Positions 1-64,000 of a DNA stretch of 64,000 nucleotides are shown here, one piece after another. Position 1 is the first letter of the stretch. Each line of letters opens with the position of its first letter. The notes under the pieces are model-generated. The model did no database searches, was not told the origin of the DNA, and worked only from the letters and a program-made list of their open reading frames with translations. This DNA is from Selenomonas ruminantium AC2024 (lineage in GTDB: Bacteria > Bacillota > Negativicutes > Selenomonadales > Selenomonadaceae): contig NZ_JIAC01000001.1 of the NCBI RefSeq assembly GCF_000687995.1, positions 2,604,001-2,668,000 of the forward strand, in the 5' to 3' direction. The position numbers and the translations under genes were made by a program.

Positions 1-587
1 CTGGAGGACGCATGAATAAACTGACGGTCGCCGAGGTATATGCCCACATGGGACGCTCCCGGTGCATACGTCGAAAAGAACACTAAATCTCCAGGCATGA
101 GTTCACCAGCAGGCGAACCTACTTCATACTGAACATCTGCCGTACGCGGAAGATGTACACCAGCATGAGCAAATACATACTGTACATAGCCAGAGCAGTC
201 AAAACCGCTAGGGCTGGTACCACCGAATACATACGGTACACCAAGGTACTGCATGGATTCCGAAATGATGGTACGGTTGATGTAGTTGCTGCCATGAGAT
301 ACCACCGGCATGGATTTGCCGAGAAGCGCCGTATAGGTGGACGGCCCTACCTGTCCATCTGCAGCCATCCCATGGGAAGACTGGAATACCTTAACTGCCT
401 CAGCCGTGGCCGGACCGAAATCCCCATCAGCCGATACATCGTAACCAAGACGGACCAATTGTCCCTGAATCTCGGCTACTTCCGTGCCCTGGTCCCCTAC
501 GCGGAATGCAGACGCACTACACACAGAAAACATGGACATAAGGATCATGGACAGCGCAAATACACGCTTTGTTGCTTTTTTGAACAA
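1..587 (-). CDS. Secreted NlpC/P60 peptidoglycan hydrolase with peptidoglycan-binding domain (3' end outside window)
   Basis: Cell-wall endopeptidase expected to cut peptide stems of peptidoglycan outside the cytoplasmic membrane. The translation begins with a basic, hydrophobic signal peptide (about 25 residues ending near SASA). A PG_binding_1 repeat follows (GDQGTEVAEIQ, then DGDFGPATAEAVKVFQ), and then an NlpC/P60 domain with the catalytic Cys motif FDCSGYVQYVF and the His motif SHVGIYLG. The protein runs off the left edge of the window. I chose the TTG at 587 because AGGAG lies 9 nt upstream; another in-frame TTG at 596 abuts the AGGAG. The leader carries a cyclic-di-AMP riboswitch, which fits control of a wall hydrolase by that messenger. 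The family call is strong; exact substrate bond is unknown. Confidence 0.9.
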   Translation of the reverse strand, partial: MFKKATKRVFALSMILMSMFSVCSASAFRVGDQGTEVAEIQGQLVRLGYDVSADGDFGPATAEAVKVFQSSHGMAADGQVGPSTYTALLGKSMPVVSHGSNYINRTIISESMQYLGVPYVFGGTSPSGFDCSGYVQYVFAHAGVHLPRTADVQYEVGSPAGELMPGDLVFFSTYAPGASHVGIYLGDRQFIHASS

Positions 588-607
588 AAAAGCCAACTCC
601 TCTCTCT

Positions 608-745
608 GTTCGCTTACGAGGTTAGCTGCCGGGCTCGGGTAGAGAAGACCACCCGCTACAATCCTTACACTGTCAAATAATGTAATCTTGAAGTTCGCCC
701 CGAAAAATTGGTTCCCCCGCTCCTGGGCTGGATTCAGCTTAATCC
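608..745 (-). promoter_or_regulatory. Cyclic-di-AMP riboswitch (ydaO-yuaA type)
   Basis: The minus strand carries the conserved ydaO blocks in order: a 5' segment with GAATCCAGCCCAGGAGCGGG and GGGAACCAAT, GGGGCGAAC, a variable arm, CTACCCGAGCCCGGCAG and CTAACCTCGTAAGCG. It ends about 20 nt before the start of the NlpC/P60 gene. RNAs of this class bind cyclic-di-AMP and often control wall hydrolases and osmolyte transporters, usually lowering expression when ligand is high. A U-rich hairpin (GCTTTTTTG/CAAAAAAGC) spans the first codons and could take part in the switch; that part is inference. Confidence 0.9.
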
Positions 746-773
746 TATGTATTTTTGAATACCCATTTTATAT

Positions 774-796
774 AATACGACAAAAGTCGTCGTATT
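774..796 (-). promoter_or_regulatory. Inverted repeat in the promoter region of the riboswitch transcript
   Basis: The arms AATACGAC (774-781) and GTCGTATT (789-796) are perfect reverse complements around a 7-nt centre. On the minus strand the downstream arm runs into TATTATATAAAAT, a plausible -10 region for the riboswitch/NlpC transcript. It may be an operator or a short hairpin; no regulator is identified. Confidence 0.35.
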
Positions 797-887
797 CCTG
801 CAAATTTTTTAATAAGATTTTAATTTTTGCACAATTCTAAATCAACTCCGATTTTTTCAGTTTCTTTTCAGAATTCATGCTGACATG

Positions 888-914
888 AAAAGTGGCTGTC
901 GTGACGACAGCCAT
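888..914 (-). terminator. Rho-independent terminator of rnpB
   Basis: On the minus strand GGCTGTCGT and ACGACAGCC form a near-perfect stem followed by ACTTTTC, just beyond the 3' end of the RNase P RNA. Confidence 0.75.
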
Positions 915-932
915 CTTATTTACATTTAGGTT

Positions 933-1296
933 GAATAAGCAATCAATAAGCCGAGTTTTGTTCCATCCGCAAGCGGAGGCGACAATCATTTATCTAGGCA
1001 CGGCAGTTGCCTGCCGGCTCAAGCGACTCAACCCGGAAGGTTCCGCGGGCCGCATCATCCCTTCCCTATTTGGTCTTGCTCCGTGTGGGGTTTACCCAAG
1101 CCAGCCAGTCACCTGACTGCTGGTGCGCTCTTACCGCACCTTTCCACCCTTACCTGACATGTCAGGCGGTCTAAATCTCTATGGCACTATCCCTAAGGTC
1201 ACCCTCGCTGGACGTTATCCAGCACACTGCCCTATGGAGCCCGGACTTTCCTCATCTGGTGTCTAGCACCAGCCGCGATTGTCTTGACAACTTATT
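933..1296 (-). ncRNA. rnpB: RNase P RNA, bacterial type A
   Basis: Catalytic RNA of RNase P, which trims the 5' leader of tRNA precursors. The minus strand shows the universal blocks in the right order: GAGGAAAGTCCGGGCTCC near the 5' end, AGGGTGACC, the GGGTGGAAAGGTGCGGTAAGAGCGCACC region, a GGGTAAACCCC block, and ACAAAACTCGGCTTAT at the 3' end. Length of about 360 nt suits type A. The terminal P1 helix is only approximately placed. An exact TGACATGTCA palindrome (1153-1166 with flanking C/G) sits in the variable P12 position; the same 10-mer recurs in three terminators of this window. Confidence 0.95.
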
Positions 1297-1319
1297 TCAA
1301 CACGAAAAAGTATAACACT

Positions 1320-2003
1320 TTAAGAGGACTCTGTCAAATCAGGTGCTAATTTGACATTTGTTGCTTTGTCCATGGTAAGTTCATCCCAGGAAATTTCATG
1401 CATCATAAGCAGTGGCTGCATTCCCAGCAGGGCGGCCGACAGCATATAATTGCCAAGGTTGAGACTGCAAATCCCATACGCCTTTCCCGCATATTCTATT
1501 AACTTTTTTTCAGCCACAGGCATGGTACTGATTTCCCCAGGCGATAACGAAAAACCGTGTCCCTCGCATTTTACCAGACTTTCCTTTCTTGTCCATAAGC
1601 GATAAAACCGTTCCTGTCGCTCGCTTTCATCTTTTCCCCGCAGCATCCATTCATATTCCGAGGAAGTCAGTGCCTCCCGTACCCAATCGCCATAGGAAAC
1701 CATTTTCTCGATATCCACGCCCACAGAGCTGTCTGCCTCAGCCAGCACAGCATATGCTCCACTATGCGATAGATTGAAAAACTTTCCCTCTGCCAAAGGT
1801 TTTCCTTCTTCATTATAGGAAATACTGCGACCCTGAGCTGCTTTTTGCAGCAACAGGGAAGACGCAAAGCACCTAAGCCTGTCCTCTTCCTGCCGATAAC
1901 GCATCATCTTTTCATAGCGCGCTGCCGGCAAAAGTCTTGCAGCATCCCCCAGATGGGAACGCAGACAGTCCACCGGCAAGAGCGTTATCATCACTTCGCG
2001 CAT
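1320..2003 (-). CDS. Sfp-type 4'-phosphopantetheinyl transferase
   Basis: Transfers the phosphopantetheine arm of CoA to carrier-protein serines. Family motifs are intact: NLSHSG (about residue 77), GVDIE with the metal-binding acidic residues (about 95) and LWTRKESLVKCEGHG (about 136). At 227 aa it matches the Sfp/Gsp size class and not the short AcpS class. I start at the ATG at 2003, preceded by GGGGAAGA, and not at the upstream TTG. An NRPS with two GGDS carrier sites lies 2.5 kb away on the same strand, separated by deoD and a MATE gene, so this enzyme probably activates it. It could also serve the fatty-acid ACP, as no AcpS is visible here. Confidence 0.93.
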   Translation of the reverse strand: MREVMITLLPVDCLRSHLGDAARLLPAARYEKMMRYRQEEDRLRCFASSLLLQKAAQGRSISYNEEGKPLAEGKFFNLSHSGAYAVLAEADSSVGVDIEKMVSYGDWVREALTSSEYEWMLRGKDESERQERFYRLWTRKESLVKCEGHGFSLSPGEISTMPVAEKKLIEYAGKAYGICSLNLGNYMLSAALLGMQPLLMMHEISWDELTMDKATNVKLAPDLTESS

Positions 2004-2034
2004 ACTTCTTCCCCACAATCTTTACTATGCTTCA

Positions 2035-2184
2035 TCAAAATATCCCAAACCGTTCAGCGCGCGCATGAACCTTTGCAAATAATCCCAGGAAGTAACCGGC
2101 CAAGCCATCCCCCAGCGATAAAGAACCTGTAGCGTATACTCCCGGCTCATGTTTAAGGATTTCCTTTATTTTTTCGCTATCCAA
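2035..2184 (-). CDS. Possible small protein upstream of the phosphopantetheinyl transferase
   Basis: A 49-codon frame from a TTG at 2184 with GGCAGGAAA about 8 nt upstream, ending 31 nt before the transferase start. It reads like a short amphipathic protein (a charged start SEKIKEILKH, then a Gly/Leu/Phe-rich stretch). I do not recognise it. A longer frame from a TTG at 2223 has no ribosome site. It may be a real leader-like gene or chance coding in the divergent 2004-2342 spacer. Confidence 0.25.
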   Translation of the reverse strand: MDSEKIKEILKHEPGVYATGSLSLGDGLAGYFLGLFAKVHARAERFGIF

Positions 2185-2291
2185 GATATATTTCCTGCCG
2201 TAAAATCCATCTTGCGCCCGCAAAAGCTATTTGCTACAATTTACTATGAGACTGACGGTCAGATGACCTTTTCTTGTTTGTTATTTTTTCT

Positions 2292-2342
2292 TATAATAAC
2301 ATTATCGTTTGTAATTCATTTCAAAGAAAGAAGGAACTCAAC
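2292..2342 (+). promoter_or_regulatory. Putative deoD promoter -10 and ribosome binding site
   Basis: A perfect TATAAT at 2292-2297 lies in an AT-rich stretch and is followed by AAGAAGGAA close before the deoD ATG. The -35 is weak (TTTTCT at 17 bp). The small palindrome CTGACGGTCAG lies just upstream. The rest of the 2004-2342 spacer shows only the doubtful minus-strand frame. Confidence 0.45.
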
Positions 2343-3053
2343 ATGGCAACTCCTCATATTGCAGCAGAAAAAGGCGACGTAGCAGAACGCATCCTGCTCC
2401 CCGGCGACCCCCTGCGCGCTAAATTCATCGCAGAAAACTTTTTGGAAGATGTAAAGCAGTACACCTCCGTTCGCAATATCCTGGGCTACACGGGTAAGTA
2501 CAAAGGCGTGCCCGTTTCTGTACAGGGCACGGGCATGGGCATGCCCTCCATCTCCATCTATGTCCATGAGCTCATTCACAGCTTCGGCTGCAAAAAGCTG
2601 TTCCGCGTAGGCACCTGCGGCGGCATGCATCCGGATGTTAAGCTCCGTGACGTGCTCATCGCTCAGGCTGCCAGCACGGATTCTTCCATGATTCGCAATA
2701 TCTTCGGCGGCAACATCAATTACTGCCCCATCGCTGACTACGAGCTGCTGTCCAAGGCCGTTGCCAATACCAAAAAGCTGAACCTCAAAGCCACGGTCGG
2801 CAATATCATTTCCGTTGACCGCTTCTATGATGAAGAAATCGACAACGACAAGCTGCGCAAGTACGGCATCCTCGCTGTGGAAATGGAAGCTGCTGCTCTC
2901 TACACGCTAGCTGCTGAAGCCCATGTACAGGCACTGGCCCTCTTCACGGTCAGCGACCACCTCGTAACCGGCGAATCCTGCACGGCAGAAGAACGCCAGA
3001 CCACCTTCAACGATATGATTAAGATTGCCCTCGAAACGGCTATCGAAGATTAA
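2343..3053 (+). CDS. deoD: Purine-nucleoside phosphorylase, DeoD type
   Basis: Cleaves purine (deoxy)ribonucleosides with phosphate in nucleotide salvage in the cytoplasm. The 236-aa protein matches the hexameric bacterial DeoD family in length. It shows the phosphate-site start [11 protein letters not shown], the GTGMGMPS loop, FRVGTCGG, the ribose-binding VEMEAAALY and the purine-site segment VSDHLVTGE with the catalytic Asp. The ATG at 2343 follows AAGAAGGAA; an upstream in-frame ATG extension (2274) reads into promoter sequence. It is a single plus-strand gene inside a minus-strand cluster and separates the transferase from the NRPS exporter gene. Confidence 0.96.
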
Positions 3054-3056
3054 GAT

Positions 3057-3105
3057 TAAAAAGCCCGGACGAACTGCGCTAGAAACAGTTCGTCCGGGCT
3101 TTTTC
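3057..3105. terminator. Bidirectional terminator between deoD and the MATE gene
   Basis: AAAAAGCCCGGACGAACTG pairs with CAGTTCGTCCGGGCTTTTT around a 9-nt loop. The U-tract for deoD is TTTTTCT on the plus strand; the flanking A-run gives the reverse reading a U-tract as well, serving the convergent MATE/NRPS transcript. Confidence 0.93.
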
Positions 3106-3126
3106 TATTTCTTTAACCAAACGCAA

Positions 3127-4464
3127 TCAATCTTCTTCCGTTCCCAGCAGCGGCATTTTCTTTATCAGGAAAGCCGTGCCAAGAATAGCTCCGACCACCG
3201 TAGCCGCCGGGGCAGCGTACCAGATATTGTCCGCACCGAACAGCACCGGGAACAAGTAGATGAAGATAATCGGCGCAATCAGCGACTGACAGACGGCAAT
3301 GACTGCCGAAATCGTTCCCCGGTCCAGCCCCGTAAAAAAGCCTGAGGTTACAAGGCAAAAACCATACAGGAAAAATTCCAGTGCGCAAATTCTGAGGGCT
3401 CTAGTCGCAAAAGCATGTGCTTCCGGGTCGTAGCCGAGATACAAGGTGGCAATGTCATCGGCCAAGGAAACACCGACAGCGGTCATGACGAAGCCCAATC
3501 CCAGCGTCAAAACGATGTTCTTCTTCATCAAATCTCTTATGCCGTCAAAATCCCCTGCACCATACTTGTAACCGACCACCGTCACCGTCGTCGTATTGAT
3601 GGCAAAGAAAACGGATAAAAACACCTCGCCGACATAGCTGTGCACACCGATAGCGGCCACGCCCAATTGTCCCAGCAGCAGCATGAGCTGCAGATTGTAG
3701 ACAAGCTCCAGAATGTTGACCGAAACGGCATCGACCATCTCGGATATGCCATTGTAGCAAATCTTCGCCAGACGATAGAGGTCAAAGCGGAAACGCACAA
3801 AATGCAAGCCGGAGGCATTGGGACGGGAGAAATACCACAAGGTAATGAGCGTGTTCACGATAGTTGCCAGACCGGTTGCCGTCGCCGCTCCCTCAATCTC
3901 ATATTCCAGCACGACGATGAACAGCCAGTCCAGAATAACATGTGTCACGCCCTGCACCACCGAAAGATAAAAACCTGTCTCCGATTTCTCGGCCATGACC
4001 CACAGACTTTGAAATGACGTGGTTATGAGGAGTGGCGCAATGAACAGGAACAGAATGCGCCCATATCGCAGACAATAGGGCACAAGTTCTTCCGATGCCC
4101 CCAGCATGCGGACAATCTCCGGCAGGAAGATAACCATCAGGGTACTAAAGAAAGCGCCCCAGATAAATATCACCGCCACCAGCAGCGTAAAATACTGCCG
4201 GGCTTTTTCGATATTGCCCTCCCCCTTGAGCTTGGAGATAAAGGCACTGCCGCCCTCACCAATCATGAAGCCCGGCGCCACCAGCATCATCAACAGCGGA
4301 AATACCAGATTGACAGCCGCAAAGGAGCTTACCCCCAGCCAGTTGGATACGAAAAAACCATCTGCCATCTGAAACGAAGTAATCGCCAGCATGGTGCCGA
4401 TATTCGGCAGGCTGTAAAGTAAGATTTTTTTATACGTAAAATGTTCGGAAAGCTCTATTTTCAT
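3127..4464 (-). CDS. MATE-family multidrug/metabolite exporter
   Basis: Twelve-helix inner-membrane antiporter of 445 aa with the twofold MATE pattern: an N-half beginning YSLPNIGTMLAITSFQMADGF, internal GEGGSAFISKLKGEG, and a C-half that repeats the fold (VGYKYGAGDFDGIRDLMKKN). The start lies 18 bp after the NRPS stop, so it is almost surely co-transcribed with it. MATE proteins expel cationic and amphipathic small molecules using Na+ or H+. Context makes it the likely exporter or self-resistance protein for the NRPS product; that link is inference. Confidence 0.9.
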   Translation of the reverse strand: MKIELSEHFTYKKILLYSLPNIGTMLAITSFQMADGFFVSNWLGVSSFAAVNLVFPLLMMLVAPGFMIGEGGSAFISKLKGEGNIEKARQYFTLLVAVIFIWGAFFSTLMVIFLPEIVRMLGASEELVPYCLRYGRILFLFIAPLLITTSFQSLWVMAEKSETGFYLSVVQGVTHVILDWLFIVVLEYEIEGAATATGLATIVNTLITLWYFSRPNASGLHFVRFRFDLYRLAKICYNGISEMVDAVSVNILELVYNLQLMLLLGQLGVAAIGVHSYVGEVFLSVFFAINTTTVTVVGYKYGAGDFDGIRDLMKKNIVLTLGLGFVMTAVGVSLADDIATLYLGYDPEAHAFATRALRICALEFFLYGFCLVTSGFFTGLDRGTISAVIAVCQSLIAPIIFIYLFPVLFGADNIWYAAPAATVVGAILGTAFLIKKMPLLGTEED

Positions 4465-4482
4465 CCAGCGGTCCCCCTCCCA

Positions 4483-7400
4483 TCATCCATTTACCAACTG
4501 TTTGAAATGCTTGATGTAGATATCCAGGAATTTCCGGATACTGCCCTCAGCATAAGCATGGGCCAAATACTCGATATGGATATTGACCTTGCCGTTTTTC
4601 TCCTGCAGATAGAGATCGGCATGTCCCATCATGGATTCATCCACACCGGCCAAAGGAACTTCCGTCGGTTCAAAGCCTTCCATATTGGAGGCATCACCCA
4701 ACTGGGCAACGTAATTGACCACGATGGCATCTTCCTCGGCGATGTTTTCCTTGGCGCTATAGTCGCAAATACTGTTGGCAAAACTCTCAATGACCTGACG
4801 GTTCACTTCCTGCAGCAACACTTCCAGGGAAGAATATTGCTGCAAATCCACAGCCAGAGGCAGCATCTTGAAGACCAGTCCTACCGTATTCTGCAGGTAT
4901 TTTTCCGTACGGTTGCTGTTTAGATAATCGACATTGATTTCGTCCTTATGACAGTATTCCTGCAGGGCGAGCATGGCTGCCGTAATGGCCAAAACAGTAC
5001 GGGAATAGCCCCGGCGTTTTTCTGCCGCGTCCACCTGCTGAACGGTCACGACGCCATCCTCTGCCTCTATAAGCGATTCCGTCTCCCATGTCTCGAAATC
5101 CGGGGTAGGAATCCTGCACCAGTCATGACCGGCCAGGAGATTCTGGAAATAGGCCTTGGCCTCATCAAATTCCTTGGTTCCCTGGGCTTCCCATTCCTGC
5201 CGCAGATAGCTGTAATAGTAATCGCGCGCCAGTGGTTTTCCCCAATAGGCCTTGGCAATATCTGCCAGCAATACGCCCTGCGAAGTGCCATCAGAAATCA
5301 TGTGATGTACATCCATGAAGAGATACAACTTTTCACCGCAGCGGAAAATCTGTGAGCGGAAAAGCGGTGCATTGAAGATACGGAACGGCTGCACCAGCGT
5401 TTGGGTAAGCTGTTCCAGTTCCTCTTCTGTAACATCCTTAACAGTCGTTTTTGGCAGAATTCCCGGCTCTATATGCTGTCTGATTTCCCCTTCCCCATCC
5501 AAATCTATGGTAAACACGGAGTTGAGGGCGGGATGATGGCTTACCGCCTCATCCACCGCCTTGGCCAGCTTTTCTGCATCCAGTTTTGCATTCAGACGAT
5601 AGAACACGGGAATATTGTACATAGGCGAACGTACGTCCATGAATTGGTCATCCACCATCAACATCTGCGCCAGTGTTGCCGGGATGGCCTTGCTCCGCGC
5701 CTCTTCATCGTATTCCTGCAGATTCCCGAGCATCTGTCCGGAAAGTTCTTCTGCAATACGCCGTGCTGTCTTACACTTGAAGATGGTCTTGGCACTCAAT
5801 CCTTCAATATCCGCCGTTGCCATGACCCGCATGGATTTTATAGAGTCACCGCCCAAAAGATAGAAATCATCATTTCTACCCACACTGTTTTCTTCCAAGC
5901 CTAAGACTTTGGCAAAGACTTCACAGAGTTTTTTCTCTATTTCGTTGGTCGGTGCCTCATAGGCAACGTGCTGGCCCTGCAAGTCCGGCACAGGCAGGAT
6001 TTTGCGGTTGATTTTGCCATTGGGCGTCAGGGGCATGACTTCAAGCGGTATATAGACGGTTGGCACCATATATTCCGTAAGTGTCCCAGACAGGAAGTGC
6101 TTAAACTGTTCTACATCTATCTTGGTACCCTCTGTCTGCGTGTAATAAAGGACAAGCTGCTCCTTTACCACAGCTGCCACGACCTGTTCAATGCCATCAT
6201 ACTGGCTGGCGCAGTTCTCAATCTCACCGAGTTCAATGCGGAAGCCGCGCAGTTTGACCTGATGGTCTATGCGGCCTAAATATTCCAGAACCCCGTCTTC
6301 ATTGTAGCGAGCCAAATCGCCTGTGCGGTACATCTTCTCACCCTTCAGGAAAGGACAAGGCACAAAGCTTCTGGCCGTGATTTCCGGCTTGTTCCAGTAG
6401 CCATCCGCAATCTGGTTTCCGGCCAGACACAGTTCGCCTGCCATGCCCTGTGGCAGCAGATGGCCATAGGCGTCACAGATAAAGGAATAAGTGTTGGGCA
6501 CGGGACGGCCGATGGGAATATCGATGTCTTTTTCCTGGTCTACCCAGTGGCAGGACGAACAAACGGTGAATTCCGTGGGGCCATAGCCATTGACAATCTG
6601 GATATCCGTCTTTCTGCAGGGCAGCATCTTTTCACCGCCCATCAACATATAACGCATGGGCAGTTCCGGATACTGATTAAGCATAGCCATGCCCATCTGC
6701 GTGGAAAACGAGGCATGGACGATGCCATGCTCGATGATGTAGTCCTTCATCTCCTCCATATTGCGGCGCAATTCCTCCGACAGGATATGAATTTCAGCCC
6801 CAGCGGCGATTGGACAGAGCAAATCCTCCAAAGATGCATCAAAGGAAAAACTCGGATGCACAGCATGAACGCTCTTTTCGGTGATAGCAAAATCAATCAA
6901 CCGCCATTCCACATAGGCACGCAGGGAACGGTGACTCTGCACGACTCCCTTGGGACGTCCCGTGGAGCCGGAAGTATAAATCATATAGGCGCGCCCCTGC
7001 GGCACTGCGCGGTTAACCGACTCTGCCTTTGGATATTTTGCTATGGCCTCCGCCACCGCTTCTTCGGTCAAAACAGCCCGCGCAGCCGAGTCCTCGAGCA
7101 TGTAAGCAATACGGTCCTCCGGATATGTCGGGTCGATGGGCACATAAGCTGCCCCGAGTTTTTCCACAGCAATCACGCCGGCCAGGAATTCCTTCACACG
7201 GTCCATGCGCAGAGCTACAAAGTCGCCCGCTTTTGTCCCCTTTTCACTCAGCCAGGCTGCTATGCTGTTGGACACCTGCTCCAATTCCCCGTAGGTATAC
7301 TTTCCTGTGCTGTCCACAACGGCCGTATGTTCCGGTCTTTCTTTCACCTGCTTGAGGAACATATCCACCCATGTTTCGGACATATCATACACATAGGTCG

Positions 7401-10400
7401 GCCCTTTGGACAGAGCTATAAGCTCCGCTTCCTGTTCCTTGTCTAAAAGCGGCATGGAATGAAGTGAACGTTGAGGCTGCTCCACCATGCAGGCAATGTA
7501 ATGTTCCATAAGGGCAAAGATGCGTTCCATCTCAATCTTGCGGTAACGCTGCGGGTCGAAGGACAGAATCACCTCGATGCTACCATCGGCCAACGCCGTT
7601 GCATCAATGCCGACATAACTGCCCACATGCTCTTCCTTGACGAGCATGGGCTTCAGCATGGACAAACCATCCTCATCATCCCCGTAGTTTTCAAAAGAGA
7701 GAATGGAATAGACCAAGCCCTCGGACATGCCAATCGCTTTTTGTACATCAGCCAGCGGACAGAAATCAAACGGATTGCCCTCCAGAGACTGTTCATGAAG
7801 ATTCTGCAGAAGTTCTGCCGCGGTAGAATCCTTGCCCGCCTTGAGCCGTACGGGAACCGTATTGATGAACAGGCCGACCAGGTCGGACACATCGGCGGAG
7901 GTATTATCCCTGCCGGAAACCACCTTGCCAAACACCACATCATCCAGACGGCAGACGGTCTGCAGCACCATCCCCCAGGCCAGTTCCATACCACTGGAAA
8001 GTGTTGCGCCCGCATTGCGGCACATCTGCTCAAACTGCCCAATCAGCCCGGCATCCAGATGCCTGATAATCCGATTGTCCTTATACCGCTCATGTTCGGC
8101 AATCTTGCCATAAGCAGGAATCTCCGCCTGATTCTCATACCCCTCCAAGAGATTGGCAAAGTACTTTGTAGCTGCTTTCCTATCCTTGGCGATGAGTTCC
8201 CTGACCATGGTCTCATAAAGCCCAGTCTTGTCGGATAGAATCTCCGGCTGCGCTATACCTTCTCTTGCCATCTGCAGGAAATGCTCGAAGTCTTTCAGAT
8301 ACGTGCCTACACACCAGCCATCGACGATAATATGATGAACTGCCGTAATCAGGCAGGCAGTATTCTCCGAAGTTTTGGCACAGATAATCTGGAACAAAGG
8401 TTTTCTCTGCAGGTCAAAGCCCTCATGAAGCATTTTCTCCCGCAGCTTGTTTGCGGCGGCAAAGTTGTCCTGCTCTTTGCTGATATCCACCAGCGAAAGG
8501 CCAAGTTTCCTGTCTGTGATGGCCTGGCGATGCACCGCTACCCCCTCATGGATGATGGCCGTACGCAGGACTTCATGCCTCTCAGCCAGTGCATCCAGAG
8601 CCAGACGCAGTTCTTTTTCCGTGGGCAGGAAGTTCAGGGCATAGATATCCACCAGACGATAGGCGGAATCATGGGGGTCCATCACATGGGACAGCAGCAT
8701 CCCTTCCTGCAGCGGCGTCAACGGATAAATCCGCTCGATATGCTCACCTCGTGCGGCGAATTCCTCCACAACAGCGTTGAATTCTTCCTCGCTCCAGGAA
8801 GTTTCCCCTAAATCCGAGGCCGTGACCACAGGTTCACGGACACTGTCCAGATGAGCTGTCAGTTCCCCAATCTCCTTCAGAATTCCCTGTGCAAAGGCCT
8901 GTGCTGTTTTTTCATCATACAGCCCCGTATTATAATCCAAATAAAGGTTGAAACACCCTCCGTCAATCAGACAGTTAACCGCCAAATCCGGGCCGTCACA
9001 ATTCTTCACCGCTTGATAGTCCAAGCCCGTGGAAAAACCATCCTTGCTGTCCGGGGCAAAATACGTTCTGTTTTCCTCAGCACCTGCCACATCACCGAGA
9101 TAGTTGAACACCATTTTCGGGATGAGATTCTTTTCCCAAGCGAGCTTATGCTGCCCCTCCACAAACGCGAGGACATTATAGCCGACACCTTTGTTGGGAA
9201 TGCGATGCAGAGTCTCCTTCACCCGAATGAGGTCATGCTGCGCTTCCCCATTCAGCTTTTCCAACACGACAGGAAAGATGGAGGTAAACCAACCAATGGT
9301 GCGGTCGGTCAAAAGTTCCTTGCCGATGTATTCACGGCCATGACCTTCGAGCTGCAAAGACAGGGAGTCCTTGCCAAAAGTCTGCCGATAGCTTCTGCCG
9401 ACAGCCGTCAGCAAAAGGTCATTAATTTCCAGCTGATAGGCGGAAAGTTTTGCCGCGAGCATTTTGTCTGTCCCGGGCTTGTCCATAGAGACGGTAAGGT
9501 GCGCAAAATGACGGCTGTAGTCTTTCCCCTTGGAGGTCTCCATCGCCAGAACCTTGCGAACCGTTTCCTGCCAATAGGGAATCTCCAGCGACAGGGCATA
9601 GCTGTCCCGATACTCCTTCATAGCCTGGGCATAATCCTGATAAGTATGCGTCTTTTCCGGCAGCTTCACGCTTTCTTTTGCCAAAGCCTGCCCATAAGCC
9701 GTCTCCAAATCCTCCAGCAGGATACGCCAGGAAATGCCGTCCACAATCGTATGATGCGCCGTAATGAAGAAGAGGTCCCTTGCGCCTGCATGCAGGAGAG
9801 CCGCCCGCACTAACGCTTTGTCCACCACCAGATGAGACTGGATATCCTCGCAGAGTTCCTTTATCTTGTCGGTATCATCAGTTAGTGTATACTCTTCCAG
9901 CGTCACGCCATGTTCGCCGGCCACTGCAGGCTTTACAAAGAGATGGCCCTGCTCAAACCTAGTGCGGAGCATATCATGCTGGAAGGTGATGCCATCAAAG
10001 GCCGCCTGCAAGACTGCCAAATCGGCCTTGCCCTTCCACTCCAACAGGGTGGACTGATTGAAATAGGCACTTTCCGGATAATCAAGGTCCTTGTAGAAGA
10101 GGAAGATGCCGCTATCCTCAACCAAGCCTTCTATCGGCTCCTGACTTACCTGCATTTCTTCAGCGCCATATTTGGCAAACTGGGCAATCTTTTCCACCAC
10201 ACGGTGTTTTAATACATCATTAGCCTTCAGCAAAATTCCCTGTGCCCGCAGGAAGCTGACCATACGGATAGCCTTGATGGAGTCGCCGCCAATCTCGAAG
10301 AAATTATCGAGCGCGCCAATCTTCACATCTCTTTCCAAAGCCTTCTTCATGCAATCGGCTATCGCCTGCTCCAGTTCATTACGCGGTGCGATGTACTCTA

Positions 10401-11877
10401 CAGAACGCTCCATCACAGGCTCCGGCAGGGCTTTGCGGTCCAATTTACCATTAGGCGTTTCCGGCATCTTATCGAGACGGATGAAGCAGCCGGGAATCAT
10501 ATAATCCGTCAGGCTTTCTTCCATGGCAGACTTCCAGGCCTGTTCGTCGATATCCGTTTCCGCCGTGTAGTAAAGGCAAAGGGTATCGTGCTTCACTTCC
10601 GCTGCCACCTGAATGATGCCTGGATATTTCAGCGCCGCACTCTCCACTTCCCCAAGTTCGATGCGGAACCCCCGCAGCTTCACCTGAAAGTCGATGCGTC
10701 CGAAGAATTCCAGCTGGCCCTCCTCATTGTAACGGGCCAAATCCCCCGTGCGATAGACGCGCCGCACATCATCATCCGCAATCTTGATGTCAATGAATTT
10801 TTCCGCCGTAAGTTCCGGCCGCTTCCAATAGCCCTTGGCCAGCTGCGGGCCGGACAGGCAGAGTTCACCCACTTCCCCTAGCGGCAGCAGTTCCTGTTTT
10901 TCGCCTAAGATAAATGCCGCGCAATTGAAAAGCGGACGGCCAATGGGGATGGGATTATATTCTTTCCCCTTCTCCAATTCAAAATACGTAGCATCCACCG
11001 TAAATTCCGTGGGGCCATAGGTGTTGTAAACTGCACCGCGCGCTTTGACAGTGCTCGTCATGGCCTCGCCGCCCAGCACAATGTAGTCCACATTCAGCGG
11101 CTCATCTCCTGCCAGCATCTGGCCAAAACGGGTCGTATAACAGCCGCCGGTGATACCGTGCTTTTCGATGAACTTTTTCATTTCAAAGATGTCCCGCCGT
11201 GCTTCCTCGGGAACAATATAGACACAGCCGCCAGCCGTAAGGGCAGGATACAAATCCTCCACCGAAGCATCAAAAGCAAAATTCGAGTGGCAGGCAATCC
11301 GGCTCTTTTCCGTCAAATGCCAGCGTTCCCGAATGAAGTGGACAAAGTTTACGAGCGCCTTGTGCTGTATCATGACTCCTTTGGGCTTTCCCGTGGAGCC
11401 GGAGGTATAAATCATATAAGCAAGGCCCTCAGGGGATTGCTTATAATCCTGTGGGGCAAGGGGCGGACACGTTTCTACGGCCTGTTTTACCGTTTTTTCC
11501 GTGATGACCATCTTGGCCTCGGAATCTTCCAGCATATAGGTCACACGGCCGGCCGGATAATCCAGGTCAAGAGGAACATAAGCCCCGCCTGCCTTATGCA
11601 CGCCCAGAGCAGCCGCGATGAATTCCTTGGAGCGTCCCATGCGGATGGCCACAAAGGTATTTTCCTTAAGGCCCTCATCCATGAGATACTTGGCCACCCG
11701 GTCAGATGCTTCATCCAGTTCCTTATATGTCATGCCGCCGTTTTCATCAGCCACGGCCATTCCGTCAGGATATTTCTCTGCTTGTTTGCGAAATAAATCC
11801 ACCCAAGTCTCAGAAGTATCATAAACATACTGCTCCCCTTCTGACACTGCCAAAATTTTTTCCACTTGTATATCCAT
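4483..11877 (-). CDS. Two-module nonribosomal peptide synthetase, A-T-E-C-A-T-C
   Basis: A 2464-aa cytoplasmic assembly line. Domains, with residues counted from the ATG at 11877: adenylation 1 about 25-490 (IYTSGSTGKPKG, FDASVED, NTYGPTE, YRTGDLARY, NGKLDRKAL). Carrier 1 about 498-568 with GGDS Ser533. Epimerisation 583-1010 (HHTIVDG, EGHGRE, GWFTS, PNKGVGY). Condensation 1045-1480 (YPLTPLQEGML, HHIIVDG). Adenylation 2 about 1500-1978 (IYTSGSTGRPKG, FDASLED, NGYGPTE). Carrier 2 with GGDS Ser2012. Terminal condensation-like domain 2063-2464 with HHMISDG. No thioesterase or reductase follows. The layout predicts a dipeptide whose first residue is D-configured, released by or through the last domain. 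The start at 11877 has GGAGGA 6 nt upstream; an earlier ATG at 11898 lacks spacing. Product unknown. Confidence 0.95.
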   Translation of the reverse strand: MDIQVEKILAVSEGEQYVYDTSETWVDLFRKQAEKYPDGMAVADENGGMTYKELDEASDRVAKYLMDEGLKENTFVAIRMGRSKEFIAAALGVHKAGGAYVPLDLDYPAGRVTYMLEDSEAKMVITEKTVKQAVETCPPLAPQDYKQSPEGLAYMIYTSGSTGKPKGVMIQHKALVNFVHFIRERWHLTEKSRIACHSNFAFDASVEDLYPALTAGGCVYIVPEEARRDIFEMKKFIEKHGITGGCYTTRFGQMLAGDEPLNVDYIVLGGEAMTSTVKARGAVYNTYGPTEFTVDATYFELEKGKEYNPIPIGRPLFNCAAFILGEKQELLPLGEVGELCLSGPQLAKGYWKRPELTAEKFIDIKIADDDVRRVYRTGDLARYNEEGQLEFFGRIDFQVKLRGFRIELGEVESAALKYPGIIQVAAEVKHDTLCLYYTAETDIDEQAWKSAMEESLTDYMIPGCFIRLDKMPETPNGKLDRKALPEPVMERSVEYIAPRNELEQAIADCMKKALERDVKIGALDNFFEIGGDSIKAIRMVSFLRAQGILLKANDVLKHRVVEKIAQFAKYGAEEMQVSQEPIEGLVEDSGIFLFYKDLDYPESAYFNQSTLLEWKGKADLAVLQAAFDGITFQHDMLRTRFEQGHLFVKPAVAGEHGVTLEEYTLTDDTDKIKELCEDIQSHLVVDKALVRAALLHAGARDLFFITAHHTIVDGISWRILLEDLETAYGQALAKESVKLPEKTHTYQDYAQAMKEYRDSYALSLEIPYWQETVRKVLAMETSKGKDYSRHFAHLTVSMDKPGTDKMLAAKLSAYQLEINDLLLTAVGRSYRQTFGKDSLSLQLEGHGREYIGKELLTDRTIGWFTSIFPVVLEKLNGEAQHDLIRVKETLHRIPNKGVGYNVLAFVEGQHKLAWEKNLIPKMVFNYLGDVAGAEENRTYFAPDSKDGFSTGLDYQAVKNCDGPDLAVNCLIDGGCFNLYLDYNTGLYDEKTAQAFAQGILKEIGELTAHLDSVREPVVTASDLGETSWSEEEFNAVVEEFAARGEHIERIYPLTPLQEGMLLSHVMDPHDSAYRLVDIYALNFLPTEKELRLALDALAERHEVLRTAIIHEGVAVHRQAITDRKLGLSLVDISKEQDNFAAANKLREKMLHEGFDLQRKPLFQIICAKTSENTACLITAVHHIIVDGWCVGTYLKDFEHFLQMAREGIAQPEILSDKTGLYETMVRELIAKDRKAATKYFANLLEGYENQAEIPAYGKIAEHERYKDNRIIRHLDAGLIGQFEQMCRNAGATLSSGMELAWGMVLQTVCRLDDVVFGKVVSGRDNTSADVSDLVGLFINTVPVRLKAGKDSTAAELLQNLHEQSLEGNPFDFCPLADVQKAIGMSEGLVYSILSFENYGDDEDGLSMLKPMLVKEEHVGSYVGIDATALADGSIEVILSFDPQRYRKIEMERIFALMEHYIACMVEQPQRSLHSMPLLDKEQEAELIALSKGPTYVYDMSETWVDMFLKQVKERPEHTAVVDSTGKYTYGELEQVSNSIAAWLSEKGTKAGDFVALRMDRVKEFLAGVIAVEKLGAAYVPIDPTYPEDRIAYMLEDSAARAVLTEEAVAEAIAKYPKAESVNRAVPQGRAYMIYTSGSTGRPKGVVQSHRSLRAYVEWRLIDFAITEKSVHAVHPSFSFDASLEDLLCPIAAGAEIHILSEELRRNMEEMKDYIIEHGIVHASFSTQMGMAMLNQYPELPMRYMLMGGEKMLPCRKTDIQIVNGYGPTEFTVCSSCHWVDQEKDIDIPIGRPVPNTYSFICDAYGHLLPQGMAGELCLAGNQIADGYWNKPEITARSFVPCPFLKGEKMYRTGDLARYNEDGVLEYLGRIDHQVKLRGFRIELGEIENCASQYDGIEQVVAAVVKEQLVLYYTQTEGTKIDVEQFKHFLSGTLTEYMVPTVYIPLEVMPLTPNGKINRKILPVPDLQGQHVAYEAPTNEIEKKLCEVFAKVLGLEENSVGRNDDFYLLGGDSIKSMRVMATADIEGLSAKTIFKCKTARRIAEELSGQMLGNLQEYDEEARSKAIPATLAQMLMVDDQFMDVRSPMYNIPVFYRLNAKLDAEKLAKAVDEAVSHHPALNSVFTIDLDGEGEIRQHIEPGILPKTTVKDVTEEELEQLTQTLVQPFRIFNAPLFRSQIFRCGEKLYLFMDVHHMISDGTSQGVLLADIAKAYWGKPLARDYYYSYLRQEWEAQGTKEFDEAKAYFQNLLAGHDWCRIPTPDFETWETESLIEAEDGVVTVQQVDAAEKRRGYSRTVLAITAAMLALQEYCHKDEINVDYLNSNRTEKYLQNTVGLVFKMLPLAVDLQQYSSLEVLLQEVNRQVIESFANSICDYSAKENIAEEDAIVVNYVAQLGDASNMEGFEPTEVPLAGVDESMMGHADLYLQEKNGKVNIHIEYLAHAYAEGSIRKFLDIYIKHFKQLVNG

Positions 11878-11923
11878 CTTCATTCCTCCGTTAATCATCC
11901 TTCAGAAATCAACGGCCTTACAG

Positions 11924-11965
11924 TTACTGCTGCAAGTTATTCCTTATTTCTTCTTTTTTCGACAT
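11924..11965 (-). other. Possible 13-codon leader ORF ahead of the NRPS gene
   Basis: A short frame reading M-S-K-K-E-E-I-R-N-N-L-Q-Q then stop lies in the NRPS leader, with GGGG just before the ATG and AGGAG farther upstream. It could be a translated leader affecting NRPS expression, or chance. No -35/-10 pair stands out in the 11878-12020 spacer. Confidence 0.2.
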
Positions 11966-12020
11966 TCCCCGTCTTTCTCCTCTAAATTATCGCCTCACTG
12001 CTTCTTTCCTATTTCCGATT

Positions 12021-12077
12021 AGCAAAAAAGCGGGCGAATTGACATGTCAAATTTGACAGGTCAAACCACCCGCTTTG
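12021..12077 (-). terminator. Terminator of the M18 aminopeptidase transcript, with TGACATGTCA palindrome
   Basis: The outer stem AAAGCGGG/CCCGCTTT is followed on the minus strand by a T-run (TTTTTT). Its loop holds two tandem 12-bp palindromes, TTGACATGTCAA and the near copy TTGACAGGTCAA, so the hairpin can fold in more than one way. It sits between the aminopeptidase and the NRPS. Confidence 0.85.
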
Positions 12078-12093
12078 CGTTTTGCGTATTTAA

Positions 12094-13482
12094 TTATGCT
12101 TCCTGCAGGAAGGCCATATAGCCTTTCTTCACTTCGTATACGTCAATCTTGCTGGTCACTTCCCAAGGTGCATGCATACTCATTACACCCACGCCACTGT
12201 CAATAACCTGCATGCCATAGAGGCTCATGATGTAGGCGATAGTGCCGCCGCCGCCCAGGTCAACCTTGCCGAGTTCTGCCAGCTGGTAATGGACATTGTG
12301 CTTGTCCATCATGGCGCGCAGTTCACCGAGGTATTCCGCATTGGCATCGTTGGAGCCGGATTTGCCACGGGCACCGGTGAACTTGTTGAACACCATGCCC
12401 TTGCCCAAGTAGGCCACGTTCTTCTTGTCGTAAGAGCCGACATAGAGCGCATCATAAGCACTGGATACATCCGAGGAGAGCATCTTGCAGTTGGCAAGCA
12501 GACGGCGCAGGCCCAATTCGCTGTATGCACCGCAGGCATTCATAACCTCTGCTACCGTGTTCTCAAAGAAGCGGGACTGCATGCCCGTAGCACCGACGCT
12601 GCCGATTTCTTCCTTGTCTACAAGTAAGCAGCAAGCCGTGCGCTTAACATCTTTCATATCGAGCATTGCCCGCAGGGAAGTATAAGAGCATACACGGTCA
12701 TCCTGTCCATAAGCCAAAGTCATGCTGCGGTCAAAGCCGAGTTCTCTGGCTTTGCCTGCCGGCACTAGGCAGAGTTCTGCGGACTGGAAGTCGGCTTCTT
12801 CCAAACCGTATTTATCCTTAATCAACTGCAGGACGCCGTCTTTGACACTTTCCTTATCGTCCTTTTTCAGCGGGTAATTGCCCACGAGAATATCGAGGCT
12901 TTCCCCTTCAATAACCTTAGCGGCATTTTTCTTCATCTGTTCCTGCGAAAGATGGATGAGCAAATCCGTGACGCAGAATACCGGGTCGTTTTCGTCTTCA
13001 CCAATGCAGATTTCCACCACAGAGCCGTCTTTTTTCGCTACGACACCATGCATAGCGAGCGGAATCGTCACCCACTGATACTTTTTGATGCCACCGTAAT
13101 AATGCGTATCCAGGTAAGCCAGGCCGCCATCTTCATAGAGCGGATTCTGCTTGACATCCAGACGGCAGGTGTCGATATGGGCACCTAAGATATTCATGCC
13201 CTGTTCCAGCGGTTCCGTACCGATATTGAAGAGGACCAGTGCCTTTTCCATATTGACGGCATAGACCTTGGCGCCTGCCGTGAGTTTTTCGCCGCTTTTG
13301 ATGATGTCCGTCAGATTGCGGTAGCCAGCAGCTTCCGCCTGCTTTACCGCCTCTTTGACACTTTCCCGCTCGGTCTTGCAGGTGGTCAAAAATTCCCGAT
13401 AGCCTTTATTCAGGGCTTCTAATTCCTGTTTTTCTGCATCGCTGTACTGGCTCCAGAGGGAGTCTTTTTTTTCGTCGCTCAT
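12094..13482 (-). CDS. M18-family zinc aminopeptidase
   Basis: Cytoplasmic metallo-aminopeptidase of 462 aa that removes N-terminal residues from peptides. Visible M18 landmarks are the metal-ligand segment GAHIDTCRLD (about residue 150), KEEIGSVGATG with the catalytic Glu pair, SSDVSSAYD, the GARGKSGSNDANAE region, and the C-terminal HAPWEV with the last ligand. The first ligand segment has TCRLD where many M18 enzymes have a Pro; I take this as a lineage variant. It ends a minus-strand unit, 18 bp after dusB, and is closed by a terminator. Confidence 0.9.
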   Translation of the reverse strand: MSDEKKDSLWSQYSDAEKQELEALNKGYREFLTTCKTERESVKEAVKQAEAAGYRNLTDIIKSGEKLTAGAKVYAVNMEKALVLFNIGTEPLEQGMNILGAHIDTCRLDVKQNPLYEDGGLAYLDTHYYGGIKKYQWVTIPLAMHGVVAKKDGSVVEICIGEDENDPVFCVTDLLIHLSQEQMKKNAAKVIEGESLDILVGNYPLKKDDKESVKDGVLQLIKDKYGLEEADFQSAELCLVPAGKARELGFDRSMTLAYGQDDRVCSYTSLRAMLDMKDVKRTACCLLVDKEEIGSVGATGMQSRFFENTVAEVMNACGAYSELGLRRLLANCKMLSSDVSSAYDALYVGSYDKKNVAYLGKGMVFNKFTGARGKSGSNDANAEYLGELRAMMDKHNVHYQLAELGKVDLGGGGTIAYIMSLYGMQVIDSGVGVMSMHAPWEVTSKIDVYEVKKGYMAFLQEA

Positions 13483-13500
13483 TTCGATTTCTCCTTATCT

Positions 13501-14466
13501 TTATGCTTTCAGCAGATATTCGTTGATGATATGGATAAAGTCTTCGCGTTTTTCAGCCTTGTTGAATTTATCGCGGAGAATGGCGCCGTGAGTTATGCCG
13601 CGCGTATACCAGGTGGCATGCTTGCGCATTTCCCGCGGGCCGATATAATCGCCCTTGTATTTTAGGAGCAGGTCCAGATGGCGGATAATGACCTCCGCCC
13701 GCTCCTGCATGGTCGGTTTGGGCAGAATTTCGCCCGTGCGCAGGAAATGGGTGAGCTGTTTGAAAATCCAGGGATTGCCCTGCGCGCCGCGGCCAATCAT
13801 CACACCGTCTGCGGAGGTTTCGTCAAGAATCTTTTGCAAATCCTGACAGGTGCGCACATCGCCATTGGCAATGACCGGCACCTTGACCGTCTTTTTGACC
13901 TCAGCGATGATATCCCAGTCCGCCTTGCCGCTATAAAACTGTTCACGGGTACGGCCATGAACGGCGATGGCATCAACGCCTGCCGCTTCAGCGATTTTGG
14001 CAATTTCCAGCACATTGACGTGTTCATCATCCCAACCCTTGCGCATCTTCACCGTAAAGGGCATTTTCACCGCCTTGCGGATGGCCGAGAGAATAGCATA
14101 GGCCTTATCCGGGTCACGCATCAGCGCCGAGCCTTCGCCATTCTTGACGATTTTCGGTGCAGGACAGCCCATATTGAAGTCCAGAATATCCGCCGTGCCC
14201 AAATCTTCCACGTATTTTGCCGCTTCCGCCGCCATTTCCGGCGTGTTGGCAAAAATCTGCATGGCCAAGGGGCGTTCACCCGGCTCCGACTCCAACATAG
14301 TCAGCGTGCGCTCATTGCGGAAGTGAATGCCCTGCGAGCTAACCATTTCCGCATAGCAGAGCGGACAGCCCATATCGTGGGCGATAATGCGGTAAGCCGT
14401 GTCCGTAACGCCCGCCATGGGCGCCAAAAATACCGGCTCGTTGAATGTAAACTTTCCTATCTGCAT
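13501..14466 (-). CDS. dusB: tRNA-dihydrouridine synthase, DusB type
   Basis: FMN/NADPH-dependent reduction of uridine in tRNA. The 321-aa protein starts with the TIM-barrel entry PVFLAPMAGVTD, carries the DFNMGCPAPKIVKNGEGSAL segment with the catalytic Cys, the FMN-phosphate region GDVRTCQDL and GRGAQGNPWIF, and ends in the helical RNA-binding domain (PREMRKHATWYTRG). It starts 3 bp after coaX and is 18 bp before the M18 gene, so birA-coaX-dusB-M18 reads as one operon. Confidence 0.95.
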   Translation of the reverse strand: MQIGKFTFNEPVFLAPMAGVTDTAYRIIAHDMGCPLCYAEMVSSQGIHFRNERTLTMLESEPGERPLAMQIFANTPEMAAEAAKYVEDLGTADILDFNMGCPAPKIVKNGEGSALMRDPDKAYAILSAIRKAVKMPFTVKMRKGWDDEHVNVLEIAKIAEAAGVDAIAVHGRTREQFYSGKADWDIIAEVKKTVKVPVIANGDVRTCQDLQKILDETSADGVMIGRGAQGNPWIFKQLTHFLRTGEILPKPTMQERAEVIIRHLDLLLKYKGDYIGPREMRKHATWYTRGITHGAILRDKFNKAEKREDFIHIINEYLLKA

Positions 14467-14469
14467 GTT

Positions 14470-15264
14470 TTAAGCGTTCCTCTCAGCCGGTTCGCGCTTG
14501 TCGGCATTGCGCTCGTAGAGTGCCTGCAGGCCCGTCAGCGTCAGGAAGTGGTCAACCTTGTCAATGGTCGAGGATTCCTTGGCAATCATGCGGGCAAGGC
14601 CGCCTGTGGCGATGACCTTCATATCCTTGCCGAACTCGGCCTTGATGCGGCGCACGATTTCATCAATCTGGCCCACATAGCCGAAGATAATCCCGGCCTG
14701 CATGCCCTGAATGGTGTTGCGGCAGATAATCTGTCGGGGCGGAACCAGCTCGATACGCGGCAGCTGCGCCGCCGTCTGGAACAGGGCATCGGCGCTCGTG
14801 CCGATACCGGGCGCAATCACGCCGCCCATAAAGTCGCCATCATCCCCCACCACATCATAGGTGGTCGCCGTACCGATATCAATGACAATCAACGGGCCAC
14901 CGTACTGCTCATAAGCACCGACCACGTTCACGATACGGTCAGCACCAATGGAACGGGGATTTTCGTAGTGCAGCTTAATACCCGTCTTAATGCCGGGGCC
15001 TACGACCAGCGGCTTTAAGTGGAAGTAACGCTCGCACATCTTGACCATCGGCACCACGAGCGGCGGCACAACCGAGGAAATGATAATCGCATGAATATCG
15101 CTCATGCTGATGCCTTGATAGCGGAACAAATCATTCATCAACATGCCGTATTCATCCCCGGTCTTTTGCCTGTCCGTGGAAATACGCCAGTGCTTCATCA
15201 ACTTCTTGCCTTCATAGGTGCCCATGACAATATTGCTATTGCCGATATCCAAAACTAATAACAA
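14470..15264 (-). CDS. coaX: Type III pantothenate kinase
   Basis: Phosphorylates pantothenate in the first step of CoA synthesis; the type III enzyme is not feedback-inhibited by CoA. The 264-aa ASKHA-fold protein begins LLVLDIGNSNIVMG (phosphate 1), has the GADRIVNVVGAY segment and DIGTATTYDVV (phosphate 2), and GGVIAPGIGTSADAL, all typical of CoaX. The start is a TTG with AGGAGGAAA upstream. The chain birA then coaX is a common pairing in Firmicutes. CoA made here is also the donor for the phosphopantetheinyl transferase at 1320-2003. Confidence 0.95.
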   Translation of the reverse strand: MLLVLDIGNSNIVMGTYEGKKLMKHWRISTDRQKTGDEYGMLMNDLFRYQGISMSDIHAIIISSVVPPLVVPMVKMCERYFHLKPLVVGPGIKTGIKLHYENPRSIGADRIVNVVGAYEQYGGPLIVIDIGTATTYDVVGDDGDFMGGVIAPGIGTSADALFQTAAQLPRIELVPPRQIICRNTIQGMQAGIIFGYVGQIDEIVRRIKAEFGKDMKVIATGGLARMIAKESSTIDKVDHFLTLTGLQALYERNADKREPAERNA

Positions 15265-15289
15265 AGGATTTCCTCCTAATAAAATTCAC

Positions 15290-16276
15290 TTACCACTTGC
15301 CACTGCGGGGACGAATGGATACATCACCGGCCAACACTTTTTTCCGGCCGTCTTCCGTATCCACGAGCAAAGCGCCATCTTCATCAATATCGACCGCCTT
15401 GCCAAAATAAACCTCGCCGTCCCGCACGCCGATAACCTTGACTTCCTGCCCGAGCGTGATGCTGTACTTGCGCCATTCCTGCAGCACCGGTGCAAAGCCT
15501 TGTGCCTGCACCTGCGCATATAAATCATCCATAGCCCTGAGCACCGCCTGAAAGAACTTCACGCGCGGCAAAGGTTCGCCCTTCATCATGCACAGCGATG
15601 TTGCCACGTCGCGAATATCCTCGGGAAAATCCAACTGGTCAATATTGACGTTAATACCCGTACCGATGACGATGTAATTGATGCCGTCCATCTCAGCACT
15701 CATTTCCGTCAAAATGCCCACAAGCTTTTTATTCTCATAAAGCAGGTCATTGGGCCATTTGATGCCCGGTTCAAGGCCAAACTCCTCCATGGCTCTGGCC
15801 ACGGCTACCGCTGCCATCAACGTGCATTTCGGCGCTTCCTGCGGCAGGAACTTAGGCCGCAGGATGACGGAAAACCAAATGCCCTTGCCCTTGGGCGAAA
15901 AGAACTGACGTTCGAGCCGGCCCTTTCCCCCGGTCTGACATTCGGCCACCACCACTGTTCCTTCTGCTGCGCCCTCACGCGCCAGCCGTTTGGCTTCGTT
16001 GTTGGTGGAGTCAATTTCCTCATGGCAGATGATGTTCTGCCCGATAACATTTGTCTGCAAATCGTGAGCGATTTCCCCAGTAAGCAGCGCATCCGGCGCT
16101 TCTTTCAGCACATAGCCTTTACGGGCATGACTTTCGATATCGTAGCCCTGCGCCCGCATTTCCTTGATGTGCTTCCAGACCGCCGTCCGGGAAACACCCA
16201 ACTTATCAGCCATTTCCTCGCCGGATATATAATTATCCCTGCTTTCCCGCAGGATTTGCAAAATCTTATTTCGCAC
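15290..16276 (-). CDS. birA: Bifunctional biotin-protein ligase and biotin operon repressor
   Basis: Attaches biotin to carboxylases and can repress biotin genes. It has an N-terminal winged helix (SGEEMADKLGVSRTAVWKHIKEMRAQGY, about residues 15-50), then the ligase core with STNNEAKRLA, the biotinyl-AMP loop GGKGRLERQFFSP, GIKWPNDLLYENKKLVGIL and GTGINVNI, and a small C-terminal SH3-like domain. I start at the GTG at 16276, which has GAGGGGG 6 nt upstream; the earlier TTG (16300) has none. Confidence 0.95.
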   Translation of the reverse strand: MRNKILQILRESRDNYISGEEMADKLGVSRTAVWKHIKEMRAQGYDIESHARKGYVLKEAPDALLTGEIAHDLQTNVIGQNIICHEEIDSTNNEAKRLAREGAAEGTVVVAECQTGGKGRLERQFFSPKGKGIWFSVILRPKFLPQEAPKCTLMAAVAVARAMEEFGLEPGIKWPNDLLYENKKLVGILTEMSAEMDGINYIVIGTGINVNIDQLDFPEDIRDVATSLCMMKGEPLPRVKFFQAVLRAMDDLYAQVQAQGFAPVLQEWRKYSITLGQEVKVIGVRDGEVYFGKAVDIDEDGALLVDTEDGRKKVLAGDVSIRPRSGKW

Positions 16277-16350
16277 AGCAATCCCCCTCGGATTGGTCAA
16301 TTTTTCACACTATACGATTATACCGCCAATAGGCAAATTTTGCCATAGGC

Positions 16351-16404
16351 AAAAAAAGAGGAATGTAGAGAATCTCATGGCCGCACGAGCTTCTCTACAT
16401 TCCC
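16351..16404 (-). terminator. Terminator after the antibiotic-monooxygenase-domain gene
   Basis: GGAATGTAGAGAA pairs with TTCTCTACATTCC on the minus strand, followed by TCTTTTTTT. It separates the gene ending at 16421 from birA. Confidence 0.9.
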
Positions 16405-16420
16405 TATAAAATATTTATGG

Positions 16421-17158
16421 TCAGGATTTCTTCAATCCTTTTTGACTAAGCGTGATATTGGCGGGCAGATTTTCCACCGTATGTGCCTTGATTAACATCG
16501 CGCCAATTTTACTCTGAAATTTCTTGGCCTTTGCCGATTGCTGATACTGTTCATAGGCTGCCTTGTCCCGATAGAGCTCCATCGTATGGATGATGTTCGG
16601 ATTATCGTGCTCAGCCGTCACAAACATGCCCATGACACCGGCATCTTCCCTTACGGCGCGAACCGCCTCTGCCGTTGCCAAATGCTGATATTCCGCCAGC
16701 TTTTCCGGTGCCACTTCATAACGGTGCATATAGGCGACAGTCGCTATACCGCTGTCTTTCTGTTCCAAGGCAATGCCGTTAGCTTCCATAATCCGCAAAC
16801 TCTTTAACATCGGCAACCTTGCCGCCCGGTATTCCTGAAAAGCCTCACTGGTGCTGTGAATACGATAGGCTTCATAGCTTTCGTAAATTTCCAGCAGACG
16901 CATTAAGTCATGGTTCTTCACATCAATAGCGCCATAAAGCGCATAAGTACCCGCCTCCTTGGCTGTCTGCGGGCCAACGGTCTTGGCGCCGATTGCGCCC
17001 ATGGCCTGCATAGTGCCCGGCGTGGATTCCAGTACAGCCCAATGTACCATTGGCATATTGCCTTCCGGCGTGCGGATGGGATGTGCACCAACAACTGAAC
17101 TAGCCATTAACATTCCTCCCAGACAGAACAGTAAACCTTTTTCCCATACATTCTTCAT
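16421..17158 (-). CDS. Exported protein with two antibiotic-biosynthesis-monooxygenase (ABM) domains
   Basis: The 245-aa product starts with a clear signal peptide (KNVWEKGLLFCLGGMLMASSVVGAHP), so it probably works outside the cytoplasmic membrane. Two ferredoxin-like ABM halves follow: residues about 38-130 (ending YRAARLPMLKS) and about 145-225 (YMHRYEVAPEKLAEY to YEQYQQSAKAKKF). Single ABM domains oxidise quinols or degrade haem and work as dimers; a tandem copy can mimic the dimer. Substrate is unknown. The ATG at 17158 follows GGAGGACGGGAAA. The reading frame can be opened farther upstream to 17296, but that stretch overlaps an aldo-keto reductase remnant in another frame. Confidence 0.75.
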   Translation of the reverse strand: MKNVWEKGLLFCLGGMLMASSVVGAHPIRTPEGNMPMVHWAVLESTPGTMQAMGAIGAKTVGPQTAKEAGTYALYGAIDVKNHDLMRLLEIYESYEAYRIHSTSEAFQEYRAARLPMLKSLRIMEANGIALEQKDSGIATVAYMHRYEVAPEKLAEYQHLATAEAVRAVREDAGVMGMFVTAEHDNPNIIHTMELYRDKAAYEQYQQSAKAKKFQSKIGAMLIKAHTVENLPANITLSQKGLKKS

Positions 17159-17171
17159 TTTCCCGTCCTCC

Positions 17172-17444
17172 TTACTCCATCTTCTTTTCCCATTCGCGAA
17201 TGGTCGAAACCTCTGCCTTGTCAGCCAGTGTTTCCAACCGCTCGATTTCTTCTGCCGTGAGCACAGCACTTGCTGCTTGTGCCGCATCTTCAACATACTG
17301 CACCTTGGTCACGCCAATGATGGGCAGCGTTCCTTTGGCAATGGCCCATGCCGTTCCTACCTGCGCGACCGAAAGCCCATGTTCAGCACAAGCCCCAGCA
17401 CATACGAAAGCAGCCGCCTGCGTCCGGAAAAATGTTCCATGCGC
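17172..17444 (-). pseudogene. C-terminal remnant of an aldo/keto reductase
   Basis: Ninety codons, in frame and directly after the stop of the preceding gene, encode only the tail of an aldo/keto reductase: GLSVAQVGTAWAIAKGTLP, IIGVTKVQYVEDA and LTAEEIERLE are the typical C-terminal helix, NADP-binding loop and final helix. The roughly 240 N-terminal residues with the Tyr/Lys/His catalytic residues are absent and there is no start codon. The remnant's own stop is 13 bp before the ABM gene and supplies its GGAGG site. This looks like a deletion that joined the upstream gene to the reductase tail. Confidence 0.8.
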
Positions 17445-17777
17445 TTACTTGGCCTCGTAAACTTCCTTTGCCATGCGGAAAGCTCCCCAAGCCTTCGGCC
17501 AGCCCGCATAGAAGCCCAACTGGGTGATAGCTTCCACCATCTCGGCCTTGGTCACGCCGTTCGCTTTAGCGGTCTGAATATGGTACTTCAAAGAACTGTC
17601 AATGATACCACTGGCTACTAATGCCGAAATCGTAATCAGGCTGCGGTCATGCAGGGAAAGAACATCATTCCGCGACCATACCTCACCAAATAAAATATCA
17701 TCATTGTAACGGGCAAAATCCGGTGCAAAATCCCCCAACGCATCACGTCCTGCTGTCTGTACGATTTTCTTTGCCAT
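17445..17777 (-). CDS. Carboxymuconolactone decarboxylase family protein
   Basis: The 110-aa all-helical protein has the AhpD/CMD core: SLHDRSLITISALVASG, YHIQTAKANGVTKAEMVEAITQLGFYAGWPKAW. The CXXC pair used by AhpD peroxidases is missing, so it belongs to the Cys-less branch of uncertain activity, often found beside aldo/keto reductases and ABM proteins. The ATG at 17777 has GGAAGGAG upstream; the long N-terminal extension possible in this frame is an antisense-like shadow of the acidic gene at 17812. It is 34 bp downstream of that gene. Confidence 0.85.
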   Translation of the reverse strand: MAKKIVQTAGRDALGDFAPDFARYNDDILFGEVWSRNDVLSLHDRSLITISALVASGIIDSSLKYHIQTAKANGVTKAEMVEAITQLGFYAGWPKAWGAFRMAKEVYEAK

Positions 17778-17811
17778 ATTTTTTTCTCCTTCCTGATTTG
17801 CTGCCATATGC

Positions 17812-18336
17812 TTACCAGTCACCGCCATCATCATAGGAATCACTGCCCCAGTCGGAGCTGCTGTCATAGCTGTCATCCTCATAGCCTGTGTAATCGTCAT
17901 CATCATAACTATTGTAGCTGTCATCATCATCCTCGTCGTAAGCCAGCATATCATAGTCATCATCCCAATCCACATCCTCATCCTGTGCCAGATGCTCATG
18001 GTCATAGTAGTCATTGTAGACATTGTAATTGTTAACCGTCTCATGAGCCTCCGTCTTGTGGTCACCGCTAAGCATATGCCCCAGGACAGCTCCCGCCACC
18101 ATTCCGCCTGCTACGTTGCGCAAGGTGTGGTTGCCGCTATTGTTCTCTCTGTGCTGCAGAACAGATGCCACCTGTGGTCTTTGACCAGTCGCCATCTGCT
18201 GTTTCGTCTGTTGTTGTTTTGTCAGTTGTTGTTTCTGCGGTAAATCAGCCGAACTCATACGCCTGTTATCATTTTTCGGCCGAAACATCAACCAGCCCAA
18301 AAACACACCAATGCCAATCAGCGCTATCGTTCCCAT
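17812..18336 (-). CDS. Membrane-anchored protein with Asp/Tyr/Ser-rich acidic tail
   Basis: Not a family I recognise. The 174-aa product has one N-terminal transmembrane helix (MGTIALIGIGVFLGWLMF), a Gln/Lys-rich linker (residues about 30-65), a Gly-rich segment (NVAGGMVAGAVLGHML) and then about 75 residues dominated by Asp, Tyr and Ser, such as DEDDDDSYNSYDDDD. The tail may be extracellular, bind cations or be disordered. The ATG at 18336 follows GGGGGGA; an upstream ATG at 18360 lacks a good site. It precedes the CMD gene by 34 bp and may share its transcript. Confidence 0.75.
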   Translation of the reverse strand: MGTIALIGIGVFLGWLMFRPKNDNRRMSSADLPQKQQLTKQQQTKQQMATGQRPQVASVLQHRENNSGNHTLRNVAGGMVAGAVLGHMLSGDHKTEAHETVNNYNVYNDYYDHEHLAQDEDVDWDDDYDMLAYDEDDDDSYNSYDDDDYTGYEDDSYDSSSDWGSDSYDDGGDW

Positions 18337-18403
18337 AGAAAGTCCCCCCAAAAACACCATGCTGTAACGTTTATTATTTCGACCTTTCTATCTCATTTCC
18401 CTG

Positions 18404-18442
18404 CAAAAAAATAACCGCGCACCATACTGTACGCGGTTAGAA
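18404..18442 (-). terminator. Terminator of the first RND efflux operon
   Basis: AACCGCG and CGCGGTT pair around a loop on the minus strand and are followed by ATTTTTTT, 10 bp after the RND gene stop. Confidence 0.88.
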
Positions 18443-18451
18443 AAATCATAT

Positions 18452-21400
18452 TTACATGTAATCGGCGGAAGTTTTCTTCTTCTGCTGCTTAAACATACCG
18501 AGCTTCGCGGCAATCCATTCCATGGCTACGAAGAACACCGGAATCAGGAAGATACCGAGAGCGGTTGCAAAGAGCATACCACCGACAACGGCCACGCCCA
18601 TACCATTACGGGCAGCCGCACCGGCACCACTGGCCACAGCCAGCGGCAGGCAGCCGATGATGAACGCAAAGGATGTCATGAGGATAGGACGCAGACGCAG
18701 GCCGGCTGCTTCAATAGCGGCCTTGACCGGCTCCATGCCTCTGTCCACACGAACCTTGGCGAACTCTACAATCAGAATAGCGTTCTTGGCTGCCAGACCG
18801 ATAATCATGATGATACCAATCTGCATGTAAACGCTGTTCTGCAGGCCAGCATTCTGAATGCCGAACATCCCTTCCAGCATGGACAGGCCATACTCGGAGA
18901 TAAGAGCACCCATAATACCAGTCGGCACCGTCAGTAGGACGGCGAACGGAACACTCCAGCTTTCATAAAGTGCTGCCAGGCACAGGAATACGAATACCAG
19001 TGCAAGTGCCAGCACCTGGAAGGTGGAGCTGGTTGCCTTAGCTTCCTCACGGCTCTGGCCGGACCATTCGATGTTGAAGCCGTTGGGCGCATTCTGCTCA
19101 ACCACTTCTTTGATGGCTGCCATGGCCTGACCGGAGGAATAACCTTCACCGGCATTACCCTGAATGTTGATGGCGCGTGCACCGTTGAAACGGGAAATCG
19201 ACGTCGGGCCGGAACTTACACGCGGTTTTAAGAGCGTATCGAGCGGCACCATCGTGTTATTGGAGGATTCCACATACACAAACTTCATGCCTTCGGCTTC
19301 ACTGCGGTAGCTTACATCCGACTGCAGCATAACCTTGTAGGTACGGCCGAACTGGTTGAAGTCGTTGACCTGGGCACCACCGAAGTTCACCTGCATAGCC
19401 GTGAACACATCAGACATCTTGACGCCCAACTGCTTGACCTTTTCACGGTCAATATCGTATTCATAGGTCGGTGCCGTCATCTTAAAGGTCGTACGCACGC
19501 CCTTAAGTTCCGGACGCTGGTTGGCTGCGGCCACGATTTTGCCCGTGATATCAGCCAATTCTTCATCGGTATGACCGGACATATCCTGCAGCTGCAGGCT
19601 CCAGCCGCCTACTGCACCCAAACCAGGCAGAGCCGGCGGGTTCATGGCGATAACCGTAGCTTCCGGTGCCAGTTTTGCCCCGATGCCGAACATAGCACCA
19701 ACCGCTGCCCCAACGGATTCATCACCGCCGGGACGCTGTGACCAGTCCTTCATGCCCAAAACCACAAGGCCGGCACTCGGCTTAGCGCCGCCGCCCAAGA
19801 TATCAAAGCCCGTGATGGCCATGACATTTTCTACACCCTTGACGTCTTTAGCTGCCGCAGCCACCTTGTCGATGGACTGCTGGGTGACATTCATGGATGT
19901 ACCTTCCGGCAGCTGTACTACCGCAAAGAGATAGCCCTGGTCTTCGTCCGGAACGAAGGTGGACGGAAGGACCTTGTAAAGTGCACCGGAAATGATGCAC
20001 ACAATGACCATAAAGAGTATAGCCAGGCGGGTGCGGCGGATAAACTTAGCCACAATGCCCATATAACCACGCTTCGTGCGTTCAAACCAGTTGTTGAACT
20101 TCACGAAGAACTGACCGAGAACACCTTCATCATCCTTGGCTTCATGACGCTTCAGAATCATAGCACAGAGCGCCGGTGTCAGCGTCAGAGCCACAAAGGC
20201 GGAAAGCGCCATGGACACCGCAATGGTCAAAGCGAACTGACGGTAAAGGATACCCGTCATGCCGCCTAAGAAAGCAACCGGGACGAACACGGCGGCTAGA
20301 ACGAAGGCGATAGCCACAACCGGGCCCTGCACTTCGGCCATGGCACGCTCGGTGGCATCAATCGGCGTCAAGCCTTCTTCCATGTGCTTTTCGACGTTTT
20401 CGATTACGACGATAGCATCATCGACGACAAGGCCGATAGCCAATACCATGGCGAAAAGGGTCAGTGTGTTAATGGAGAACCCTAGCACCACAAACGCCGC
20501 TAGAGTACCGATAAGGGATACCGGCACAGCCAACAGCGGAATCAGCGTTGCACGCCAGCTCTGGAGGAACAGGAAGATAACCAGCACCACCAGCAGCAGG
20601 GCTTCGACGAAGGTTTCCACTACTTCCTTGATGGAAGCGTTGATATAGTTCGTGGAGTCGAAAATCTGCGCCATTTCAAGTTTCGGCGGCAGGGTCGGCT
20701 TAGCTTTTTCAAGCACTTCACGCACACCGGCTACCGTCTGCATGGCGTTGGCATCACTGGTCAGGTTGATACCGAAACCAACGGAAGGATAGCCGTTGAA
20801 CTTGGAGATAATCGCACTGGATTTTTCCCCGGTTTCCACACGGGCTACGTCCTTCAGGCGGACAAATTTACCTTTATCGGAACGCAGCACAATATTACCG
20901 AATTCCTCAGCCGTTACCAGGCGGCCGGAAATCTTACCCGTGTACTGCTTTTCCTGACCATTGTTTACCGGCATAGCGCCGACCGTACCGGCCGGAGCCT
21001 GCACGTTCTGTTCCTTAATGGACGAGGTTACATCGGCAACGGTCAGCTTGAGCTCGGCCAGCTTGTCCGGATTGAGCCAGACGCGCATGGCGTAGTCAGA
21101 ACCGAAAATCTGCACATCACCGACGCCGGATACACGCTTGAGTTCATCGAGCAGATAAATATCGGCGTAGTTTTTCATGTAGGCACGGTCATAAGTGCCG
21201 TCCGGAGAATAAAGGGACAGCATGTAGGCCATGTCGTTAGACGATTTTTTGGTCGTAACACCGACCTGCTGTACATCGGAAGGCAGGCTGGCGTTGGCAA
21301 TGGCGACATTGTTCTGCACCTTTACGGAGTCCATATCGCCATCCGTTCCCGTCTCAAAGACTACAGACAGGCTGTAACGGCCGCTGTCGTCCGAGTTGGA

Positions 21401-21637
21401 ACTCATATAATCCATACCCTGAGTACCATTGACCTGCTGCTCGATTATCTGAGCCACCGTATCGTTGATAACGGAGGCGCTGGCACCGGTATAGCTGGTA
21501 CCAACGGAAACCGTCGGTGGCGAAATCTGCGGATACTGGGCAATTGGCAGCTGGAAGGCGGCCAAAATACCGACAATCACGATGATAATCGAGATAACAA
21601 TGGCAAATATCGGGCGGTGAATAAAAAACTTAGACAA
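18452..21637 (-). CDS. RND multidrug efflux pump, HAE1/AcrB type
   Basis: Inner-membrane proton-driven pump subunit of 1061 aa that would span to the outer membrane with the adjacent fusion protein and a TolC-like channel not present here. It starts SKFFIHRPIFAIVISIIIVIVG, has the proton-relay pair in GLVVDDAIVVIENVEKH (about residue 410) and the partner Lys in GLAAKNAILIVEFAK, plus the duplicated periplasmic loops (GTSMNVTQQSIDKV, NDFNQFGRTYKVMLQ) of hydrophobe/amphiphile exporters. The TTG start has GGAGGCGGCGAT. It follows the MFP gene by 12 bp and is governed by the divergent MarR gene. Confidence 0.95.
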   Translation of the reverse strand: MSKFFIHRPIFAIVISIIIVIVGILAAFQLPIAQYPQISPPTVSVGTSYTGASASVINDTVAQIIEQQVNGTQGMDYMSSNSDDSGRYSLSVVFETGTDGDMDSVKVQNNVAIANASLPSDVQQVGVTTKKSSNDMAYMLSLYSPDGTYDRAYMKNYADIYLLDELKRVSGVGDVQIFGSDYAMRVWLNPDKLAELKLTVADVTSSIKEQNVQAPAGTVGAMPVNNGQEKQYTGKISGRLVTAEEFGNIVLRSDKGKFVRLKDVARVETGEKSSAIISKFNGYPSVGFGINLTSDANAMQTVAGVREVLEKAKPTLPPKLEMAQIFDSTNYINASIKEVVETFVEALLLVVLVIFLFLQSWRATLIPLLAVPVSLIGTLAAFVVLGFSINTLTLFAMVLAIGLVVDDAIVVIENVEKHMEEGLTPIDATERAMAEVQGPVVAIAFVLAAVFVPVAFLGGMTGILYRQFALTIAVSMALSAFVALTLTPALCAMILKRHEAKDDEGVLGQFFVKFNNWFERTKRGYMGIVAKFIRRTRLAILFMVIVCIISGALYKVLPSTFVPDEDQGYLFAVVQLPEGTSMNVTQQSIDKVAAAAKDVKGVENVMAITGFDILGGGAKPSAGLVVLGMKDWSQRPGGDESVGAAVGAMFGIGAKLAPEATVIAMNPPALPGLGAVGGWSLQLQDMSGHTDEELADITGKIVAAANQRPELKGVRTTFKMTAPTYEYDIDREKVKQLGVKMSDVFTAMQVNFGGAQVNDFNQFGRTYKVMLQSDVSYRSEAEGMKFVYVESSNNTMVPLDTLLKPRVSSGPTSISRFNGARAINIQGNAGEGYSSGQAMAAIKEVVEQNAPNGFNIEWSGQSREEAKATSSTFQVLALALVFVFLCLAALYESWSVPFAVLLTVPTGIMGALISEYGLSMLEGMFGIQNAGLQNSVYMQIGIIMIIGLAAKNAILIVEFAKVRVDRGMEPVKAAIEAAGLRLRPILMTSFAFIIGCLPLAVASGAGAAARNGMGVAVVGGMLFATALGIFLIPVFFVAMEWIAAKLGMFKQQKKKTSADYM

Positions 21638-21649
21638 ATCGCCGCCTCC

Positions 21650-22861
21650 TTATTTCGTTGAAGAACCTGCTACTTTATTGGAGTCGAACTTGCTCGTATC
21701 CGTAATCAGCGAGAAGCCCATATCATCAGCCGTTACCATCGTAACGTTAAGAGGCACTCCTTCCTGCAGGTTGGACAGACCTTCTACCACGACTACATCA
21801 GCAGTAGTCAGACCATCCTTAATAATATAGTAGCTGCCTACCTTGTTGCCCAAGGTCACCGGGCGTGCTTCCGACTTGCCATCGCCATTTACAACCATGA
21901 CAAAGGATTTGCCCAGAAGCTGCTGAACCGCACGCTGCGGTACGAGGATGGCATTTGGAATCGTCTGGCCGGACAGGCGCACGCGGGCGAACATGCCCGG
22001 CATCAGCATGCCGTTCGGATTGTCAAAGAGTGCCTTAAATGTCAGCGTACCCGTGCTGTCGGAAAGGGCTCTGTCCTGTTCGACAATTTCGCCTTCCAGC
22101 GGATATTCCGTGCCATCCGTCAGGGTGATGTTCACAATCGGTTTAACCTGATTGCCACCCTGCATGATGGCATTCATATAGGTAATGTAATCCGTTTCGG
22201 ACACGTTGAACTTCGCATACACCGGATTAGAGGAACCAATCGTTACCAGCGCAGTCGTACCCGCCGTAGCAAAAGTTCCCACAGCCACATCATCGACGGC
22301 CAGCTGACCGCTCATCGGAGCATAAATCGTGGTATCGGCCAAATCCTGCTGTGCCTTTATGAGCTGCGCATGAGCCGCATCTGCTGCTGCCTGATAAGCG
22401 TTCACCGTGGAGAGCTGATTGTCGTAAGTCTGACGGGAAATGGCATTGGAAGCGACCAGCTGTTCATAACGGCCCAAATCATTCTGGGCATTGCTCAGCG
22501 TGGCCTGCGACTGGGCAAAGTTAGCCTGTGCCTGCCATACAGCGGACTTATACTGACGGTCATCGATGCGGTAAAGCGGCTGGCCTGCTTCCACCCACTG
22601 ACCGCCTTTTACATATTTTTCTACCACATTGCCGGAGACCTTGGACTGAACCTTTACTTCGTCCTTGCCAATAATCTGGCCGGCAAACTCACTGGTCAGC
22701 GGCGTGTCCTGCTGGATAACCTGCATGGCCTTGACCTGTGCGCCCTGCGTCTGAGCCTGCTGCTGTTTATTGCCACAGCCTGCCACCACAAAGCTTGCAG
22801 AAACAGCCAAGGACAGGCCAATCAGCAATGCTTTAGTCTTCTTGTTTTTGGACAAAAACAA
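21650..22861 (-). CDS. Periplasmic adaptor (membrane fusion protein) of RND pump, lipoprotein
   Basis: AcrA/MexA-type adaptor of 403 aa. The N-terminus is a lipoprotein signal (LLIGLSLAVSASFVVAGC, lipobox Cys followed by GNKQQ). Then come the lipoyl halves (EVKVQSKVSGNVVEKYVKGGQWVEAGQPLYRID), an alpha-helical hairpin (residues about 105-165), and the beta-barrel (TIYAPMSGQLAVDDVAVGTF and MLMPGMFARVRLSGQ). I start at the TTG at 22861, 8 nt after AAGGAGG; the upstream ATG at 22921 is in the regulatory region. First gene of the efflux operon. Confidence 0.93.
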   Translation of the reverse strand: MFLSKNKKTKALLIGLSLAVSASFVVAGCGNKQQQAQTQGAQVKAMQVIQQDTPLTSEFAGQIIGKDEVKVQSKVSGNVVEKYVKGGQWVEAGQPLYRIDDRQYKSAVWQAQANFAQSQATLSNAQNDLGRYEQLVASNAISRQTYDNQLSTVNAYQAAADAAHAQLIKAQQDLADTTIYAPMSGQLAVDDVAVGTFATAGTTALVTIGSSNPVYAKFNVSETDYITYMNAIMQGGNQVKPIVNITLTDGTEYPLEGEIVEQDRALSDSTGTLTFKALFDNPNGMLMPGMFARVRLSGQTIPNAILVPQRAVQQLLGKSFVMVVNGDGKSEARPVTLGNKVGSYYIIKDGLTTADVVVVEGLSNLQEGVPLNVTMVTADDMGFSLITDTSKFDSNKVAGSSTK

Positions 22862-22956
22862 TTTATGAACCTCCTTTTTTAGCCTAAACACAAAGAAAAG
22901 AGCGCACTGCTCCCCTCCCATGTTTATGACAACAATTCATTTCTTATTCCCAAAGG

Positions 22957-22980
22957 AATAGTAAATAAATGTTTACTATT
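22957..22980. promoter_or_regulatory. Palindromic MarR-type operator between marR and the efflux operon
   Basis: AATAGTAAA (22957-22965) and TTTACTATT (22972-22980) are perfect reverse complements around a 6-nt centre. The right arm contains the -35 (TTTACT) of a plus-strand promoter whose -10 is TATATT at 22995-23000, 17 bp on. The site lies between the divergent marR and MFP/RND genes, so a dimeric MarR protein could repress both; the binding itself is inferred. Confidence 0.7.
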
Positions 22981-23038
22981 TGTGTTATCTATAGTATATT
23001 ATATTCATGTAAAAGTCAAGGAATAAAGGAGTCATATC

Positions 23039-23473
23039 ATGGAAGCCCAAGTATCACCCAGTTTATCCCAGCAATTTGTGGAAATCATGGTGCTCTTGCA
23101 TAATAATTTCGGCAGACAGACACAGGTGCCGCTGCCCCTCAATCAGTTCGGCGTATTGTGTGTTCTCATGGACACGCAGGGACTGACGATTACGGATATC
23201 AGCCGCCAGCTCAATATCTCCAAGCAACAGATGACCAACATCATCGACAAGCTGGTCAGTGCAGGTTATGTAAGCAAGGAACCAGACCCAGTTGACCGGC
23301 GCCGCCTGGTCATTACCATCAGCCGCAAGGGCAAGAAACTGCTCGAAGAACATATGGAACAGTTCCGCCAGCGCTTTGAAAGCCACGCCCAGAATTTAAC
23401 ACGGGATGAACGCCAGGAACTGGCCACCATCCTGCGCCGCTACTATGAACTGATTAACAAAATGTTTGCATAA
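23039..23473 (+). CDS. MarR-family transcriptional regulator of the adjacent efflux pump
   Basis: A 144-aa winged-helix dimeric repressor. The core shows the recognition helix segment LTITDISRQLNISKQQMTNIIDKL, the wing VSKEPDPVDRRRLVITISRKGKK and flanking dimerisation helices. It is divergent from the RND operon across a 177-bp region with a perfect 9-bp dyad. MarR proteins typically release DNA on binding phenolic or other amphipathic ligands, so it probably controls the pump and itself. Start ATG at 23039 has AAAGGAGTC upstream. Confidence 0.93.
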   Translation: MEAQVSPSLSQQFVEIMVLLHNNFGRQTQVPLPLNQFGVLCVLMDTQGLTITDISRQLNISKQQMTNIIDKLVSAGYVSKEPDPVDRRRLVITISRKGKKLLEEHMEQFRQRFESHAQNLTRDERQELATILRRYYELINKMFA

Positions 23474-23480
23474 GAACCCC

Positions 23481-23514
23481 AAAAGCCCGCTGAACAAAAA
23501 CGTCAGCGGGCTTC
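23481..23514 (+). terminator. Terminator after marR
   Basis: AAGCCCGCTGA pairs with TCAGCGGGCTT around a 9-nt A-rich loop; the following U-tract is weak (CTATTAAATT). Confidence 0.75.
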
Positions 23515-23518
23515 TATT

Positions 23519-24116
23519 AAATTGCAGTTTGTTAGTTCGTGGTAAAGATATCCCGTTCATACGAAGTTGAGGGGTGAACGAGGAGTGATTTTTCTGTTTT
23601 CCGCTAAACGACCCCCTCGCAAAAGAGGGATGTCCAGTTACCTGCGCCGGGCAAGCCAACGGCGCTGCTTTCAGCATATTTGCTTAGCTGATTTCTATAG
23701 GGGCCGGCCTTCACTTCGTTCAGGCAGTCGCTCCCTACAGAAAAATCACTCCTCGTTCGCCCCAAGCCACAAACTATACTATTGCCACGAACTCGTTACT
23801 CCCGTAACAAGAACATCGATGTACTTGCTGCTTATCGCTGCGAAAATGACGGTTTGTACGGACATCACTTAGGGGGAGGTGGTGATGCTTTTCGCCGTGG
23901 AACGACTGTCCGAACGCAGTGAGGACTGGCCCACAAACGGCACTGACTAAAAACTAGGATGAACATACGCGCCGCCGGTCTTGCCCGGCGCAGGTAGCTA
24001 AAAGTCCATACATTTACTTGTGGGTCATTCAGTGCAACGGCGAAAAGTATTACCACCTCCGCCCAAACTGAGCTGTAACAGATTGCGTTTAAGCTCGTAT
24101 GGTCGAACTGCAATTT
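23519..24116. mobile_element. Gene-free 598-bp element with terminal and nested inverted repeats (MITE-like)
   Basis: The ends are 11-bp inverted repeats: AAATTGCAGTT at 23519-23529 and AACTGCAATTT at 24106-24116. Inside, GGGGTGAACGAGGAGTGATTTTTCT (about 23571) matches inverted sequence near 23736-23762. TTGCCCGGCGCAGGTA (about 23984-23999) inverts TACCTGCGCCGGGCAA (about 23640-23655). GGAGGTGGTGATGCTTTTCGCCGT (about 23874) inverts sequence at about 24036-24059. No frame in this stretch looks coding. The right end runs into the stop codon of the MBL gene. I infer a non-autonomous mobile element or composite of such elements; a structured RNA is the alternative. Confidence 0.5.
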
Positions 24117-24922
24117 TAGATTTCGATTACATCCAAATCATCCGGCACGAAGATATTGCCGTGATAATATTCCTTAGCTTCAGCGGTGTAATCCGCCTTG
24201 CGCGTGGCAATGTGCTTGTCCTCCGTATGGTAGAGCACGAGATTCTTCACGCCCAGTTCTTCAGCCAGTTCGCTGGCTTCTTTGACCGTGCTGTGATTTT
24301 TCTCGTAGGGTTTGAACACATCCCGGTCCTTGTACTGACAGAAGGCTTCGGCCAGTAGCCAATCAGCTTTTTCCGCATACTGCCGGGCGTGTTCGTTGTA
24401 AGGTTCATCGCCCAGACAGGTGAACTTTAAGCCATCGGCAAACTTGAGTTCATAGCCGAACTGCTTGGCCTTGGTGGACATGATATCAAAAGCCGTCATG
24501 CAGAACTGTGGCAGGTCAACACGCTGGCCGTCTGTCACTTCATGAAGCAGGATATCCGTGCCCACCCGCGCAAAGTCTTTTTTCTTGAGCGTCATAGCCG
24601 ACATCTTTTCGAGCATATCCTTAACTACATCATGGCAGTAGATATGGAACTGGCCCTCGAATTTGCCTTTGTTCATGAGGTCAGCCACCTTGCGGATAAT
24701 CCAGACCACACCAAGTACATGGTCGGTATGGCCATGGGTTACGAACATATGATGGCATTTATTGTAGTCAAACTTCGTGACTTCGAGCTGGCGCAGAATG
24801 CCATTGCCACCGCCGGCATCGGTCAGGAACAGACTGCCGTCCTCCAATTCCAGAAAGAAACAAGTGTTAAAGCATTTCGTGGCCATGGCAAAGCCAGTGC
24901 CGAGGATAACCAACTTTCGCAT
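24116..24922 (-). CDS. Metallo-beta-lactamase-fold hydrolase, RNase Z-like
   Basis: A 268-aa MBL-fold protein beginning RKLVILGTGFAMATKCFNTC, with the metal-binding motif VTHGHTDHVLG (about residue 62), an inserted helical region, and later ligands in FTCLGDEPYNEHAR and LYHTEDKH. The layout resembles the RNase Z/arylsulfatase branch, but it lacks enough tRNase features for me to assign 3' tRNA processing; the substrate is open. The ATG at 24922 has GGAGGAGA upstream. It is 48 bp downstream of rnc and its stop overlaps the end of the repeat element. Confidence 0.8.
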   Translation of the reverse strand: MRKLVILGTGFAMATKCFNTCFFLELEDGSLFLTDAGGGNGILRQLEVTKFDYNKCHHMFVTHGHTDHVLGVVWIIRKVADLMNKGKFEGQFHIYCHDVVKDMLEKMSAMTLKKKDFARVGTDILLHEVTDGQRVDLPQFCMTAFDIMSTKAKQFGYELKFADGLKFTCLGDEPYNEHARQYAEKADWLLAEAFCQYKDRDVFKPYEKNHSTVKEASELAEELGVKNLVLYHTEDKHIATRKADYTAEAKEYYHGNIFVPDDLDVIEI

Positions 24923-24970
24923 AAAAATCTCCTCCTCCAAGCCTTCCTTTCAAGGGGAAGGCTTTACTGC

Positions 24971-25693
24971 TTACCTCGTTGGTGCTATCTTTGCCAACGC
25001 TTCCTTCGCAGCTTTTTGTTCGGCCTCTTTTTTGCTCCTGCCGGTGCCGGTGCCCATAACCTTGCCGGTAATTTTGACATGAAAGGTAAAGGTCTTGTCA
25101 TGGTCGGGGCCGGATGTACTCACCAGTTCATAACTGACCGTCTGCTGGGCTTCCTGATAGACCACTTCCTGCAGGATGGTCTTGTAATCCTTGAGGATAC
25201 CTCCCTGCTCCACCTGTTTGAACAGAGGCATAAGCTGACGAGTGACATAATCCTTGGCAACTTCCCAGCCCTGGTCCAGATAAATAGCACCGATTACCGC
25301 TTCGAACACGTCTTCCAAATTGGTCTGGCGGTCGCGGCCGCCGCTCATTTCTTCGCCGTGCCCGAGCAGCAGGTAATCGCCCAAATGAAGCGTCCGCGCA
25401 AGTTCCGCAAGGCTGGTGGAGCAGACAATGCTGGCTCTGGTCTTGGTCAGCTGACCTTCGGGCATCTGCGGGAACTGCATATAAAGATAGGTGCTGGAGG
25501 CAAGCTCCAGCACCGCATCTCCCAAAAATTCGAGACGTTCATTATGGACGATGTTTTTTTCTTTGGCTTCATTGGCATAGGAAGAATGTATCAAAGCCTT
25601 ATGCAGCAGGGTTAAGTCCTTAAACTCCACACCCAAACGTGCCGAAAGCTCCAAAAGCTCTCCCTTGCGTTTAGCCGTTAATGTATCTCCCAT
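24971..25693 (-). CDS. rnc: Ribonuclease III
   Basis: Double-strand-specific endoribonuclease for rRNA and mRNA processing. The 240-aa protein has the catalytic signature NERLEFLGDAVLEL (about residues 51-64), the second acidic pair in NLEDVFEAVIGAIYLDQG, and a C-terminal dsRNA-binding domain (DYKTILQEVVYQ to GTGRSKKEAEQKAAKEAL). The ATG at 25693 lies 14 bp after the fabF stop, so rnc is the last fab-operon gene, an arrangement common in Firmicutes. Confidence 0.96.
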   Translation of the reverse strand: MGDTLTAKRKGELLELSARLGVEFKDLTLLHKALIHSSYANEAKEKNIVHNERLEFLGDAVLELASSTYLYMQFPQMPEGQLTKTRASIVCSTSLAELARTLHLGDYLLLGHGEEMSGGRDRQTNLEDVFEAVIGAIYLDQGWEVAKDYVTRQLMPLFKQVEQGGILKDYKTILQEVVYQEAQQTVSYELVSTSGPDHDKTFTFHVKITGKVMGTGTGRSKKEAEQKAAKEALAKIAPTR

Positions 25694-25707
25694 CGCCCGT
25701 TAACCTC

Positions 25708-26952
25708 TTATTCTGCGTACTTCTTCAGCAGCAGGCAGGCATTGTGGCCGCCGAAACCGAAGGAGTTGGACATAGCGGCACGAACCGTCTTAGCTTTGGC
25801 CTTGTTGGGCACATAGTCGAGGTCGAGGCCTTCGTCCGGAGTTTCGTAGTTGATGGTCGGCGGAAGCATATCGTTTTCGATAGCCATAGCCGTAGCGATT
25901 GCTTCAACACCACCGGCAGCACCGAGCATATGGCCCGTCATGGACTTAATGGAGGAAACGGAAACATTCTTTGCTGCTTCGCCCCATACAGCCTTGATGG
26001 CTTCGGTTTCGCCCTGGTCGTTGAGGTGCGTGGAAGTACCATGTGCATTTACATAGTCAACTTCTTCAGCCTTCATGCCGGCATCATCAAGAGCCAGCTG
26101 CATGCACTTAGCCTGGAATTCACCATGGGGTGCCGGGCTCGTCATGTGGTAAGCATCGGAGTTTGCACCATAGCCGACTACTTCAGCGTAGATATGTGCA
26201 CCGCGAGCTTTTGCATGGTCGAGGCTTTCGAGGATTACGAGGCCTGCGCCTTCGCCCATAACGAAACCGCTGCGGTTCTTGTCGAACGGACGGGAAGCAT
26301 GCTGCGGGTCATCGTTGTGATCCATGCAGAGTGCCTTCATAGCAGCAAAACCTGCTACAGCAGCTTCGGAAACAGCAGCTTCCGTACCACCAGCTACCAT
26401 TACATCGGCATCACCGCGCTGAATTACACGGAAAGCATCACCGATGCAGTTGGAACCCGTAGCGCAAGCCGTAACCGTGCAGCTGGACGGACCATGGAGC
26501 TTGTAGGTGATAGCCACCTGACCAGCAGCCATGTTCGCAATCATCATCGGCACGAAGAACGGGCTGATGCGGGAAGGTCCTTTGGCAAAGAACTTCTCAT
26601 ACTGGCTATGCATGGTTTCGATACCACCGATACCCGTACCGATGAAGGTACCAACGCGGTCCAGATTTTCCTTTTCAAGATCCAGGCCGGCATCTTTGAT
26701 GGCGAGATCTGCAGCTGCTACAGCAAACTGCGTGTAACGGTCCATACGCTTGGATTCTTTCTTGTCAATGTACTGGGTCGGGTCAAAGTCCTTAACTTCA
26801 CCAGCAATCTGCGCCGTGAATTCAGAAGCGTCGAAACGGCTGATCTTATCAATACCGTTGCGGCCTTCCATCAGGCCTTTCCAGAATTCATCCTTGCCCG
26901 TACCGATCGGGGTAATGGCACCTACACCAGTGATAACTACGCGATTACTCAA
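25708..26952 (-). CDS. fabF: Beta-ketoacyl-ACP synthase II
   Basis: Condenses malonyl-ACP with growing acyl-ACP in fatty acid elongation. The 414-aa thiolase-fold protein shows the active Cys in VTACATGSNCIGDA, the two His in NAHGTSTHLND and SMTGHMLGAAGG, and the C-terminal NSFGFGGHNACLL. Start is a TTG at 26952 with AGGAGTTATTC upstream. It lies 33 bp after a FabK-like reductase gene and 14 bp before rnc. Confidence 0.97.
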   Translation of the reverse strand: MSNRVVITGVGAITPIGTGKDEFWKGLMEGRNGIDKISRFDASEFTAQIAGEVKDFDPTQYIDKKESKRMDRYTQFAVAAADLAIKDAGLDLEKENLDRVGTFIGTGIGGIETMHSQYEKFFAKGPSRISPFFVPMMIANMAAGQVAITYKLHGPSSCTVTACATGSNCIGDAFRVIQRGDADVMVAGGTEAAVSEAAVAGFAAMKALCMDHNDDPQHASRPFDKNRSGFVMGEGAGLVILESLDHAKARGAHIYAEVVGYGANSDAYHMTSPAPHGEFQAKCMQLALDDAGMKAEEVDYVNAHGTSTHLNDQGETEAIKAVWGEAAKNVSVSSIKSMTGHMLGAAGGVEAIATAMAIENDMLPPTINYETPDEGLDLDYVPNKAKAKTVRAAMSNSFGFGGHNACLLLKKYAE

Positions 26953-26985
26953 AACGAATAACTCCTCTCATTATATATAGCGATG

Positions 26986-27930
26986 TCAGTTGGCAGCTTC
27001 GGCTTCTGCTACAAGCTGCTCGAAAATTTCATGCACGGTCATAATCTTGTCGATACGCGGCATATATTCGCCCGTAAAGACCAGACCTGTTTCCACATCG
27101 CCCTGCTGTGCCCGGGTCAGGGCACGAATGATGCAGAAATTGTGCTTGCACGCCTTCAGGCAGGCATCACACTGCGTCGGAGGTACAGGACCTTCCATAA
27201 CTCTGGCCGAGAACGGCGTGCGTACAGCACGGCCTGGCAGGCCGACAGGGCTATGGATAACCACAATATCCTCCGGTTTGGATTTCAGATAATATTCTTT
27301 GAGGGCCGGTGCCGCATTGCTTTCCTCGCAGGCTGCGAACCGGGAACCCATCTGAACGCCAGCTGCGCCCAGCTTTATAAAATCAACGATGTCCTGGCCA
27401 TGAAGTGCACCACCAGCTGCAATCACAGGAATCTTTACAGCGGAGCTGACATCAGCGATGAGGTCACGCACCGAAGTATCGGTTCCCAGATGGCCGCCAG
27501 CTTCCTTGCCTTCCAGCACGATAGCGGCTGCGCCAAGACGCTCTGAAATTTTAGCTAATTTAACGGAAGAAACGATAGGAACGATCGGCGTTCCGGATTC
27601 CTTCCCCAGTGCAAACATATCACGGGAAAAACCAGCTCCGGCTACCACAAGGTCGATGCCTTCATCAATAGCCACCTTCACCACTTCGGCAAAGTCGTTA
27701 GCTGCTACCATGATATTGATACCGATGATACCAGACGTAAGCGAACGTGCGAGCCGGATTTCATAACGCAGTTCGTCATGGCTCATGCCCGATGCCGCAA
27801 TGAGGCCGATACCGCCCTCATTGGCAACTGCTGCCGCCAGACGGGCTGTGGACAAGCGAATCGCCATACCGCCCTGTTGGATAGGAATGCGGGCGACTTT
27901 ATTGCCTATTTTCAGCTCTGGAAGTTTCAA
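26986..27930 (-). CDS. NAD(P)H-dependent flavin oxidoreductase, FabK/nitronate monooxygenase family
   Basis: An FMN TIM-barrel of 314 aa starting KLPELKIGNKVARIPIQQGGMAI, with the family segments GVNIMV-like IGINIMVA, VVAGAGFSRD, GKEAGGHLGTD, VIAAGGALHGQDIV and GVQMGSRFAACEES. It is related to the FabK at 29996 but differs strongly, and carries an extra Cys cluster near the C-terminus (CDACLKACKHNFC, about residues 262-274) that could bind a metal or Fe-S centre. Position between acpP and fabF suggests a lipid role, either second enoyl reductase or repair of nitro/enoyl compounds. Start is TTG at 27930 after GGAGGAG. Confidence 0.85.
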   Translation of the reverse strand: MKLPELKIGNKVARIPIQQGGMAIRLSTARLAAAVANEGGIGLIAASGMSHDELRYEIRLARSLTSGIIGINIMVAANDFAEVVKVAIDEGIDLVVAGAGFSRDMFALGKESGTPIVPIVSSVKLAKISERLGAAAIVLEGKEAGGHLGTDTSVRDLIADVSSAVKIPVIAAGGALHGQDIVDFIKLGAAGVQMGSRFAACEESNAAPALKEYYLKSKPEDIVVIHSPVGLPGRAVRTPFSARVMEGPVPPTQCDACLKACKHNFCIIRALTRAQQGDVETGLVFTGEYMPRIDKIMTVHEIFEQLVAEAEAAN

Positions 27931-27959
27931 TGTTACTCCTCCAATCAAGCTTACCTACC

Positions 27960-27998
27960 TTGAAAAATCCCGCGAAAACAAGTTTCACGGGATTTTCA
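27960..27998 (-). terminator. Intra-operon hairpin downstream of acpP
   Basis: AATCCCGTGAAA and TTTTCGCGGGATT pair on the minus strand followed by TTTTTC. Placed between acpP and the flavin oxidoreductase gene, it may attenuate downstream transcription and keep acpP message more abundant. Confidence 0.7.
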
Positions 27999-28018
27999 AA
28001 CAGGTAAGACGCTCAAAC

Positions 28019-28246
28019 TTATTTGTTCTGGTCTATGTAGGTAACTACGTCCTGAACGCTCTTGATCTTCTCAGCAGCTTCGTCCGGAATTTCAATGTTG
28101 AATTCTTCTTCGAAAGCCATGATCAGCTCAACAATATCCAGGGAGTCAGCTCCCAGGTCATCGATGAAAGTGGACTCGAGGGCAACCTCGTCAGCCTCAA
28201 CACCTAACTGCTCAACAACGATATCTCTTACTTTATCAAAAGTCAT
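28019..28246 (-). CDS. acpP: Acyl carrier protein
   Basis: Carrier of acyl chains in fatty acid synthesis. The 75-aa acidic four-helix protein begins [14 protein letters not shown] and has the phosphopantetheine attachment Ser in [20 protein letters not shown] (about residue 36). A strong AGGAGGTGAAAC ribosome site precedes the ATG at 28246. It is flanked by fabG upstream and a hairpin downstream. Confidence 0.97.
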
Positions 28247-28286
28247 GAAGTTTCACCTCCTTAAATTGATGTCCTATATAGTTATA

Positions 28287-29030
28287 TCACATTACCATGC
28301 CACCGTCTACATTGATGACCTGGCCGGTGATATAGGATGCATTATCCGATACCAGGAACGCTACAGCGTTTGCCACATCTTCCGGCGTACCCATGCGGTT
28401 CAAGGGAATCCCCGTCAGCGTCATTTCCTTTGCCTTGTCCGTCATGGCTGCCGTCATATCCGTGTCAATAAAGCCCGGTGCTACCATGTTCACCGTAATG
28501 CCGCGAGCCGCCAATTCCTTAGCTGCGGATTTGGAGAACCCAATTACGCCAGCCTTGGCAGCTGCGTAGTTGGTCTGACCTGCGTTACCCATGAGGCCAA
28601 CGACAGAAGCCATATTGATGATACGGCCGCTGCGCTTCTTCATCATGAGCTTGGAAACAAGCTTCGTGCAGTAGAACACGCCCTTGAGGTTCGTATTGAT
28701 TACTGCGTCGAAATCCTCATCCTTCATGCGCATCATGAGACCATCACGCGTGATACCGGCATTGTTTACCAGAATATCAATCTGGCCGAAAGCTTCTACC
28801 GTGGCATTTACCATGGCTTCAACAGCGGTGCTGTCTGCCACGTCAGCCTGCACGAGAATGGCCTCGCCGCCATTCTTCTCAATTTCCGCCTTGACTTCTT
28901 CAGCCTTGGCCGTGTTGCCTGCATAGTTGATGGCAACCTTGGCGCCTTCAGCGGCCAGCTTCAAGGCAATGGCCCGGCCAATGCCTCGGGAAGCACCCGT
29001 AACGAGGGCAACTTTTCCGTCTAAAAGCAT
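28287..29030 (-). CDS. fabG: 3-oxoacyl-ACP reductase
   Basis: NADPH-dependent short-chain dehydrogenase that reduces 3-ketoacyl-ACP. The 247-aa protein has the cofactor motif [17 protein letters not shown] in [10 protein letters not shown], and the catalytic Ser-Tyr-Lys in [23 protein letters not shown], ending with [13 protein letters not shown] start at the ATG at 29030 with GGAGGTTCGC before it; a longer frame to 29057 runs into fabD. One base separates its start from the fabD stop. Confidence 0.97.
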
Positions 29031-29031
29031 A

Positions 29032-29976
29032 TTAGCGAACCTCCTTGAAATAGTCAAGAGTTTTTTGCAGGGATTCGATATTTTCCACGTTCATGCTGGT
29101 AAGGCTCTTGTCGATACGACGGTTGAAGCCGCAGAGCGTCTTGCCTGGGCCAGCTTCTACGAAGGTATCAGCGCCGAATTCCTGCATGGTCTTCACGCAG
29201 TCAATCCACTTAACCGGATGGTCTGCCTGAGCCACGAGGTTAGCCTTGATATCAGCAGCGCTTTCTTCAAGCTTGCCCGTGTAGTTGGAAACTACGGGAA
29301 TCTTCGCATCGCGGATGTCAACCTTGTCAAGTTCAGCAGCCAGCTTCACAGCTGCAGGTTTCATCAGAGTGGAATGGAACGGAGCGGATACCGGCAGGAT
29401 AACTGCCTTCTTGGCACCAGCTTCTTTAAGCATTTCCACAGCAGCTTCAACGCCTGCAGTAGTACCGGCGATAACCGTCTGGCCGGGGCAGTTGAAGTTA
29501 ACAGCCTGCACTTCGCCAGCTTTTTCCGTAGCCTTGGCGCAAGCATCCACGATTACTTCATCGGAAAGGCCGATGATGGCTGCCATGCCGCCCTGACCAA
29601 CAGGTACAGCTTCCTGCATAAACTGACCGCGCTTATGCACGAGCAACACTGCATCCTGGAAGTTCATGACATCAGCAGCAACGAGAGCGGAATATTCGCC
29701 CAGGCTGTGACCGCCAACAACATCCGGCTGAACGCCATGTTCCTTCAAAATTTCATTGGCAATTACGCTCATGGTGAGGATTGCCGGCTGCGTGTTCGCC
29801 GTCAGCTTCAAATCCTCTGCCGGACCTTCAAAGCACATGTCCTTAATGGAATAGCCCAGTGCTTCATCCGCTTCCTTAAAGAGCTTCTTCGCTACTTCAT
29901 ACTGCTCACAGAAGTCCTTGCCCATGCCTACGGCCTGAGCACCCTGACCTGGGAATACAAATGCTAATTTATTCAA
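29032..29976 (-). CDS. fabD: Malonyl-CoA:ACP transacylase
   Basis: Loads malonyl groups onto ACP. The 314-aa protein starts [18 protein letters not shown] and carries the nucleophile in [13 protein letters not shown] (about residue 91), an Arg in [13 protein letters not shown] and the catalytic His in [10 protein letters not shown]. The start is the TTG at 29976 with GGGGG about 8 nt upstream. It lies between fabK and fabG with minimal gaps. Confidence 0.97.
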
Positions 29977-29995
29977 GAATATAACCCCCAATTAA

Positions 29996-30943
29996 TTACT
30001 TGCAATTCCCCTGAATAGAATCTATAACATTTGGCAAACCGCCAACAATGTCTTCAATAATCTGTTTTACGGGCTTAATATCGCTGAGCATACCGGAAAT
30101 CTCGCCAATCATGACGGAACCATTTTCCACATCACCTTTGTGCGTAGCGAGGTGCAGCGTGCCTGCGCCCAACTTTTCCAGTTCTTCAGCAGATGCACCG
30201 GCTGCCTCCATCTCCTCGTACTTGCGGGAGAGTTTGTTGGCGATAATACGTGCCGGATGGCCCAGGCTCTTACCCGTAACAACCGTGGAACGGTCTTTGG
30301 CCTTGAGTACCAGCTTCTTGTAGTTCTCATGCGCAATGCACTCCTCACTGAGTACAAAGCGGGAACCCATCTGTACAGCCTGTGCGCCGAGTGCAAAAGC
30401 TGCTGCCATACCACGGGAATCACCGATACCGCCAGCACCGATTACCGGTACATCAACAGCATCCACAACCTGCGGCAGCAGGGCCATGGTCGTAATTTCA
30501 CCGATATGACCGCCAGATTCCGTACCTTCGGCGATAACGGCATCAGCACCAGCACGAACCAGACGCTTAGCCAGAGCAACGGAAGCTACTACCGGAATAA
30601 CCTTGGTACCGATTTCCTTAAGTGCCGGCATGTATTCGCCAGGGTTACCAGCACCAGTCGTGATGACCGGAACTCTTTCATCGATAACAACCTGCATTAC
30701 TTCCTTAACAAAGGGGCTCATCAGCATGATGTTCACGCCGAAGGGCTTATCCGTCCAACCCTTGCACTTCTGAATCTCTGCCCGCAGAACATCTGGTGGC
30801 ATATGGCCGGCACCAATAATGCCGAGACCGCCGGCATTGGATACTGCCGAAGCCAGTTCAGCCGTACCAATCCAAGCCATGCCGCCTTGGAAAATCGGGT
30901 ACTTTATGTTCAGTAACTTACAGATTGCATTGTTTTCAAACAT
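29996..30943 (-). CDS. fabK: Enoyl-ACP reductase II
   Basis: FMN-dependent, NAD(P)H-using reductase for the last step of the elongation cycle, insensitive to triclosan in known members. The 315-aa protein begins with ICKLLNIKYPIFQGGMAWIG, then FGVNIMLMSP, VITTGAGNPGEYM, EGTESGGHIGEITTMALL and GAQAVQMGSRFVLSEEC, all FabK landmarks. Operon position between plsX and fabD is standard. No FabI is visible in the window, so this is presumably the main enoyl reductase. Confidence 0.95.
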   Translation of the reverse strand: MFENNAICKLLNIKYPIFQGGMAWIGTAELASAVSNAGGLGIIGAGHMPPDVLRAEIQKCKGWTDKPFGVNIMLMSPFVKEVMQVVIDERVPVITTGAGNPGEYMPALKEIGTKVIPVVASVALAKRLVRAGADAVIAEGTESGGHIGEITTMALLPQVVDAVDVPVIGAGGIGDSRGMAAAFALGAQAVQMGSRFVLSEECIAHENYKKLVLKAKDRSTVVTGKSLGHPARIIANKLSRKYEEMEAAGASAEELEKLGAGTLHLATHKGDVENGSVMIGEISGMLSDIKPVKQIIEDIVGGLPNVIDSIQGNCK

Positions 30944-30996
30944 TAAATACGTCCTCCTTAGCCTCTCTCAACGCTGGATTCCTCGTCCGGCCACGA

Positions 30997-32016
30997 TTAA
31001 GACTCTTTCGTTAACATTTCTTCTTGTTCCAGGGTTTCCTTGATATGCTCCAGCACCTTGCCGTTCACATAATCATTGGCTACGCCAATAGCACTGCAAA
31101 TGGACTTGGCATTGGACGAACCATGGCTGATGATGCAAACGCCGTTAACACCTAAAAGAGGTGCCCCGCCGTATTCGGAAGCATCCAGACGCTTGCCCAG
31201 CTTCTTGAGCGTCGGCATCAGGAGCAGCGCTCCAAGCTTTGCCAGAATGCCGCCATCTTTGATGGCTTCCTTAATCAGCTTCATGATGGTCTTTGCTAAG
31301 CCCTCTGCAAATTTTAACACAACATTGCCCACAAATCCATCACAAATTACAACATCGAAGTTGCCCTTGGGAATATCACGGCCTTCTGCATTGCCGCAGA
31401 AGTTTATACTGTGCAGTTCCTTCAGCAGAGGATAAGTCTCACGGGCCTGTTCGTTGCCCTTCGTCTCCTCCTCGCCGATATTTAAGAGCCCCACCCGGGG
31501 ATTTTTGATTCCGAACACATACTCGGCATAAATAGAACCCATCATACCGCTCTGTACCAAATGAATGGGCTTGGAGTCCACATTGGCACCGGAGTCGAGC
31601 ATCAGCGTTACGCCCTTGGTCGTCGGAATCGGCGTTGCAATGGTCGGACGGCCAATGCCCTTGATGCGTTTCAAGATGAGCTGGGCTGCTGTAACGGCTG
31701 CCCCTGTACTGCCTGCGGAAAGCACTGCATCACACTGCCCATCCTTGACGAGCCTCGTCGCCACAACCACGGAAGAATCTTTCTTCGTCCGCACTGCATC
31801 AGCAGGATGTTCATCCATCTCAATAACCTGACTGGTATGGTGAATCGTAATACCAAGCTTTTCCCAGCCCGTTTCCCGCTTCAATACCTCGCGGATTTTT
31901 TCCTCATCACCAACCAGTACGATTTCACAACCGTATTTTTTCGCTGCCCGTACGGCACCGAAAACGATTTGTTCCGGGGCAAAGTCCCCGCCCATTGCAT
32001 CAACTGCAATTTTCAC
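30997..32016 (-). CDS. plsX: Phosphate acyltransferase PlsX
   Basis: Converts acyl-ACP to acyl-phosphate for PlsY-dependent phospholipid synthesis. The 339-aa protein opens KIAVDAMGGDFAPEQIV and contains SAGSTGAAVTAAQLIL, LLNIGEEETKGNEQ, VVICDGFVGNVVLK and GGAPLLGVNGVCIISHG. It follows fapR by 15 bp and precedes fabK by 53 bp. Confidence 0.97.
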   Translation of the reverse strand: MKIAVDAMGGDFAPEQIVFGAVRAAKKYGCEIVLVGDEEKIREVLKRETGWEKLGITIHHTSQVIEMDEHPADAVRTKKDSSVVVATRLVKDGQCDAVLSAGSTGAAVTAAQLILKRIKGIGRPTIATPIPTTKGVTLMLDSGANVDSKPIHLVQSGMMGSIYAEYVFGIKNPRVGLLNIGEEETKGNEQARETYPLLKELHSINFCGNAEGRDIPKGNFDVVICDGFVGNVVLKFAEGLAKTIMKLIKEAIKDGGILAKLGALLLMPTLKKLGKRLDASEYGGAPLLGVNGVCIISHGSSNAKSICSAIGVANDYVNGKVLEHIKETLEQEEMLTKES

Positions 32017-32031
32017 GAATCTATTTCCCCC

Positions 32032-32592
32032 TTACTTTTCTCCCCACGAAACCACGATGAATTTCGCTCGGAAAACTTCTTGGGTCTCATTATGGGTCTT
32101 GACCCATATAAAATATTTATTGCCGCGTACCTTGACGATTTCCGCCTTGGCAATCAGCTTTTCGCCCACATGAACAGGCACCTTGTACTTCACATTGGCC
32201 ACACCAGTAACCGCCATTGGCGCATCGACAATGGCCATGGCCAGCGAATCGGCCTGGGAGAACATGAAGTGTCCCTTGGCAATTTGGGTCTTGCCAAAGA
32301 CCATGTCCTCCGTGATTTTCAACAGGGAAATGCCCGAATGACCAAGCTCCAGGTCGATAAGCTCACCCACCACTTCATTGCTCTGGATGGCCTTTACCTT
32401 GTTCTGCGCATTTTCCGCCATCTTCCTGATACGTCCGCGTAATTCAGGAATGCCCAATTCCAGACGATCGAGGCGGATGGTCTGAACGCTGACGTCCAGC
32501 TGCTTGGCCAGTTCCTCATCGGTGAGGAAGGGCTTGTTCTTGACCTTCTCAATCAGCTGTTCCTGACGGATTTTCTTCTTCACTCTTGCCAT
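32032..32592 (-). CDS. fapR: Fatty-acid and phospholipid biosynthesis repressor FapR
   Basis: Malonyl-CoA-responsive repressor of lipid genes. The 186-aa protein has a DeoR-like helix-turn-helix (FLTDEELAKQLDVSVQTIRLDRLELGIPELRGRI, about residues 18-52) and a C-terminal hot-dog domain that binds malonyl-CoA (SLAMAIVDAPMAVTGVANVKY onward). It is the promoter-proximal gene of the cluster and lies behind a FapR-like box, so it is likely auto-regulated. Confidence 0.95.
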   Translation of the reverse strand: MARVKKKIRQEQLIEKVKNKPFLTDEELAKQLDVSVQTIRLDRLELGIPELRGRIRKMAENAQNKVKAIQSNEVVGELIDLELGHSGISLLKITEDMVFGKTQIAKGHFMFSQADSLAMAIVDAPMAVTGVANVKYKVPVHVGEKLIAKAEIVKVRGNKYFIWVKTHNETQEVFRAKFIVVSWGEK

Positions 32593-32611
32593 TCGTACAC
32601 CTCCTTCCGAA

Positions 32612-32676
32612 ATTAGTACCTGCTATTACAATCTCATAACATTGCCTATTATACGTTGTACATACTAAAAATGCAA
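32612..32676 (-). promoter_or_regulatory. fapR promoter with FapR-like operator
   Basis: On the minus strand TTGCAT (32671-32676), a 17-bp spacer and TATAAT (32648-32653) form a good sigma-70 promoter. Twenty bases past the -10, plus-strand TTAGTACCTGCTATTAC (32612-32628) resembles the published FapR box (TTAGTACC core with a partial inverted half). The identical TTAGTACCTGCTAT core recurs at 52533. Confidence 0.7.
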
Positions 32677-32718
32677 GGGGCAAATGTCATTTATTTCCAG
32701 AAGCCCTTATCCGGCAAA

Positions 32719-32752
32719 AGAAATAAGCAGGACTATGCCGTCCTGCTTATAT
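32719..32752 (-). terminator. Terminator after rpmF
   Basis: ATAAGCAGGAC pairs with GTCCTGCTTAT on the minus strand around a 6-nt loop, followed by TTCTTTT. It separates DUF177-rpmF from fapR. Confidence 0.85.
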
Positions 32753-32760
32753 ATTTTTGC

Positions 32761-32940
32761 TTATTCAGCTGCAGCAACAACCTCTTTGCCGTCATAGTAG
32801 CCGCATTCAGGGCATACATGATGGGGCATCTTCGGTTCGTGGCACTGGGGGCAAGCAACGTAGCCCGGAGCCTCCAGCTTCCAATTAGCACGGCGCTGGT
32901 CGCGGCGAGCCTTGGACATTTTTCTCTTTGGAACTGCCAT
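32761..32940 (-). CDS. rpmF: 50S ribosomal protein L32
   Basis: The 59-aa product starts [19 protein letters not shown] and has two CXXC pairs (CPQCHEPK and [10 protein letters not shown]), the zinc-ribbon form of L32. GGAGGTGTATC precedes the ATG at 32940. It follows the DUF177 gene by 33 bp; this pair upstream of the lipid genes is a standard arrangement. Confidence 0.97.
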
Positions 32941-32973
32941 TTCGGATACACCTCCTTGAAACTAGCTTTATGC

Positions 32974-33474
32974 TTAGTCTTTCTTCAATAATTGCTGTAA
33001 TGCTGCCATGCGCGGGTCCGGCACAAAGCGGTCACAACCGCAATCGCCTTCATTTAAGTTATGCCCGCACTTCGGGCAAAGCCCCTTGCAATCGGGCTTG
33101 CATATATTACTGAGGGACTGGGCCGCCAGCAGGGTATCCCGTACCATATCCTCAATGTCCAACAAATCCCCGCTAAAGACATTTACCGAATCGTCCTCGC
33201 CTTCATCACGGGTGAAGTCCTCGGAAAATTCATGTACCTGCTCCTCACGGCAATCTGTCAGACAGCGATTGCAAACGAAAGTCTTAACCACTTCTATCTT
33301 GCCGCTGACGCGCCAACGCATGCCTGTATAAACTACAGTCCCTGTGACCTTTATGGGGTCTTCGAACTTGTAATCATCACTTAGGGCATCCAATTCAGCT
33401 GCTGTCACCGCAAAAGAAAAGGGCAGCTCCCTGCCTAAATCAGTTTGTAATTCAGCAATATTAATATTCATCAT
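32974..33474 (-). CDS. DUF177 (YceD-like) protein
   Basis: A 166-aa member of the family almost always encoded next to rpmF and thought to act in 23S rRNA metabolism or ribosome assembly. It has the RWRVSGKIEVVKTFVCNRCL segment and the Cys-rich tail CKPDCKGLCPKCGHNLNEGDCGC, which may bind zinc. Its biochemical role is not settled in the family. Confidence 0.9.
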   Translation of the reverse strand: MMNINIAELQTDLGRELPFSFAVTAAELDALSDDYKFEDPIKVTGTVVYTGMRWRVSGKIEVVKTFVCNRCLTDCREEQVHEFSEDFTRDEGEDDSVNVFSGDLLDIEDMVRDTLLAAQSLSNICKPDCKGLCPKCGHNLNEGDCGCDRFVPDPRMAALQQLLKKD

Positions 33475-33529
33475 TTCAGCATCAACCTCGAACTATTTTA
33501 ACAGTTGCTACCCCGTTTGTCAACGCATT

Positions 33530-33991
33530 TTACTTGACGGCTACCGTATGCTCTGCGTCAATCTGCTTAACCTTTTCTACGCGGCGCACATATTTTTCGG
33601 CCGTCAGCGGGTCCGTATGCATCCAGGTCTTCACCGTTTCCATCGCGATAGCGCCGCCAATAATCTTGCCGCCCAGGCAAAGTACGTTGGAATCGTTATG
33701 CTGACGAGCCAATGCTGCACAGAACGGGTCCTGGCAGACAACGGCAAAGATGCCGCGCAACTTGTTGGCAATCATAGCACTGCCATAGCCTACGCCATCC
33801 ACAAAAATGCCGCGCTCACATTCGCCCTTGGCTACAGCCGTTGCTGCCGGCAGGACAAAATCCGACAGGTCGCAGGATTCTTCATCATAAGTACCAAAAT
33901 CCTTGACCTCATGGCCTTCGCTTTCCAGATACTTCTTGATTTCCTCTTTAAGCCGCGTTCCGGCATGGTCATTGGCCATTGCAATTTTCAT
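33530..33991 (-). CDS. RpiB/LacA/LacB-family sugar-phosphate isomerase, atypical active site
   Basis: A 153-aa Rossmann-type isomerase beginning KIAMANDHAGTRLKEEIKKYL, as in ribose-5-phosphate isomerase B. The loop that is CGTGIG in the classic enzyme, with the catalytic Cys, reads VDGVGYGSAMIANK here, so the Cys is replaced by Asp and the next positions differ. The ring-opening His/Arg region is partly kept (ARQHNDSNVLCLGG). It may act on another pentose or tetrose phosphate. It stands alone, 55 bp from the DUF177 gene. Confidence 0.85.
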   Translation of the reverse strand: MKIAMANDHAGTRLKEEIKKYLESEGHEVKDFGTYDEESCDLSDFVLPAATAVAKGECERGIFVDGVGYGSAMIANKLRGIFAVVCQDPFCAALARQHNDSNVLCLGGKIIGGAIAMETVKTWMHTDPLTAEKYVRRVEKVKQIDAEHTVAVK

Positions 33992-34067
33992 TAGAAAAAC
34001 CTCCCGTTACAATCCATTAACGATAATATGATTGTAGCGAGAGGGAAATTGTTTGTCAATATTTTCA

Positions 34068-34212
34068 GAGGTTAAGTTCGTGGCACGAGACGGCGGGTAG
34101 GGATATGTAATGTACGCAATAAGCCCGGTGACTGATGATGCTTTCCGTCGCGTTAGGCAAGCCTGCATAAGCAGAGGAAAGTATTATCAGCCACCGGGCG
34201 TCTTAGAACAGC
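34068..34212. repeat. Intergenic hairpin element related to the one at 23.5 kb
   Basis: In the 252-bp spacer between the symporter and the RpiB-like gene, GCCCGGTGACTGATGATGCTTTCC (about 34107-34130) pairs with GGAAAGTATTATCAGCCACCGGGC about 40 nt later, differing only by three transitions. The words GATGCTTT and AAAGTATTA also head the inner inverted repeat of the 23.5-kb element, and both begin near TTARTTCGTGG. The stem could act as a terminator, but there is no U-run. The rest of the spacer shows nothing else. Confidence 0.5.
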
Positions 34213-34243
34213 AATGTTAGCCGAATCCTAAAGCTGTGGTAAT

Positions 34244-35467
34244 TTATGCCTGAGCCCCAGCTGCACTGCTGTCATATTTCTTTTCTTCCTGATCCATCAC
34301 GATGGTCACTGCACCATCACCCGTGATATTCAGGCAGGTACGGAACATATCAAGAACACGGTCGATACCAGCTACAAGAGCCAGACCTTCAAGTGGCAGG
34401 CCTGCCGTCTGCAGTACCATGGCCAGCATGATAAGACCAGCGCCCGGAACACCTGCGGTACCGATGGAAGCCAGCGTACCCGTCAGGATAATCATGAGCA
34501 TCTGTCCCATGGTCAGGTCAATGCCGAACACATTTGCCACGAACAAGGAACAAACGCCCATGTAAAGAGCCGTGCCGTCCATGTTGATGGTAGCACCCAG
34601 CGGCAGAACGAAGGAAGAAACTTCACGGGATACCCCGAGTTTTTCCTGGCAGTTCTTCATGTTAATCGGCAGAGCTGCTGCACTGGAGCAGGTAGTGAAA
34701 GCAATCATCATCGCTTCACTCATACCGCGGAAGAATTCCATCGGCGTATGGCCGCCCCAAACGCGGGCCAGCGAGGAGTAAACCACAATGGCATGAATCA
34801 CGCAGCCAACAGCTACACAGCCGATAACAGACATCAGCGGCAGAAGGACTGCCGGACCATTTTTCGCTACTACCGGCAAAAGCAGGGCAAATACACCAAT
34901 GGGTGCAAACTGCATGACGATGCCGATGATTTTGTAGGTAACTTCAGCGGCAGCATCAAAGAACTTAATCAAAAGCTGTGCGCGTTCGCCGCCCACCTGG
35001 ACAATACCAATGCCCACGAACAGGGAAAAGACGATAACCGGCAGAATCTGTGCTTTCGCCATGGCATCAATGGGGTTCGCCGGAATCATTGCCACCAGCA
35101 CCTGCATAAGGCTAGGAGCTTCTTTCACTTTTACTGCAGCATTACTCGTGAGATCCAGCCCCGTCCCCGGGCTGACAATACCGGCAATACCGAAACCAAT
35201 CAAAATAGCCACAGCCGTGGTCAGCAGATACAGACATACGGTCTTAGCACCAATACGACCCAGCTTTTTGGTATCCCCCAGGCTGGTCATACCAACCACC
35301 AATGAGAAGAACACTACCGGTACAATCATCATCTTAATCAGATTAATGAAGATGGTACCAATCGGTGCAATCCACCAGTTGATGAAGGACAGAGCGGGCT
35401 CGCCAGCAATCAGGCCAACCACTACGGAGAGAACCAGAGCGATAAAAATTTTGATGGAAAGATTCAT
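34244..35467 (-). CDS. Dicarboxylate/amino acid:cation symporter (DAACS family)
   Basis: Inner-membrane secondary transporter of 407 aa of the GltP/DctA/SstT family for glutamate, aspartate or C4-dicarboxylates. Landmarks are MIVPVVFFSLVVG, the serine-rich hairpin TCSSAAALPINMKNC, the helix NMDGTALYMGVCSLFVA and the second hairpin ASIGTAGVPGAGLIML. It is closer to GltP/SstT than to DctA, though the substrate cannot be fixed by eye. The ATG at 35467 has AAGGGAGTGA upstream; a longer frame to 35512 lies in its leader. Confidence 0.9.
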   Translation of the reverse strand: MNLSIKIFIALVLSVVVGLIAGEPALSFINWWIAPIGTIFINLIKMMIVPVVFFSLVVGMTSLGDTKKLGRIGAKTVCLYLLTTAVAILIGFGIAGIVSPGTGLDLTSNAAVKVKEAPSLMQVLVAMIPANPIDAMAKAQILPVIVFSLFVGIGIVQVGGERAQLLIKFFDAAAEVTYKIIGIVMQFAPIGVFALLLPVVAKNGPAVLLPLMSVIGCVAVGCVIHAIVVYSSLARVWGGHTPMEFFRGMSEAMMIAFTTCSSAAALPINMKNCQEKLGVSREVSSFVLPLGATINMDGTALYMGVCSLFVANVFGIDLTMGQMLMIILTGTLASIGTAGVPGAGLIMLAMVLQTAGLPLEGLALVAGIDRVLDMFRTCLNITGDGAVTIVMDQEEKKYDSSAAGAQA

Positions 35468-35600
35468 ACTATCACTCCCTTTACAATAAAAACTTAATAA
35501 ATGCGCTTCCATCTGTCTTTATTATACGGAATATTGTAACAACAGTCTAGCATTTACAGTTATGTGTACATGTATACTTGTTCACAATAATCTCTCCAAT

Positions 35601-35640
35601 AAAAAAACTGACATGTCAATTCGGAATTGACATGTCAGGA
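35601..35640 (-). terminator. Terminator of the proS transcript made of two TGACATGTCA palindromes
   Basis: A perfect 15-bp inverted repeat (35608-35638) has CTGACATGTCAATTC and GAATTGACATGTCAG as arms around one base; each arm is itself a palindrome. On the minus strand it is followed by TTTTTTT. It lies between proS and the symporter gene. Confidence 0.88.
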
Positions 35641-35656
35641 GAGTATTTCTTTCTAT

Positions 35657-37378
35657 TTACAGAGTTGCCAGTATTTCTTTTACTTTATCGAGATATTCTT
35701 CGCGGCTGACGGTGAACATTTCGCCCGTCTTGCGCACCTTGATTTCAATCTGATTTTCTTCCACAGCCTTGGGGCCGACGACTACGCGCAGAGGATAGCC
35801 AATGAGGTCACAGTCCTTGAACTTGACACCGGCACGTTCCTTGCGGTCATCGAGCAGCGTATCAAAACCTGCAGCCTTGCATTCCTTGTAGATTTCTTCG
35901 GAATAAGCCAGCTGGTCTTCCTTCTTGGCGTTGACGGCTACGACAACGACTTCGAACGGCGCAATGGCACGCGGCCAGATGATGCCGTTTTCATCGTTGT
36001 TCTGCTCGATGGCAGCAGCCATCGTACGGCCTACGCCGATACCATAGCAGCCCATGTAGAGCGGCTGCTGCTTACCCTGCTCATCGAGGAACATGGCGCC
36101 CATAGCCTGGCTGTACTTCGTGCCCAGCGTGAACACCTGACCAGCTTCAATGCCGCGGGTCATCTTCATCGATGCACCGCAATGCGGGCAGGCGTCGCCT
36201 TCCTTGACCATGCGCAGGTCGGTGACGATAATGCCTTCGGCGTTGAAATCACGCTTGGGGTTGACGTTCTTGTAGTGTGCATCCACTTCATTAGCACCGG
36301 CTACGGCATTGTGCATATTCATAACCGTCGGGTCAACGAGCACAATTACATCTTCACTCGGCTTAATGCCAATCGCACTCATAAAGCCCGGACAGCCGCC
36401 AGCATTCTTGATGGCTTCATCTTCGGCCATCGTGAGTTCCAGCGCACCCTCTACCTGATTGATAACCTTGACTTCATTGACATCATGGTCACCGCGGACA
36501 AAGGCCAACACAAGCTTGCCGTTATCAGACTGGTAAGCGACAGCCTTGATGGTCTTTTCGATAGGCACGTTCAAGAACTCTACAAGGCTTTCAATCGTGT
36601 TGGTACCCGGCGTAGCCACTTTTTCCAAGGGCAGTTCGTTTTCGTCAGTAGCTTCGATGGGGCTAAGTGCAGCTTTTTCATCGCTGGCCGCGTAGTCACA
36701 CTTCGTGCAGTATGCAATGTTGGATTCACCGGCTTCAGCCAGCACCGTGAACTCGTGGGAGTGGCCACCACCGATAGCACCGTTATCGGCCTCTACCGGA
36801 CGGAATTCGAGGCCCATGCGGGTGTAGATGTTCGTATAAGCATCATACATCTTCTGATAGGACACATTCATGCCCTCAATATCCTTATCGAAGGAATACA
36901 AATCCTTCATGATGAATTCGCGGCTGCGCATGAGACCGAAACGCGGACGGCGCTCGTCGCGGAACTTATCCTGAATCTGATAGAGCATCAACGGCAGCTG
37001 CTTGTAGGAGCTGACTTCGTCACGCACCAAATCCGTAATCATTTCCTCATGCGTCGGGCCAAGGCAGAAATTACGGCCATGACGGTCTTTAATGCGCATC
37101 ATTTCATCGCCATAAGCTGCCCAGCGGCCGCTTTCTTCCCAAAGCTCGGACGGCTGCAGAATCGGCATACCGATTTCCTGACCACCGGCGGCATCCATTT
37201 CCTCGCGGATGATTTCTTCAATCTTACGGATGACGCGCCAGCCCAAAGGCAGGTAGGTATACATACCACCGGCAACTTTACGAATCATACCCGCACGGTA
37301 CATAAGCTGATGGCTGGCAATCTCGGCTTCTGCCGGCGTATTGCGCAGCGTAGGTGCATATAAATTACTTGCTCGCAT
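35657..37378 (-). CDS. proS: Prolyl-tRNA synthetase
   Basis: Class II synthetase of 573 aa, bacterial type with an inserted editing domain. It begins [25 protein letters not shown], with motif 2 region KYLPL-like [31 protein letters not shown], the insertion (residues about 225-405) and C-terminal motif 3 [15 protein letters not shown]. The start at 37378 has GGAGGAACG upstream; the coding region overlaps the end of ispG by 14 bp, so the two are translationally coupled. Confidence 0.96.
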
Positions 37379-38447
37379 TGTTCTTTCGTTCCTCCAATAT
37401 GGCATCTATTTCTTTGAAGAGTTCTTCTACTAATTTATCTTCCGGCACTTTGCGGATGATTTCCCCCTTGCGGAAAATCAGGCCTTCGCCATTGCCGCCG
37501 GCAATGCCCACATCCGCACCGCGGGCTTCGCCCGGGCCATTGACCACGCATCCCATCACGGCTACATCAATGGGGTCTTGAATCCCTTCAAGCTTCTTTT
37601 CGATCTGGGCAGCAATGGCCGGCAGGTCGATGCTCGTGCGGCCGCAGGTCGGGCAGGCCACAAGAGTCGGCCCGTATTCTTTGAGGCCCAACGACTTCAA
37701 GATTTCATTGGCTACTTTTACTTCCACCACCGGGTCACCGGTCAGCGAAATGCGGAAGGTATCGCCAATGCCTTCTGAAAGCAAAGCACCAATGCCCACA
37801 GCGGATTTGATGATGCCTGTGTTCACCGTCCCTGCTTCGGTAATGCCCAAGTGCAGCGGATAATCCACCGTCTTGCTCATCAGACGATAGGCCGCCAGCG
37901 TCAAGGGCACATCATGGGCCTTAAGGGAAATCTTGAGGTCATGGAAATCCAAATCCTCCAAAATTTTCACATGCTGCATGGCCGATTCCACCAAAGCCTC
38001 CGGCGTAACTTCACCGTATTTGGCCAGAATCTTCTTGTCCAAGGACCCCGCATTTACACCGATACGGATGGGAATATGGGCTTCTTTCGCGGCTTTGACC
38101 ACAGCCCGCACCTTTTCCTCACCGCCGATATTGCCAGGATTCAGGCGCAGGGCGGAAATCCCCTGCTTGATGGCTTCCAGAGCCAGTTTGTAGTCAAAAT
38201 GAATATCAGCCACCAGAGGAATGTTGATTTCCTTGATGATATTGCCGAGATTCTGAGCAGCTTCCATATCCGGCACCGCCACCCGCACGATATCGCAGCC
38301 CGCATTCTGCAGAGCTTTTATCTGCGCAACCGTGGCTTTCGTATCCGTGGTCTTGGTATTGCACATGGACTGCACGGAAATCGGTGCGCCGCCGCCAATG
38401 GCGACATTACCGATATGAATCTGCCGGGTAATCTTGCGTTCAAACAT
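37365..38447 (-). CDS. ispG: 4-hydroxy-3-methylbut-2-enyl-diphosphate synthase
   Basis: Fe-S enzyme of the MEP isoprenoid pathway. The 360-aa protein has the TIM-barrel N-half ([28 protein letters not shown]) and the cluster ligands [10 protein letters not shown] and [16 protein letters not shown] in the C-half. Short bacterial form without the plant-type insertion. AGGAGGCTAAG precedes the ATG. It lies between rseP and proS in a tight operon with dxr, cdsA and uppS. Confidence 0.96.
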
Positions 38448-38452
38448 TTATC

Positions 38453-39490
38453 TTAGCCTCCTGTAAAGACGCGTACTATGTCGTTTTTGGTGGCCAAAAC
38501 CATGAGCAGGATGAGCAGCACAATGCCCACCTTCTGGGTGTATTCCAAAGCCTTGGGGCTCATGGGTTTGCCCCGCACGGCCTCGACACACAGGGTCACA
38601 AAGTGGCCGCCGTCAAGCGCCGGAATCGGGAACAGGTTCACGATACCAAGGTTCAGGCTCAGGAACGCCGCAAAGTTCAAAAGCGGCACAAAGCCCATCT
38701 GGGCCACTTCTCCTGCCATCTGCGCCACGCCAATGGGTCCAGCCAGTTCCGAGCCAGAGAGCTTCAGAATAATCTGGGCCAGGGCTTCCAGCATCATAGC
38801 CACAATCATGGCCGTTTTCTGCAGAGCCAGTCCCATGGAATCAATGATTCCCGGATGCTGGGTATCCACCGAACTCATAACCCCCACCATGGCCTTCTTC
38901 GCCTGCGTATCATACACCGGCGTCATGGTGGTTTCAAAGGTTTCTTCCCCACGCTGTGCAGTCACCTTGATGGGCGTACCTTCGTTATCCTTGATATTAT
39001 CCACGAACTCGGTCCAGGAGCCAATAGCCTTGCCATCGAGGCTGATAATCCGGTCACCGGCCTGCAGCCCCGCCTGCGCAGCGGCCTTATCGGCCAATAC
39101 CGTGCCCAGTATCGGTTCAGGATTGGGCGTGCTGACCCCCACAAAGAAAAATATCCCAAAGAAAATCACAATGGGCAGGATGAAGTTCATCACGGAACCT
39201 GCCAGAATGACAATCATGCGGGAAAGCACGGGCTTTTCGCAATAGCCGCGGCTCCCTGCTTCATTGTTGCTGGGGTCCATGCCCGCAATATCATTAAAGC
39301 CCCCCAGAGGGATAGCCCGCAGGCTGTATACCGTTTCTCCTCTGGTGAAGCTAATCAGTTTCGGTCCAAAGCCAATGGCAAATTCATCCACCCGCATTCC
39401 CGTAAGTTTTGCGGTGATGAAATGCCCCAACTCATGTACCAGCACCAGCAGGCCAAAAACAAAGATAGCTGCTGCAATGGTTAATACCAT
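38453..39490 (-). CDS. rseP: Site-2 intramembrane zinc protease RseP
   Basis: Membrane metalloprotease that clips anti-sigma factors or signal-peptide remnants. The 345-aa protein starts with a helix containing LVLVHELGHFITAKL, has one PDZ domain (about residues 120-195, AAAQAGLQAGDRIISLDGK) and the third zinc ligand in LFPIPALDGGHFV. Placement dxr-rseP-ispG is typical. No rseA or sigma-E gene is visible, so its substrate is unknown. Confidence 0.94.
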   Translation of the reverse strand: MVLTIAAAIFVFGLLVLVHELGHFITAKLTGMRVDEFAIGFGPKLISFTRGETVYSLRAIPLGGFNDIAGMDPSNNEAGSRGYCEKPVLSRMIVILAGSVMNFILPIVIFFGIFFFVGVSTPNPEPILGTVLADKAAAQAGLQAGDRIISLDGKAIGSWTEFVDNIKDNEGTPIKVTAQRGEETFETTMTPVYDTQAKKAMVGVMSSVDTQHPGIIDSMGLALQKTAMIVAMMLEALAQIILKLSGSELAGPIGVAQMAGEVAQMGFVPLLNFAAFLSLNLGIVNLFPIPALDGGHFVTLCVEAVRGKPMSPKALEYTQKVGIVLLILLMVLATKNDIVRVFTGG

Positions 39491-39504
39491 AGTGTCACCG
39501 TCCT

Positions 39505-40659
39505 TTATTTCTTCCGCAGGACTTCAGTAGCAAACTCCCGCGCCCAACGGTCTTCCTCAAAGAGTTCCTCCAAAGTGGGTTCCATAATACATTCCCGCTT
39601 CAGCATCGTCTCTTCGATAATATCGTAAATATCCAGGAACTTGATTTCGTCTTTCAAAAATGCCCCAACCGCAATCTCGTTGGCAGCATTGAAGATGCAG
39701 GGCATACTGCCGCCCATGGCGCCAGCTTCATAGGCAAATTTGAGGCCCTTGAAGGTGTCCGTATCAGGCTTACTGAAGGTCAAATCCTTCATCTGCCAGA
39801 AGTCCAGACGGTCAAAGCTCGACTGCACCCGGTCCGGATAAGTCAAAGCGTACTGAATGGGCAGCTTCATATCCGTAGAGCCGAGCTGGGCAATCACCGC
39901 ACCGTCACGGAACTGAACCATGGAATGCACAATGCTCTGCGGATGCACGACGACCTGAATCTGGTCATAGCTTACATCATAGAGCCATTTGGCTTCGATA
40001 ACTTCGAGCCCCTTGTTCACGAGGCTGGCCGAATCCACAGTGATTTTCTGTCCCATATTCCAGGTGGGATGCGCCAGCACCTGCGCCTTCGTGGCATCGA
40101 GCAAATCCTCCCGCTTCTTGCCACGGAAGGGACCGCCGGAACAGGTTAACAGAAGCTTTTCGATGGAGTCCATCTTCTCGCCCTGCAGGCACTGGAAGAA
40201 CGCACAATGCTCACTGTCCACCGGCAGAATCTTTACTCCCTGCTCCTTGGCGCGGCGGGTGACAATTTCCCCGGCTACGACCAAGGTTTCCTTATTGGCC
40301 AGTGCGATATTTTTCTTCGCATCGAGCGCCTTCATGGTCGGTTCCAGGCCCGCAAAGCCCATCATAGACGTAACCACCGTGTCCACGCCATCCAAGGCTG
40401 CGGCATCAATGAACGCCTGACGGCCGCCAGCCAGTTTCGTCTTGCCGCTGTAACGGCTCTTTAATCGGTTATAGGCATCAACATCAGCCAATACCGCCAG
40501 TTCCGGCTCAAACTCACGAATCTGCTTTTCAAAGAGTTCGTCGCTGGAATTGGCCGCGAGTACGCTGATATGGAAAAGCTCCGGGTTGCGGCGCACCACA
40601 TCCAGAGTCTGGGTGCCGATAGAGCCCGTGGAGCCCAATACTGCAATGTTTTTCATCAT
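39505..40659 (-). CDS. dxr: 1-deoxy-D-xylulose 5-phosphate reductoisomerase
   Basis: Second enzyme of the MEP pathway, NADPH and divalent-metal dependent. The 384-aa protein has NIAVLGSTGSIGTQTLDVV, ALANKETLVVAGEIV, VDSEHCAFFQCL with metal ligands, SGGPFRGKK and HPTWNMGQKITVDSASLVNKGLEVIEA. It starts 13 bp after cdsA; two consecutive ATG codons are possible starts after AAGGAGATTGG. Confidence 0.96.
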   Translation of the reverse strand: MMKNIAVLGSTGSIGTQTLDVVRRNPELFHISVLAANSSDELFEKQIREFEPELAVLADVDAYNRLKSRYSGKTKLAGGRQAFIDAAALDGVDTVVTSMMGFAGLEPTMKALDAKKNIALANKETLVVAGEIVTRRAKEQGVKILPVDSEHCAFFQCLQGEKMDSIEKLLLTCSGGPFRGKKREDLLDATKAQVLAHPTWNMGQKITVDSASLVNKGLEVIEAKWLYDVSYDQIQVVVHPQSIVHSMVQFRDGAVIAQLGSTDMKLPIQYALTYPDRVQSSFDRLDFWQMKDLTFSKPDTDTFKGLKFAYEAGAMGGSMPCIFNAANEIAVGAFLKDEIKFLDIYDIIEETMLKRECIMEPTLEELFEEDRWAREFATEVLRKK

Positions 40660-40672
40660 CCAATCTCCTTAC

Positions 40673-41500
40673 TTATTTGCCCATAAGATTTACAAACTGG
40701 ACAAAATAGTAAACCAGCGGTGCCGTAAAGAGCACGCTGTCAAATCTGTCCCAGACACCACCATGGCCGGGAATGATATTGCCGGAATCCTTGATGCCCA
40801 CGTAACGCTTGGCCACGGATTCCACCAAATCCCCCAAAGTGGCAAGGATGGCAATCAACAGGCCCAATACCGCCATCTCTTCCAAAGGCAAATTCAGGAA
40901 ATAACCCAAGCCAGCCACTACAGCTGTGGTCCCCAAGAGAGAACCCATAAAGCCTTCAATGGTCTTGTTCGGGCTGATGGACGGGCAGAGCTTATGACGG
41001 CCGATGGCCGTGCCCGTAAAGTAAGCAAAGGTATCGCTGGCCCAAGTGCCGATAAACATAATCCACACAAAGGCATTGCCAAAGGTGAACGTGCCGATTT
41101 CCGTAGTGAAAACCGTCTCCGGCATAAGGTTGCGCAAAAGCAGCAGGCAGGCAAACGGAAAACCGATATAGATAAGCCCCGCCCCGGATGCCAGCGCATC
41201 CAGGATGCTGGTGCCGCCGCGCAGCAGCACACTTTCGAGCAGCATCACCATGATAATCAGCGGGCAGGCAAGTGCCAGAAATTCCGGTCTTTGCCAGGCC
41301 GCATACCACATGAGTCCCAAGGCGATAAAGCCCGTAAACAGGGCAATGCCCATGCCCCGCTCCGCAAAGGCCCGGGCATATTCAAACCAGGCCAAAAACA
41401 TCAGCAGCAACGTAAATCCGGCAAAGACCTCTCCGCCCGTCTGAATCACAAAGGCAGCAGCGGCAATGCCCACTATTCCAGTTATTATTCTCAGTAACAA
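40673..41500 (-). CDS. cdsA: Phosphatidate cytidylyltransferase
   Basis: Makes CDP-diacylglycerol at the inner membrane. The 275-aa protein has several hydrophobic helices and the family C-terminal signature (DLVESVAKRYVGIKDSGNIIPGHGGVWDRFDS, about residues 222-253), with acidic residues for metal binding. Start TTG at 41500 with GGAG upstream, 15 bp after uppS. Confidence 0.93.
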   Translation of the reverse strand: MLLRIITGIVGIAAAAFVIQTGGEVFAGFTLLLMFLAWFEYARAFAERGMGIALFTGFIALGLMWYAAWQRPEFLALACPLIIMVMLLESVLLRGGTSILDALASGAGLIYIGFPFACLLLLRNLMPETVFTTEIGTFTFGNAFVWIMFIGTWASDTFAYFTGTAIGRHKLCPSISPNKTIEGFMGSLLGTTAVVAGLGYFLNLPLEEMAVLGLLIAILATLGDLVESVAKRYVGIKDSGNIIPGHGGVWDRFDSVLFTAPLVYYFVQFVNLMGK

Positions 41501-41515
41501 AAAGCAACGCTCCTA

Positions 41516-42331
41516 TTATTTCTTGTCCTCATTCAGACCGCCAAAGCGGCGGTCACGGCTGGCAAAATCCCGCAGAGCATCCACAAAGCACTCCGGGGAA
41601 AACTCCGGCCAGTTCACATCGGTAAAATAGAACTCGGCATAAGCGGCCTGCCATAAAAGGAAATTGGACAGACGCATATCGCCACTGGTGCGGATAACCA
41701 AATCCACCGGCAGATTGCCATAGGTGTCCAGATTCTCCTCCACCAATGCTTCATCAATATCTGCCGGAGCCAGTTCACCAGCCTGTACCCGGGCAGCGAT
41801 TTTCTGCATCGCCCGCACCAGTTCATCCTGCCCGCCATAGTTGGCCGCAATATTGAACTTCACGCCGGTGTTATTTTTCGTCAGTTCCACTGCCTCACGC
41901 ATCTGCTTCTGCAGGGAATCTGACAGACCATCCAGACGGCCAATGAAGTGAATCTGCACATTGTTTTCATGCATCTCCTGCAATTCCTTGTTCAGATACT
42001 CCGAGAACAGATTCATCAGGAAGTCCACTTCCACTTCCGGACGCTTCCAGTTTTCCGTGGAAAAAGCATACACCGTGAGTGCATCCAGTTCCAGACCACT
42101 GGCTGTCTTGAGGATGTTCTTGAGCGTCTTGACGCCAGCCTTGTGGCCCGCCGTACGCATGAGCCCCTGGCCTTTCGCCCAACGGCCATTGCCGTCCATA
42201 ATCACCGCTACATGTTTGGGAAGCTTCTCCCAATCCAAACCTGCAAACAGCGGTGAATCATGCTTGGGAATCGCAAAATCATCACGTCCAGCCAGTGTGG
42301 TAACCGCTTTTCCCAATATTTTCTTCAACAT
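41516..42331 (-). CDS. uppS: Undecaprenyl diphosphate synthase
   Basis: cis-prenyltransferase that makes the C55 carrier for peptidoglycan and LPS. The 271-aa protein has the signature HVAVIMDGNGRWAKGQGLMRTAGHKAGV (about residues 37-65), the YAFSTENWKRP segment and VDLVIRTSGDMRLSNFLLWQAAYAEFYF. I start at the ATG at 42331 with GAGGGAT; a frame to 42475 crosses the ferredoxin terminator. The operon order is uppS-cdsA-dxr-rseP-ispG-proS. Confidence 0.96.
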   Translation of the reverse strand: MLKKILGKAVTTLAGRDDFAIPKHDSPLFAGLDWEKLPKHVAVIMDGNGRWAKGQGLMRTAGHKAGVKTLKNILKTASGLELDALTVYAFSTENWKRPEVEVDFLMNLFSEYLNKELQEMHENNVQIHFIGRLDGLSDSLQKQMREAVELTKNNTGVKFNIAANYGGQDELVRAMQKIAARVQAGELAPADIDEALVEENLDTYGNLPVDLVIRTSGDMRLSNFLLWQAAYAEFYFTDVNWPEFSPECFVDALRDFASRDRRFGGLNEDKK

Positions 42332-42366
42332 ATATAATCCCTCACTAGGAAGTAATGACATAATGC

Positions 42367-42406
42367 AAAACAAGCCCCTCTGCCTAAAGCACCAGAGGGG
42401 CTTGCA
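42367..42406 (-). terminator. Terminator after the ferredoxin gene
   Basis: CAAGCCCCTCTG pairs with CAGAGGGGCTTG on the minus strand and is followed by TTTTG. It separates the pyrH-frr-ferredoxin unit from uppS. Confidence 0.85.
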
Positions 42407-42414
42407 AAGTCGCG

Positions 42415-42585
42415 TCAGGGAGCCTCGATAGCAGATACCGGGCAGCCAGCAGCGCAAGCGCCGCACTCTACGCACTTATCCGGGTCGATTTCATAACGTT
42501 CTGCACCCTCGCTGATTGCCTCTACCGGGCAAGTAGCAGCGCAGGAACCGCAAGAAATGCAATCCTCACCAATTTTGTAAGCCAT
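42415..42585 (-). CDS. Two [4Fe-4S] ferredoxin
   Basis: A 56-aa clostridial-type ferredoxin with two CXXCXXC...CP motifs: CISCGSCAATCPVEAI (about residue 9) and CVECGACAAGCPVSAI (about 38). Low-potential electron carrier in the cytoplasm of anaerobes. AGGAGGTG precedes the ATG. It is short enough to be missed by ORF filters. It follows the 70-aa unknown gene by 3 bp. Confidence 0.96.
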   Translation of the reverse strand: MAYKIGEDCISCGSCAATCPVEAISEGAERYEIDPDKCVECGACAAGCPVSAIEAP

Positions 42586-42588
42586 GTA

Positions 42589-42801
42589 TTACACCTCCTT
42601 TACAGGCAGCTGTTTTGCAGCCAGTGTCAAGAGCAGCTTGCCGTCTGCCTGCTGACGCTGGCGCACAACATAAAGTCTATCCTCGTCCACCGGAAAAAAA
42701 TTCCGGGTGGAACGGGTTATCTCTGTTTCATAGGAGATATTTGCCTCCCGAAGCTGCTGTTCAGCAGTCTCCCAAGGAAGGGCCATCACATCTAAAGCCA
42801 T
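42589..42801 (-). CDS. Small protein of unknown function between frr and ferredoxin
   Basis: A 70-aa product starting ALDVMALPWETAEQQLREANISYE, with a mixed alpha/beta look (helix, then strands EDRLYVVRQRQ and KLLLTLAAKQLP). I do not recognise the family. Its ATG overlaps the frr stop by one base, and the ferredoxin follows 3 bp later, so it is clearly translated in this operon. Confidence 0.75.
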   Translation of the reverse strand: MALDVMALPWETAEQQLREANISYETEITRSTRNFFPVDEDRLYVVRQRQQADGKLLLTLAAKQLPVKEV

Positions 42802-43357
42802 CAGACTTCCATTACTTCCTTTTCCTTGCCGGCACGGGTGGTGTCTACCACTTTAACGTACTTATCGGCCAGTTTCTGCATGGATTCCTGTGCCTTCTTG
42901 GACTCGTCTTCGGTAATTTCCTTGCCCTTTTCGAGCTTCTTGATGGCATCATTGCCGTCACGGCGGATGTTGCGGATAGCTACTTTCGCTTCTTCAGCCT
43001 TCTTGTTGACGGTCTTTACCAGTTCCTGACGGCGTTCCTGCGTCAGAGCCGGAATAGCCAGACGGATAGCCGTACCGTCGGAGTTCGGGGACAGGCCCAA
43101 ATCAGACTTCATAATAGCCACTTCCACTTCGTGGAGCATGGTCTTTTCATAGGGCTGAATCATAATCATGCGCGGTTCCGGAACAGCAACCTTGGCAATC
43201 TGGTTTACCGGCGTCGGCGTGCCATAGTAATCTACCATTACCTTGTCGAGCAGGGACGGATTCGCACGGCCAGCCCGCAGGGAAGCAAATTCGCGTTTCA
43301 GGGCTTCGATGGATTTCTGCATACGCTCTTCGTGGGAGCTAAGAATTTCTTTTACCA

Positions 43358-43358
<1 letters not shown>
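42801..43358 (-). CDS. frr: Ribosome recycling factor
   Basis: Splits post-termination ribosomes with EF-G. The 185-aa two-domain protein has LKREFASLRAGRANPSLLDKV near residue 20, the hinge VPEPRMIMIQPY, SDLGLSPNSDGTAIRLAIP and the C-terminal helix KKLEKGKEITEDESKKAQESMQKL. Its ATG overlaps the pyrH stop (TAATG). Confidence 0.97.
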
Positions 43359-44191
<833 letters not shown>

Positions 44192-47100
44192 TTATGTACG
44201 CCCCGATTCCTTGCCCTGATAGAAGTACAGGAAGATAATCGGAATCACGAGCAGGGTGAATACCGTGGAGGTCAGAAGCCCGCCGATAATCACCCAGGCC
44301 ATGGAGACGCGGGTCTCGGCGCCATCACTCATAGCCAGCGCCATAGGCATCATGCCCACCATCATGGTAATGGTGGTCATGCAGATGGGCTTCAAGCGAA
44401 CACAGCCGGCCTCTACAATGGCTTCGAGTGCAGTCTTGCCTCTATCCATCAGGGTCAGCGTATAGTCAATCAACAAGGTGCCGTTCTTGGCTACGATGCC
44501 GTCCATCACCAATATGCCAATCATAGAATAAAGATTCAGCGTGTTATGGGTCAGGAACAACAGAAGCACGGAACCAATGAGCCCCAACGGCAGGGAGAAC
44601 ATGCGGATAAACGGCGTCAGCACGGATTCGTAGAGCACTGCTAGCAGCATATAGATAAGCACAAGTGCTAGCAGCAGGGCGCTTAAGAGCTCGCTGAAGG
44701 TATCGTTCATACGGCTGGCCTGTCCTTTGAATTTATAGGTGATGCCCTCGCCCAAGTCTGCCTGCTTGAGCGCCTTGCGCACATCACGGATTACATCCCC
44801 CACTGGCCTGCCCTGCAGATTCGCGCCCAGACGAATGGAACGCTGTTTATCCACCCGCCGGATGCTCACGGGGCCCCGCCCATCTTTAATGTCGGCCAAA
44901 TCGCCCAGATAGGCAAGTTTCCCATTTGACCAGACAGGCACGCGGGCCACATCCGACGCCTGATAACCATCGGAACCTTTGAAGCGCACCTTGATATTCG
45001 TATCCTGCCCACCGTTTAAGGGGTCATTTTTGAGCGAACCCGCTGAACGGCCGGAAATAGCGGAAGAAAAAGCGGTATCGATATCAGCAATGCTGGCGTT
45101 GAACGCCTTGAGCTTATCCCGGTTGACGGTAAGCTGCAATTCCGGCATACCTTCCGTATAGGAACTGTTCACTCCACCAATGCCTTTGATGTCGTTGCGC
45201 AGGATTTTTTCCACTTTGTCTGCGGCAGCGCTCAGCTCCTGCATGTTGTTGCCCCGCAGTTCTACCTGCAAGGCACCGCCGCCACCACGGCCACCTCCGC
45301 CACCGGAGATACCGGCCACATTGGACTGAGTTTCCGTCACGCGGATATCGGCGCTCTTAATCTGCTGCGCAAACTCGCGCACCTCCTGAGTAATCTCCCA
45401 AACAGAACGGCTGCGGTCATGGCGGCCAACCAGTTCCACCTTAATGCGTCCTTCATAGGCACTGGCCGCACCGCCCGCCTGCGTCATATAGTATTTCACC
45501 TCGGGAATTTCCGCAAGCTTAGCCTCCAAAAGTTTGGCCACCTTATTGGGTTCCTCGGAGGATGCCCGCACCGGGCACTCAATATTGATGGTAAAGCTGG
45601 ACTCATCCGTCTGGGGCATATACTCCATGCCCACAATCCCCAACGGAACCATGGCCATAACGCCGACAAAAACAGCCAAAATGGTCAGCAAAAGTTTCTT
45701 CTGATGGGCCAGACTCCAATGAAGCGCCCGCCGATAAAGGCCCACCGCCCGTTCCTCAGTCTTATCCATAAACTGCCAAAGGAAACGGTTGTCCACATGA
45801 TAGCCTTTGCGGAAGAACTTAGCCGCCAGCATGGGCGTCAATGTAAAGGAAACGAACAGGGAAAAAGCCCCGGCAAAGACAATGGTCAAGCCGAACTGGC
45901 GGAAGTACTGCCCCGTCATGCCCTCCATAAAGGCAATGGGCATAAAGACCGCCGCATCGCAGAGGGTGATGGCAATAGCCGCCATGCCGATTTCCATACG
46001 GCCCCGCTCGGCCGCGACTTCCGGTTCGGCACCGTTTTTCAGATAGCGGATGATGTTTTCCAGCACCACAATGCTGTCGTCCACCAAGATGCCCACGCAG
46101 AGAGTCATGCCCATCAAAGACATCATATTGAAGGTGAACCCCGCCAGATACATGACAAAGAATGTAGAAATCAGCGATGTGGGAATGGCAATCATCACCG
46201 CCGCGGTGGAACGCCAGCCGCGCAGGAACAGGAAGAGGACCAGACCTGTTGTAATCAAACCTTCCACCAATGTCCCCAAGGTGTCATGGAGGGAGGTTTC
46301 CACATACTCCGCATCATTGGACACCACCACGAACTGATAATCCGGGTAATCCTGACGCAGTTTCTTCACGGCTGACAGAATGTTGTTGGCCGTCTCCACC
46401 ACATTGGCGTCGCTGTTCTTGTAAATCAGCACGTTGACTGCCGGTTCCCCGTTAAGGCGCCCATAGCGCACCTGCCGGGCATCCTGCTCCTTTACCGTGG
46501 CGACCGCCGTCAAAGGTATCAGTTCCCCACTGCCGTTAGCAATGCGGATTTTTTCAATATCGCTGGCCTTTTTGTACTCAGCTACCACCCGCACATCGGC
46601 CTTGGAGCTATCCGTATACACCGGGCCTGAGGGCAGCAGCTGGTTTTCATTCTTGATGGCGCTGGCAATCTTGGGCAGGGTCAGCTTATAGGCGGTGAGC
46701 TTTTCCCTGTCCACCTCCACGGCCACTTCCTTGTCCCGGCCGCCATGCAGTTCAATTTCCGAAACACCGCCCGCCTGCTGCAATACATCCTGAAAGACGT
46801 GCTCCGTCATGGCATAGGTGGTCCCCAGCCCCTGCTGGCTCATCACCGCCAGTTCCATAATGGGTTTGGCATTGATATCCCGCTTGATGACTACGGGAGC
46901 ATCGGCCTCATCGGGGAGTTTATTTTTGATGGCCTCGACTTTTTTCGTGGCTTCGATGGCCGCCAGGTCTGCGTCCGCATCAAAGTTCATTTCCATCATG
47001 ACCCGTCCCCGCTCATAACTGGCAACGGAGGTGATGGATTTCACATTGGACACGGAGGATACCGCATCTTCCACCGGCTTGATGATTTCCTGTTCCACGG

Positions 47101-47272
47101 ATTCCGCACTGGCGCCGGGATATTTCACCGTCACCGTCACATAGGGCGTATTGAGGGCAGGCAGCAGTTCCACGCCGATGCGGTAGTAACTGTAAAGCCC
47201 CAGCACCACGAAAAAGGCCACAATCATGGATATGCCTACCGGGCGGCTGATGGATAAACGAGTGATATTCAT
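44192..47272 (-). CDS. RND-family efflux transporter (second system)
   Basis: Proton-driven inner-membrane pump of 1026 aa. It begins NITRLSISRPVGISMIVAFFVVLGLYSYYRIGVELLPAL and has GILVDDSIVVLENIIRYLKNG in the first helix bundle and DGIVAKNGTLLIDY in the second. The sequence is well diverged from the AcrB-like protein at 18452. A Gly/Arg run (SGGGGGRGGGGA, around residue 650) marks the second periplasmic loop. Overlap of 4 bp with the MFP gene indicates coupling. Substrates are unknown; no outer-membrane channel is nearby. Confidence 0.93.
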   Translation of the reverse strand: MNITRLSISRPVGISMIVAFFVVLGLYSYYRIGVELLPALNTPYVTVTVKYPGASAESVEQEIIKPVEDAVSSVSNVKSITSVASYERGRVMMEMNFDADADLAAIEATKKVEAIKNKLPDEADAPVVIKRDINAKPIMELAVMSQQGLGTTYAMTEHVFQDVLQQAGGVSEIELHGGRDKEVAVEVDREKLTAYKLTLPKIASAIKNENQLLPSGPVYTDSSKADVRVVAEYKKASDIEKIRIANGSGELIPLTAVATVKEQDARQVRYGRLNGEPAVNVLIYKNSDANVVETANNILSAVKKLRQDYPDYQFVVVSNDAEYVETSLHDTLGTLVEGLITTGLVLFLFLRGWRSTAAVMIAIPTSLISTFFVMYLAGFTFNMMSLMGMTLCVGILVDDSIVVLENIIRYLKNGAEPEVAAERGRMEIGMAAIAITLCDAAVFMPIAFMEGMTGQYFRQFGLTIVFAGAFSLFVSFTLTPMLAAKFFRKGYHVDNRFLWQFMDKTEERAVGLYRRALHWSLAHQKKLLLTILAVFVGVMAMVPLGIVGMEYMPQTDESSFTINIECPVRASSEEPNKVAKLLEAKLAEIPEVKYYMTQAGGAASAYEGRIKVELVGRHDRSRSVWEITQEVREFAQQIKSADIRVTETQSNVAGISGGGGGRGGGGALQVELRGNNMQELSAAADKVEKILRNDIKGIGGVNSSYTEGMPELQLTVNRDKLKAFNASIADIDTAFSSAISGRSAGSLKNDPLNGGQDTNIKVRFKGSDGYQASDVARVPVWSNGKLAYLGDLADIKDGRGPVSIRRVDKQRSIRLGANLQGRPVGDVIRDVRKALKQADLGEGITYKFKGQASRMNDTFSELLSALLLALVLIYMLLAVLYESVLTPFIRMFSLPLGLIGSVLLLFLTHNTLNLYSMIGILVMDGIVAKNGTLLIDYTLTLMDRGKTALEAIVEAGCVRLKPICMTTITMMVGMMPMALAMSDGAETRVSMAWVIIGGLLTSTVFTLLVIPIIFLYFYQGKESGRT

Positions 47273-48504
47273 GATTCTGCCACCTTGACTTTCATGCCGG
47301 ACTGCAGCTTATCCTGATTGTTCAGCACCACTTTTTCACCTACGGCAAGGCCCTCGATAATCTCCTCGCTCTCGTCATTGAGGAGCCCGATTTTTACAGC
47401 CCGCTGTTCTACGGTGCCATCGGCCAGCAGGACAAAGACGTACTGCATACCATTGCGGGAAAGCACGGCCGACTGGGGCACGAAAATAGTCTGACGCCGC
47501 TGCAAAATGTCCACTGCCGTATGCGCAAAGAGCCCCGCCTTGACGGAATCATCCGGGCTGTCCAAGGAAATGCGCACCTTGTAGCTCTTGCTGTCCTCCT
47601 CCATGGCAGGACTCACAAAGATGACCTTGCCCGCAAAGTCCCGGCCCAAAGCATCGATGGTGATATTCACCGCCATGCCGGAGCTTAAGATGGCCGCATC
47701 ATTTTCCCCGATTGTGCAGTCCACATTGATATGGCCCGTGTCCACCAGCGTAAAGGCTTTGGAATTGGCCGCAGCCAAGGCTCCCACTTCCGCATTGCGG
47801 TAAGCAATCACGCCGCTGCGGGGTGCTCGCAGAATCATGTCCTCCCGCTGTTTCTGCAAAGCCTCCGTGGCCCGCTCCTGCTTGACGGCCGTCAGTTCCT
47901 TGGACTCCACGGCCGCCGGTTCGCCGCCAGACACCTGATTGGCCAGCACCTCATAGGCCGCCCGGGCCGCACTGAATTCTGCTTCCCTGCTGTCCAAGGT
48001 ATCCTGCGAGATAGCCCCAATGGAGAACAGATACTGCTGCCGCTCGTATTTAGCCTTGGCCAGCTCATAGGCATTGCGCTTGCTGATGATATTGGCATTA
48101 TAAGCAGCAGCCGCCTCCCGCGCATCAGCCCGGGCCGCGCCTGCTGCCGCCCGGTTCTGGGCAATGGAGATATCCAAATCCCCCAAGTCCTGCACCATGA
48201 GCACCTGGCCTTCTTCGACCCAGTCACCCAGATTCACATAGACTTCGGCAATGCGGCCATTGTACTTAGGCGCGAGGTTAATGCTGGCATCGGCCACAGT
48301 CTGGCCGGACAGCACGATATGACGCTGCATATCCGCCCGCTGAATTTCCTGCACCTGCACCTCCGGCAGTTCCCGGCGCACGCCACCGTCCTTCTGCTTG
48401 CCGCTGCCCATATAAAAATAGAAAGCCACCGCCAATAGCAGCAGGCAGACACCTGCTGCTGTTATTTTTTGCTTTCTGGTCATTGCCGTAAATGTATGGC
48501 GCAT
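47269..48504 (-). CDS. Periplasmic adaptor (membrane fusion protein) of second RND system
   Basis: A 411-aa HlyD/AcrA-type protein with an N-terminal membrane anchor (ITAAGVCLLLLAVAFYFYMGSG) rather than a lipobox. It has lipoyl halves (INLAPKYNGRIAEVYVNLGDWVEEGQVLMVQD and MILRAPRSGVIAYRNAEVGALA), a long helical hairpin (about 105-205) with an Ala-rich stretch, and a C-terminal domain ending KLQSGMKVKVAES. First gene of the pair; its stop overlaps the RND start by 4 bp (ATGA). Alternative in-frame starts within the first ten residues are possible. Confidence 0.9.
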   Translation of the reverse strand: MRHTFTAMTRKQKITAAGVCLLLLAVAFYFYMGSGKQKDGGVRRELPEVQVQEIQRADMQRHIVLSGQTVADASINLAPKYNGRIAEVYVNLGDWVEEGQVLMVQDLGDLDISIAQNRAAAGAARADAREAAAAYNANIISKRNAYELAKAKYERQQYLFSIGAISQDTLDSREAEFSAARAAYEVLANQVSGGEPAAVESKELTAVKQERATEALQKQREDMILRAPRSGVIAYRNAEVGALAAANSKAFTLVDTGHINVDCTIGENDAAILSSGMAVNITIDALGRDFAGKVIFVSPAMEEDSKSYKVRISLDSPDDSVKAGLFAHTAVDILQRRQTIFVPQSAVLSRNGMQYVFVLLADGTVEQRAVKIGLLNDESEEIIEGLAVGEKVVLNNQDKLQSGMKVKVAES

Positions 48505-48613
48505 TATTCTTCCTCATTTCATTCAATTTATATTCGCTGGTTTATCTTGATTAAATTCTGCTTTTCCCGGTCAAAATCCTTTAGCAGGCAGGAAAAACAT
48601 TACCTGCGCCGAA

Positions 48614-48635
48614 GTAACGAAATAGGTTTCGTAAC
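48614..48635 (+). promoter_or_regulatory. Imperfect palindrome ahead of the flavodiiron gene
   Basis: GTAACGAAA (48614-48622) and TTTCGTAAC (48627-48635) pair with one mismatch around TAGG, 24 bp before the start codon. It could be an operator or a leader hairpin; no clear -35/-10 is seen. Confidence 0.3.
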
Positions 48636-48658
48636 CACTGCAGAAAGGAATGACGATT

Positions 48659-49822
48659 ATGCAAGCAATAGAAATCCGGCCAAACATCTACTGGGTAGGA
48701 GCCATCGACTGGTCCATGCGCAGTTTCCACGGCTATCAGACAGGGCGCGGCACAACCTACAACGCCTATCTCATCTTAGACGAGAAGATTACCCTCATTG
48801 ACACGGTGAAGGAAGGCTTCGCCCCGGAACTCCTCGCCCGCATAAAATCCATTATTGACCCGGCTAAGATTGATTATATCATATCCAGCCATGTGGAGCC
48901 CGACCATTCGGGGGCCATTCCCTTTATGATGCAACACTGCCCCAAGGCAAAAGTCATCACGAGCCTGCCCAACGGCGAAAAGGGCCTCAAAGCGCATTAC
49001 GGGGATTTGCCCTATCAAGGCGTTAAGGCCGGGGACAGTCTGAGCATTGGCCAGCGTACCCTCCAGTTCGTACCCACGCCCATGCTTCACTGGCCCGACA
49101 GCATGGTGACCTACTGTCCCGAGGAAAAAATTCTCTTCTCCAACGATGCCTTTGGGCAGCATCTGGCCTCCAGTCAGCGCTACGATGATGAAGTTGACAA
49201 GTCAATTCTGTTCTTTGAATGTCAGAAATACTACGCCAACATTCTCATGCTCTACGGCAGGCAGGCTCAAACCGCTCTCAAGGCCCTCGCGAGACTCGAC
49301 ATCAGCCTTATCGCCACGGGCCACGGCATTATCTGGCGCTCCTATATCCCAGAAATCATGGCCTGCTATCAGAAATGGTCAACGAACGAAAACGAAGAAC
49401 GCGCCGTTATCGTCTTTGACAGCATGTGGCACTCCACCGAGAAGATGGCCCGTGCCATTGCCGAAGGCTTTGCCCAAAAGAATATCCCCTTGAGCTTCTA
49501 CGACCTCAAGGAAAATCATCTTTCCGATATCGTCACGGATATCCTCACGGCAAAATATCTGGCCATAGGCTCTCCCACCATCAACAATCAAATGCTGCCC
49601 ACCATGGCAGGCTTCCTCTGCTACCTCAAAGGACTTGCTCCCAAGGACAAAAAAGCCTTGGCCTTCGGCTCCTACGGCTGGGGTGGGCAAAGCATCGGCC
49701 AGATTGAAGAAGAACTAAAAAACATGGGCTGCGAGATAATCCTCGACAAAATCCGCCTGCTGAATGTGCCTACAGAAGAACAGCTGCAAAACATCACCAC
49801 ACAGATAGCCAGCAGCCTCTAA
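48659..49822 (+). CDS. Flavodiiron protein (A-type flavoprotein, O2/NO reductase)
   Basis: Scavenges oxygen or nitric oxide in anaerobes, in the cytoplasm. The 387-aa protein has an MBL-like diiron domain with SSHVEPDHSGAIP (about residue 80; His-x-Glu-x-Asp-His ligands), PTPMLHWPDSM and GHGIIW. It ends in a flavodoxin domain (AVIVFDSMWHSTEKMARAIA to SYGWGGQS). No C-terminal rubredoxin, so it is a class A enzyme that needs a separate electron donor. The ATG at 48659 has AAGGA 9 nt upstream; the ATG at 48650 is too close. Confidence 0.94.
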   Translation: MQAIEIRPNIYWVGAIDWSMRSFHGYQTGRGTTYNAYLILDEKITLIDTVKEGFAPELLARIKSIIDPAKIDYIISSHVEPDHSGAIPFMMQHCPKAKVITSLPNGEKGLKAHYGDLPYQGVKAGDSLSIGQRTLQFVPTPMLHWPDSMVTYCPEEKILFSNDAFGQHLASSQRYDDEVDKSILFFECQKYYANILMLYGRQAQTALKALARLDISLIATGHGIIWRSYIPEIMACYQKWSTNENEERAVIVFDSMWHSTEKMARAIAEGFAQKNIPLSFYDLKENHLSDIVTDILTAKYLAIGSPTINNQMLPTMAGFLCYLKGLAPKDKKALAFGSYGWGGQSIGQIEEELKNMGCEIILDKIRLLNVPTEEQLQNITTQIASSL

Positions 49823-49826
49823 TAGA

Positions 49827-49863
49827 AAATCGCTGACAGACAAAACTGCCAGCGATTTTTTAC
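49827..49863. terminator. Bidirectional terminator between flavodiiron gene and 49860 gene
   Basis: AAAATCGCTG pairs with CAGCGATTTT around a 14-nt loop, followed by TTTTA on the plus strand and preceded by an A-run that gives a U-tract in reverse. Confidence 0.85.
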
Positions 49864-50300
49864 TTTATCACCTTGAAATTTTTCAATAGTTTTTTCTTTT
49901 CTTCTTCCGATAAAGCCGACGATTTGTTTTCTCCCTTGACCATCTGCAGCTGTACCTTTTTGATTTCCGGCTGCCGCTTGGAGGATGGTTTTACGGTTTT
50001 AATATGGGTTTCCTTCTGCAGAAGCTCCGACATGTTCATCTCATCCAGAGCCTCTTTCAGATAGCCGCGGGTGCGGGCCTTGCGCAGGCGATATGCCATG
50101 GCCACCGCCGCATCATCCTGCAAATCCAGCAGGCTTCCCTTTAAGAGTTTTTCATCGTCAATATACTTTGCCAGACCAATCCGTTCCAAATACTTAATCA
50201 GACTTCCCCGAAAATAGGCCAGCCGCATTCGTTCTTCCAACCGCATAGCCGCTCGCACCAGAATTGCGTCCAATCGTTCATCCAGGCCCGAGTGTTTCAT
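49860..50300 (-). CDS. Hypothetical charged helical protein
   Basis: A 146-aa product rich in Lys, Arg, Glu and Leu. The N-half looks helical (LDERLDAILVRAAMRLEERMRLAYFRG, then LIKYLERIGLAKYIDDEKLL), and the C-half is a Lys-rich linker ending SEEEKKKLLKNFKVIK. No signal or membrane segment and no family I recognise. The second ATG at 50300 has GGGGGG 6 nt upstream. It lies 84 bp downstream of the histidine kinase gene and may be the last gene of that transcript. Confidence 0.6.
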   Translation of the reverse strand: MKHSGLDERLDAILVRAAMRLEERMRLAYFRGSLIKYLERIGLAKYIDDEKLLKGSLLDLQDDAAVAMAYRLRKARTRGYLKEALDEMNMSELLQKETHIKTVKPSSKRQPEIKKVQLQMVKGENKSSALSEEEKKKLLKNFKVIK

Positions 50301-50383
50301 ACGCATCCCCCCGGAAACTTTTCCTCATTACTTATTTAAGTTCGTCATCATTTGCCTATTTCCTGCATAAATTCACAGAATTA

Positions 50384-51703
50384 TTAAAACATGTGCAGAT
50401 TTCTTCCCTTGGTCTTAGCCTTGAGTGTCACCAGGAAGGTCGTTCCCTTGCCCAGTTCACTGTCAATGGCAATGCTGCCATGGTGGAGTTCCACAATTTC
50501 CTGCGCGATGGCAAGTCCCAGACCGTTACCTCCCATTTCCCGGGAGCGAGCCTTGTCCACCCGATAGAAGCGGTCAAAGATTTTTTCCTGGTCTTCCTTG
50601 GCTATGCCAATCCCCGTATCCTGCACCGCCAGCGTCACCTTGCCCTTTTCCGCCGGGCGGAAATCCACGGTAACTTTGCCGCCGTCGGGGGTGTACTTAA
50701 CGGCATTGTCCACCAGAATCAGCACCAACTGACGGATTTTTTGCTCATCGGCATGAATCATCGTCTTGGGCAGGTTGTCCGCAACAATATTGATATGCTT
50801 CTGCTCGGCCAATGGCTGCATCATGCGGGCAGTCTGCGCTGCCACCGCCCCCAAATCAAATTTGGAAGGTTTCAGCTTCAACGCCTTATTATCGCTGCGG
50901 GCCACCACCAACAGGTCGCTGACCAGCTTGGTCATCTTCTTGACTTCGTCATGGACATCTTCGACCACCTGCTTGAGGAAGGGCGATTTGATTTCCGGGT
51001 CATTCTGCAGGATTTCTGCAGAAGCCATAACTACAGCGAGCGGCGTGCGCAGCTCATGGGAAGCATCGGCGGCAAACTGGCGCTGCTTTTCATAGGCGGA
51101 CTTTAGCGGCACCATGGCCTTGCCAGAGAGGATATGGCCCATCATGGTTGCAATAATAAGCGCGAGCAGCCCCAATCCTGCCATGATGGATGTAGCCTTT
51201 TCCATACCATTGTAGAGGGCCGTCACATCCTTGCCCACATAGACCATCTGCACCTTGCCGCTGCTGTCGGTGATTTTCTGCGTCGTCATCATGATTTCCG
51301 ACTTATGGCCGTTTTCCTTGGGCTTGGTCACGACCACCACATCCCCTTCCGGGGCTTTCCATTGGGACATGACATCCAAAATAAAAGGCTCAATGCGGAA
51401 AGAAGCCCGCGAAAAGTTCAGCAGCCGGCCGTCCTCGTCAAAGACATAGAAAAACAAGCGGTCATTGGTGTTCTTATAGGCCAGCGTATCATCAATCACC
51501 AGTTCCGGATGCTGATTGAGATATTTCTGGGCTTCGGCCACATTATCCGCCGTATCCCAAAGTTCCCTGGCCTGCTCGGAGCGAATCGACCAGTCCATGG
51601 ACTGATGCATGGCGAAAATCAAAATGGCCAGAAAGATAATCATGACCAGCGAATAGAGCATGGTCAGCCGCTTGCGGCTCTTGCCAAAAAGATTTTCTTT
51701 CAC
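50384..51703 (-). CDS. Two-component sensor histidine kinase
   Basis: Membrane sensor of 439 aa: TM1 near residues 14-33 (LYSLVMIIFLAILIFAM), a periplasmic region of about 135 residues, and TM2 near 170-190. Then come a HisKA box with the phospho-His in ADASHELRTPLAVVMASAE (about 215) and an ATPase domain with DNAVKYTPDGG, DTGIGIAKEDQEKIFDRFYRVDKARS and GGNGLGLAIAQEI. It overlaps the response-regulator gene by 4 bp. The signal is unknown. Confidence 0.93.
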   Translation of the reverse strand: MKENLFGKSRKRLTMLYSLVMIIFLAILIFAMHQSMDWSIRSEQARELWDTADNVAEAQKYLNQHPELVIDDTLAYKNTNDRLFFYVFDEDGRLLNFSRASFRIEPFILDVMSQWKAPEGDVVVVTKPKENGHKSEIMMTTQKITDSSGKVQMVYVGKDVTALYNGMEKATSIMAGLGLLALIIATMMGHILSGKAMVPLKSAYEKQRQFAADASHELRTPLAVVMASAEILQNDPEIKSPFLKQVVEDVHDEVKKMTKLVSDLLVVARSDNKALKLKPSKFDLGAVAAQTARMMQPLAEQKHINIVADNLPKTMIHADEQKIRQLVLILVDNAVKYTPDGGKVTVDFRPAEKGKVTLAVQDTGIGIAKEDQEKIFDRFYRVDKARSREMGGNGLGLAIAQEIVELHHGSIAIDSELGKGTTFLVTLKAKTKGRNLHMF

Positions 51704-52380
51704 TGCCCGCCGACCTCCAGCTTATAGCCAATGCCCCGGACGGTCTTAATGGCGGTTTCCCCGTCTCCCAAATCGAGTTTTTTCCGCAAAATCTTGATGT
51801 AGGAGTCGATATTGTTGGAGCTTACATCTGCCTCCATGCCCCAAATTCTGTCCAGCAGAATGTCGCGGGGCACCACAATTCCCAGATTCTGCACCAGCAA
51901 ATCAAAAATCTGGAACTCACGGGGCGAAAGCTGAATGATTTCGTCTTTCTTCTTCAACACTTTCGTGGTACGGTTCAGTGTAAAGTCGCCCACTTCCACC
52001 TTGTCCTGCTGAATCTGCTGCGTGCTGCGGCGGCCCAAAGCCCGCAGGCGCGCCATAAGCTCTGCAAATTCAAATGGCTTCACCAGATAATCGTCTGCCC
52101 CGGCATCCAGCCCCGACACCCTGTCTTCCACAGAATCTCTTGCCGTGAGCATGAGAATGGCTTTGGCGTAGCCATCACTGCGCAATCGCTTGCATACGTC
52201 AATGCCGTTTTCTCCCGGCATCATCCAATCGAGAATCAATATATCGTAATCGGTGTACATGGCGTACTCATAAACTTCACTGCCATTGGTCACCCAATCG
52301 GCTTTTATCTTATTCTGCTCCAGCATATACTGCACTAATTTGCCCAAGCGACGGTCGTCTTCTGCCAATAAAACCCGCAT
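51700..52380 (-). CDS. OmpR/PhoB-family response regulator
   Basis: A 226-aa DNA-binding regulator. The receiver domain has AEDDRRLGKLV (acidic pocket), the phospho-Asp in YDILILDWMMPGENGIDVC (about residue 51) and the conserved Lys in YLVKPFEFAELMARL. The C-terminal winged helix carries IQLSPREFQIFDLLVQN and RIWGMEADVSSNNIDSYIKILRKKLD. I start at the ATG at 52380, after GGAGGTGCGGTT. It overlaps the kinase by 4 bp; targets are not evident. Confidence 0.95.
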   Translation of the reverse strand: MRVLLAEDDRRLGKLVQYMLEQNKIKADWVTNGSEVYEYAMYTDYDILILDWMMPGENGIDVCKRLRSDGYAKAILMLTARDSVEDRVSGLDAGADDYLVKPFEFAELMARLRALGRRSTQQIQQDKVEVGDFTLNRTTKVLKKKDEIIQLSPREFQIFDLLVQNLGIVVPRDILLDRIWGMEADVSSNNIDSYIKILRKKLDLGDGETAIKTVRGIGYKLEVGGQ

Positions 52381-52521
52381 AACCGCACCTCCAAAAATTA
52401 TTTTCATTTCTATTATAAGCATCTTTTCTTGAAAATCCAATGAAAAGCTGTCTTTTTCTGGATATATAAATATGATTTATCCATCATTGGAATTATCTAT
52501 AAGATTTTTTATAAAAACCTC

Positions 52522-52572
52522 TTGCAATTTTTTTAGTACCTGCTATAATGTATTTCTGTTAGCAGGTACTAA
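52522..52572 (+). promoter_or_regulatory. Promoter with 13-bp dyad resembling a double FapR box
   Basis: TTGCAA (52522-52527), 16 bp and TATAAT (52544-52549) make a strong promoter. TTAGTACCTGCTA (52533-52545) overlaps the spacer and -10, and its exact reverse complement TAGCAGGTACTAA lies at 52560-52572. TTAGTACCTGCTAT is identical to the motif in the fapR leader at 32612. The first arm is upstream of the transcript start, so this reads as a DNA operator and not a hairpin. Confidence 0.7.
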
Positions 52573-52606
52573 GATGTACCATAAATTTCAGGAGGTGAAA
52601 CAAACC

Positions 52607-52756
52607 ATGCGTGATTGCGAAAAGATTCTTGACCAGAAGCTGGGCAGCCGTGAATTTGCTGAAGCTTTCGAAGCAACTTCCATGGAGTATGATTTTATCG
52701 ACCGCATTGCTGCTGCTTGCGCAAAACTTTCCAAAGCTGAAAAAGGCGAAAACTAA
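52607..52756 (+). CDS. Orphan 49-aa protein under FapR-like operator
   Basis: A short acidic helical protein (RDCEKILDQKLGSREFAEAFEATSMEYDF...) with an excellent AGGAGGTGA site 10 nt before the ATG. The middle (SREFAEAFEATSMEYDFIDRI) resembles the segment that precedes the helix-turn-helix in some HigA/XRE antitoxins, but no DNA-binding domain follows and no toxin gene is adjacent. I cannot assign a function. The strong promoter, dyad operator and terminator show it is a real unit. Confidence 0.7.
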   Translation: MRDCEKILDQKLGSREFAEAFEATSMEYDFIDRIAAACAKLSKAEKGEN

Positions 52757-52782
52757 TTTCCTAACATATATCGAAGTACGGC

Positions 52783-52828
52783 AAGAGGGGCTGACATGTC
52801 AAAATTTGACATGTCAGCCCCTCTTTTT
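52783..52828. terminator. Bidirectional terminator with two TGACATGTCA palindromes
   Basis: AAGAGGGGCTGACATGTCAAA pairs with TTTGACATGTCAGCCCCTCTT, followed by TTTTTCT for the plus-strand 49-aa gene; on the minus strand the flank is less U-rich, but the hairpin sits just past the rpoN stop (52840). Each arm contains the palindrome TGACATGTCA. Confidence 0.9.
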
Positions 52829-52839
52829 CTATCGACTTT

Positions 52840-54213
52840 TTAATAGCGCTTACGCTTCACCGAAGATGGATAGCCCAAAGCCTCACGGTATTTCATGACC
52901 GTGCGGCGGGAAATCTCCATCTTTCTTGTTTTCAAAAGTTCACAGAGTTTTTGGTCGCTCAAGGGCTTCTGCGGATTTTCTCCTTCGATAAGCTCCTTGA
53001 TGACGTCCTTGGCCTGACTGGCAATGAAATCTTCGCCGTCACCGCTCTTGGCCAGATTCGCGGTAAAGAACTTGCGCAAGGCGATAATGCCCCCCGGCAG
53101 TTCGGCGTACTTATTGGCCACAGCGCGGCTGACTGTGGACTCATGGACACCGATGGCATCGGCCACCTCCTGCATGGTCAGGGGGTGGAGTTTTTTCATG
53201 CCCTGTTCCAGAAAGTCCTGCTGTACGCGCACGATTTCTTCCACCACCTTCTTGATGGTGCTGCGGCGCTGTTCAATGCTGTTAATGAGCCAGGATGCGG
53301 CACTCAGCCGCTTGTTGATGTACTTTTGCGTGTCCTTGTCGTATTCCTCAGCATTTTTGTAGATGGAGGATATTTTGAGCTGCGGAATATATGTATCGTT
53401 GAGGTTTACCTGATAGCCGTTCGCGGTCTTGGACACCACCACATCGGGCGTGATGTAACTGGCCGCCTCCCCGCCATAGGCGCTGCCGGGCTTGGGGTCG
53501 AGCTTGCGGACGATATCCACGGCCACCTGCACATCAGCAGGCTTGCATTTTTCCGCCGCAGCAATTTCCTTAATGCGGGCATCGGCCACCTCCGGCAGAT
53601 GCTTGTCGATAACGGCAGCCACCAGCCCCTCATAAATGCCCAAGGCCTTAGCCTGAATCCGCAGGCACTCCGCCAAATCACGGGCGCCAACGCCCAACGG
53701 CTCAAAACTCTGAATAACCGCCAGTACCGCCTCAGCCTTTTCCTCCGTCACCTGCATGGTGGCGGCAATTTCCTTTAACGGCAGGGTCAGATATCCCCAA
53801 TCGTCAATCGAACCAATGATGAAGGTCGCAACGGCCAAATCTTCTTCCGCCTGAAAGGCAAATTCAGCCTGCTCCAACAGTTCCCGCTCCAAAGTCGTAC
53901 TGACCGGCGTAGCCGATTCAAAAACGTGTTCGCGGGAACTGGCATCACTAAAGCCGCCATTGGAGGTATTGCCATCTCCTTCGAGATACTCGGCTAAAGC
54001 AGAAAGATTCTCCGCCCGCAGATTCTCCATCTGCCGCGTATCGGCGCCATCGCCATATTCCATCTCCAGAGCGGGATTTTCCAAGTATTCCTTTTCTATC
54101 TCAGCCTTCAAATCCTGCGCCGACAGCTGCAGAATCTGAATAGCCTGCTGCAGCTTCATGGTCATCGCCAGATGCTGCGACAGGTTCATATTTAGTGATT
54201 GTTCCTGATGCAT
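52840..54213 (-). CDS. rpoN: RNA polymerase sigma-54 factor
   Basis: Enhancer-dependent sigma factor of 457 aa. Region I is Gln/Leu-rich (LAMTMKLQQAIQILQLSAQDLKAEI), followed by an acidic linker (about 55-115), the core-binding domain (about 120-320), the helix-turn-helix MQEVADAIGVHESTVSRAV, and the C-terminal RpoN box SRRTVMKYREALG near residue 440. It follows the hexokinase gene by 40 bp and may be co-transcribed with it. No enhancer-binding protein is in this window. Confidence 0.95.
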   Translation of the reverse strand: MHQEQSLNMNLSQHLAMTMKLQQAIQILQLSAQDLKAEIEKEYLENPALEMEYGDGADTRQMENLRAENLSALAEYLEGDGNTSNGGFSDASSREHVFESATPVSTTLERELLEQAEFAFQAEEDLAVATFIIGSIDDWGYLTLPLKEIAATMQVTEEKAEAVLAVIQSFEPLGVGARDLAECLRIQAKALGIYEGLVAAVIDKHLPEVADARIKEIAAAEKCKPADVQVAVDIVRKLDPKPGSAYGGEAASYITPDVVVSKTANGYQVNLNDTYIPQLKISSIYKNAEEYDKDTQKYINKRLSAASWLINSIEQRRSTIKKVVEEIVRVQQDFLEQGMKKLHPLTMQEVADAIGVHESTVSRAVANKYAELPGGIIALRKFFTANLAKSGDGEDFIASQAKDVIKELIEGENPQKPLSDQKLCELLKTRKMEISRRTVMKYREALGYPSSVKRKRY

Positions 54214-54253
54214 GGGAAAAACGCTCCTTCAATGAATAGGCGCACCTATGGTC

Positions 54254-55531
54254 TTACTTCTGGGACATGGCTGCGGCAATCGCTGCGCCCAGGCCGCTGC
54301 CGCCGTTTTCCAGTACCGTATCAATAACTGCGGCTTCCTCACCGAGAAGTTCGGACAGCGCGCGCATAATGTTTTCTTTGGCCAGCGGCATCTTTTCGTA
54401 AACCGAACCGTCAATGGCAATGTGCTGTTTCTGTGCCTTGCCGCTGCCAGCCTGCTGCCAGATGATGCCCACAAAGGACGCCGTCACGAGGCGGGCAGAA
54501 CGGATAACCAGCGTACTGGCCAGTTTCTGCACCTTCTCCACATCTTCGGCTGCAATATCATGGCCCGTCTTAGCCTTGATGATTTCGGCAACCTTATCGG
54601 CTTCATTGATGATATTGCTCATATCAATGCTCGTAAAGCCGTAGTTCTGGCCCTTTTCTTCCAGCAGTTCAGCCATAGCCATGCCAAAAAGCTCGCCCAT
54701 GTAACGGCCGGAAACCATTTTTTCCAAACGCTGTTCGCCCGGCTTTTCGGATGCTTCATCATATTCGATATCCAGACGGCTCGGCACGAGCTTCATGAAG
54801 CCGCCGGATTCCAGATTGAGAATCATCGGCGCATCGCCGCTTTCCGCATAGGGTTCGAGGTAGCAGGTATTGTGGCCCGTAGCATAGATGGAACCGATGT
54901 AGATATCCGGCTGTTTGTAGGCTGCAGCCAGGAGAACGGCTACCGTATCGTTGATGACAGCCGTCGGTTCAACATTGTCAATACCCTGACGATGCAGAGC
55001 TTCTTTTAAGAGGTCATTGACCACCTTGCCCTCAACACCCGGCGTAGCAAATTCCTTCGTCCAGATGATGAGTTTGGCATTGTAAAGGTTCGTCTGTTCC
55101 GAGGGGAAAGAGAAGGTATGACCCAAGAGATATTTTTTCTCATGGTCGCCGTCAATGGCTTCATCTACGAGTTCAGCGATGAAGTCAAACATTTCCTCAG
55201 CCGTGGAATCTGCGCCGATGAAATCGTATACACCTTCCACCTTCAGCGGCTTAGCCACCTTTTTGAGAACTTCGAACTTGCCTTCGCCCATGAGCTTAAT
55301 CCGCAAAACACGCAGGTTCGTGCCGCCGAAGTCCAGTGCCAGATATTCGCCAGTCTCCTTGCCGGAGGGCAGGCCCAGATAGGATTTGAGCATACGAAGC
55401 GAAGATTCGTCCGGATTCTTGAGCCCCAAACGCAAATCATAACGGAAATCAGCGGCAATCTCCCTAAGCTGCTCGCTGTTCACCGTGAATTCATCAATAA
55501 GCTGTGCAAAATGTTCCTGATTAAAAGCCAT
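54254..55531 (-). CDS. Eukaryotic-type hexokinase
   Basis: ATP-dependent sugar kinase of 425 aa of the hexokinase (not ROK or bacterial glucokinase) family. Phosphate-1 loop YLALDFGGTNLRVLRI (about residue 63), sugar-binding GHTFSFPSEQTN, the catalytic Asp in AVINDTVAVLLAAAY, NLESGGFMKLVPS, and a C-terminal GGSGLGAAIAAA are present. Hexokinases of this class are scattered in bacteria. A TATAAT (minus strand, 55576-55581) precedes it with only a weak -35. Its 40-bp gap to rpoN suggests a shared transcript. Confidence 0.9.
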   Translation of the reverse strand: MAFNQEHFAQLIDEFTVNSEQLREIAADFRYDLRLGLKNPDESSLRMLKSYLGLPSGKETGEYLALDFGGTNLRVLRIKLMGEGKFEVLKKVAKPLKVEGVYDFIGADSTAEEMFDFIAELVDEAIDGDHEKKYLLGHTFSFPSEQTNLYNAKLIIWTKEFATPGVEGKVVNDLLKEALHRQGIDNVEPTAVINDTVAVLLAAAYKQPDIYIGSIYATGHNTCYLEPYAESGDAPMILNLESGGFMKLVPSRLDIEYDEASEKPGEQRLEKMVSGRYMGELFGMAMAELLEEKGQNYGFTSIDMSNIINEADKVAEIIKAKTGHDIAAEDVEKVQKLASTLVIRSARLVTASFVGIIWQQAGSGKAQKQHIAIDGSVYEKMPLAKENIMRALSELLGEEAAVIDTVLENGGSGLGAAIAAAMSQK

Positions 55532-55627
55532 TTTCTATTCCCCTTTAACATTTTTCTAATAGAAATACATTTCTTATTATAGCGTTTTCCCGCATTTTTT
55601 CCTAGTACTTATTCTGAAACTGTTTTC

Positions 55628-56527
55628 TTATTGCAAAACGCCGGCTCCATTGAAATCCGGCACATATTCTTCCGATGCACTGCGGCGCTCCTGCACATAG
55701 ACATTTTCCATGCCCAAATCCAGCACATAATCCACCACGGACTCATATTCAAACGTCGTCAGGCGGCGGTTGATTTTCTTATGCTCAGAGGCTTTATACA
55801 TCGGCGTATACTGATTCATCAAACTCACCTGAATCGTCCGGCCAAAGTTTTCCCAGAGCCATTTCATGAGTTCCATGCTCTCATGGCGATGTCCCGGCAA
55901 GACCATATGGCGCACCAAAACGCCTTTTTTCATTTGCCCGTTATCTGCATACTGCACCGGCCCCGTTATTTCCACCATCTTTTTAATGGCTGCACTGGCA
56001 TGGGAAAAATAATCTGCCGCAGCAGAATACACCCCGCCACTCTCTGCACTCATGTATTTCAAATCCGGCAGAAAAATATCCACATAGCCCCGCAGGGCCT
56101 CAACCGTTTCTACCGTTTCATAACCGCTAGAATTATAGACCACAGGCAGGTGAAAGCCCCTCTCCTTTGCCATATCTAGCGCCGCAATAATCTGCGGTAC
56201 ATAATGCGTTGGGGTCACGAGGTCGAGCGTAGCTGCCTCCCGCGCCTGCTGTTCGAGAAAAATCTCTGCCAGCCGCTCCACAGAAACTTCCTGCCCTTTG
56301 CCGCCATGACTGATTTCATGGTTTTGACAATATACACAGCGCAGATTGCAGTAGGAGAAAAAGACTGTACCAGCGCCCCGCTCTCCTACTAGACAAGGCT
56401 CCTCCCACTGATGCAGGGAAACCAGCGCAATGCACACCTTCTCCCCCGCACCGCAAAAGCCCGCCCGCTGGGTGCGATTGGCACCACAGCGGCGCGGGCA
56501 GAGATTACAATTCGTAATATCTAACAT
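55628..56527 (-). CDS. Radical SAM protein related to pyruvate formate-lyase activating enzymes
   Basis: A 299-aa protein with the radical SAM cluster motif CNLRCVYCQN (about residue 60) and an N-terminal Cys set CNLCPRRCGANR plus GFCGAGEKV that could hold another Fe-S centre. Later segments DIFLPDLKYMS and VRHMVLPGHRHESMELMKWLWENFG resemble the PflX/YgiQ-neighbour type of activases. The substrate is unknown; no glycyl radical enzyme is near. The N-terminal cluster and length match that subgroup better than true PflA. Confidence 0.85.
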   Translation of the reverse strand: MLDITNCNLCPRRCGANRTQRAGFCGAGEKVCIALVSLHQWEEPCLVGERGAGTVFFSYCNLRCVYCQNHEISHGGKGQEVSVERLAEIFLEQQAREAATLDLVTPTHYVPQIIAALDMAKERGFHLPVVYNSSGYETVETVEALRGYVDIFLPDLKYMSAESGGVYSAAADYFSHASAAIKKMVEITGPVQYADNGQMKKGVLVRHMVLPGHRHESMELMKWLWENFGRTIQVSLMNQYTPMYKASEHKKINRRLTTFEYESVVDYVLDLGMENVYVQERRSASEEYVPDFNGAGVLQ

Positions 56528-56571
56528 TTGCGTTATCTTCCTTTAAATCTGTTTTCATTAAAAAGGCTCGT

Positions 56572-56964
56572 TTAAGCGTTTACCATTTTTTTATACCAAT
56601 CTTGTAATAAAGCTTCGTAAACATATATACGCTCTGCCAGCTCTTTTGCCATATCTTCATCATAAGTATGAGCCGTCAGATTGCGGTCGTCTACCATTTT
56701 TAATGCCTGCTCTGTTTCCTCATCGCTAAAAATACCAACATCACGAAGGCTGCGAATCACCTTCTTCGGCGAGGCCGCATCCAAACCTTCGCGGTCATAC
56801 AGATAATCCTTGCCGCATTTCCACATAATTTCAAAACAAAATTCAAACCGCTGAATCAATCCGTCACGCTCGATTTCGCTTAGATTATCCTTGCTTACCG
56901 CTTCATGCAGACGTGCCAAAGCTCGAGCCGCCCCTTGAAAACGCTTGCTGTCCATCAGTTCCAT
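56572..56964 (-). CDS. HI0074-type nucleotidyltransferase partner (HEPN fold)
   Basis: A 130-aa all-helical protein (SKRFQGAARALARLHEAV, IQRFEFCFEIMWKCGKDYL) with the HEPN motif Arg-x4-His in DDRNLTAHTYDED (about residue 92). Members pair with minimal nucleotidyltransferases; in type VII toxin-antitoxin systems the HEPN subunit is an RNase toxin silenced by AMPylation, whereas the HI0074 branch has been called substrate-binding. It overlaps its partner gene by 10 bp. Which role applies here is open. Confidence 0.85.
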   Translation of the reverse strand: MELMDSKRFQGAARALARLHEAVSKDNLSEIERDGLIQRFEFCFEIMWKCGKDYLYDREGLDAASPKKVIRSLRDVGIFSDEETEQALKMVDDRNLTAHTYDEDMAKELAERIYVYEALLQDWYKKMVNA

Positions 56965-57242
56965 CGAATACCATCCTTTCTGATTTCCTCGCGCAATGAT
57001 TCTGCGGCTCTGCTCATATCTACAATATCCACACGATAAGGAATGGTCGATTCTTCTAGTTGCTCCCGCAGGTCAGCGATTTTCCGCTCATTAGGCACAC
57101 CCAAAAATTCTACCGCCACATCCACATCCGAACCATGCCGTGCAGTACCTCGTGCCCAGGAGCCGAAAAGATATATATTTACTTCTTCATCAGCCAGCAC
57201 AGACAGTACCATCTGGCGTATGCGGTCTATGTAAATATTCAT
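56955..57242 (-). CDS. Minimal nucleotidyltransferase (MNT) of a two-gene MNT/HEPN pair
   Basis: A 95-aa DNA-polymerase-beta-like nucleotidyltransferase. The catalytic signature GSWARGTARHGSDVDVAV (about residues 27-44) has the GS motif and the Asp-x-Asp pair, and a third carboxylate lies in YRVDIVDMS. Expected to transfer nucleotides to a protein or small substrate together with the HEPN partner that follows in a 10-bp overlap. A fused version of the same two domains is 1.8 kb away. Confidence 0.88.
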   Translation of the reverse strand: MNIYIDRIRQMVLSVLADEEVNIYLFGSWARGTARHGSDVDVAVEFLGVPNERKIADLREQLEESTIPYRVDIVDMSRAAESLREEIRKDGIRWN

Positions 57243-57280
57243 AAATATTCTCCCTCAAGAATCTCCTTTCCTGCTTTTTC

Positions 57281-58060
57281 TTATGGTTTGAACTCCTCTA
57301 TACTTTGTCTGATGAACGCCACCATGGAATCCATCATAAATTCCACAAATACTGTGCTGTCCTCACTATCCTGACTCATAGCCAACGCTTCAATGTACTT
57401 AGCCTTGTTTTCCTTCTTCAAAATGCTAGGAAGCAGCCCCTTCTCCATCTGTATCATATTCATCAGCAGACGGCAGGTGCGCCCGTTGCCATCCACCCAC
57501 GGATGAATAGATACAAGGCGATAATGCGCTTCAAAGGACAAAGCATAAATTGCAGCCGCATCTATGAATGGCCTTTGTCGTTCAACATTCAGCCATTTAC
57601 AAAAGTCCTCCAACCGTTGTGGCACTTTCTGATAGCTAAGATAAGACTTTCCGCCCCGGCCTGCGCTGACATTGACCAGCCGCAAATCTCCTGCTGAGGA
57701 ATCAAAACTTCCCAAAGCTGTAGTATAACTACTGCCCGTATTACGCATGACAAGTGCCGACAAATGCTTTAGAAAGTCCACCGTGATGGAAGGCTTCTTG
57801 TCCAATAAGCCATTCACATAATCATAAGCCCGTTTAAGGTCAAGATTCATCATCTGTTCCGTGACATTATGACCGCCAGGAACTATCCCCTCGTCAAACA
57901 TAAGGGTATTTTCTATCTCTGTTACGGTTGAGCCCTCGATAGCTGTAGAATGGGTAATAATCGAATACAGATAAAGCTTTTGAAAATCAAATTGCTCCGC
58001 TATCCCCAAGCGATTAAATTCTTGTAAAACATTATTCAGTTCATTGTAAATTGTATTCAT
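57281..58060 (-). CDS. Fic-domain AMPylator-type protein
   Basis: Fic proteins attach AMP or other nucleotides to target hydroxyls. The 259-aa protein carries the core HPWVDGNGRTCRLLMN (about residue 187; catalytic His, acidic residue and Arg kept) and, near the N-terminus, the inhibitory helix motif STAIEG (about residue 38), the S/T-x-x-x-E-G/N form that blocks ATP binding in auto-inhibited Fic proteins. The glutamate is intact. It lies 38 bp upstream of the MNT gene. Confidence 0.92.
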   Translation of the reverse strand: MNTIYNELNNVLQEFNRLGIAEQFDFQKLYLYSIITHSTAIEGSTVTEIENTLMFDEGIVPGGHNVTEQMMNLDLKRAYDYVNGLLDKKPSITVDFLKHLSALVMRNTGSSYTTALGSFDSSAGDLRLVNVSAGRGGKSYLSYQKVPQRLEDFCKWLNVERQRPFIDAAAIYALSFEAHYRLVSIHPWVDGNGRTCRLLMNMIQMEKGLLPSILKKENKAKYIEALAMSQDSEDSTVFVEFMMDSMVAFIRQSIEEFKP

Positions 58061-58092
58061 CCTGGATACTCCTCAACCTTCACTGCGCCTCG

Positions 58093-58791
58093 CTATCCTT
58101 CCACATCCAGCCGCAAGTTATTCAGCCGTGCCCGGATTTCCTGCCAATCCGGCATATTCTTTGCCACATAGCCATAAAATCTCGCATTATGGTGTTTCTC
58201 AATCAGATGGGTCAATTCGTGAAGAATCACATACTCCAAACATATCGTTGGCTTCTGCGCTAACTGCACGTTGAGCCAAATTCTTTTGGCCACGATATTG
58301 CAGGTGCCCCAGCGGGTCTTCATATACTTGGTACGCCATTCCTTAGATTTCAGCCCCGTAATCTTTTCCCATTTAGGCAGCAGCACTTCGACTTTCTTAA
58401 TCAGCTCCGCCCGATAGACTTCCCGCATAAACTTCTCCCGCCAGTCCACACTGGACTTTTTCGGCAGATACAGCAGAATTTTATCGCCCATGATTTGATA
58501 GGCGGGCTTCTGCGACTCGATAACCACAAGGCGATAAGGCTTCCCCCATAGGTAAAACGTCTCCCCTGACACATACTGCCGCTTGGCTGCGCGGGGCTGC
58601 TCCTGAAACTTCTTTATCTGCCGCCGAACCCAGGGAAGATTACTGCGGGCAAAGAGTTCAATGGCTTTATTCGGCACACGCAAGGGCGCAGAAATAACCA
58701 CCCTGCCACAGGGTGGTTTGACATAGAGGTGCATATTCTTGATTTTCTTCTTTTGTACTTCAATGGCAAATTCTGCCACCTGCATCTGCAT
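58093..58791 (-). CDS. YgjP-type zinc metallopeptidase (DUF45/SprT-like)
   Basis: A 232-aa protein with the gluzincin motif HELTHLIEKHHNARFYGYV (about residue 188), in which His-Glu-x-x-His and a later His bind zinc. The N-half is a beta-rich part (NMHLYVKPPCGRVVISAP, YVSGETFYLWGKPYRL). The family is often encoded beside restriction-modification and other defence genes; substrates are unproven. It is 32 bp upstream of the Fic gene and 10 bp after the fused MNT-HEPN gene. Confidence 0.9.
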   Translation of the reverse strand: MQMQVAEFAIEVQKKKIKNMHLYVKPPCGRVVISAPLRVPNKAIELFARSNLPWVRRQIKKFQEQPRAAKRQYVSGETFYLWGKPYRLVVIESQKPAYQIMGDKILLYLPKKSSVDWREKFMREVYRAELIKKVEVLLPKWEKITGLKSKEWRTKYMKTRWGTCNIVAKRIWLNVQLAQKPTICLEYVILHELTHLIEKHHNARFYGYVAKNMPDWQEIRARLNNLRLDVEG

Positions 58792-58801
58792 CAGTAAAAC
58801 C

Positions 58802-59500
58802 TCATTCTGCAGCGGTTAACCGCTGTCTCAATTCTTCGCGCAAAGCCTGCAAAGCTGCTATATAAACGGAAAAGACCATTTCCATCACCGTTAATGCCCG
58901 TTCTTCATCATAAACATGAATGGCCACATTCCGTTTTTTCAACATATCCAACCAGACTTTTTCATCTTTAAGCCAGCCCAGTTTATACGCTGCCTTAAAA
59001 ATCTCTCTGGGAGAACCCGTAGTCGCTTCCATCACACCATATAATTCCAATGTTTCCTTCAGCGATTTCCACGCCAGTTCAAAAGTGAGATTAAACTGGC
59101 CAATTATCCCCATACGATAGATCTCATTTTTAGCCGCCATTTCCTTGTCTGCCTGTTCCAGCACACTTAAGCAACTAGCAAATGATTCATATTTTTTCAT
59201 TTCAGCTACTCCCAAATGGTATAAGTCGATTCCATCACTGTCAATCTCGCTGCGCAGAGATTCTGATATGGACTCATCCATATCAACTACATCAAATGAT
59301 AACAGCGTATTCGTCTTTTCTTCTACGGCCAAAGAAAACCCCAAAATATCTCCGCCCGCCACAGCTAAATCTATATCACTATGTGCGTGATTATCGCCGC
59401 GCGCCCTAGAGCCAAACAAAAGAAGTTTCGCTATTTTATAGGACTTCGCTATGCTAATAATTTCTATTAAGATTTCCCTGTCAAGATTATAGTGGCTCAT
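58802..59500 (-). CDS. Fused nucleotidyltransferase-HEPN protein
   Basis: A 232-aa single chain that joins the two functions encoded separately at 56572-57242. Residues about 1-105 form the nucleotidyltransferase (LLLFGSRARGDNHAHSDIDLAV, LSFDVVDMDES), and about 110-225 the HI0074-like helical domain with Arg-x4-His in KKRNVAIHVYDE. Start ATG at 59500 with AAGGGGAAC; the longer frame to 59683 overlaps the neighbouring gene. The two systems share little sequence outside motifs, so this is not a recent duplicate. Function and targets unknown. Confidence 0.85.
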   Translation of the reverse strand: MSHYNLDREILIEIISIAKSYKIAKLLLFGSRARGDNHAHSDIDLAVAGGDILGFSLAVEEKTNTLLSFDVVDMDESISESLRSEIDSDGIDLYHLGVAEMKKYESFASCLSVLEQADKEMAAKNEIYRMGIIGQFNLTFELAWKSLKETLELYGVMEATTGSPREIFKAAYKLGWLKDEKVWLDMLKKRNVAIHVYDEERALTVMEMVFSVYIAALQALREELRQRLTAAE

Positions 59501-59546
59501 TCTGTTCCCCTTAAATACCTGTTCACAAGTTCTTCTATCTGTACAG

Positions 59547-61565
59547 CTATCTTCCCTTTTCATCCAAAATCTTCTGGTCGAGTATTGGCCCATATTTTGG
59601 CCGCCACCACGATATAGCTCGGATGGCGTTGATATAATCCTGCATGGCCAGGTCGTCGATAACGGGTGTTTCGCCACCCGCAATAGCTTCCGGCACTAAT
59701 GGTACAGTATCGGCCTTGCCGATGGCTGTCCGTGTAATCCAGAAGCCGTAGTTTACGCCTTTTGTGCTGGTAGTGGTAAGGCTCTGCCCCAATGCTATAT
59801 AACCTGTGCCTTTAGGCGCAGTGAGTTCCATCAGTGTTGGGAATATATCAATCTGACTGCCCGCACTGTCGGCCAGCAAAGTGCCCTTATGGATATTTTT
59901 CCCCGTCACAATAAAAGGAATGCCGTAGCGGGCATACATATCCGGCTGTTTTTCGATATTGTAGCGGTCACCATGGTCGCCGACAATGACAAACAGGCTG
60001 TCAGGATATTTTGCCTTGACCTCCCGCACGAATTTGACCAGTTCCCGCTGAGCATACCAGTAATGACCGAGTTCCCGCAGGAGTTCTTCGTCCTGCTGAT
60101 AAGCCGCAGGCAGTGACACCCGCACCTTTTCCTTGTCAAAGCCCTTGGCCTCTACATCCACATCATAGGGTGAATGATTCGACGCATTGAGGATGATAGT
60201 AAAGCTGGGCGCATCTGTCAACCGTTCCATGATATTGGCATAAAGGCATTCATCCTCACAGCCCCAGACACTGCCCGGCACATCACCGAAATCGCCGCGA
60301 CTGTAGAAATGCTGAAAGCCCTGCGCCTGCGTAAAGGCACCAATGCGCTCCCAAGTGGCCGGCCCAGCATAGAAAAAGTTCGTTTCATAGCCGAGTTTTG
60401 CCATCTGCGGTGCACTGGCTGTCGGATAGGGTGCCGCAAAGGATTCCGGCATGGTGGTCAAATAGAGGTTAGCATCCGCTACACCTGCCACCGAACCGGT
60501 CACGGCCGATACGGTGCTTGCGCCATTGGGCAGGAAGGTCGGACAATAATCCGTATCCTCAGCCGCCACTAGCCCGCGCAAATCTTCGGCAATCGGAATA
60601 TCCTTATACTTATCCAACAGCGGCCAGTTGGCCAGACTTTCGGAGAGAATCACAAAGACATGGCGCGGCGGCTGTTCCGTTCCCTGTACCACATTTCTTT
60701 GCAGGTAAACATCGAGATTATTCGTATCCGCAGGCTTGCCGCTTAGGTTGGCGGCCAACTGCTGAATATCCTCCATCGTGAAATCCAGCCCATTGCAGGC
60801 CATCATACGGCTGTTGAGGTTATAGGCACGGTAGATGGCCTGTGGATTGTCAAGGATTGCTTCATTTAAGAACTCATCCTTGGTCACACCGGCATTTTCC
60901 CAATCCACCGCCGTCTGCCAGCCCAAACTGCCGCCGAAGATGCCCAGCAGCACCGCTACATACACGAGCGCAAGGAAGGCGGTACGAATGACCAGCTTTC
61001 CCCATAACGGCCAATGGGCAATGGGCAGTAAGGGCATTTGCCAAGCCAGCAGTCTGCGCAAAAGTTGCCAAAGTACAAAGGTCAGCAGCATTGCCCCCGC
61101 AAAGCGGGCCGGCAGTGCATACTGGTCAACCATGGTCCAGAAGAGTGCGCCCCAGTCCTCATTCATCCCCGTAAAAATCATCTGATTGAAATTCATGCGG
61201 TAGATGCGGTAATAGGGAAAGCTGGCCATATAGAGGATGGATAACGCCATAAGCAACAGACCGTTTATCCCCAGCCATAGATATTTCTCGATTTTGGGCA
61301 GGAGATAATGCGCCGTAAAGGCAGGCACAAAGCTAATGAGCGTCAACGCCCCTGCCGTCTGCATACTCAGACGACTGCCCCGCCAGAGAGCCAAGGCAAT
61401 ATCTGCGCTACTTGTCTGTGGCCCCCAATAGTCATTGAGCCACAGAATAAAAAAGAGCCGGAAAAGGGAAAGGACTGCCAGGTAAAAAGCATATACCTTC
61501 AGTCCTTCTACAATAACCCTATGAAAATTTTCCCAACTCAAACGTGTAGGGAAATTTATACTCAT
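59547..61565 (-). CDS. LtaS/OpgB-like sulfatase-fold phosphoglycerol transferase
   Basis: Integral membrane enzyme of 672 aa: about five or six N-terminal helices (residues about 20-230) and a large extracytoplasmic alkaline-phosphatase-superfamily domain. Sequence marks are HVFVILSESLANW, LPNGASTVSAVTGSVAG (nucleophile Thr/Ser region), LNASNHSPYDVDVEA and VIVGDHGDRYNIEK with metal ligands. In a diderm it may transfer phosphoglycerol or phosphoethanolamine to an envelope glycan or LPS rather than make lipoteichoic acid. It overlaps the deoR stop by 4 bp, so they form an operon. Confidence 0.85.
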   Translation of the reverse strand: MSINFPTRLSWENFHRVIVEGLKVYAFYLAVLSLFRLFFILWLNDYWGPQTSSADIALALWRGSRLSMQTAGALTLISFVPAFTAHYLLPKIEKYLWLGINGLLLMALSILYMASFPYYRIYRMNFNQMIFTGMNEDWGALFWTMVDQYALPARFAGAMLLTFVLWQLLRRLLAWQMPLLPIAHWPLWGKLVIRTAFLALVYVAVLLGIFGGSLGWQTAVDWENAGVTKDEFLNEAILDNPQAIYRAYNLNSRMMACNGLDFTMEDIQQLAANLSGKPADTNNLDVYLQRNVVQGTEQPPRHVFVILSESLANWPLLDKYKDIPIAEDLRGLVAAEDTDYCPTFLPNGASTVSAVTGSVAGVADANLYLTTMPESFAAPYPTASAPQMAKLGYETNFFYAGPATWERIGAFTQAQGFQHFYSRGDFGDVPGSVWGCEDECLYANIMERLTDAPSFTIILNASNHSPYDVDVEAKGFDKEKVRVSLPAAYQQDEELLRELGHYWYAQRELVKFVREVKAKYPDSLFVIVGDHGDRYNIEKQPDMYARYGIPFIVTGKNIHKGTLLADSAGSQIDIFPTLMELTAPKGTGYIALGQSLTTTSTKGVNYGFWITRTAIGKADTVPLVPEAIAGGETPVIDDLAMQDYINAIRAISWWRPKYGPILDQKILDEKGR

Positions 61566-62329
61566 GGCAGAATGATTTCCACGCCGTAAGAATCAGCGGC
61601 CTCCTGAATATCCTGTGCCGGCAGGGTATCGGTAATCAGACCCGAGAGCGTATCGAGGGTCGTATAGTTGTAGTTGCCGTCCGTGCTGAGCTTGCGGGCT
61701 TCGGCTACTACATAGGCCTTCTTGCTGTGGCGGATAATGGCGGCCTTGTTGATGCCGTCATCAATATCGTAAGTGGAAACACTGTTTTCCTTGACATCAA
61801 CGCCTACGGCACCGACAAAAGCGATATCCGGTTTCAGACGGGAGATGAAGTCCAGCGTCATGCCGCCCCAGAAACCATCGCGGCTCTTGTTGATTTTACC
61901 GCCGGCAAAGACCACGCGGATTTTCGGATTGCGAGCCAGTACCACGAGAATGTCAATCATGTTGGTCACAACCGTGATATCCTGGTCCATCTTGACCAAG
62001 AGTTCTGCAATAGCCAGGTTGCTCGTGGAGATATCGAGGAATACCATATCGCGCTCATGGATGAGCTTTACAGCGGCCTGTGCAATGCGCTGTTTTGCTT
62101 CCACGTCGGTGTTGCGGTGCTTGCTGACTTCAAGCATATGGCTGTTCTCGCGAATGCGGACAGCGCCACCGTAAGTACGTTTGAGCTTGCCTTTTTTCTC
62201 CAGCGCACCCAAATCCTTGCGGATACAATCTTCGGTTACCTTAAATTTTTCACTGAGGTCGCGGACACGTACCTTGCCATCACGGGCAAGCATGTTCAGG
62301 ATAATTTCCTGACGTTCTTCCAAAAACAT
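61562..62329 (-). CDS. DeoR-family transcriptional regulator
   Basis: A 255-aa repressor with an N-terminal winged helix (VRVRDLSEKFKVTEDCIRKDLGALEKKGKLKRTYGGAV, about residues 20-57) and a phosphosugar-sensing domain (LDISTSNLAIAELLVKM, FAGGKINKS, FVGAVGVDVKENSVSTYDID). The usual effector is a sugar phosphate; which one cannot be told. It overlaps the LtaS-like gene, which it may control with itself. The ATG at 62329 has GGGAG about 10 nt upstream; a TTG two codons earlier is possible. Confidence 0.9.
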   Translation of the reverse strand: MFLEERQEIILNMLARDGKVRVRDLSEKFKVTEDCIRKDLGALEKKGKLKRTYGGAVRIRENSHMLEVSKHRNTDVEAKQRIAQAAVKLIHERDMVFLDISTSNLAIAELLVKMDQDITVVTNMIDILVVLARNPKIRVVFAGGKINKSRDGFWGGMTLDFISRLKPDIAFVGAVGVDVKENSVSTYDIDDGINKAAIIRHSKKAYVVAEARKLSTDGNYNYTTLDTLSGLITDTLPAQDIQEAADSYGVEIILP

Positions 62330-62413
62330 CTGCAATTCACTCCCATTAATTTTTTCCTTACAATACGCTTGGGGAAGAGGTAAGGTATTGTTTGTTATTA
62401 TTGTTGTACAATT

Positions 62414-62463
62414 AGTTTACTAGATTTGCGACAAATTATCAAGCCCAAATTACGACAAATTAT
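62414..62463 (-). promoter_or_regulatory. deoR promoter with 11-bp direct repeats
   Basis: On the minus strand TTGATA (62437-62442), 17 bp and TAAACT (62414-62419) form a promoter. ATAATTTGTCG occurs twice in direct orientation (62429-62439 and 62453-62463), 24 bp apart, overlapping the -35 and upstream edge. This is a candidate DeoR operator. Confidence 0.55.
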
Positions 62464-63802
62464 GCCGGCTTTCCTTAATATAGGTCCGAGCCCTGTCCAT
62501 CAGCCCTAAACTGCGGTTCAAAAGCATATCGTAAACCGGTTCGCTGCCCGCCCACTCGGCGACCAGAAAGGCCGTCATGGACACCAGCATCAAAGACAGC
62601 AGATGCTGGTAGGAGCCGGTCATTTCCATAATCAGAATGGCTCCTGTAACGGGTGATTTGACCACGGCAGAAAAATACGCCGCCATGCCAAAGACAATGC
62701 AGGTCACAGCCCACTGGGCATCCATCAGCTGAGCCGCAATGGCCAGTTTCGCAAAGATGGCCCCGCCCAAGGCTCCGAGCACGAGCATCGGCAGAAATAT
62801 GCCGCCCGGCACGCCAGAGCCGAAACAAAGCATGGTGAAGAAAAATTTTCCCGCCAAAAGCAGCAATAAAAAGCCAATCGCATATTCATGTTCTACGAGC
62901 GCATCCACCAAAGGACTTCCGCCCCCTAAAATCTGCGGCAGGAAAAAACCGATTACGCCAGCGGCCAACAGCGGAAGCAACGGCTTTTGCCAGGCTTTCA
63001 GCGGCGACTTGGCATAGCTGTCTAGCGAAATGGTGAGCATGCGGTTAAATCCCAGCCCCAATACGCCCACAAAGCCGCCCAGCAAAATCAGCATCACATA
63101 GACATTGCCCGCCATCACCACGGGAATCTCGCCCATATGGAACACCGGCTCCATGCCAAAGAAGAACTGGGTTACGGTGGTCGCGGTTACCGTAGCGGCA
63201 ATGGCTCCCATCAGCACATAGGGCGAAAAATTTTTCGTCAGCTCCTCCAGACAAAAAATCGCTCCCGCCAGCGGTGCATTAAAGGCCGCCGCCAGACCTG
63301 CTCCGGCACCGGCCGTAAGCAGGTAATGGTTTTCCTCATAGCTGCGGTGGGTAAGACGCCCTACGCCCTGACCTAAGCAGGCCCCGAGCTGGACGCTGGG
63401 GCCTTCCCTGCCCAGCGACAGGCCCGCACCAATGCCCAGCACAGCTCCGGTAAATTTGAGCAGCAGCACCCGCGCCCAGTGCATGTCCATTTTCCCCATG
63501 AGCACGCCCTTGATTTGCGGAATGCCGGAGCCGGAAATCATGCCGTCCATCCGCAGCAGCCAATGGAGAATACAACCGATGGCCATAAGCACAATGAACC
63601 AGCCGGGAATATAGGCAGGATTTTCCTGCAGTAACTGATAGAGCCGAGGCAGATTCGCCTCGGACAGTTCCAGCAGATAGCGAAACAGGGCGATGGTCAG
63701 CCCGGTTAATACGCCAATCACATTGCCTTCGATAAAGAGCCGCAGTTTCAGGCGCTTAGGGTCGGTAAGGGCTTGCAAAATATCTTCGAATCGTTTTTGC
63801 AT
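62450..63802 (-). CDS. ClC-family chloride channel or Cl-/H+ antiporter
   Basis: Membrane protein of 450 aa with the ClC anion-binding motifs GSGIPQIKGVLMG (about residue 92), GREGPSVQLGACLGQG with the gating Glu (about 129) and GSGVPGGIFLPMLVLGALGG (about 330). The gating Glu points to antiport, but a second proton-path Glu is not obvious by eye. No CBS domains. GGAGAGGTTT precedes the ATG at 63802. It ends 8 bp into the deoR promoter repeat. Confidence 0.92.
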   Translation of the reverse strand: MQKRFEDILQALTDPKRLKLRLFIEGNVIGVLTGLTIALFRYLLELSEANLPRLYQLLQENPAYIPGWFIVLMAIGCILHWLLRMDGMISGSGIPQIKGVLMGKMDMHWARVLLLKFTGAVLGIGAGLSLGREGPSVQLGACLGQGVGRLTHRSYEENHYLLTAGAGAGLAAAFNAPLAGAIFCLEELTKNFSPYVLMGAIAATVTATTVTQFFFGMEPVFHMGEIPVVMAGNVYVMLILLGGFVGVLGLGFNRMLTISLDSYAKSPLKAWQKPLLPLLAAGVIGFFLPQILGGGSPLVDALVEHEYAIGFLLLLLAGKFFFTMLCFGSGVPGGIFLPMLVLGALGGAIFAKLAIAAQLMDAQWAVTCIVFGMAAYFSAVVKSPVTGAILIMEMTGSYQHLLSLMLVSMTAFLVAEWAGSEPVYDMLLNRSLGLMDRARTYIKESRHNLS

Positions 63803-63819
63803 AAACCTCTCCTATAAAT

Positions 63820-63850
63820 GAAAAAGCCTTCCCCGAAGAGAAGGCTTGCA
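63820..63850 (-). terminator. Terminator after rpsR
   Basis: AAGCCTTCTC and GGGAAGGCTT pair on the minus strand around TTCGG, followed by TTTTC, 7 nt after the rpsR stop. Confidence 0.85.
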
Positions 63851-63856
63851 TTTTGC

Positions 63857-64000
63857 TTATTCAGCAGTGAACGGCAGCAATGCGATATTGCGAGCACGTT
63901 TGATGGCAACAGTCACCTGGCGCTGATGCTTAGCGCAGTTGCCGGAGATACGGCGGGGCAGGATCTTGCCGCGCTCCGTAATGAAGCGACGGAGTTTTGC
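63857..64000 (-). CDS. rpsR: 30S ribosomal protein S18 (3' part; 5' end outside window)
   Basis: The 47 visible residues read [21 protein letters not shown]-type sequence followed by [22 protein letters not shown], the C-terminal half of S18 that contacts 16S rRNA. In most bacteria it is preceded by rpsF and ssb, which would lie beyond the right edge. Confidence 0.96.

Follow-up and report, generated by a model that had tools for sequence, protein, structure and literature searches.

Condensation (C) domains of non-ribosomal peptide synthetases (NRPS) are known in several roles. The C6 domain of TycC and the C domain of bacitracin synthase 3 are elongation domains, whose acceptor is an amino acid bound to a carrier, while VibH is an enzyme of the C fold with a soluble amine as its substrate. 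That a C domain at the end of a line can release the chain onto such an amine is also already known, as described in the parts of PMC10587159 and PMC9872161 that are drawn on here. In the glidonin system, the products were lost in vivo when C13 was inactivated, and proteins bearing C13 raised the yield of the putrescine amide in vitro above the background that was formed without it (PMC10587159, same parts). Since the amide partly forms without a C domain in that assay, an amide product alone would be no proof of catalysis by the terminal domain that is described below. Malleobactins and bicornutin A are named as similar proposals in the introduction of PMC10587159. The RXP synthetases, in the sections of PMC9872161 used here, have a terminal or free-standing C domain and make peptides with C-terminal amines, which are aromatic amines and agmatine.

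The NRPS considered in this study lies in a window of 64,000 nucleotides (the whole stretch of DNA that was analysed) from Selenomonas ruminantium AC2024 and ends in a C domain, here called Ct. As far as the glidonin synthetase GdnB is described in those parts, its C13 resembles Ct in standing after the last functional A-T unit, in carrying HHxxxDG, in needing no thioesterase and in releasing the chain onto a soluble diamine, which for Ct is our proposal. Glidonins are, however, twelve-residue peptides of Burkholderiales, and C13 is followed by partial A, T and thioesterase domains, whereas the Selenomonas protein ends in C. The RXP systems, compared by their partial description, are similar in their small modules, terminal or free-standing C domains (cf. 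locus L058) and amine-ended products, the last of these again as proposed here, but their modules are C-first, often methylate and take Val, Leu or Phe, in contrast to an A-first line with an epimerisation (E) domain, Lys-like codes and a MATE pump. What differs here is the lineage, the A-first uni- or dimodular design that ends in C, the Lys-like residues and the MATE coupling. The preliminary description had called the architecture uncommon and possibly undescribed; against this stand the glidonins and RXPs, as far as the sources go, and the recurrence of the design in Selenomonadaceae. The release domain looks like a separate, LCL-derived version. A search of open-access full text turned up no description of such an NRPS in Selenomonas; the portions of PMC8241843 consulted report that NRPS clusters are numerous in the rumen and that sactipeptide clusters of Selenomonas are differentially expressed. 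The locus belongs to a family of small operons, NRPS plus MATE, that recurs in a lineage common in the rumen; no described product of this family was found in the literature searched, and its compact A-T-C or A-T-E-C-A-T-C layout offers a system for studying how a C domain changes into a release domain.

Domain order of the synthetase

The gene is encoded on the minus strand at 4483..11877, with its stop at 4483, and its product has 2464 aa. An alternative ATG upstream at 11898, the first ATG of the minus-strand ORF 4483-11898, would give 2471 aa. The start at 11877 was preferred because, by inspection of the sequence, a GGAGG ends 7 nt ahead of this ATG and because L066, a relative with 95% identity, has its first residue at the same place. 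At an E-value of 0.001, Pfam found Condensation (three stretches), AMP-binding (two), PP-binding (two) and AMP-binding_C in the protein, and no thioesterase or reductase family. Genome-wide, the thioesterase family PF00975 had a single match, which at 25.7 bits falls below the cut-off of 26.4.

The domain scan and the motif table gave the order A-T-E-C-A-T-C. The first A domain (A1, 10399..11823; all domains are on the minus strand) has the Lys-like code DAECVGTVDK and is followed by the T1 carrier (10153..10398), the E domain (8764..10143; HHTIVDGISW and EGHGRE), an internal C domain of the DCL type (7399..8748; HHIIVDGWC), the second A domain (A2, 5944..7398) with the Lys-like code DAESLGGVCK, the T2 carrier (5725..5943) and finally Ct (4486..5724; HHMISDGTS), the proposed release domain, with which the protein ends (tail of 0 aa). 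Both carriers were seen by Pfam and the domain scan and have the GGDS motif, which the motif table extends to two GGDSIK sites; the core motifs of both A domains, read by eye, are intact in appearance. A type I modular NRPS is characterised by A, T and C domains that follow the module order and have their core motifs intact, and an apparently intact C domain at the C-terminus of a protein with no thioesterase or reductase is the architecture of a terminal-C-released one. The HHxxxDGWC form of the inner C domain is the motif that was found in this analysis in domains after E. In an 89-row tree of C-type domains, described below, the E domain grouped with E domains (support 100/100) and the inner C domain with DCL domains, including those of bacillomycin synthetase (97/92). 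The E domain and the DCL-type C domain after it make a D-configured first residue the expected one. The start at 11877, the two modules with intact motifs and the lack of a release enzyme in the protein had all been read by the preliminary description and were borne out by these data, which also support the D-first dipeptide that it had predicted.

The same architecture was found in other genomes at 98%, 95% and about 60-68% identity and is therefore no accident of assembly; the named matches are those of a S. ruminantium MAG (98%) and Selenomonas sp. AE3005 (95%). A PADLOC scan of the NRPS gave no match.

A clade of terminal condensation domains

Placing the last domain in a phylogeny had been suggested earlier, and this was done with 89 C-type domain rows (33 terminal, 39 internal, 16 E and one other). 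Ct fell into a clade of 30 rows that holds 30 of the 33 terminal domains and none of the internal, E or other rows. Support for the nested branches of 30, 28, 26, 21 and 20 rows was 91/71, 96/87, 98/90, 99/88 and 99/95, respectively, so the outermost branch is weakly held. The three terminal-labelled rows outside the clade are L078_1744, L090_818 and L087_1363. The C-terminal C domain of BamB (L088_4918), which was labelled internal because it is assumed to act across the protein junction with BamC, also fell outside, among the LCL domains of Bacilli, and L090_3, a C-terminal row cut by the end of its stretch, was likewise labelled internal. Near-duplicates (L046, L047, L048, L050, L053, L055, L056, L060, L061, L062, L065, L073 and L141) were left out of this tree, as were L084, L089, L092 and seven rows that were long branches or copies. 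With fewer exclusions, a tree of 100 rows again had a terminal-only clade of 30 rows around the window's Ct (SH-aLRT 90), which L063_803 and L052_790 adjoin from outside. In both trees the members of the clade are C-terminal or free-standing C domains only. Ct hence does not group with the LCL domains that precede an A domain, as an elongation domain of that type would. Compared with 56 other rows, 29 Ct rows have the clade-specific residues W202, C203, E235, A250, K286, D321 and N337.

A profile that was built from 19 Ct domains scored at least 503.7 bits on the listed members of the clade, 348.7 on the next match (genome G429) and no more than 224.8 on the rest. At an E-value of 1e-30, 11 of 398 genomes of the phylum and 53 of 300 of the class passed; 17 of these 53 passed by a clade member and the others by weaker matches. 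Among solved domains, the closest to the profile are the elongation domains of bacitracin synthase 3 (9rde, 146.7 bits) and TycC (2jgp, 136.9 bits), which share the C-domain fold with Ct. The score was 37.4 bits for HtmB2-CT and 25.9 bits for 1l5a, which we take to be VibH; VibH is free-standing, whereas Ct is embedded in its protein. The Ct clade is thus apparently separate from VibH, and with the profile so far from both VibH and HtmB2-CT, amide release draws no support from kinship to amide-forming C domains. An AlphaFold model of Ct (mean pLDDT 86.9) has the C-domain fold, with TycC PCP-C as its best Foldseek match. A VIA fold comparison of the model gave Z-scores up to 34.3, with an rmsd of 2.8 over 378 residues; since its 50 listed entries all lie between 30.4 and 34.3, the fold alone does not separate amide synthases from elongation domains. 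Fungal CT domains have the motif SHxxxDxx, and in fungal CT or enniatin-type synthetases a C domain stands at the end of the line after a T domain, as it does here, but the motif in the window is HHMISDGTS. By the profile scores and this motif, neither a VibH type nor a fungal CT is supported by the tests made. Taken together with the Bacilli LCL domains lying outside its clade, Ct appears to derive from an LCL domain and to have turned into a dedicated terminal domain.

Ct is intact and under purifying selection. Between the window and L066 its dN/dS was 0.060, against 0.057-0.088 for the other six domains, and HHxxxDG was retained in all 19 aligned members, so that Ct shows neither the lost active-site histidine nor the relaxed selection of docking or degenerate C domains and stands apart from them in the phylogeny. 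These observations bear directly on the possibility that Ct is the remnant of a lost module and that the chain leaves by spontaneous cyclisation, aminolysis or hydrolysis. The protein has no other release domain and D-L dipeptidyl thioesters can cyclise unaided, both of which would suit such a remnant. It would also agree with the glidonin assay, in the part of PMC10587159 used here, in which free putrescine attacked the aminoacyl-T without a C domain. However, the constraint on Ct, its conserved motif and an architecture that is common across genera make this explanation most improbable. Since no release domain is present and Ct is intact and constrained, release by Ct, as had been thought at the outset, would be the best reading of the sequence.

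Related lines and the acceptor of the chain

Homologues were searched in 189 genomes of the family, and the stretches around the matches (loci, L numbers; genomes carry G numbers) were then taken. The terminal-C design is recurrent within Selenomonadaceae. The order A-T-E-C-A-T-Ct was found in eight loci, which are the window, L065, L066, L069, L071, L072 and, in pieces, L068 and L075; the line also occurs in other genera. Among the matches listed, the genus has a near-identical long line in at least three of its 22 genomes (G000, G156 and G159). In L076 the long line is cut by the contig end, and L077 keeps Ct but has no E domain. In L068 (7392-14647, genome G165) the long NRPS is broken up into three frames that overlap, by either sequencing error or decay, and a MATE gene and an A-T-C NRPS follow directly.

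A second type consists of a single module, A-T-Ct, of about 985-1070 aa and was found in eight genomes of the genus (L045-L048, L056, L057, L067 and L083; 8/22 among the loci fetched) and three others (L068, L079 and L142). A third line (g3), A-T-C-A-T-Ct of about 2030-2045 aa (L049-L051, L053 and L060-L062), has in its first A domain the code IAVFVGVAIK, without Asp235, and an inner C domain without the HHxxxDG motif; its starter may be an acid without an alpha-amine. There are also a Ct form of 1302 aa (L052), a free-standing Ct-related C domain of 444 aa with two-component and SDF symporter genes upstream (L058:7602-8936, genome G117) and, outside the class, an A-T-C protein of 997 aa (L138). 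L080 and L081 share a row of genes for two A-T-C proteins, the second with a Lys-like code, a MATE-family protein, a 454-459-aa protein, a STAS-APH protein and an A-T protein (the Pfam run covers L080). In the AC2024 genome, L084 (9269-11134, at about 2.011 Mb) encodes a protein of 621 aa whose Condensation match is divergent and split, and similar frames of about 615-637 aa with such matches occur in several Selenomonadaceae.

What accepts the chain was approached through a search of 14 genomes for carriers (PF00550) and C domains, which divergent carriers may escape. In G144, G148, G154 and G155 the PF00550 matches are the carrier of the A-T-Ct enzyme and a 77-aa ACP-sized frame only, and G101 and G111 have only one ACP-sized frame besides both carriers of the long line; by PF00550, no further NRPS carrier was thus found in these six of the 14 genomes, of which G144 and G148 are 99-100% complete and G154, G155, G101 (89%) and G111 (80%) are 80-89% complete. 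The carriers of G156 comprise one ACP-sized frame, that of the A-T-Ct enzyme and two of the long line; the AC2024 genome has the same set and one 87-aa carrier frame, and the sole match in G117 is an ACP-sized frame. Additional carrier frames occur in six genomes (G153, G159, G076, G082, G188 and G429), and there partner carriers are conceivable. Most of the 14 genomes also encode extra C-domain proteins without carriers. Among 31 proteins, that is, every Ct protein above 140 bits in the scanned loci with near-duplicates included and L144, which repeats L066/L067, dropped, the tail after Ct is only 0-5 aa in 29, which leaves no C-terminal docking segment.

Ct might act in trans and pass the dipeptide to the carrier of a second NRPS, such as an A-T-C paralogue. 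The contiguous NRPS, MATE and A-T-C genes of G165 (L068), the presence of both types in G000, G156 and G159, and the tandem A-T-C genes of L080/L081 are in line with such a hand-over; in the last two loci, terminal C domains that belong to the wider clade may pass a chain between proteins. G101 and G111, however, have the long line with only its own carriers, the A-T-Ct gene of AC2024 (L083:9200-12292, at about 1.882 Mb) lies some 0.7 Mb from the long NRPS and is followed by a MATE gene of its own, and a docking segment is missing. With no further NRPS carrier in six of the 14 genomes, hand-over to another module is unlikely as a general function, and for the window we consider it very unlikely. 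For the long line, this would leave a soluble acceptor, a ring or iteration.

Ring closure, in which the amine of the first, D-configured residue or a side chain attacks the T2 thioester to give a diketopiperazine or lactam, is suggested by the D-L dipeptide on T2, whose N-terminus, owing to the A-first start, would be free and poised for closure. There is also precedent in the cyclising terminal C domains of fungi, and a C domain is the last one in thaxtomin synthetases. Nevertheless, the A-T-Ct sisters hold one aminoacyl group, with no partner carrier in four genomes, so that a dipeptide ring is not a chemistry shared by the family unless the enzymes iterate, and L077 keeps Ct without an E domain. 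We regard ring closure as unlikely. Iteration itself, in which the dipeptide on T2 would be coupled to a fresh residue on T1 or to a growing soluble chain, would yield an alternating D/L oligo-lysine in the manner of enniatin-type or epsilon-polylysine synthetases. The carriers in G101 and G111, which besides one ACP-sized frame are only those of the line, would suit it, as would two modules that are both Lys-like by code and the placing of the terminal C domain behind a T domain, as in iterating fungal synthetases. The domain scan showed no tandem T domains, which counts against it, and iteration appears quite unlikely.

For the single-module A-T-Ct enzymes a soluble acceptor would be the simplest reading, and their occurrence as the only NRPS carriers in G144, G148, G154 and G155 favours, without proving, a soluble acceptor over a diketopiperazine for the family. 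Of the two outcomes, ring or amide, that the preliminary description had left side by side, the amide is therefore now preferred on the strength of the carrier search and the missing docking tail.

Residues, polyamines and export

The A-domain codes were read at the PheA pocket positions, with the register compared by eye with an LgrA alignment; the numbering is what we take to be that of GrsA. The codes are Lys-like in all 19 A domains of the long type, with D235, A236, E239 and, at 278, Ser or Cys. The A-T-Ct enzymes have a different code, DVVTDGVMGK (also in the L083 copy of AC2024) or DVVFDGVMGK, which indicates that the two types make different products. The codes gave no match as exact strings in open-access full text, where partial strings led to PMC3207962. 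Its Table 2, the part used here, lists DAESIGSV as the lysine signature of BacB from bacitracin synthesis, with which A2 (DAESLGGV) agrees at six of eight positions and A1 (DAECVGTV) at five. From these codes both A domains are expected to take a basic residue, which is most likely Lys, with Orn or another basic residue possible.

The genome encodes a lysine/ornithine decarboxylase whose alignment to PDB 5gjm covers all 393 residues of the latter at 868 bits; we take 5gjm to be the S. ruminantium enzyme of that name. A title cited in PMC10628300 likewise assigns 5gjm to S. ruminantium. Cadaverine is bound to peptidoglycan in this species, according to the parts of PMC10628300 and PMC8503589 used here, and this link makes it an attractive candidate acceptor. 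No decarboxylase gene was seen beside the NRPS.

Based on these features, we propose, with moderate confidence, that the protein is a stand-alone dimodular NRPS whose Ct would free a D-Lys-L-Lys-like dipeptide as an amide on a soluble amine. A1 would load a basic amino acid, most likely L-Lys, onto T1, the E domain would convert the bound residue to D, and the DCL domain would couple it to a second Lys-like residue on T2. At the HHxxxDG site of Ct, a soluble amine could then attack the T2 thioester, giving the dipeptide amide without a thioesterase. Cadaverine or putrescine would be the favoured amine because the lineage makes them, which is a guess that we hold with less confidence than the amide. 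If the acceptor is a diamine, secondary metabolism would be linked to the polyamine-decorated cell wall of Negativicutes. In a broader and more doubtful view, Negativicutes would have evolved their own LCL-derived family of chain-releasing C domains that join basic dipeptides, or one amino acid in the A-T-C enzymes, to cell-wall diamines, and the exported D-Lys-L-Lys-cadaverine-like conjugates (or alternating D/L oligo-lysines) would affect the envelopes of neighbouring cells or the producer's own polyamine-tethered outer membrane; this is unlikely to be right as a whole.

The exporter would be the MATE-family protein that is encoded directly after the NRPS (3127..4464, minus strand, by Pfam), 18 nt past its stop, and it would carry a product that is probably cationic. 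A MATE gene lies directly downstream in 25 of the 31 Ct proteins, and the distance from the end of the NRPS to its aligned start is -3 to 21 positions. The others are L076, where the NRPS neighbour is a 1029-aa frame that is RND pump-like by its first residues, L077, L052, L058, the A-T-C gene of L068, which the MATE gene precedes, and L138, in which the gene after A-T-C encodes a carboxylesterase-family protein, a possible release hydrolase at that locus. In L080 the MATE-family gene follows the second A-T-C gene. The carriers would be armed by the nearby Sfp/AcpT-type phosphopantetheinyl transferase (1320..2018, minus strand, by Pfam), so that the window also holds the Sfp-type transferase associated with a type I NRPS; in the genome, PF01648 matches this protein and a 145-aa frame of AcpS size. 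The opposite-strand deoD gene sits between the MATE and transferase genes, while in G159 the order is NRPS, MATE and transferase with nothing intervening. Upstream of the NRPS are genes for an M18 aminopeptidase, DusB, pantothenate kinase and BirA, none of which resembles a tailoring gene.

The 11 promoter-like sites are near the shuffled expectation (mean 9.2), and the 14 terminator-like sites are slightly over it (mean 9.7, sd 3.4). Elsewhere in the window there are two RND (AcrB-type) pumps (18452-21637 and 44192-47272, minus strand), and a c-di-AMP riboswitch (RF00379, 85.7 bits, 595-749) adjoins the RNase P RNA (932-1294), both on the minus strand.
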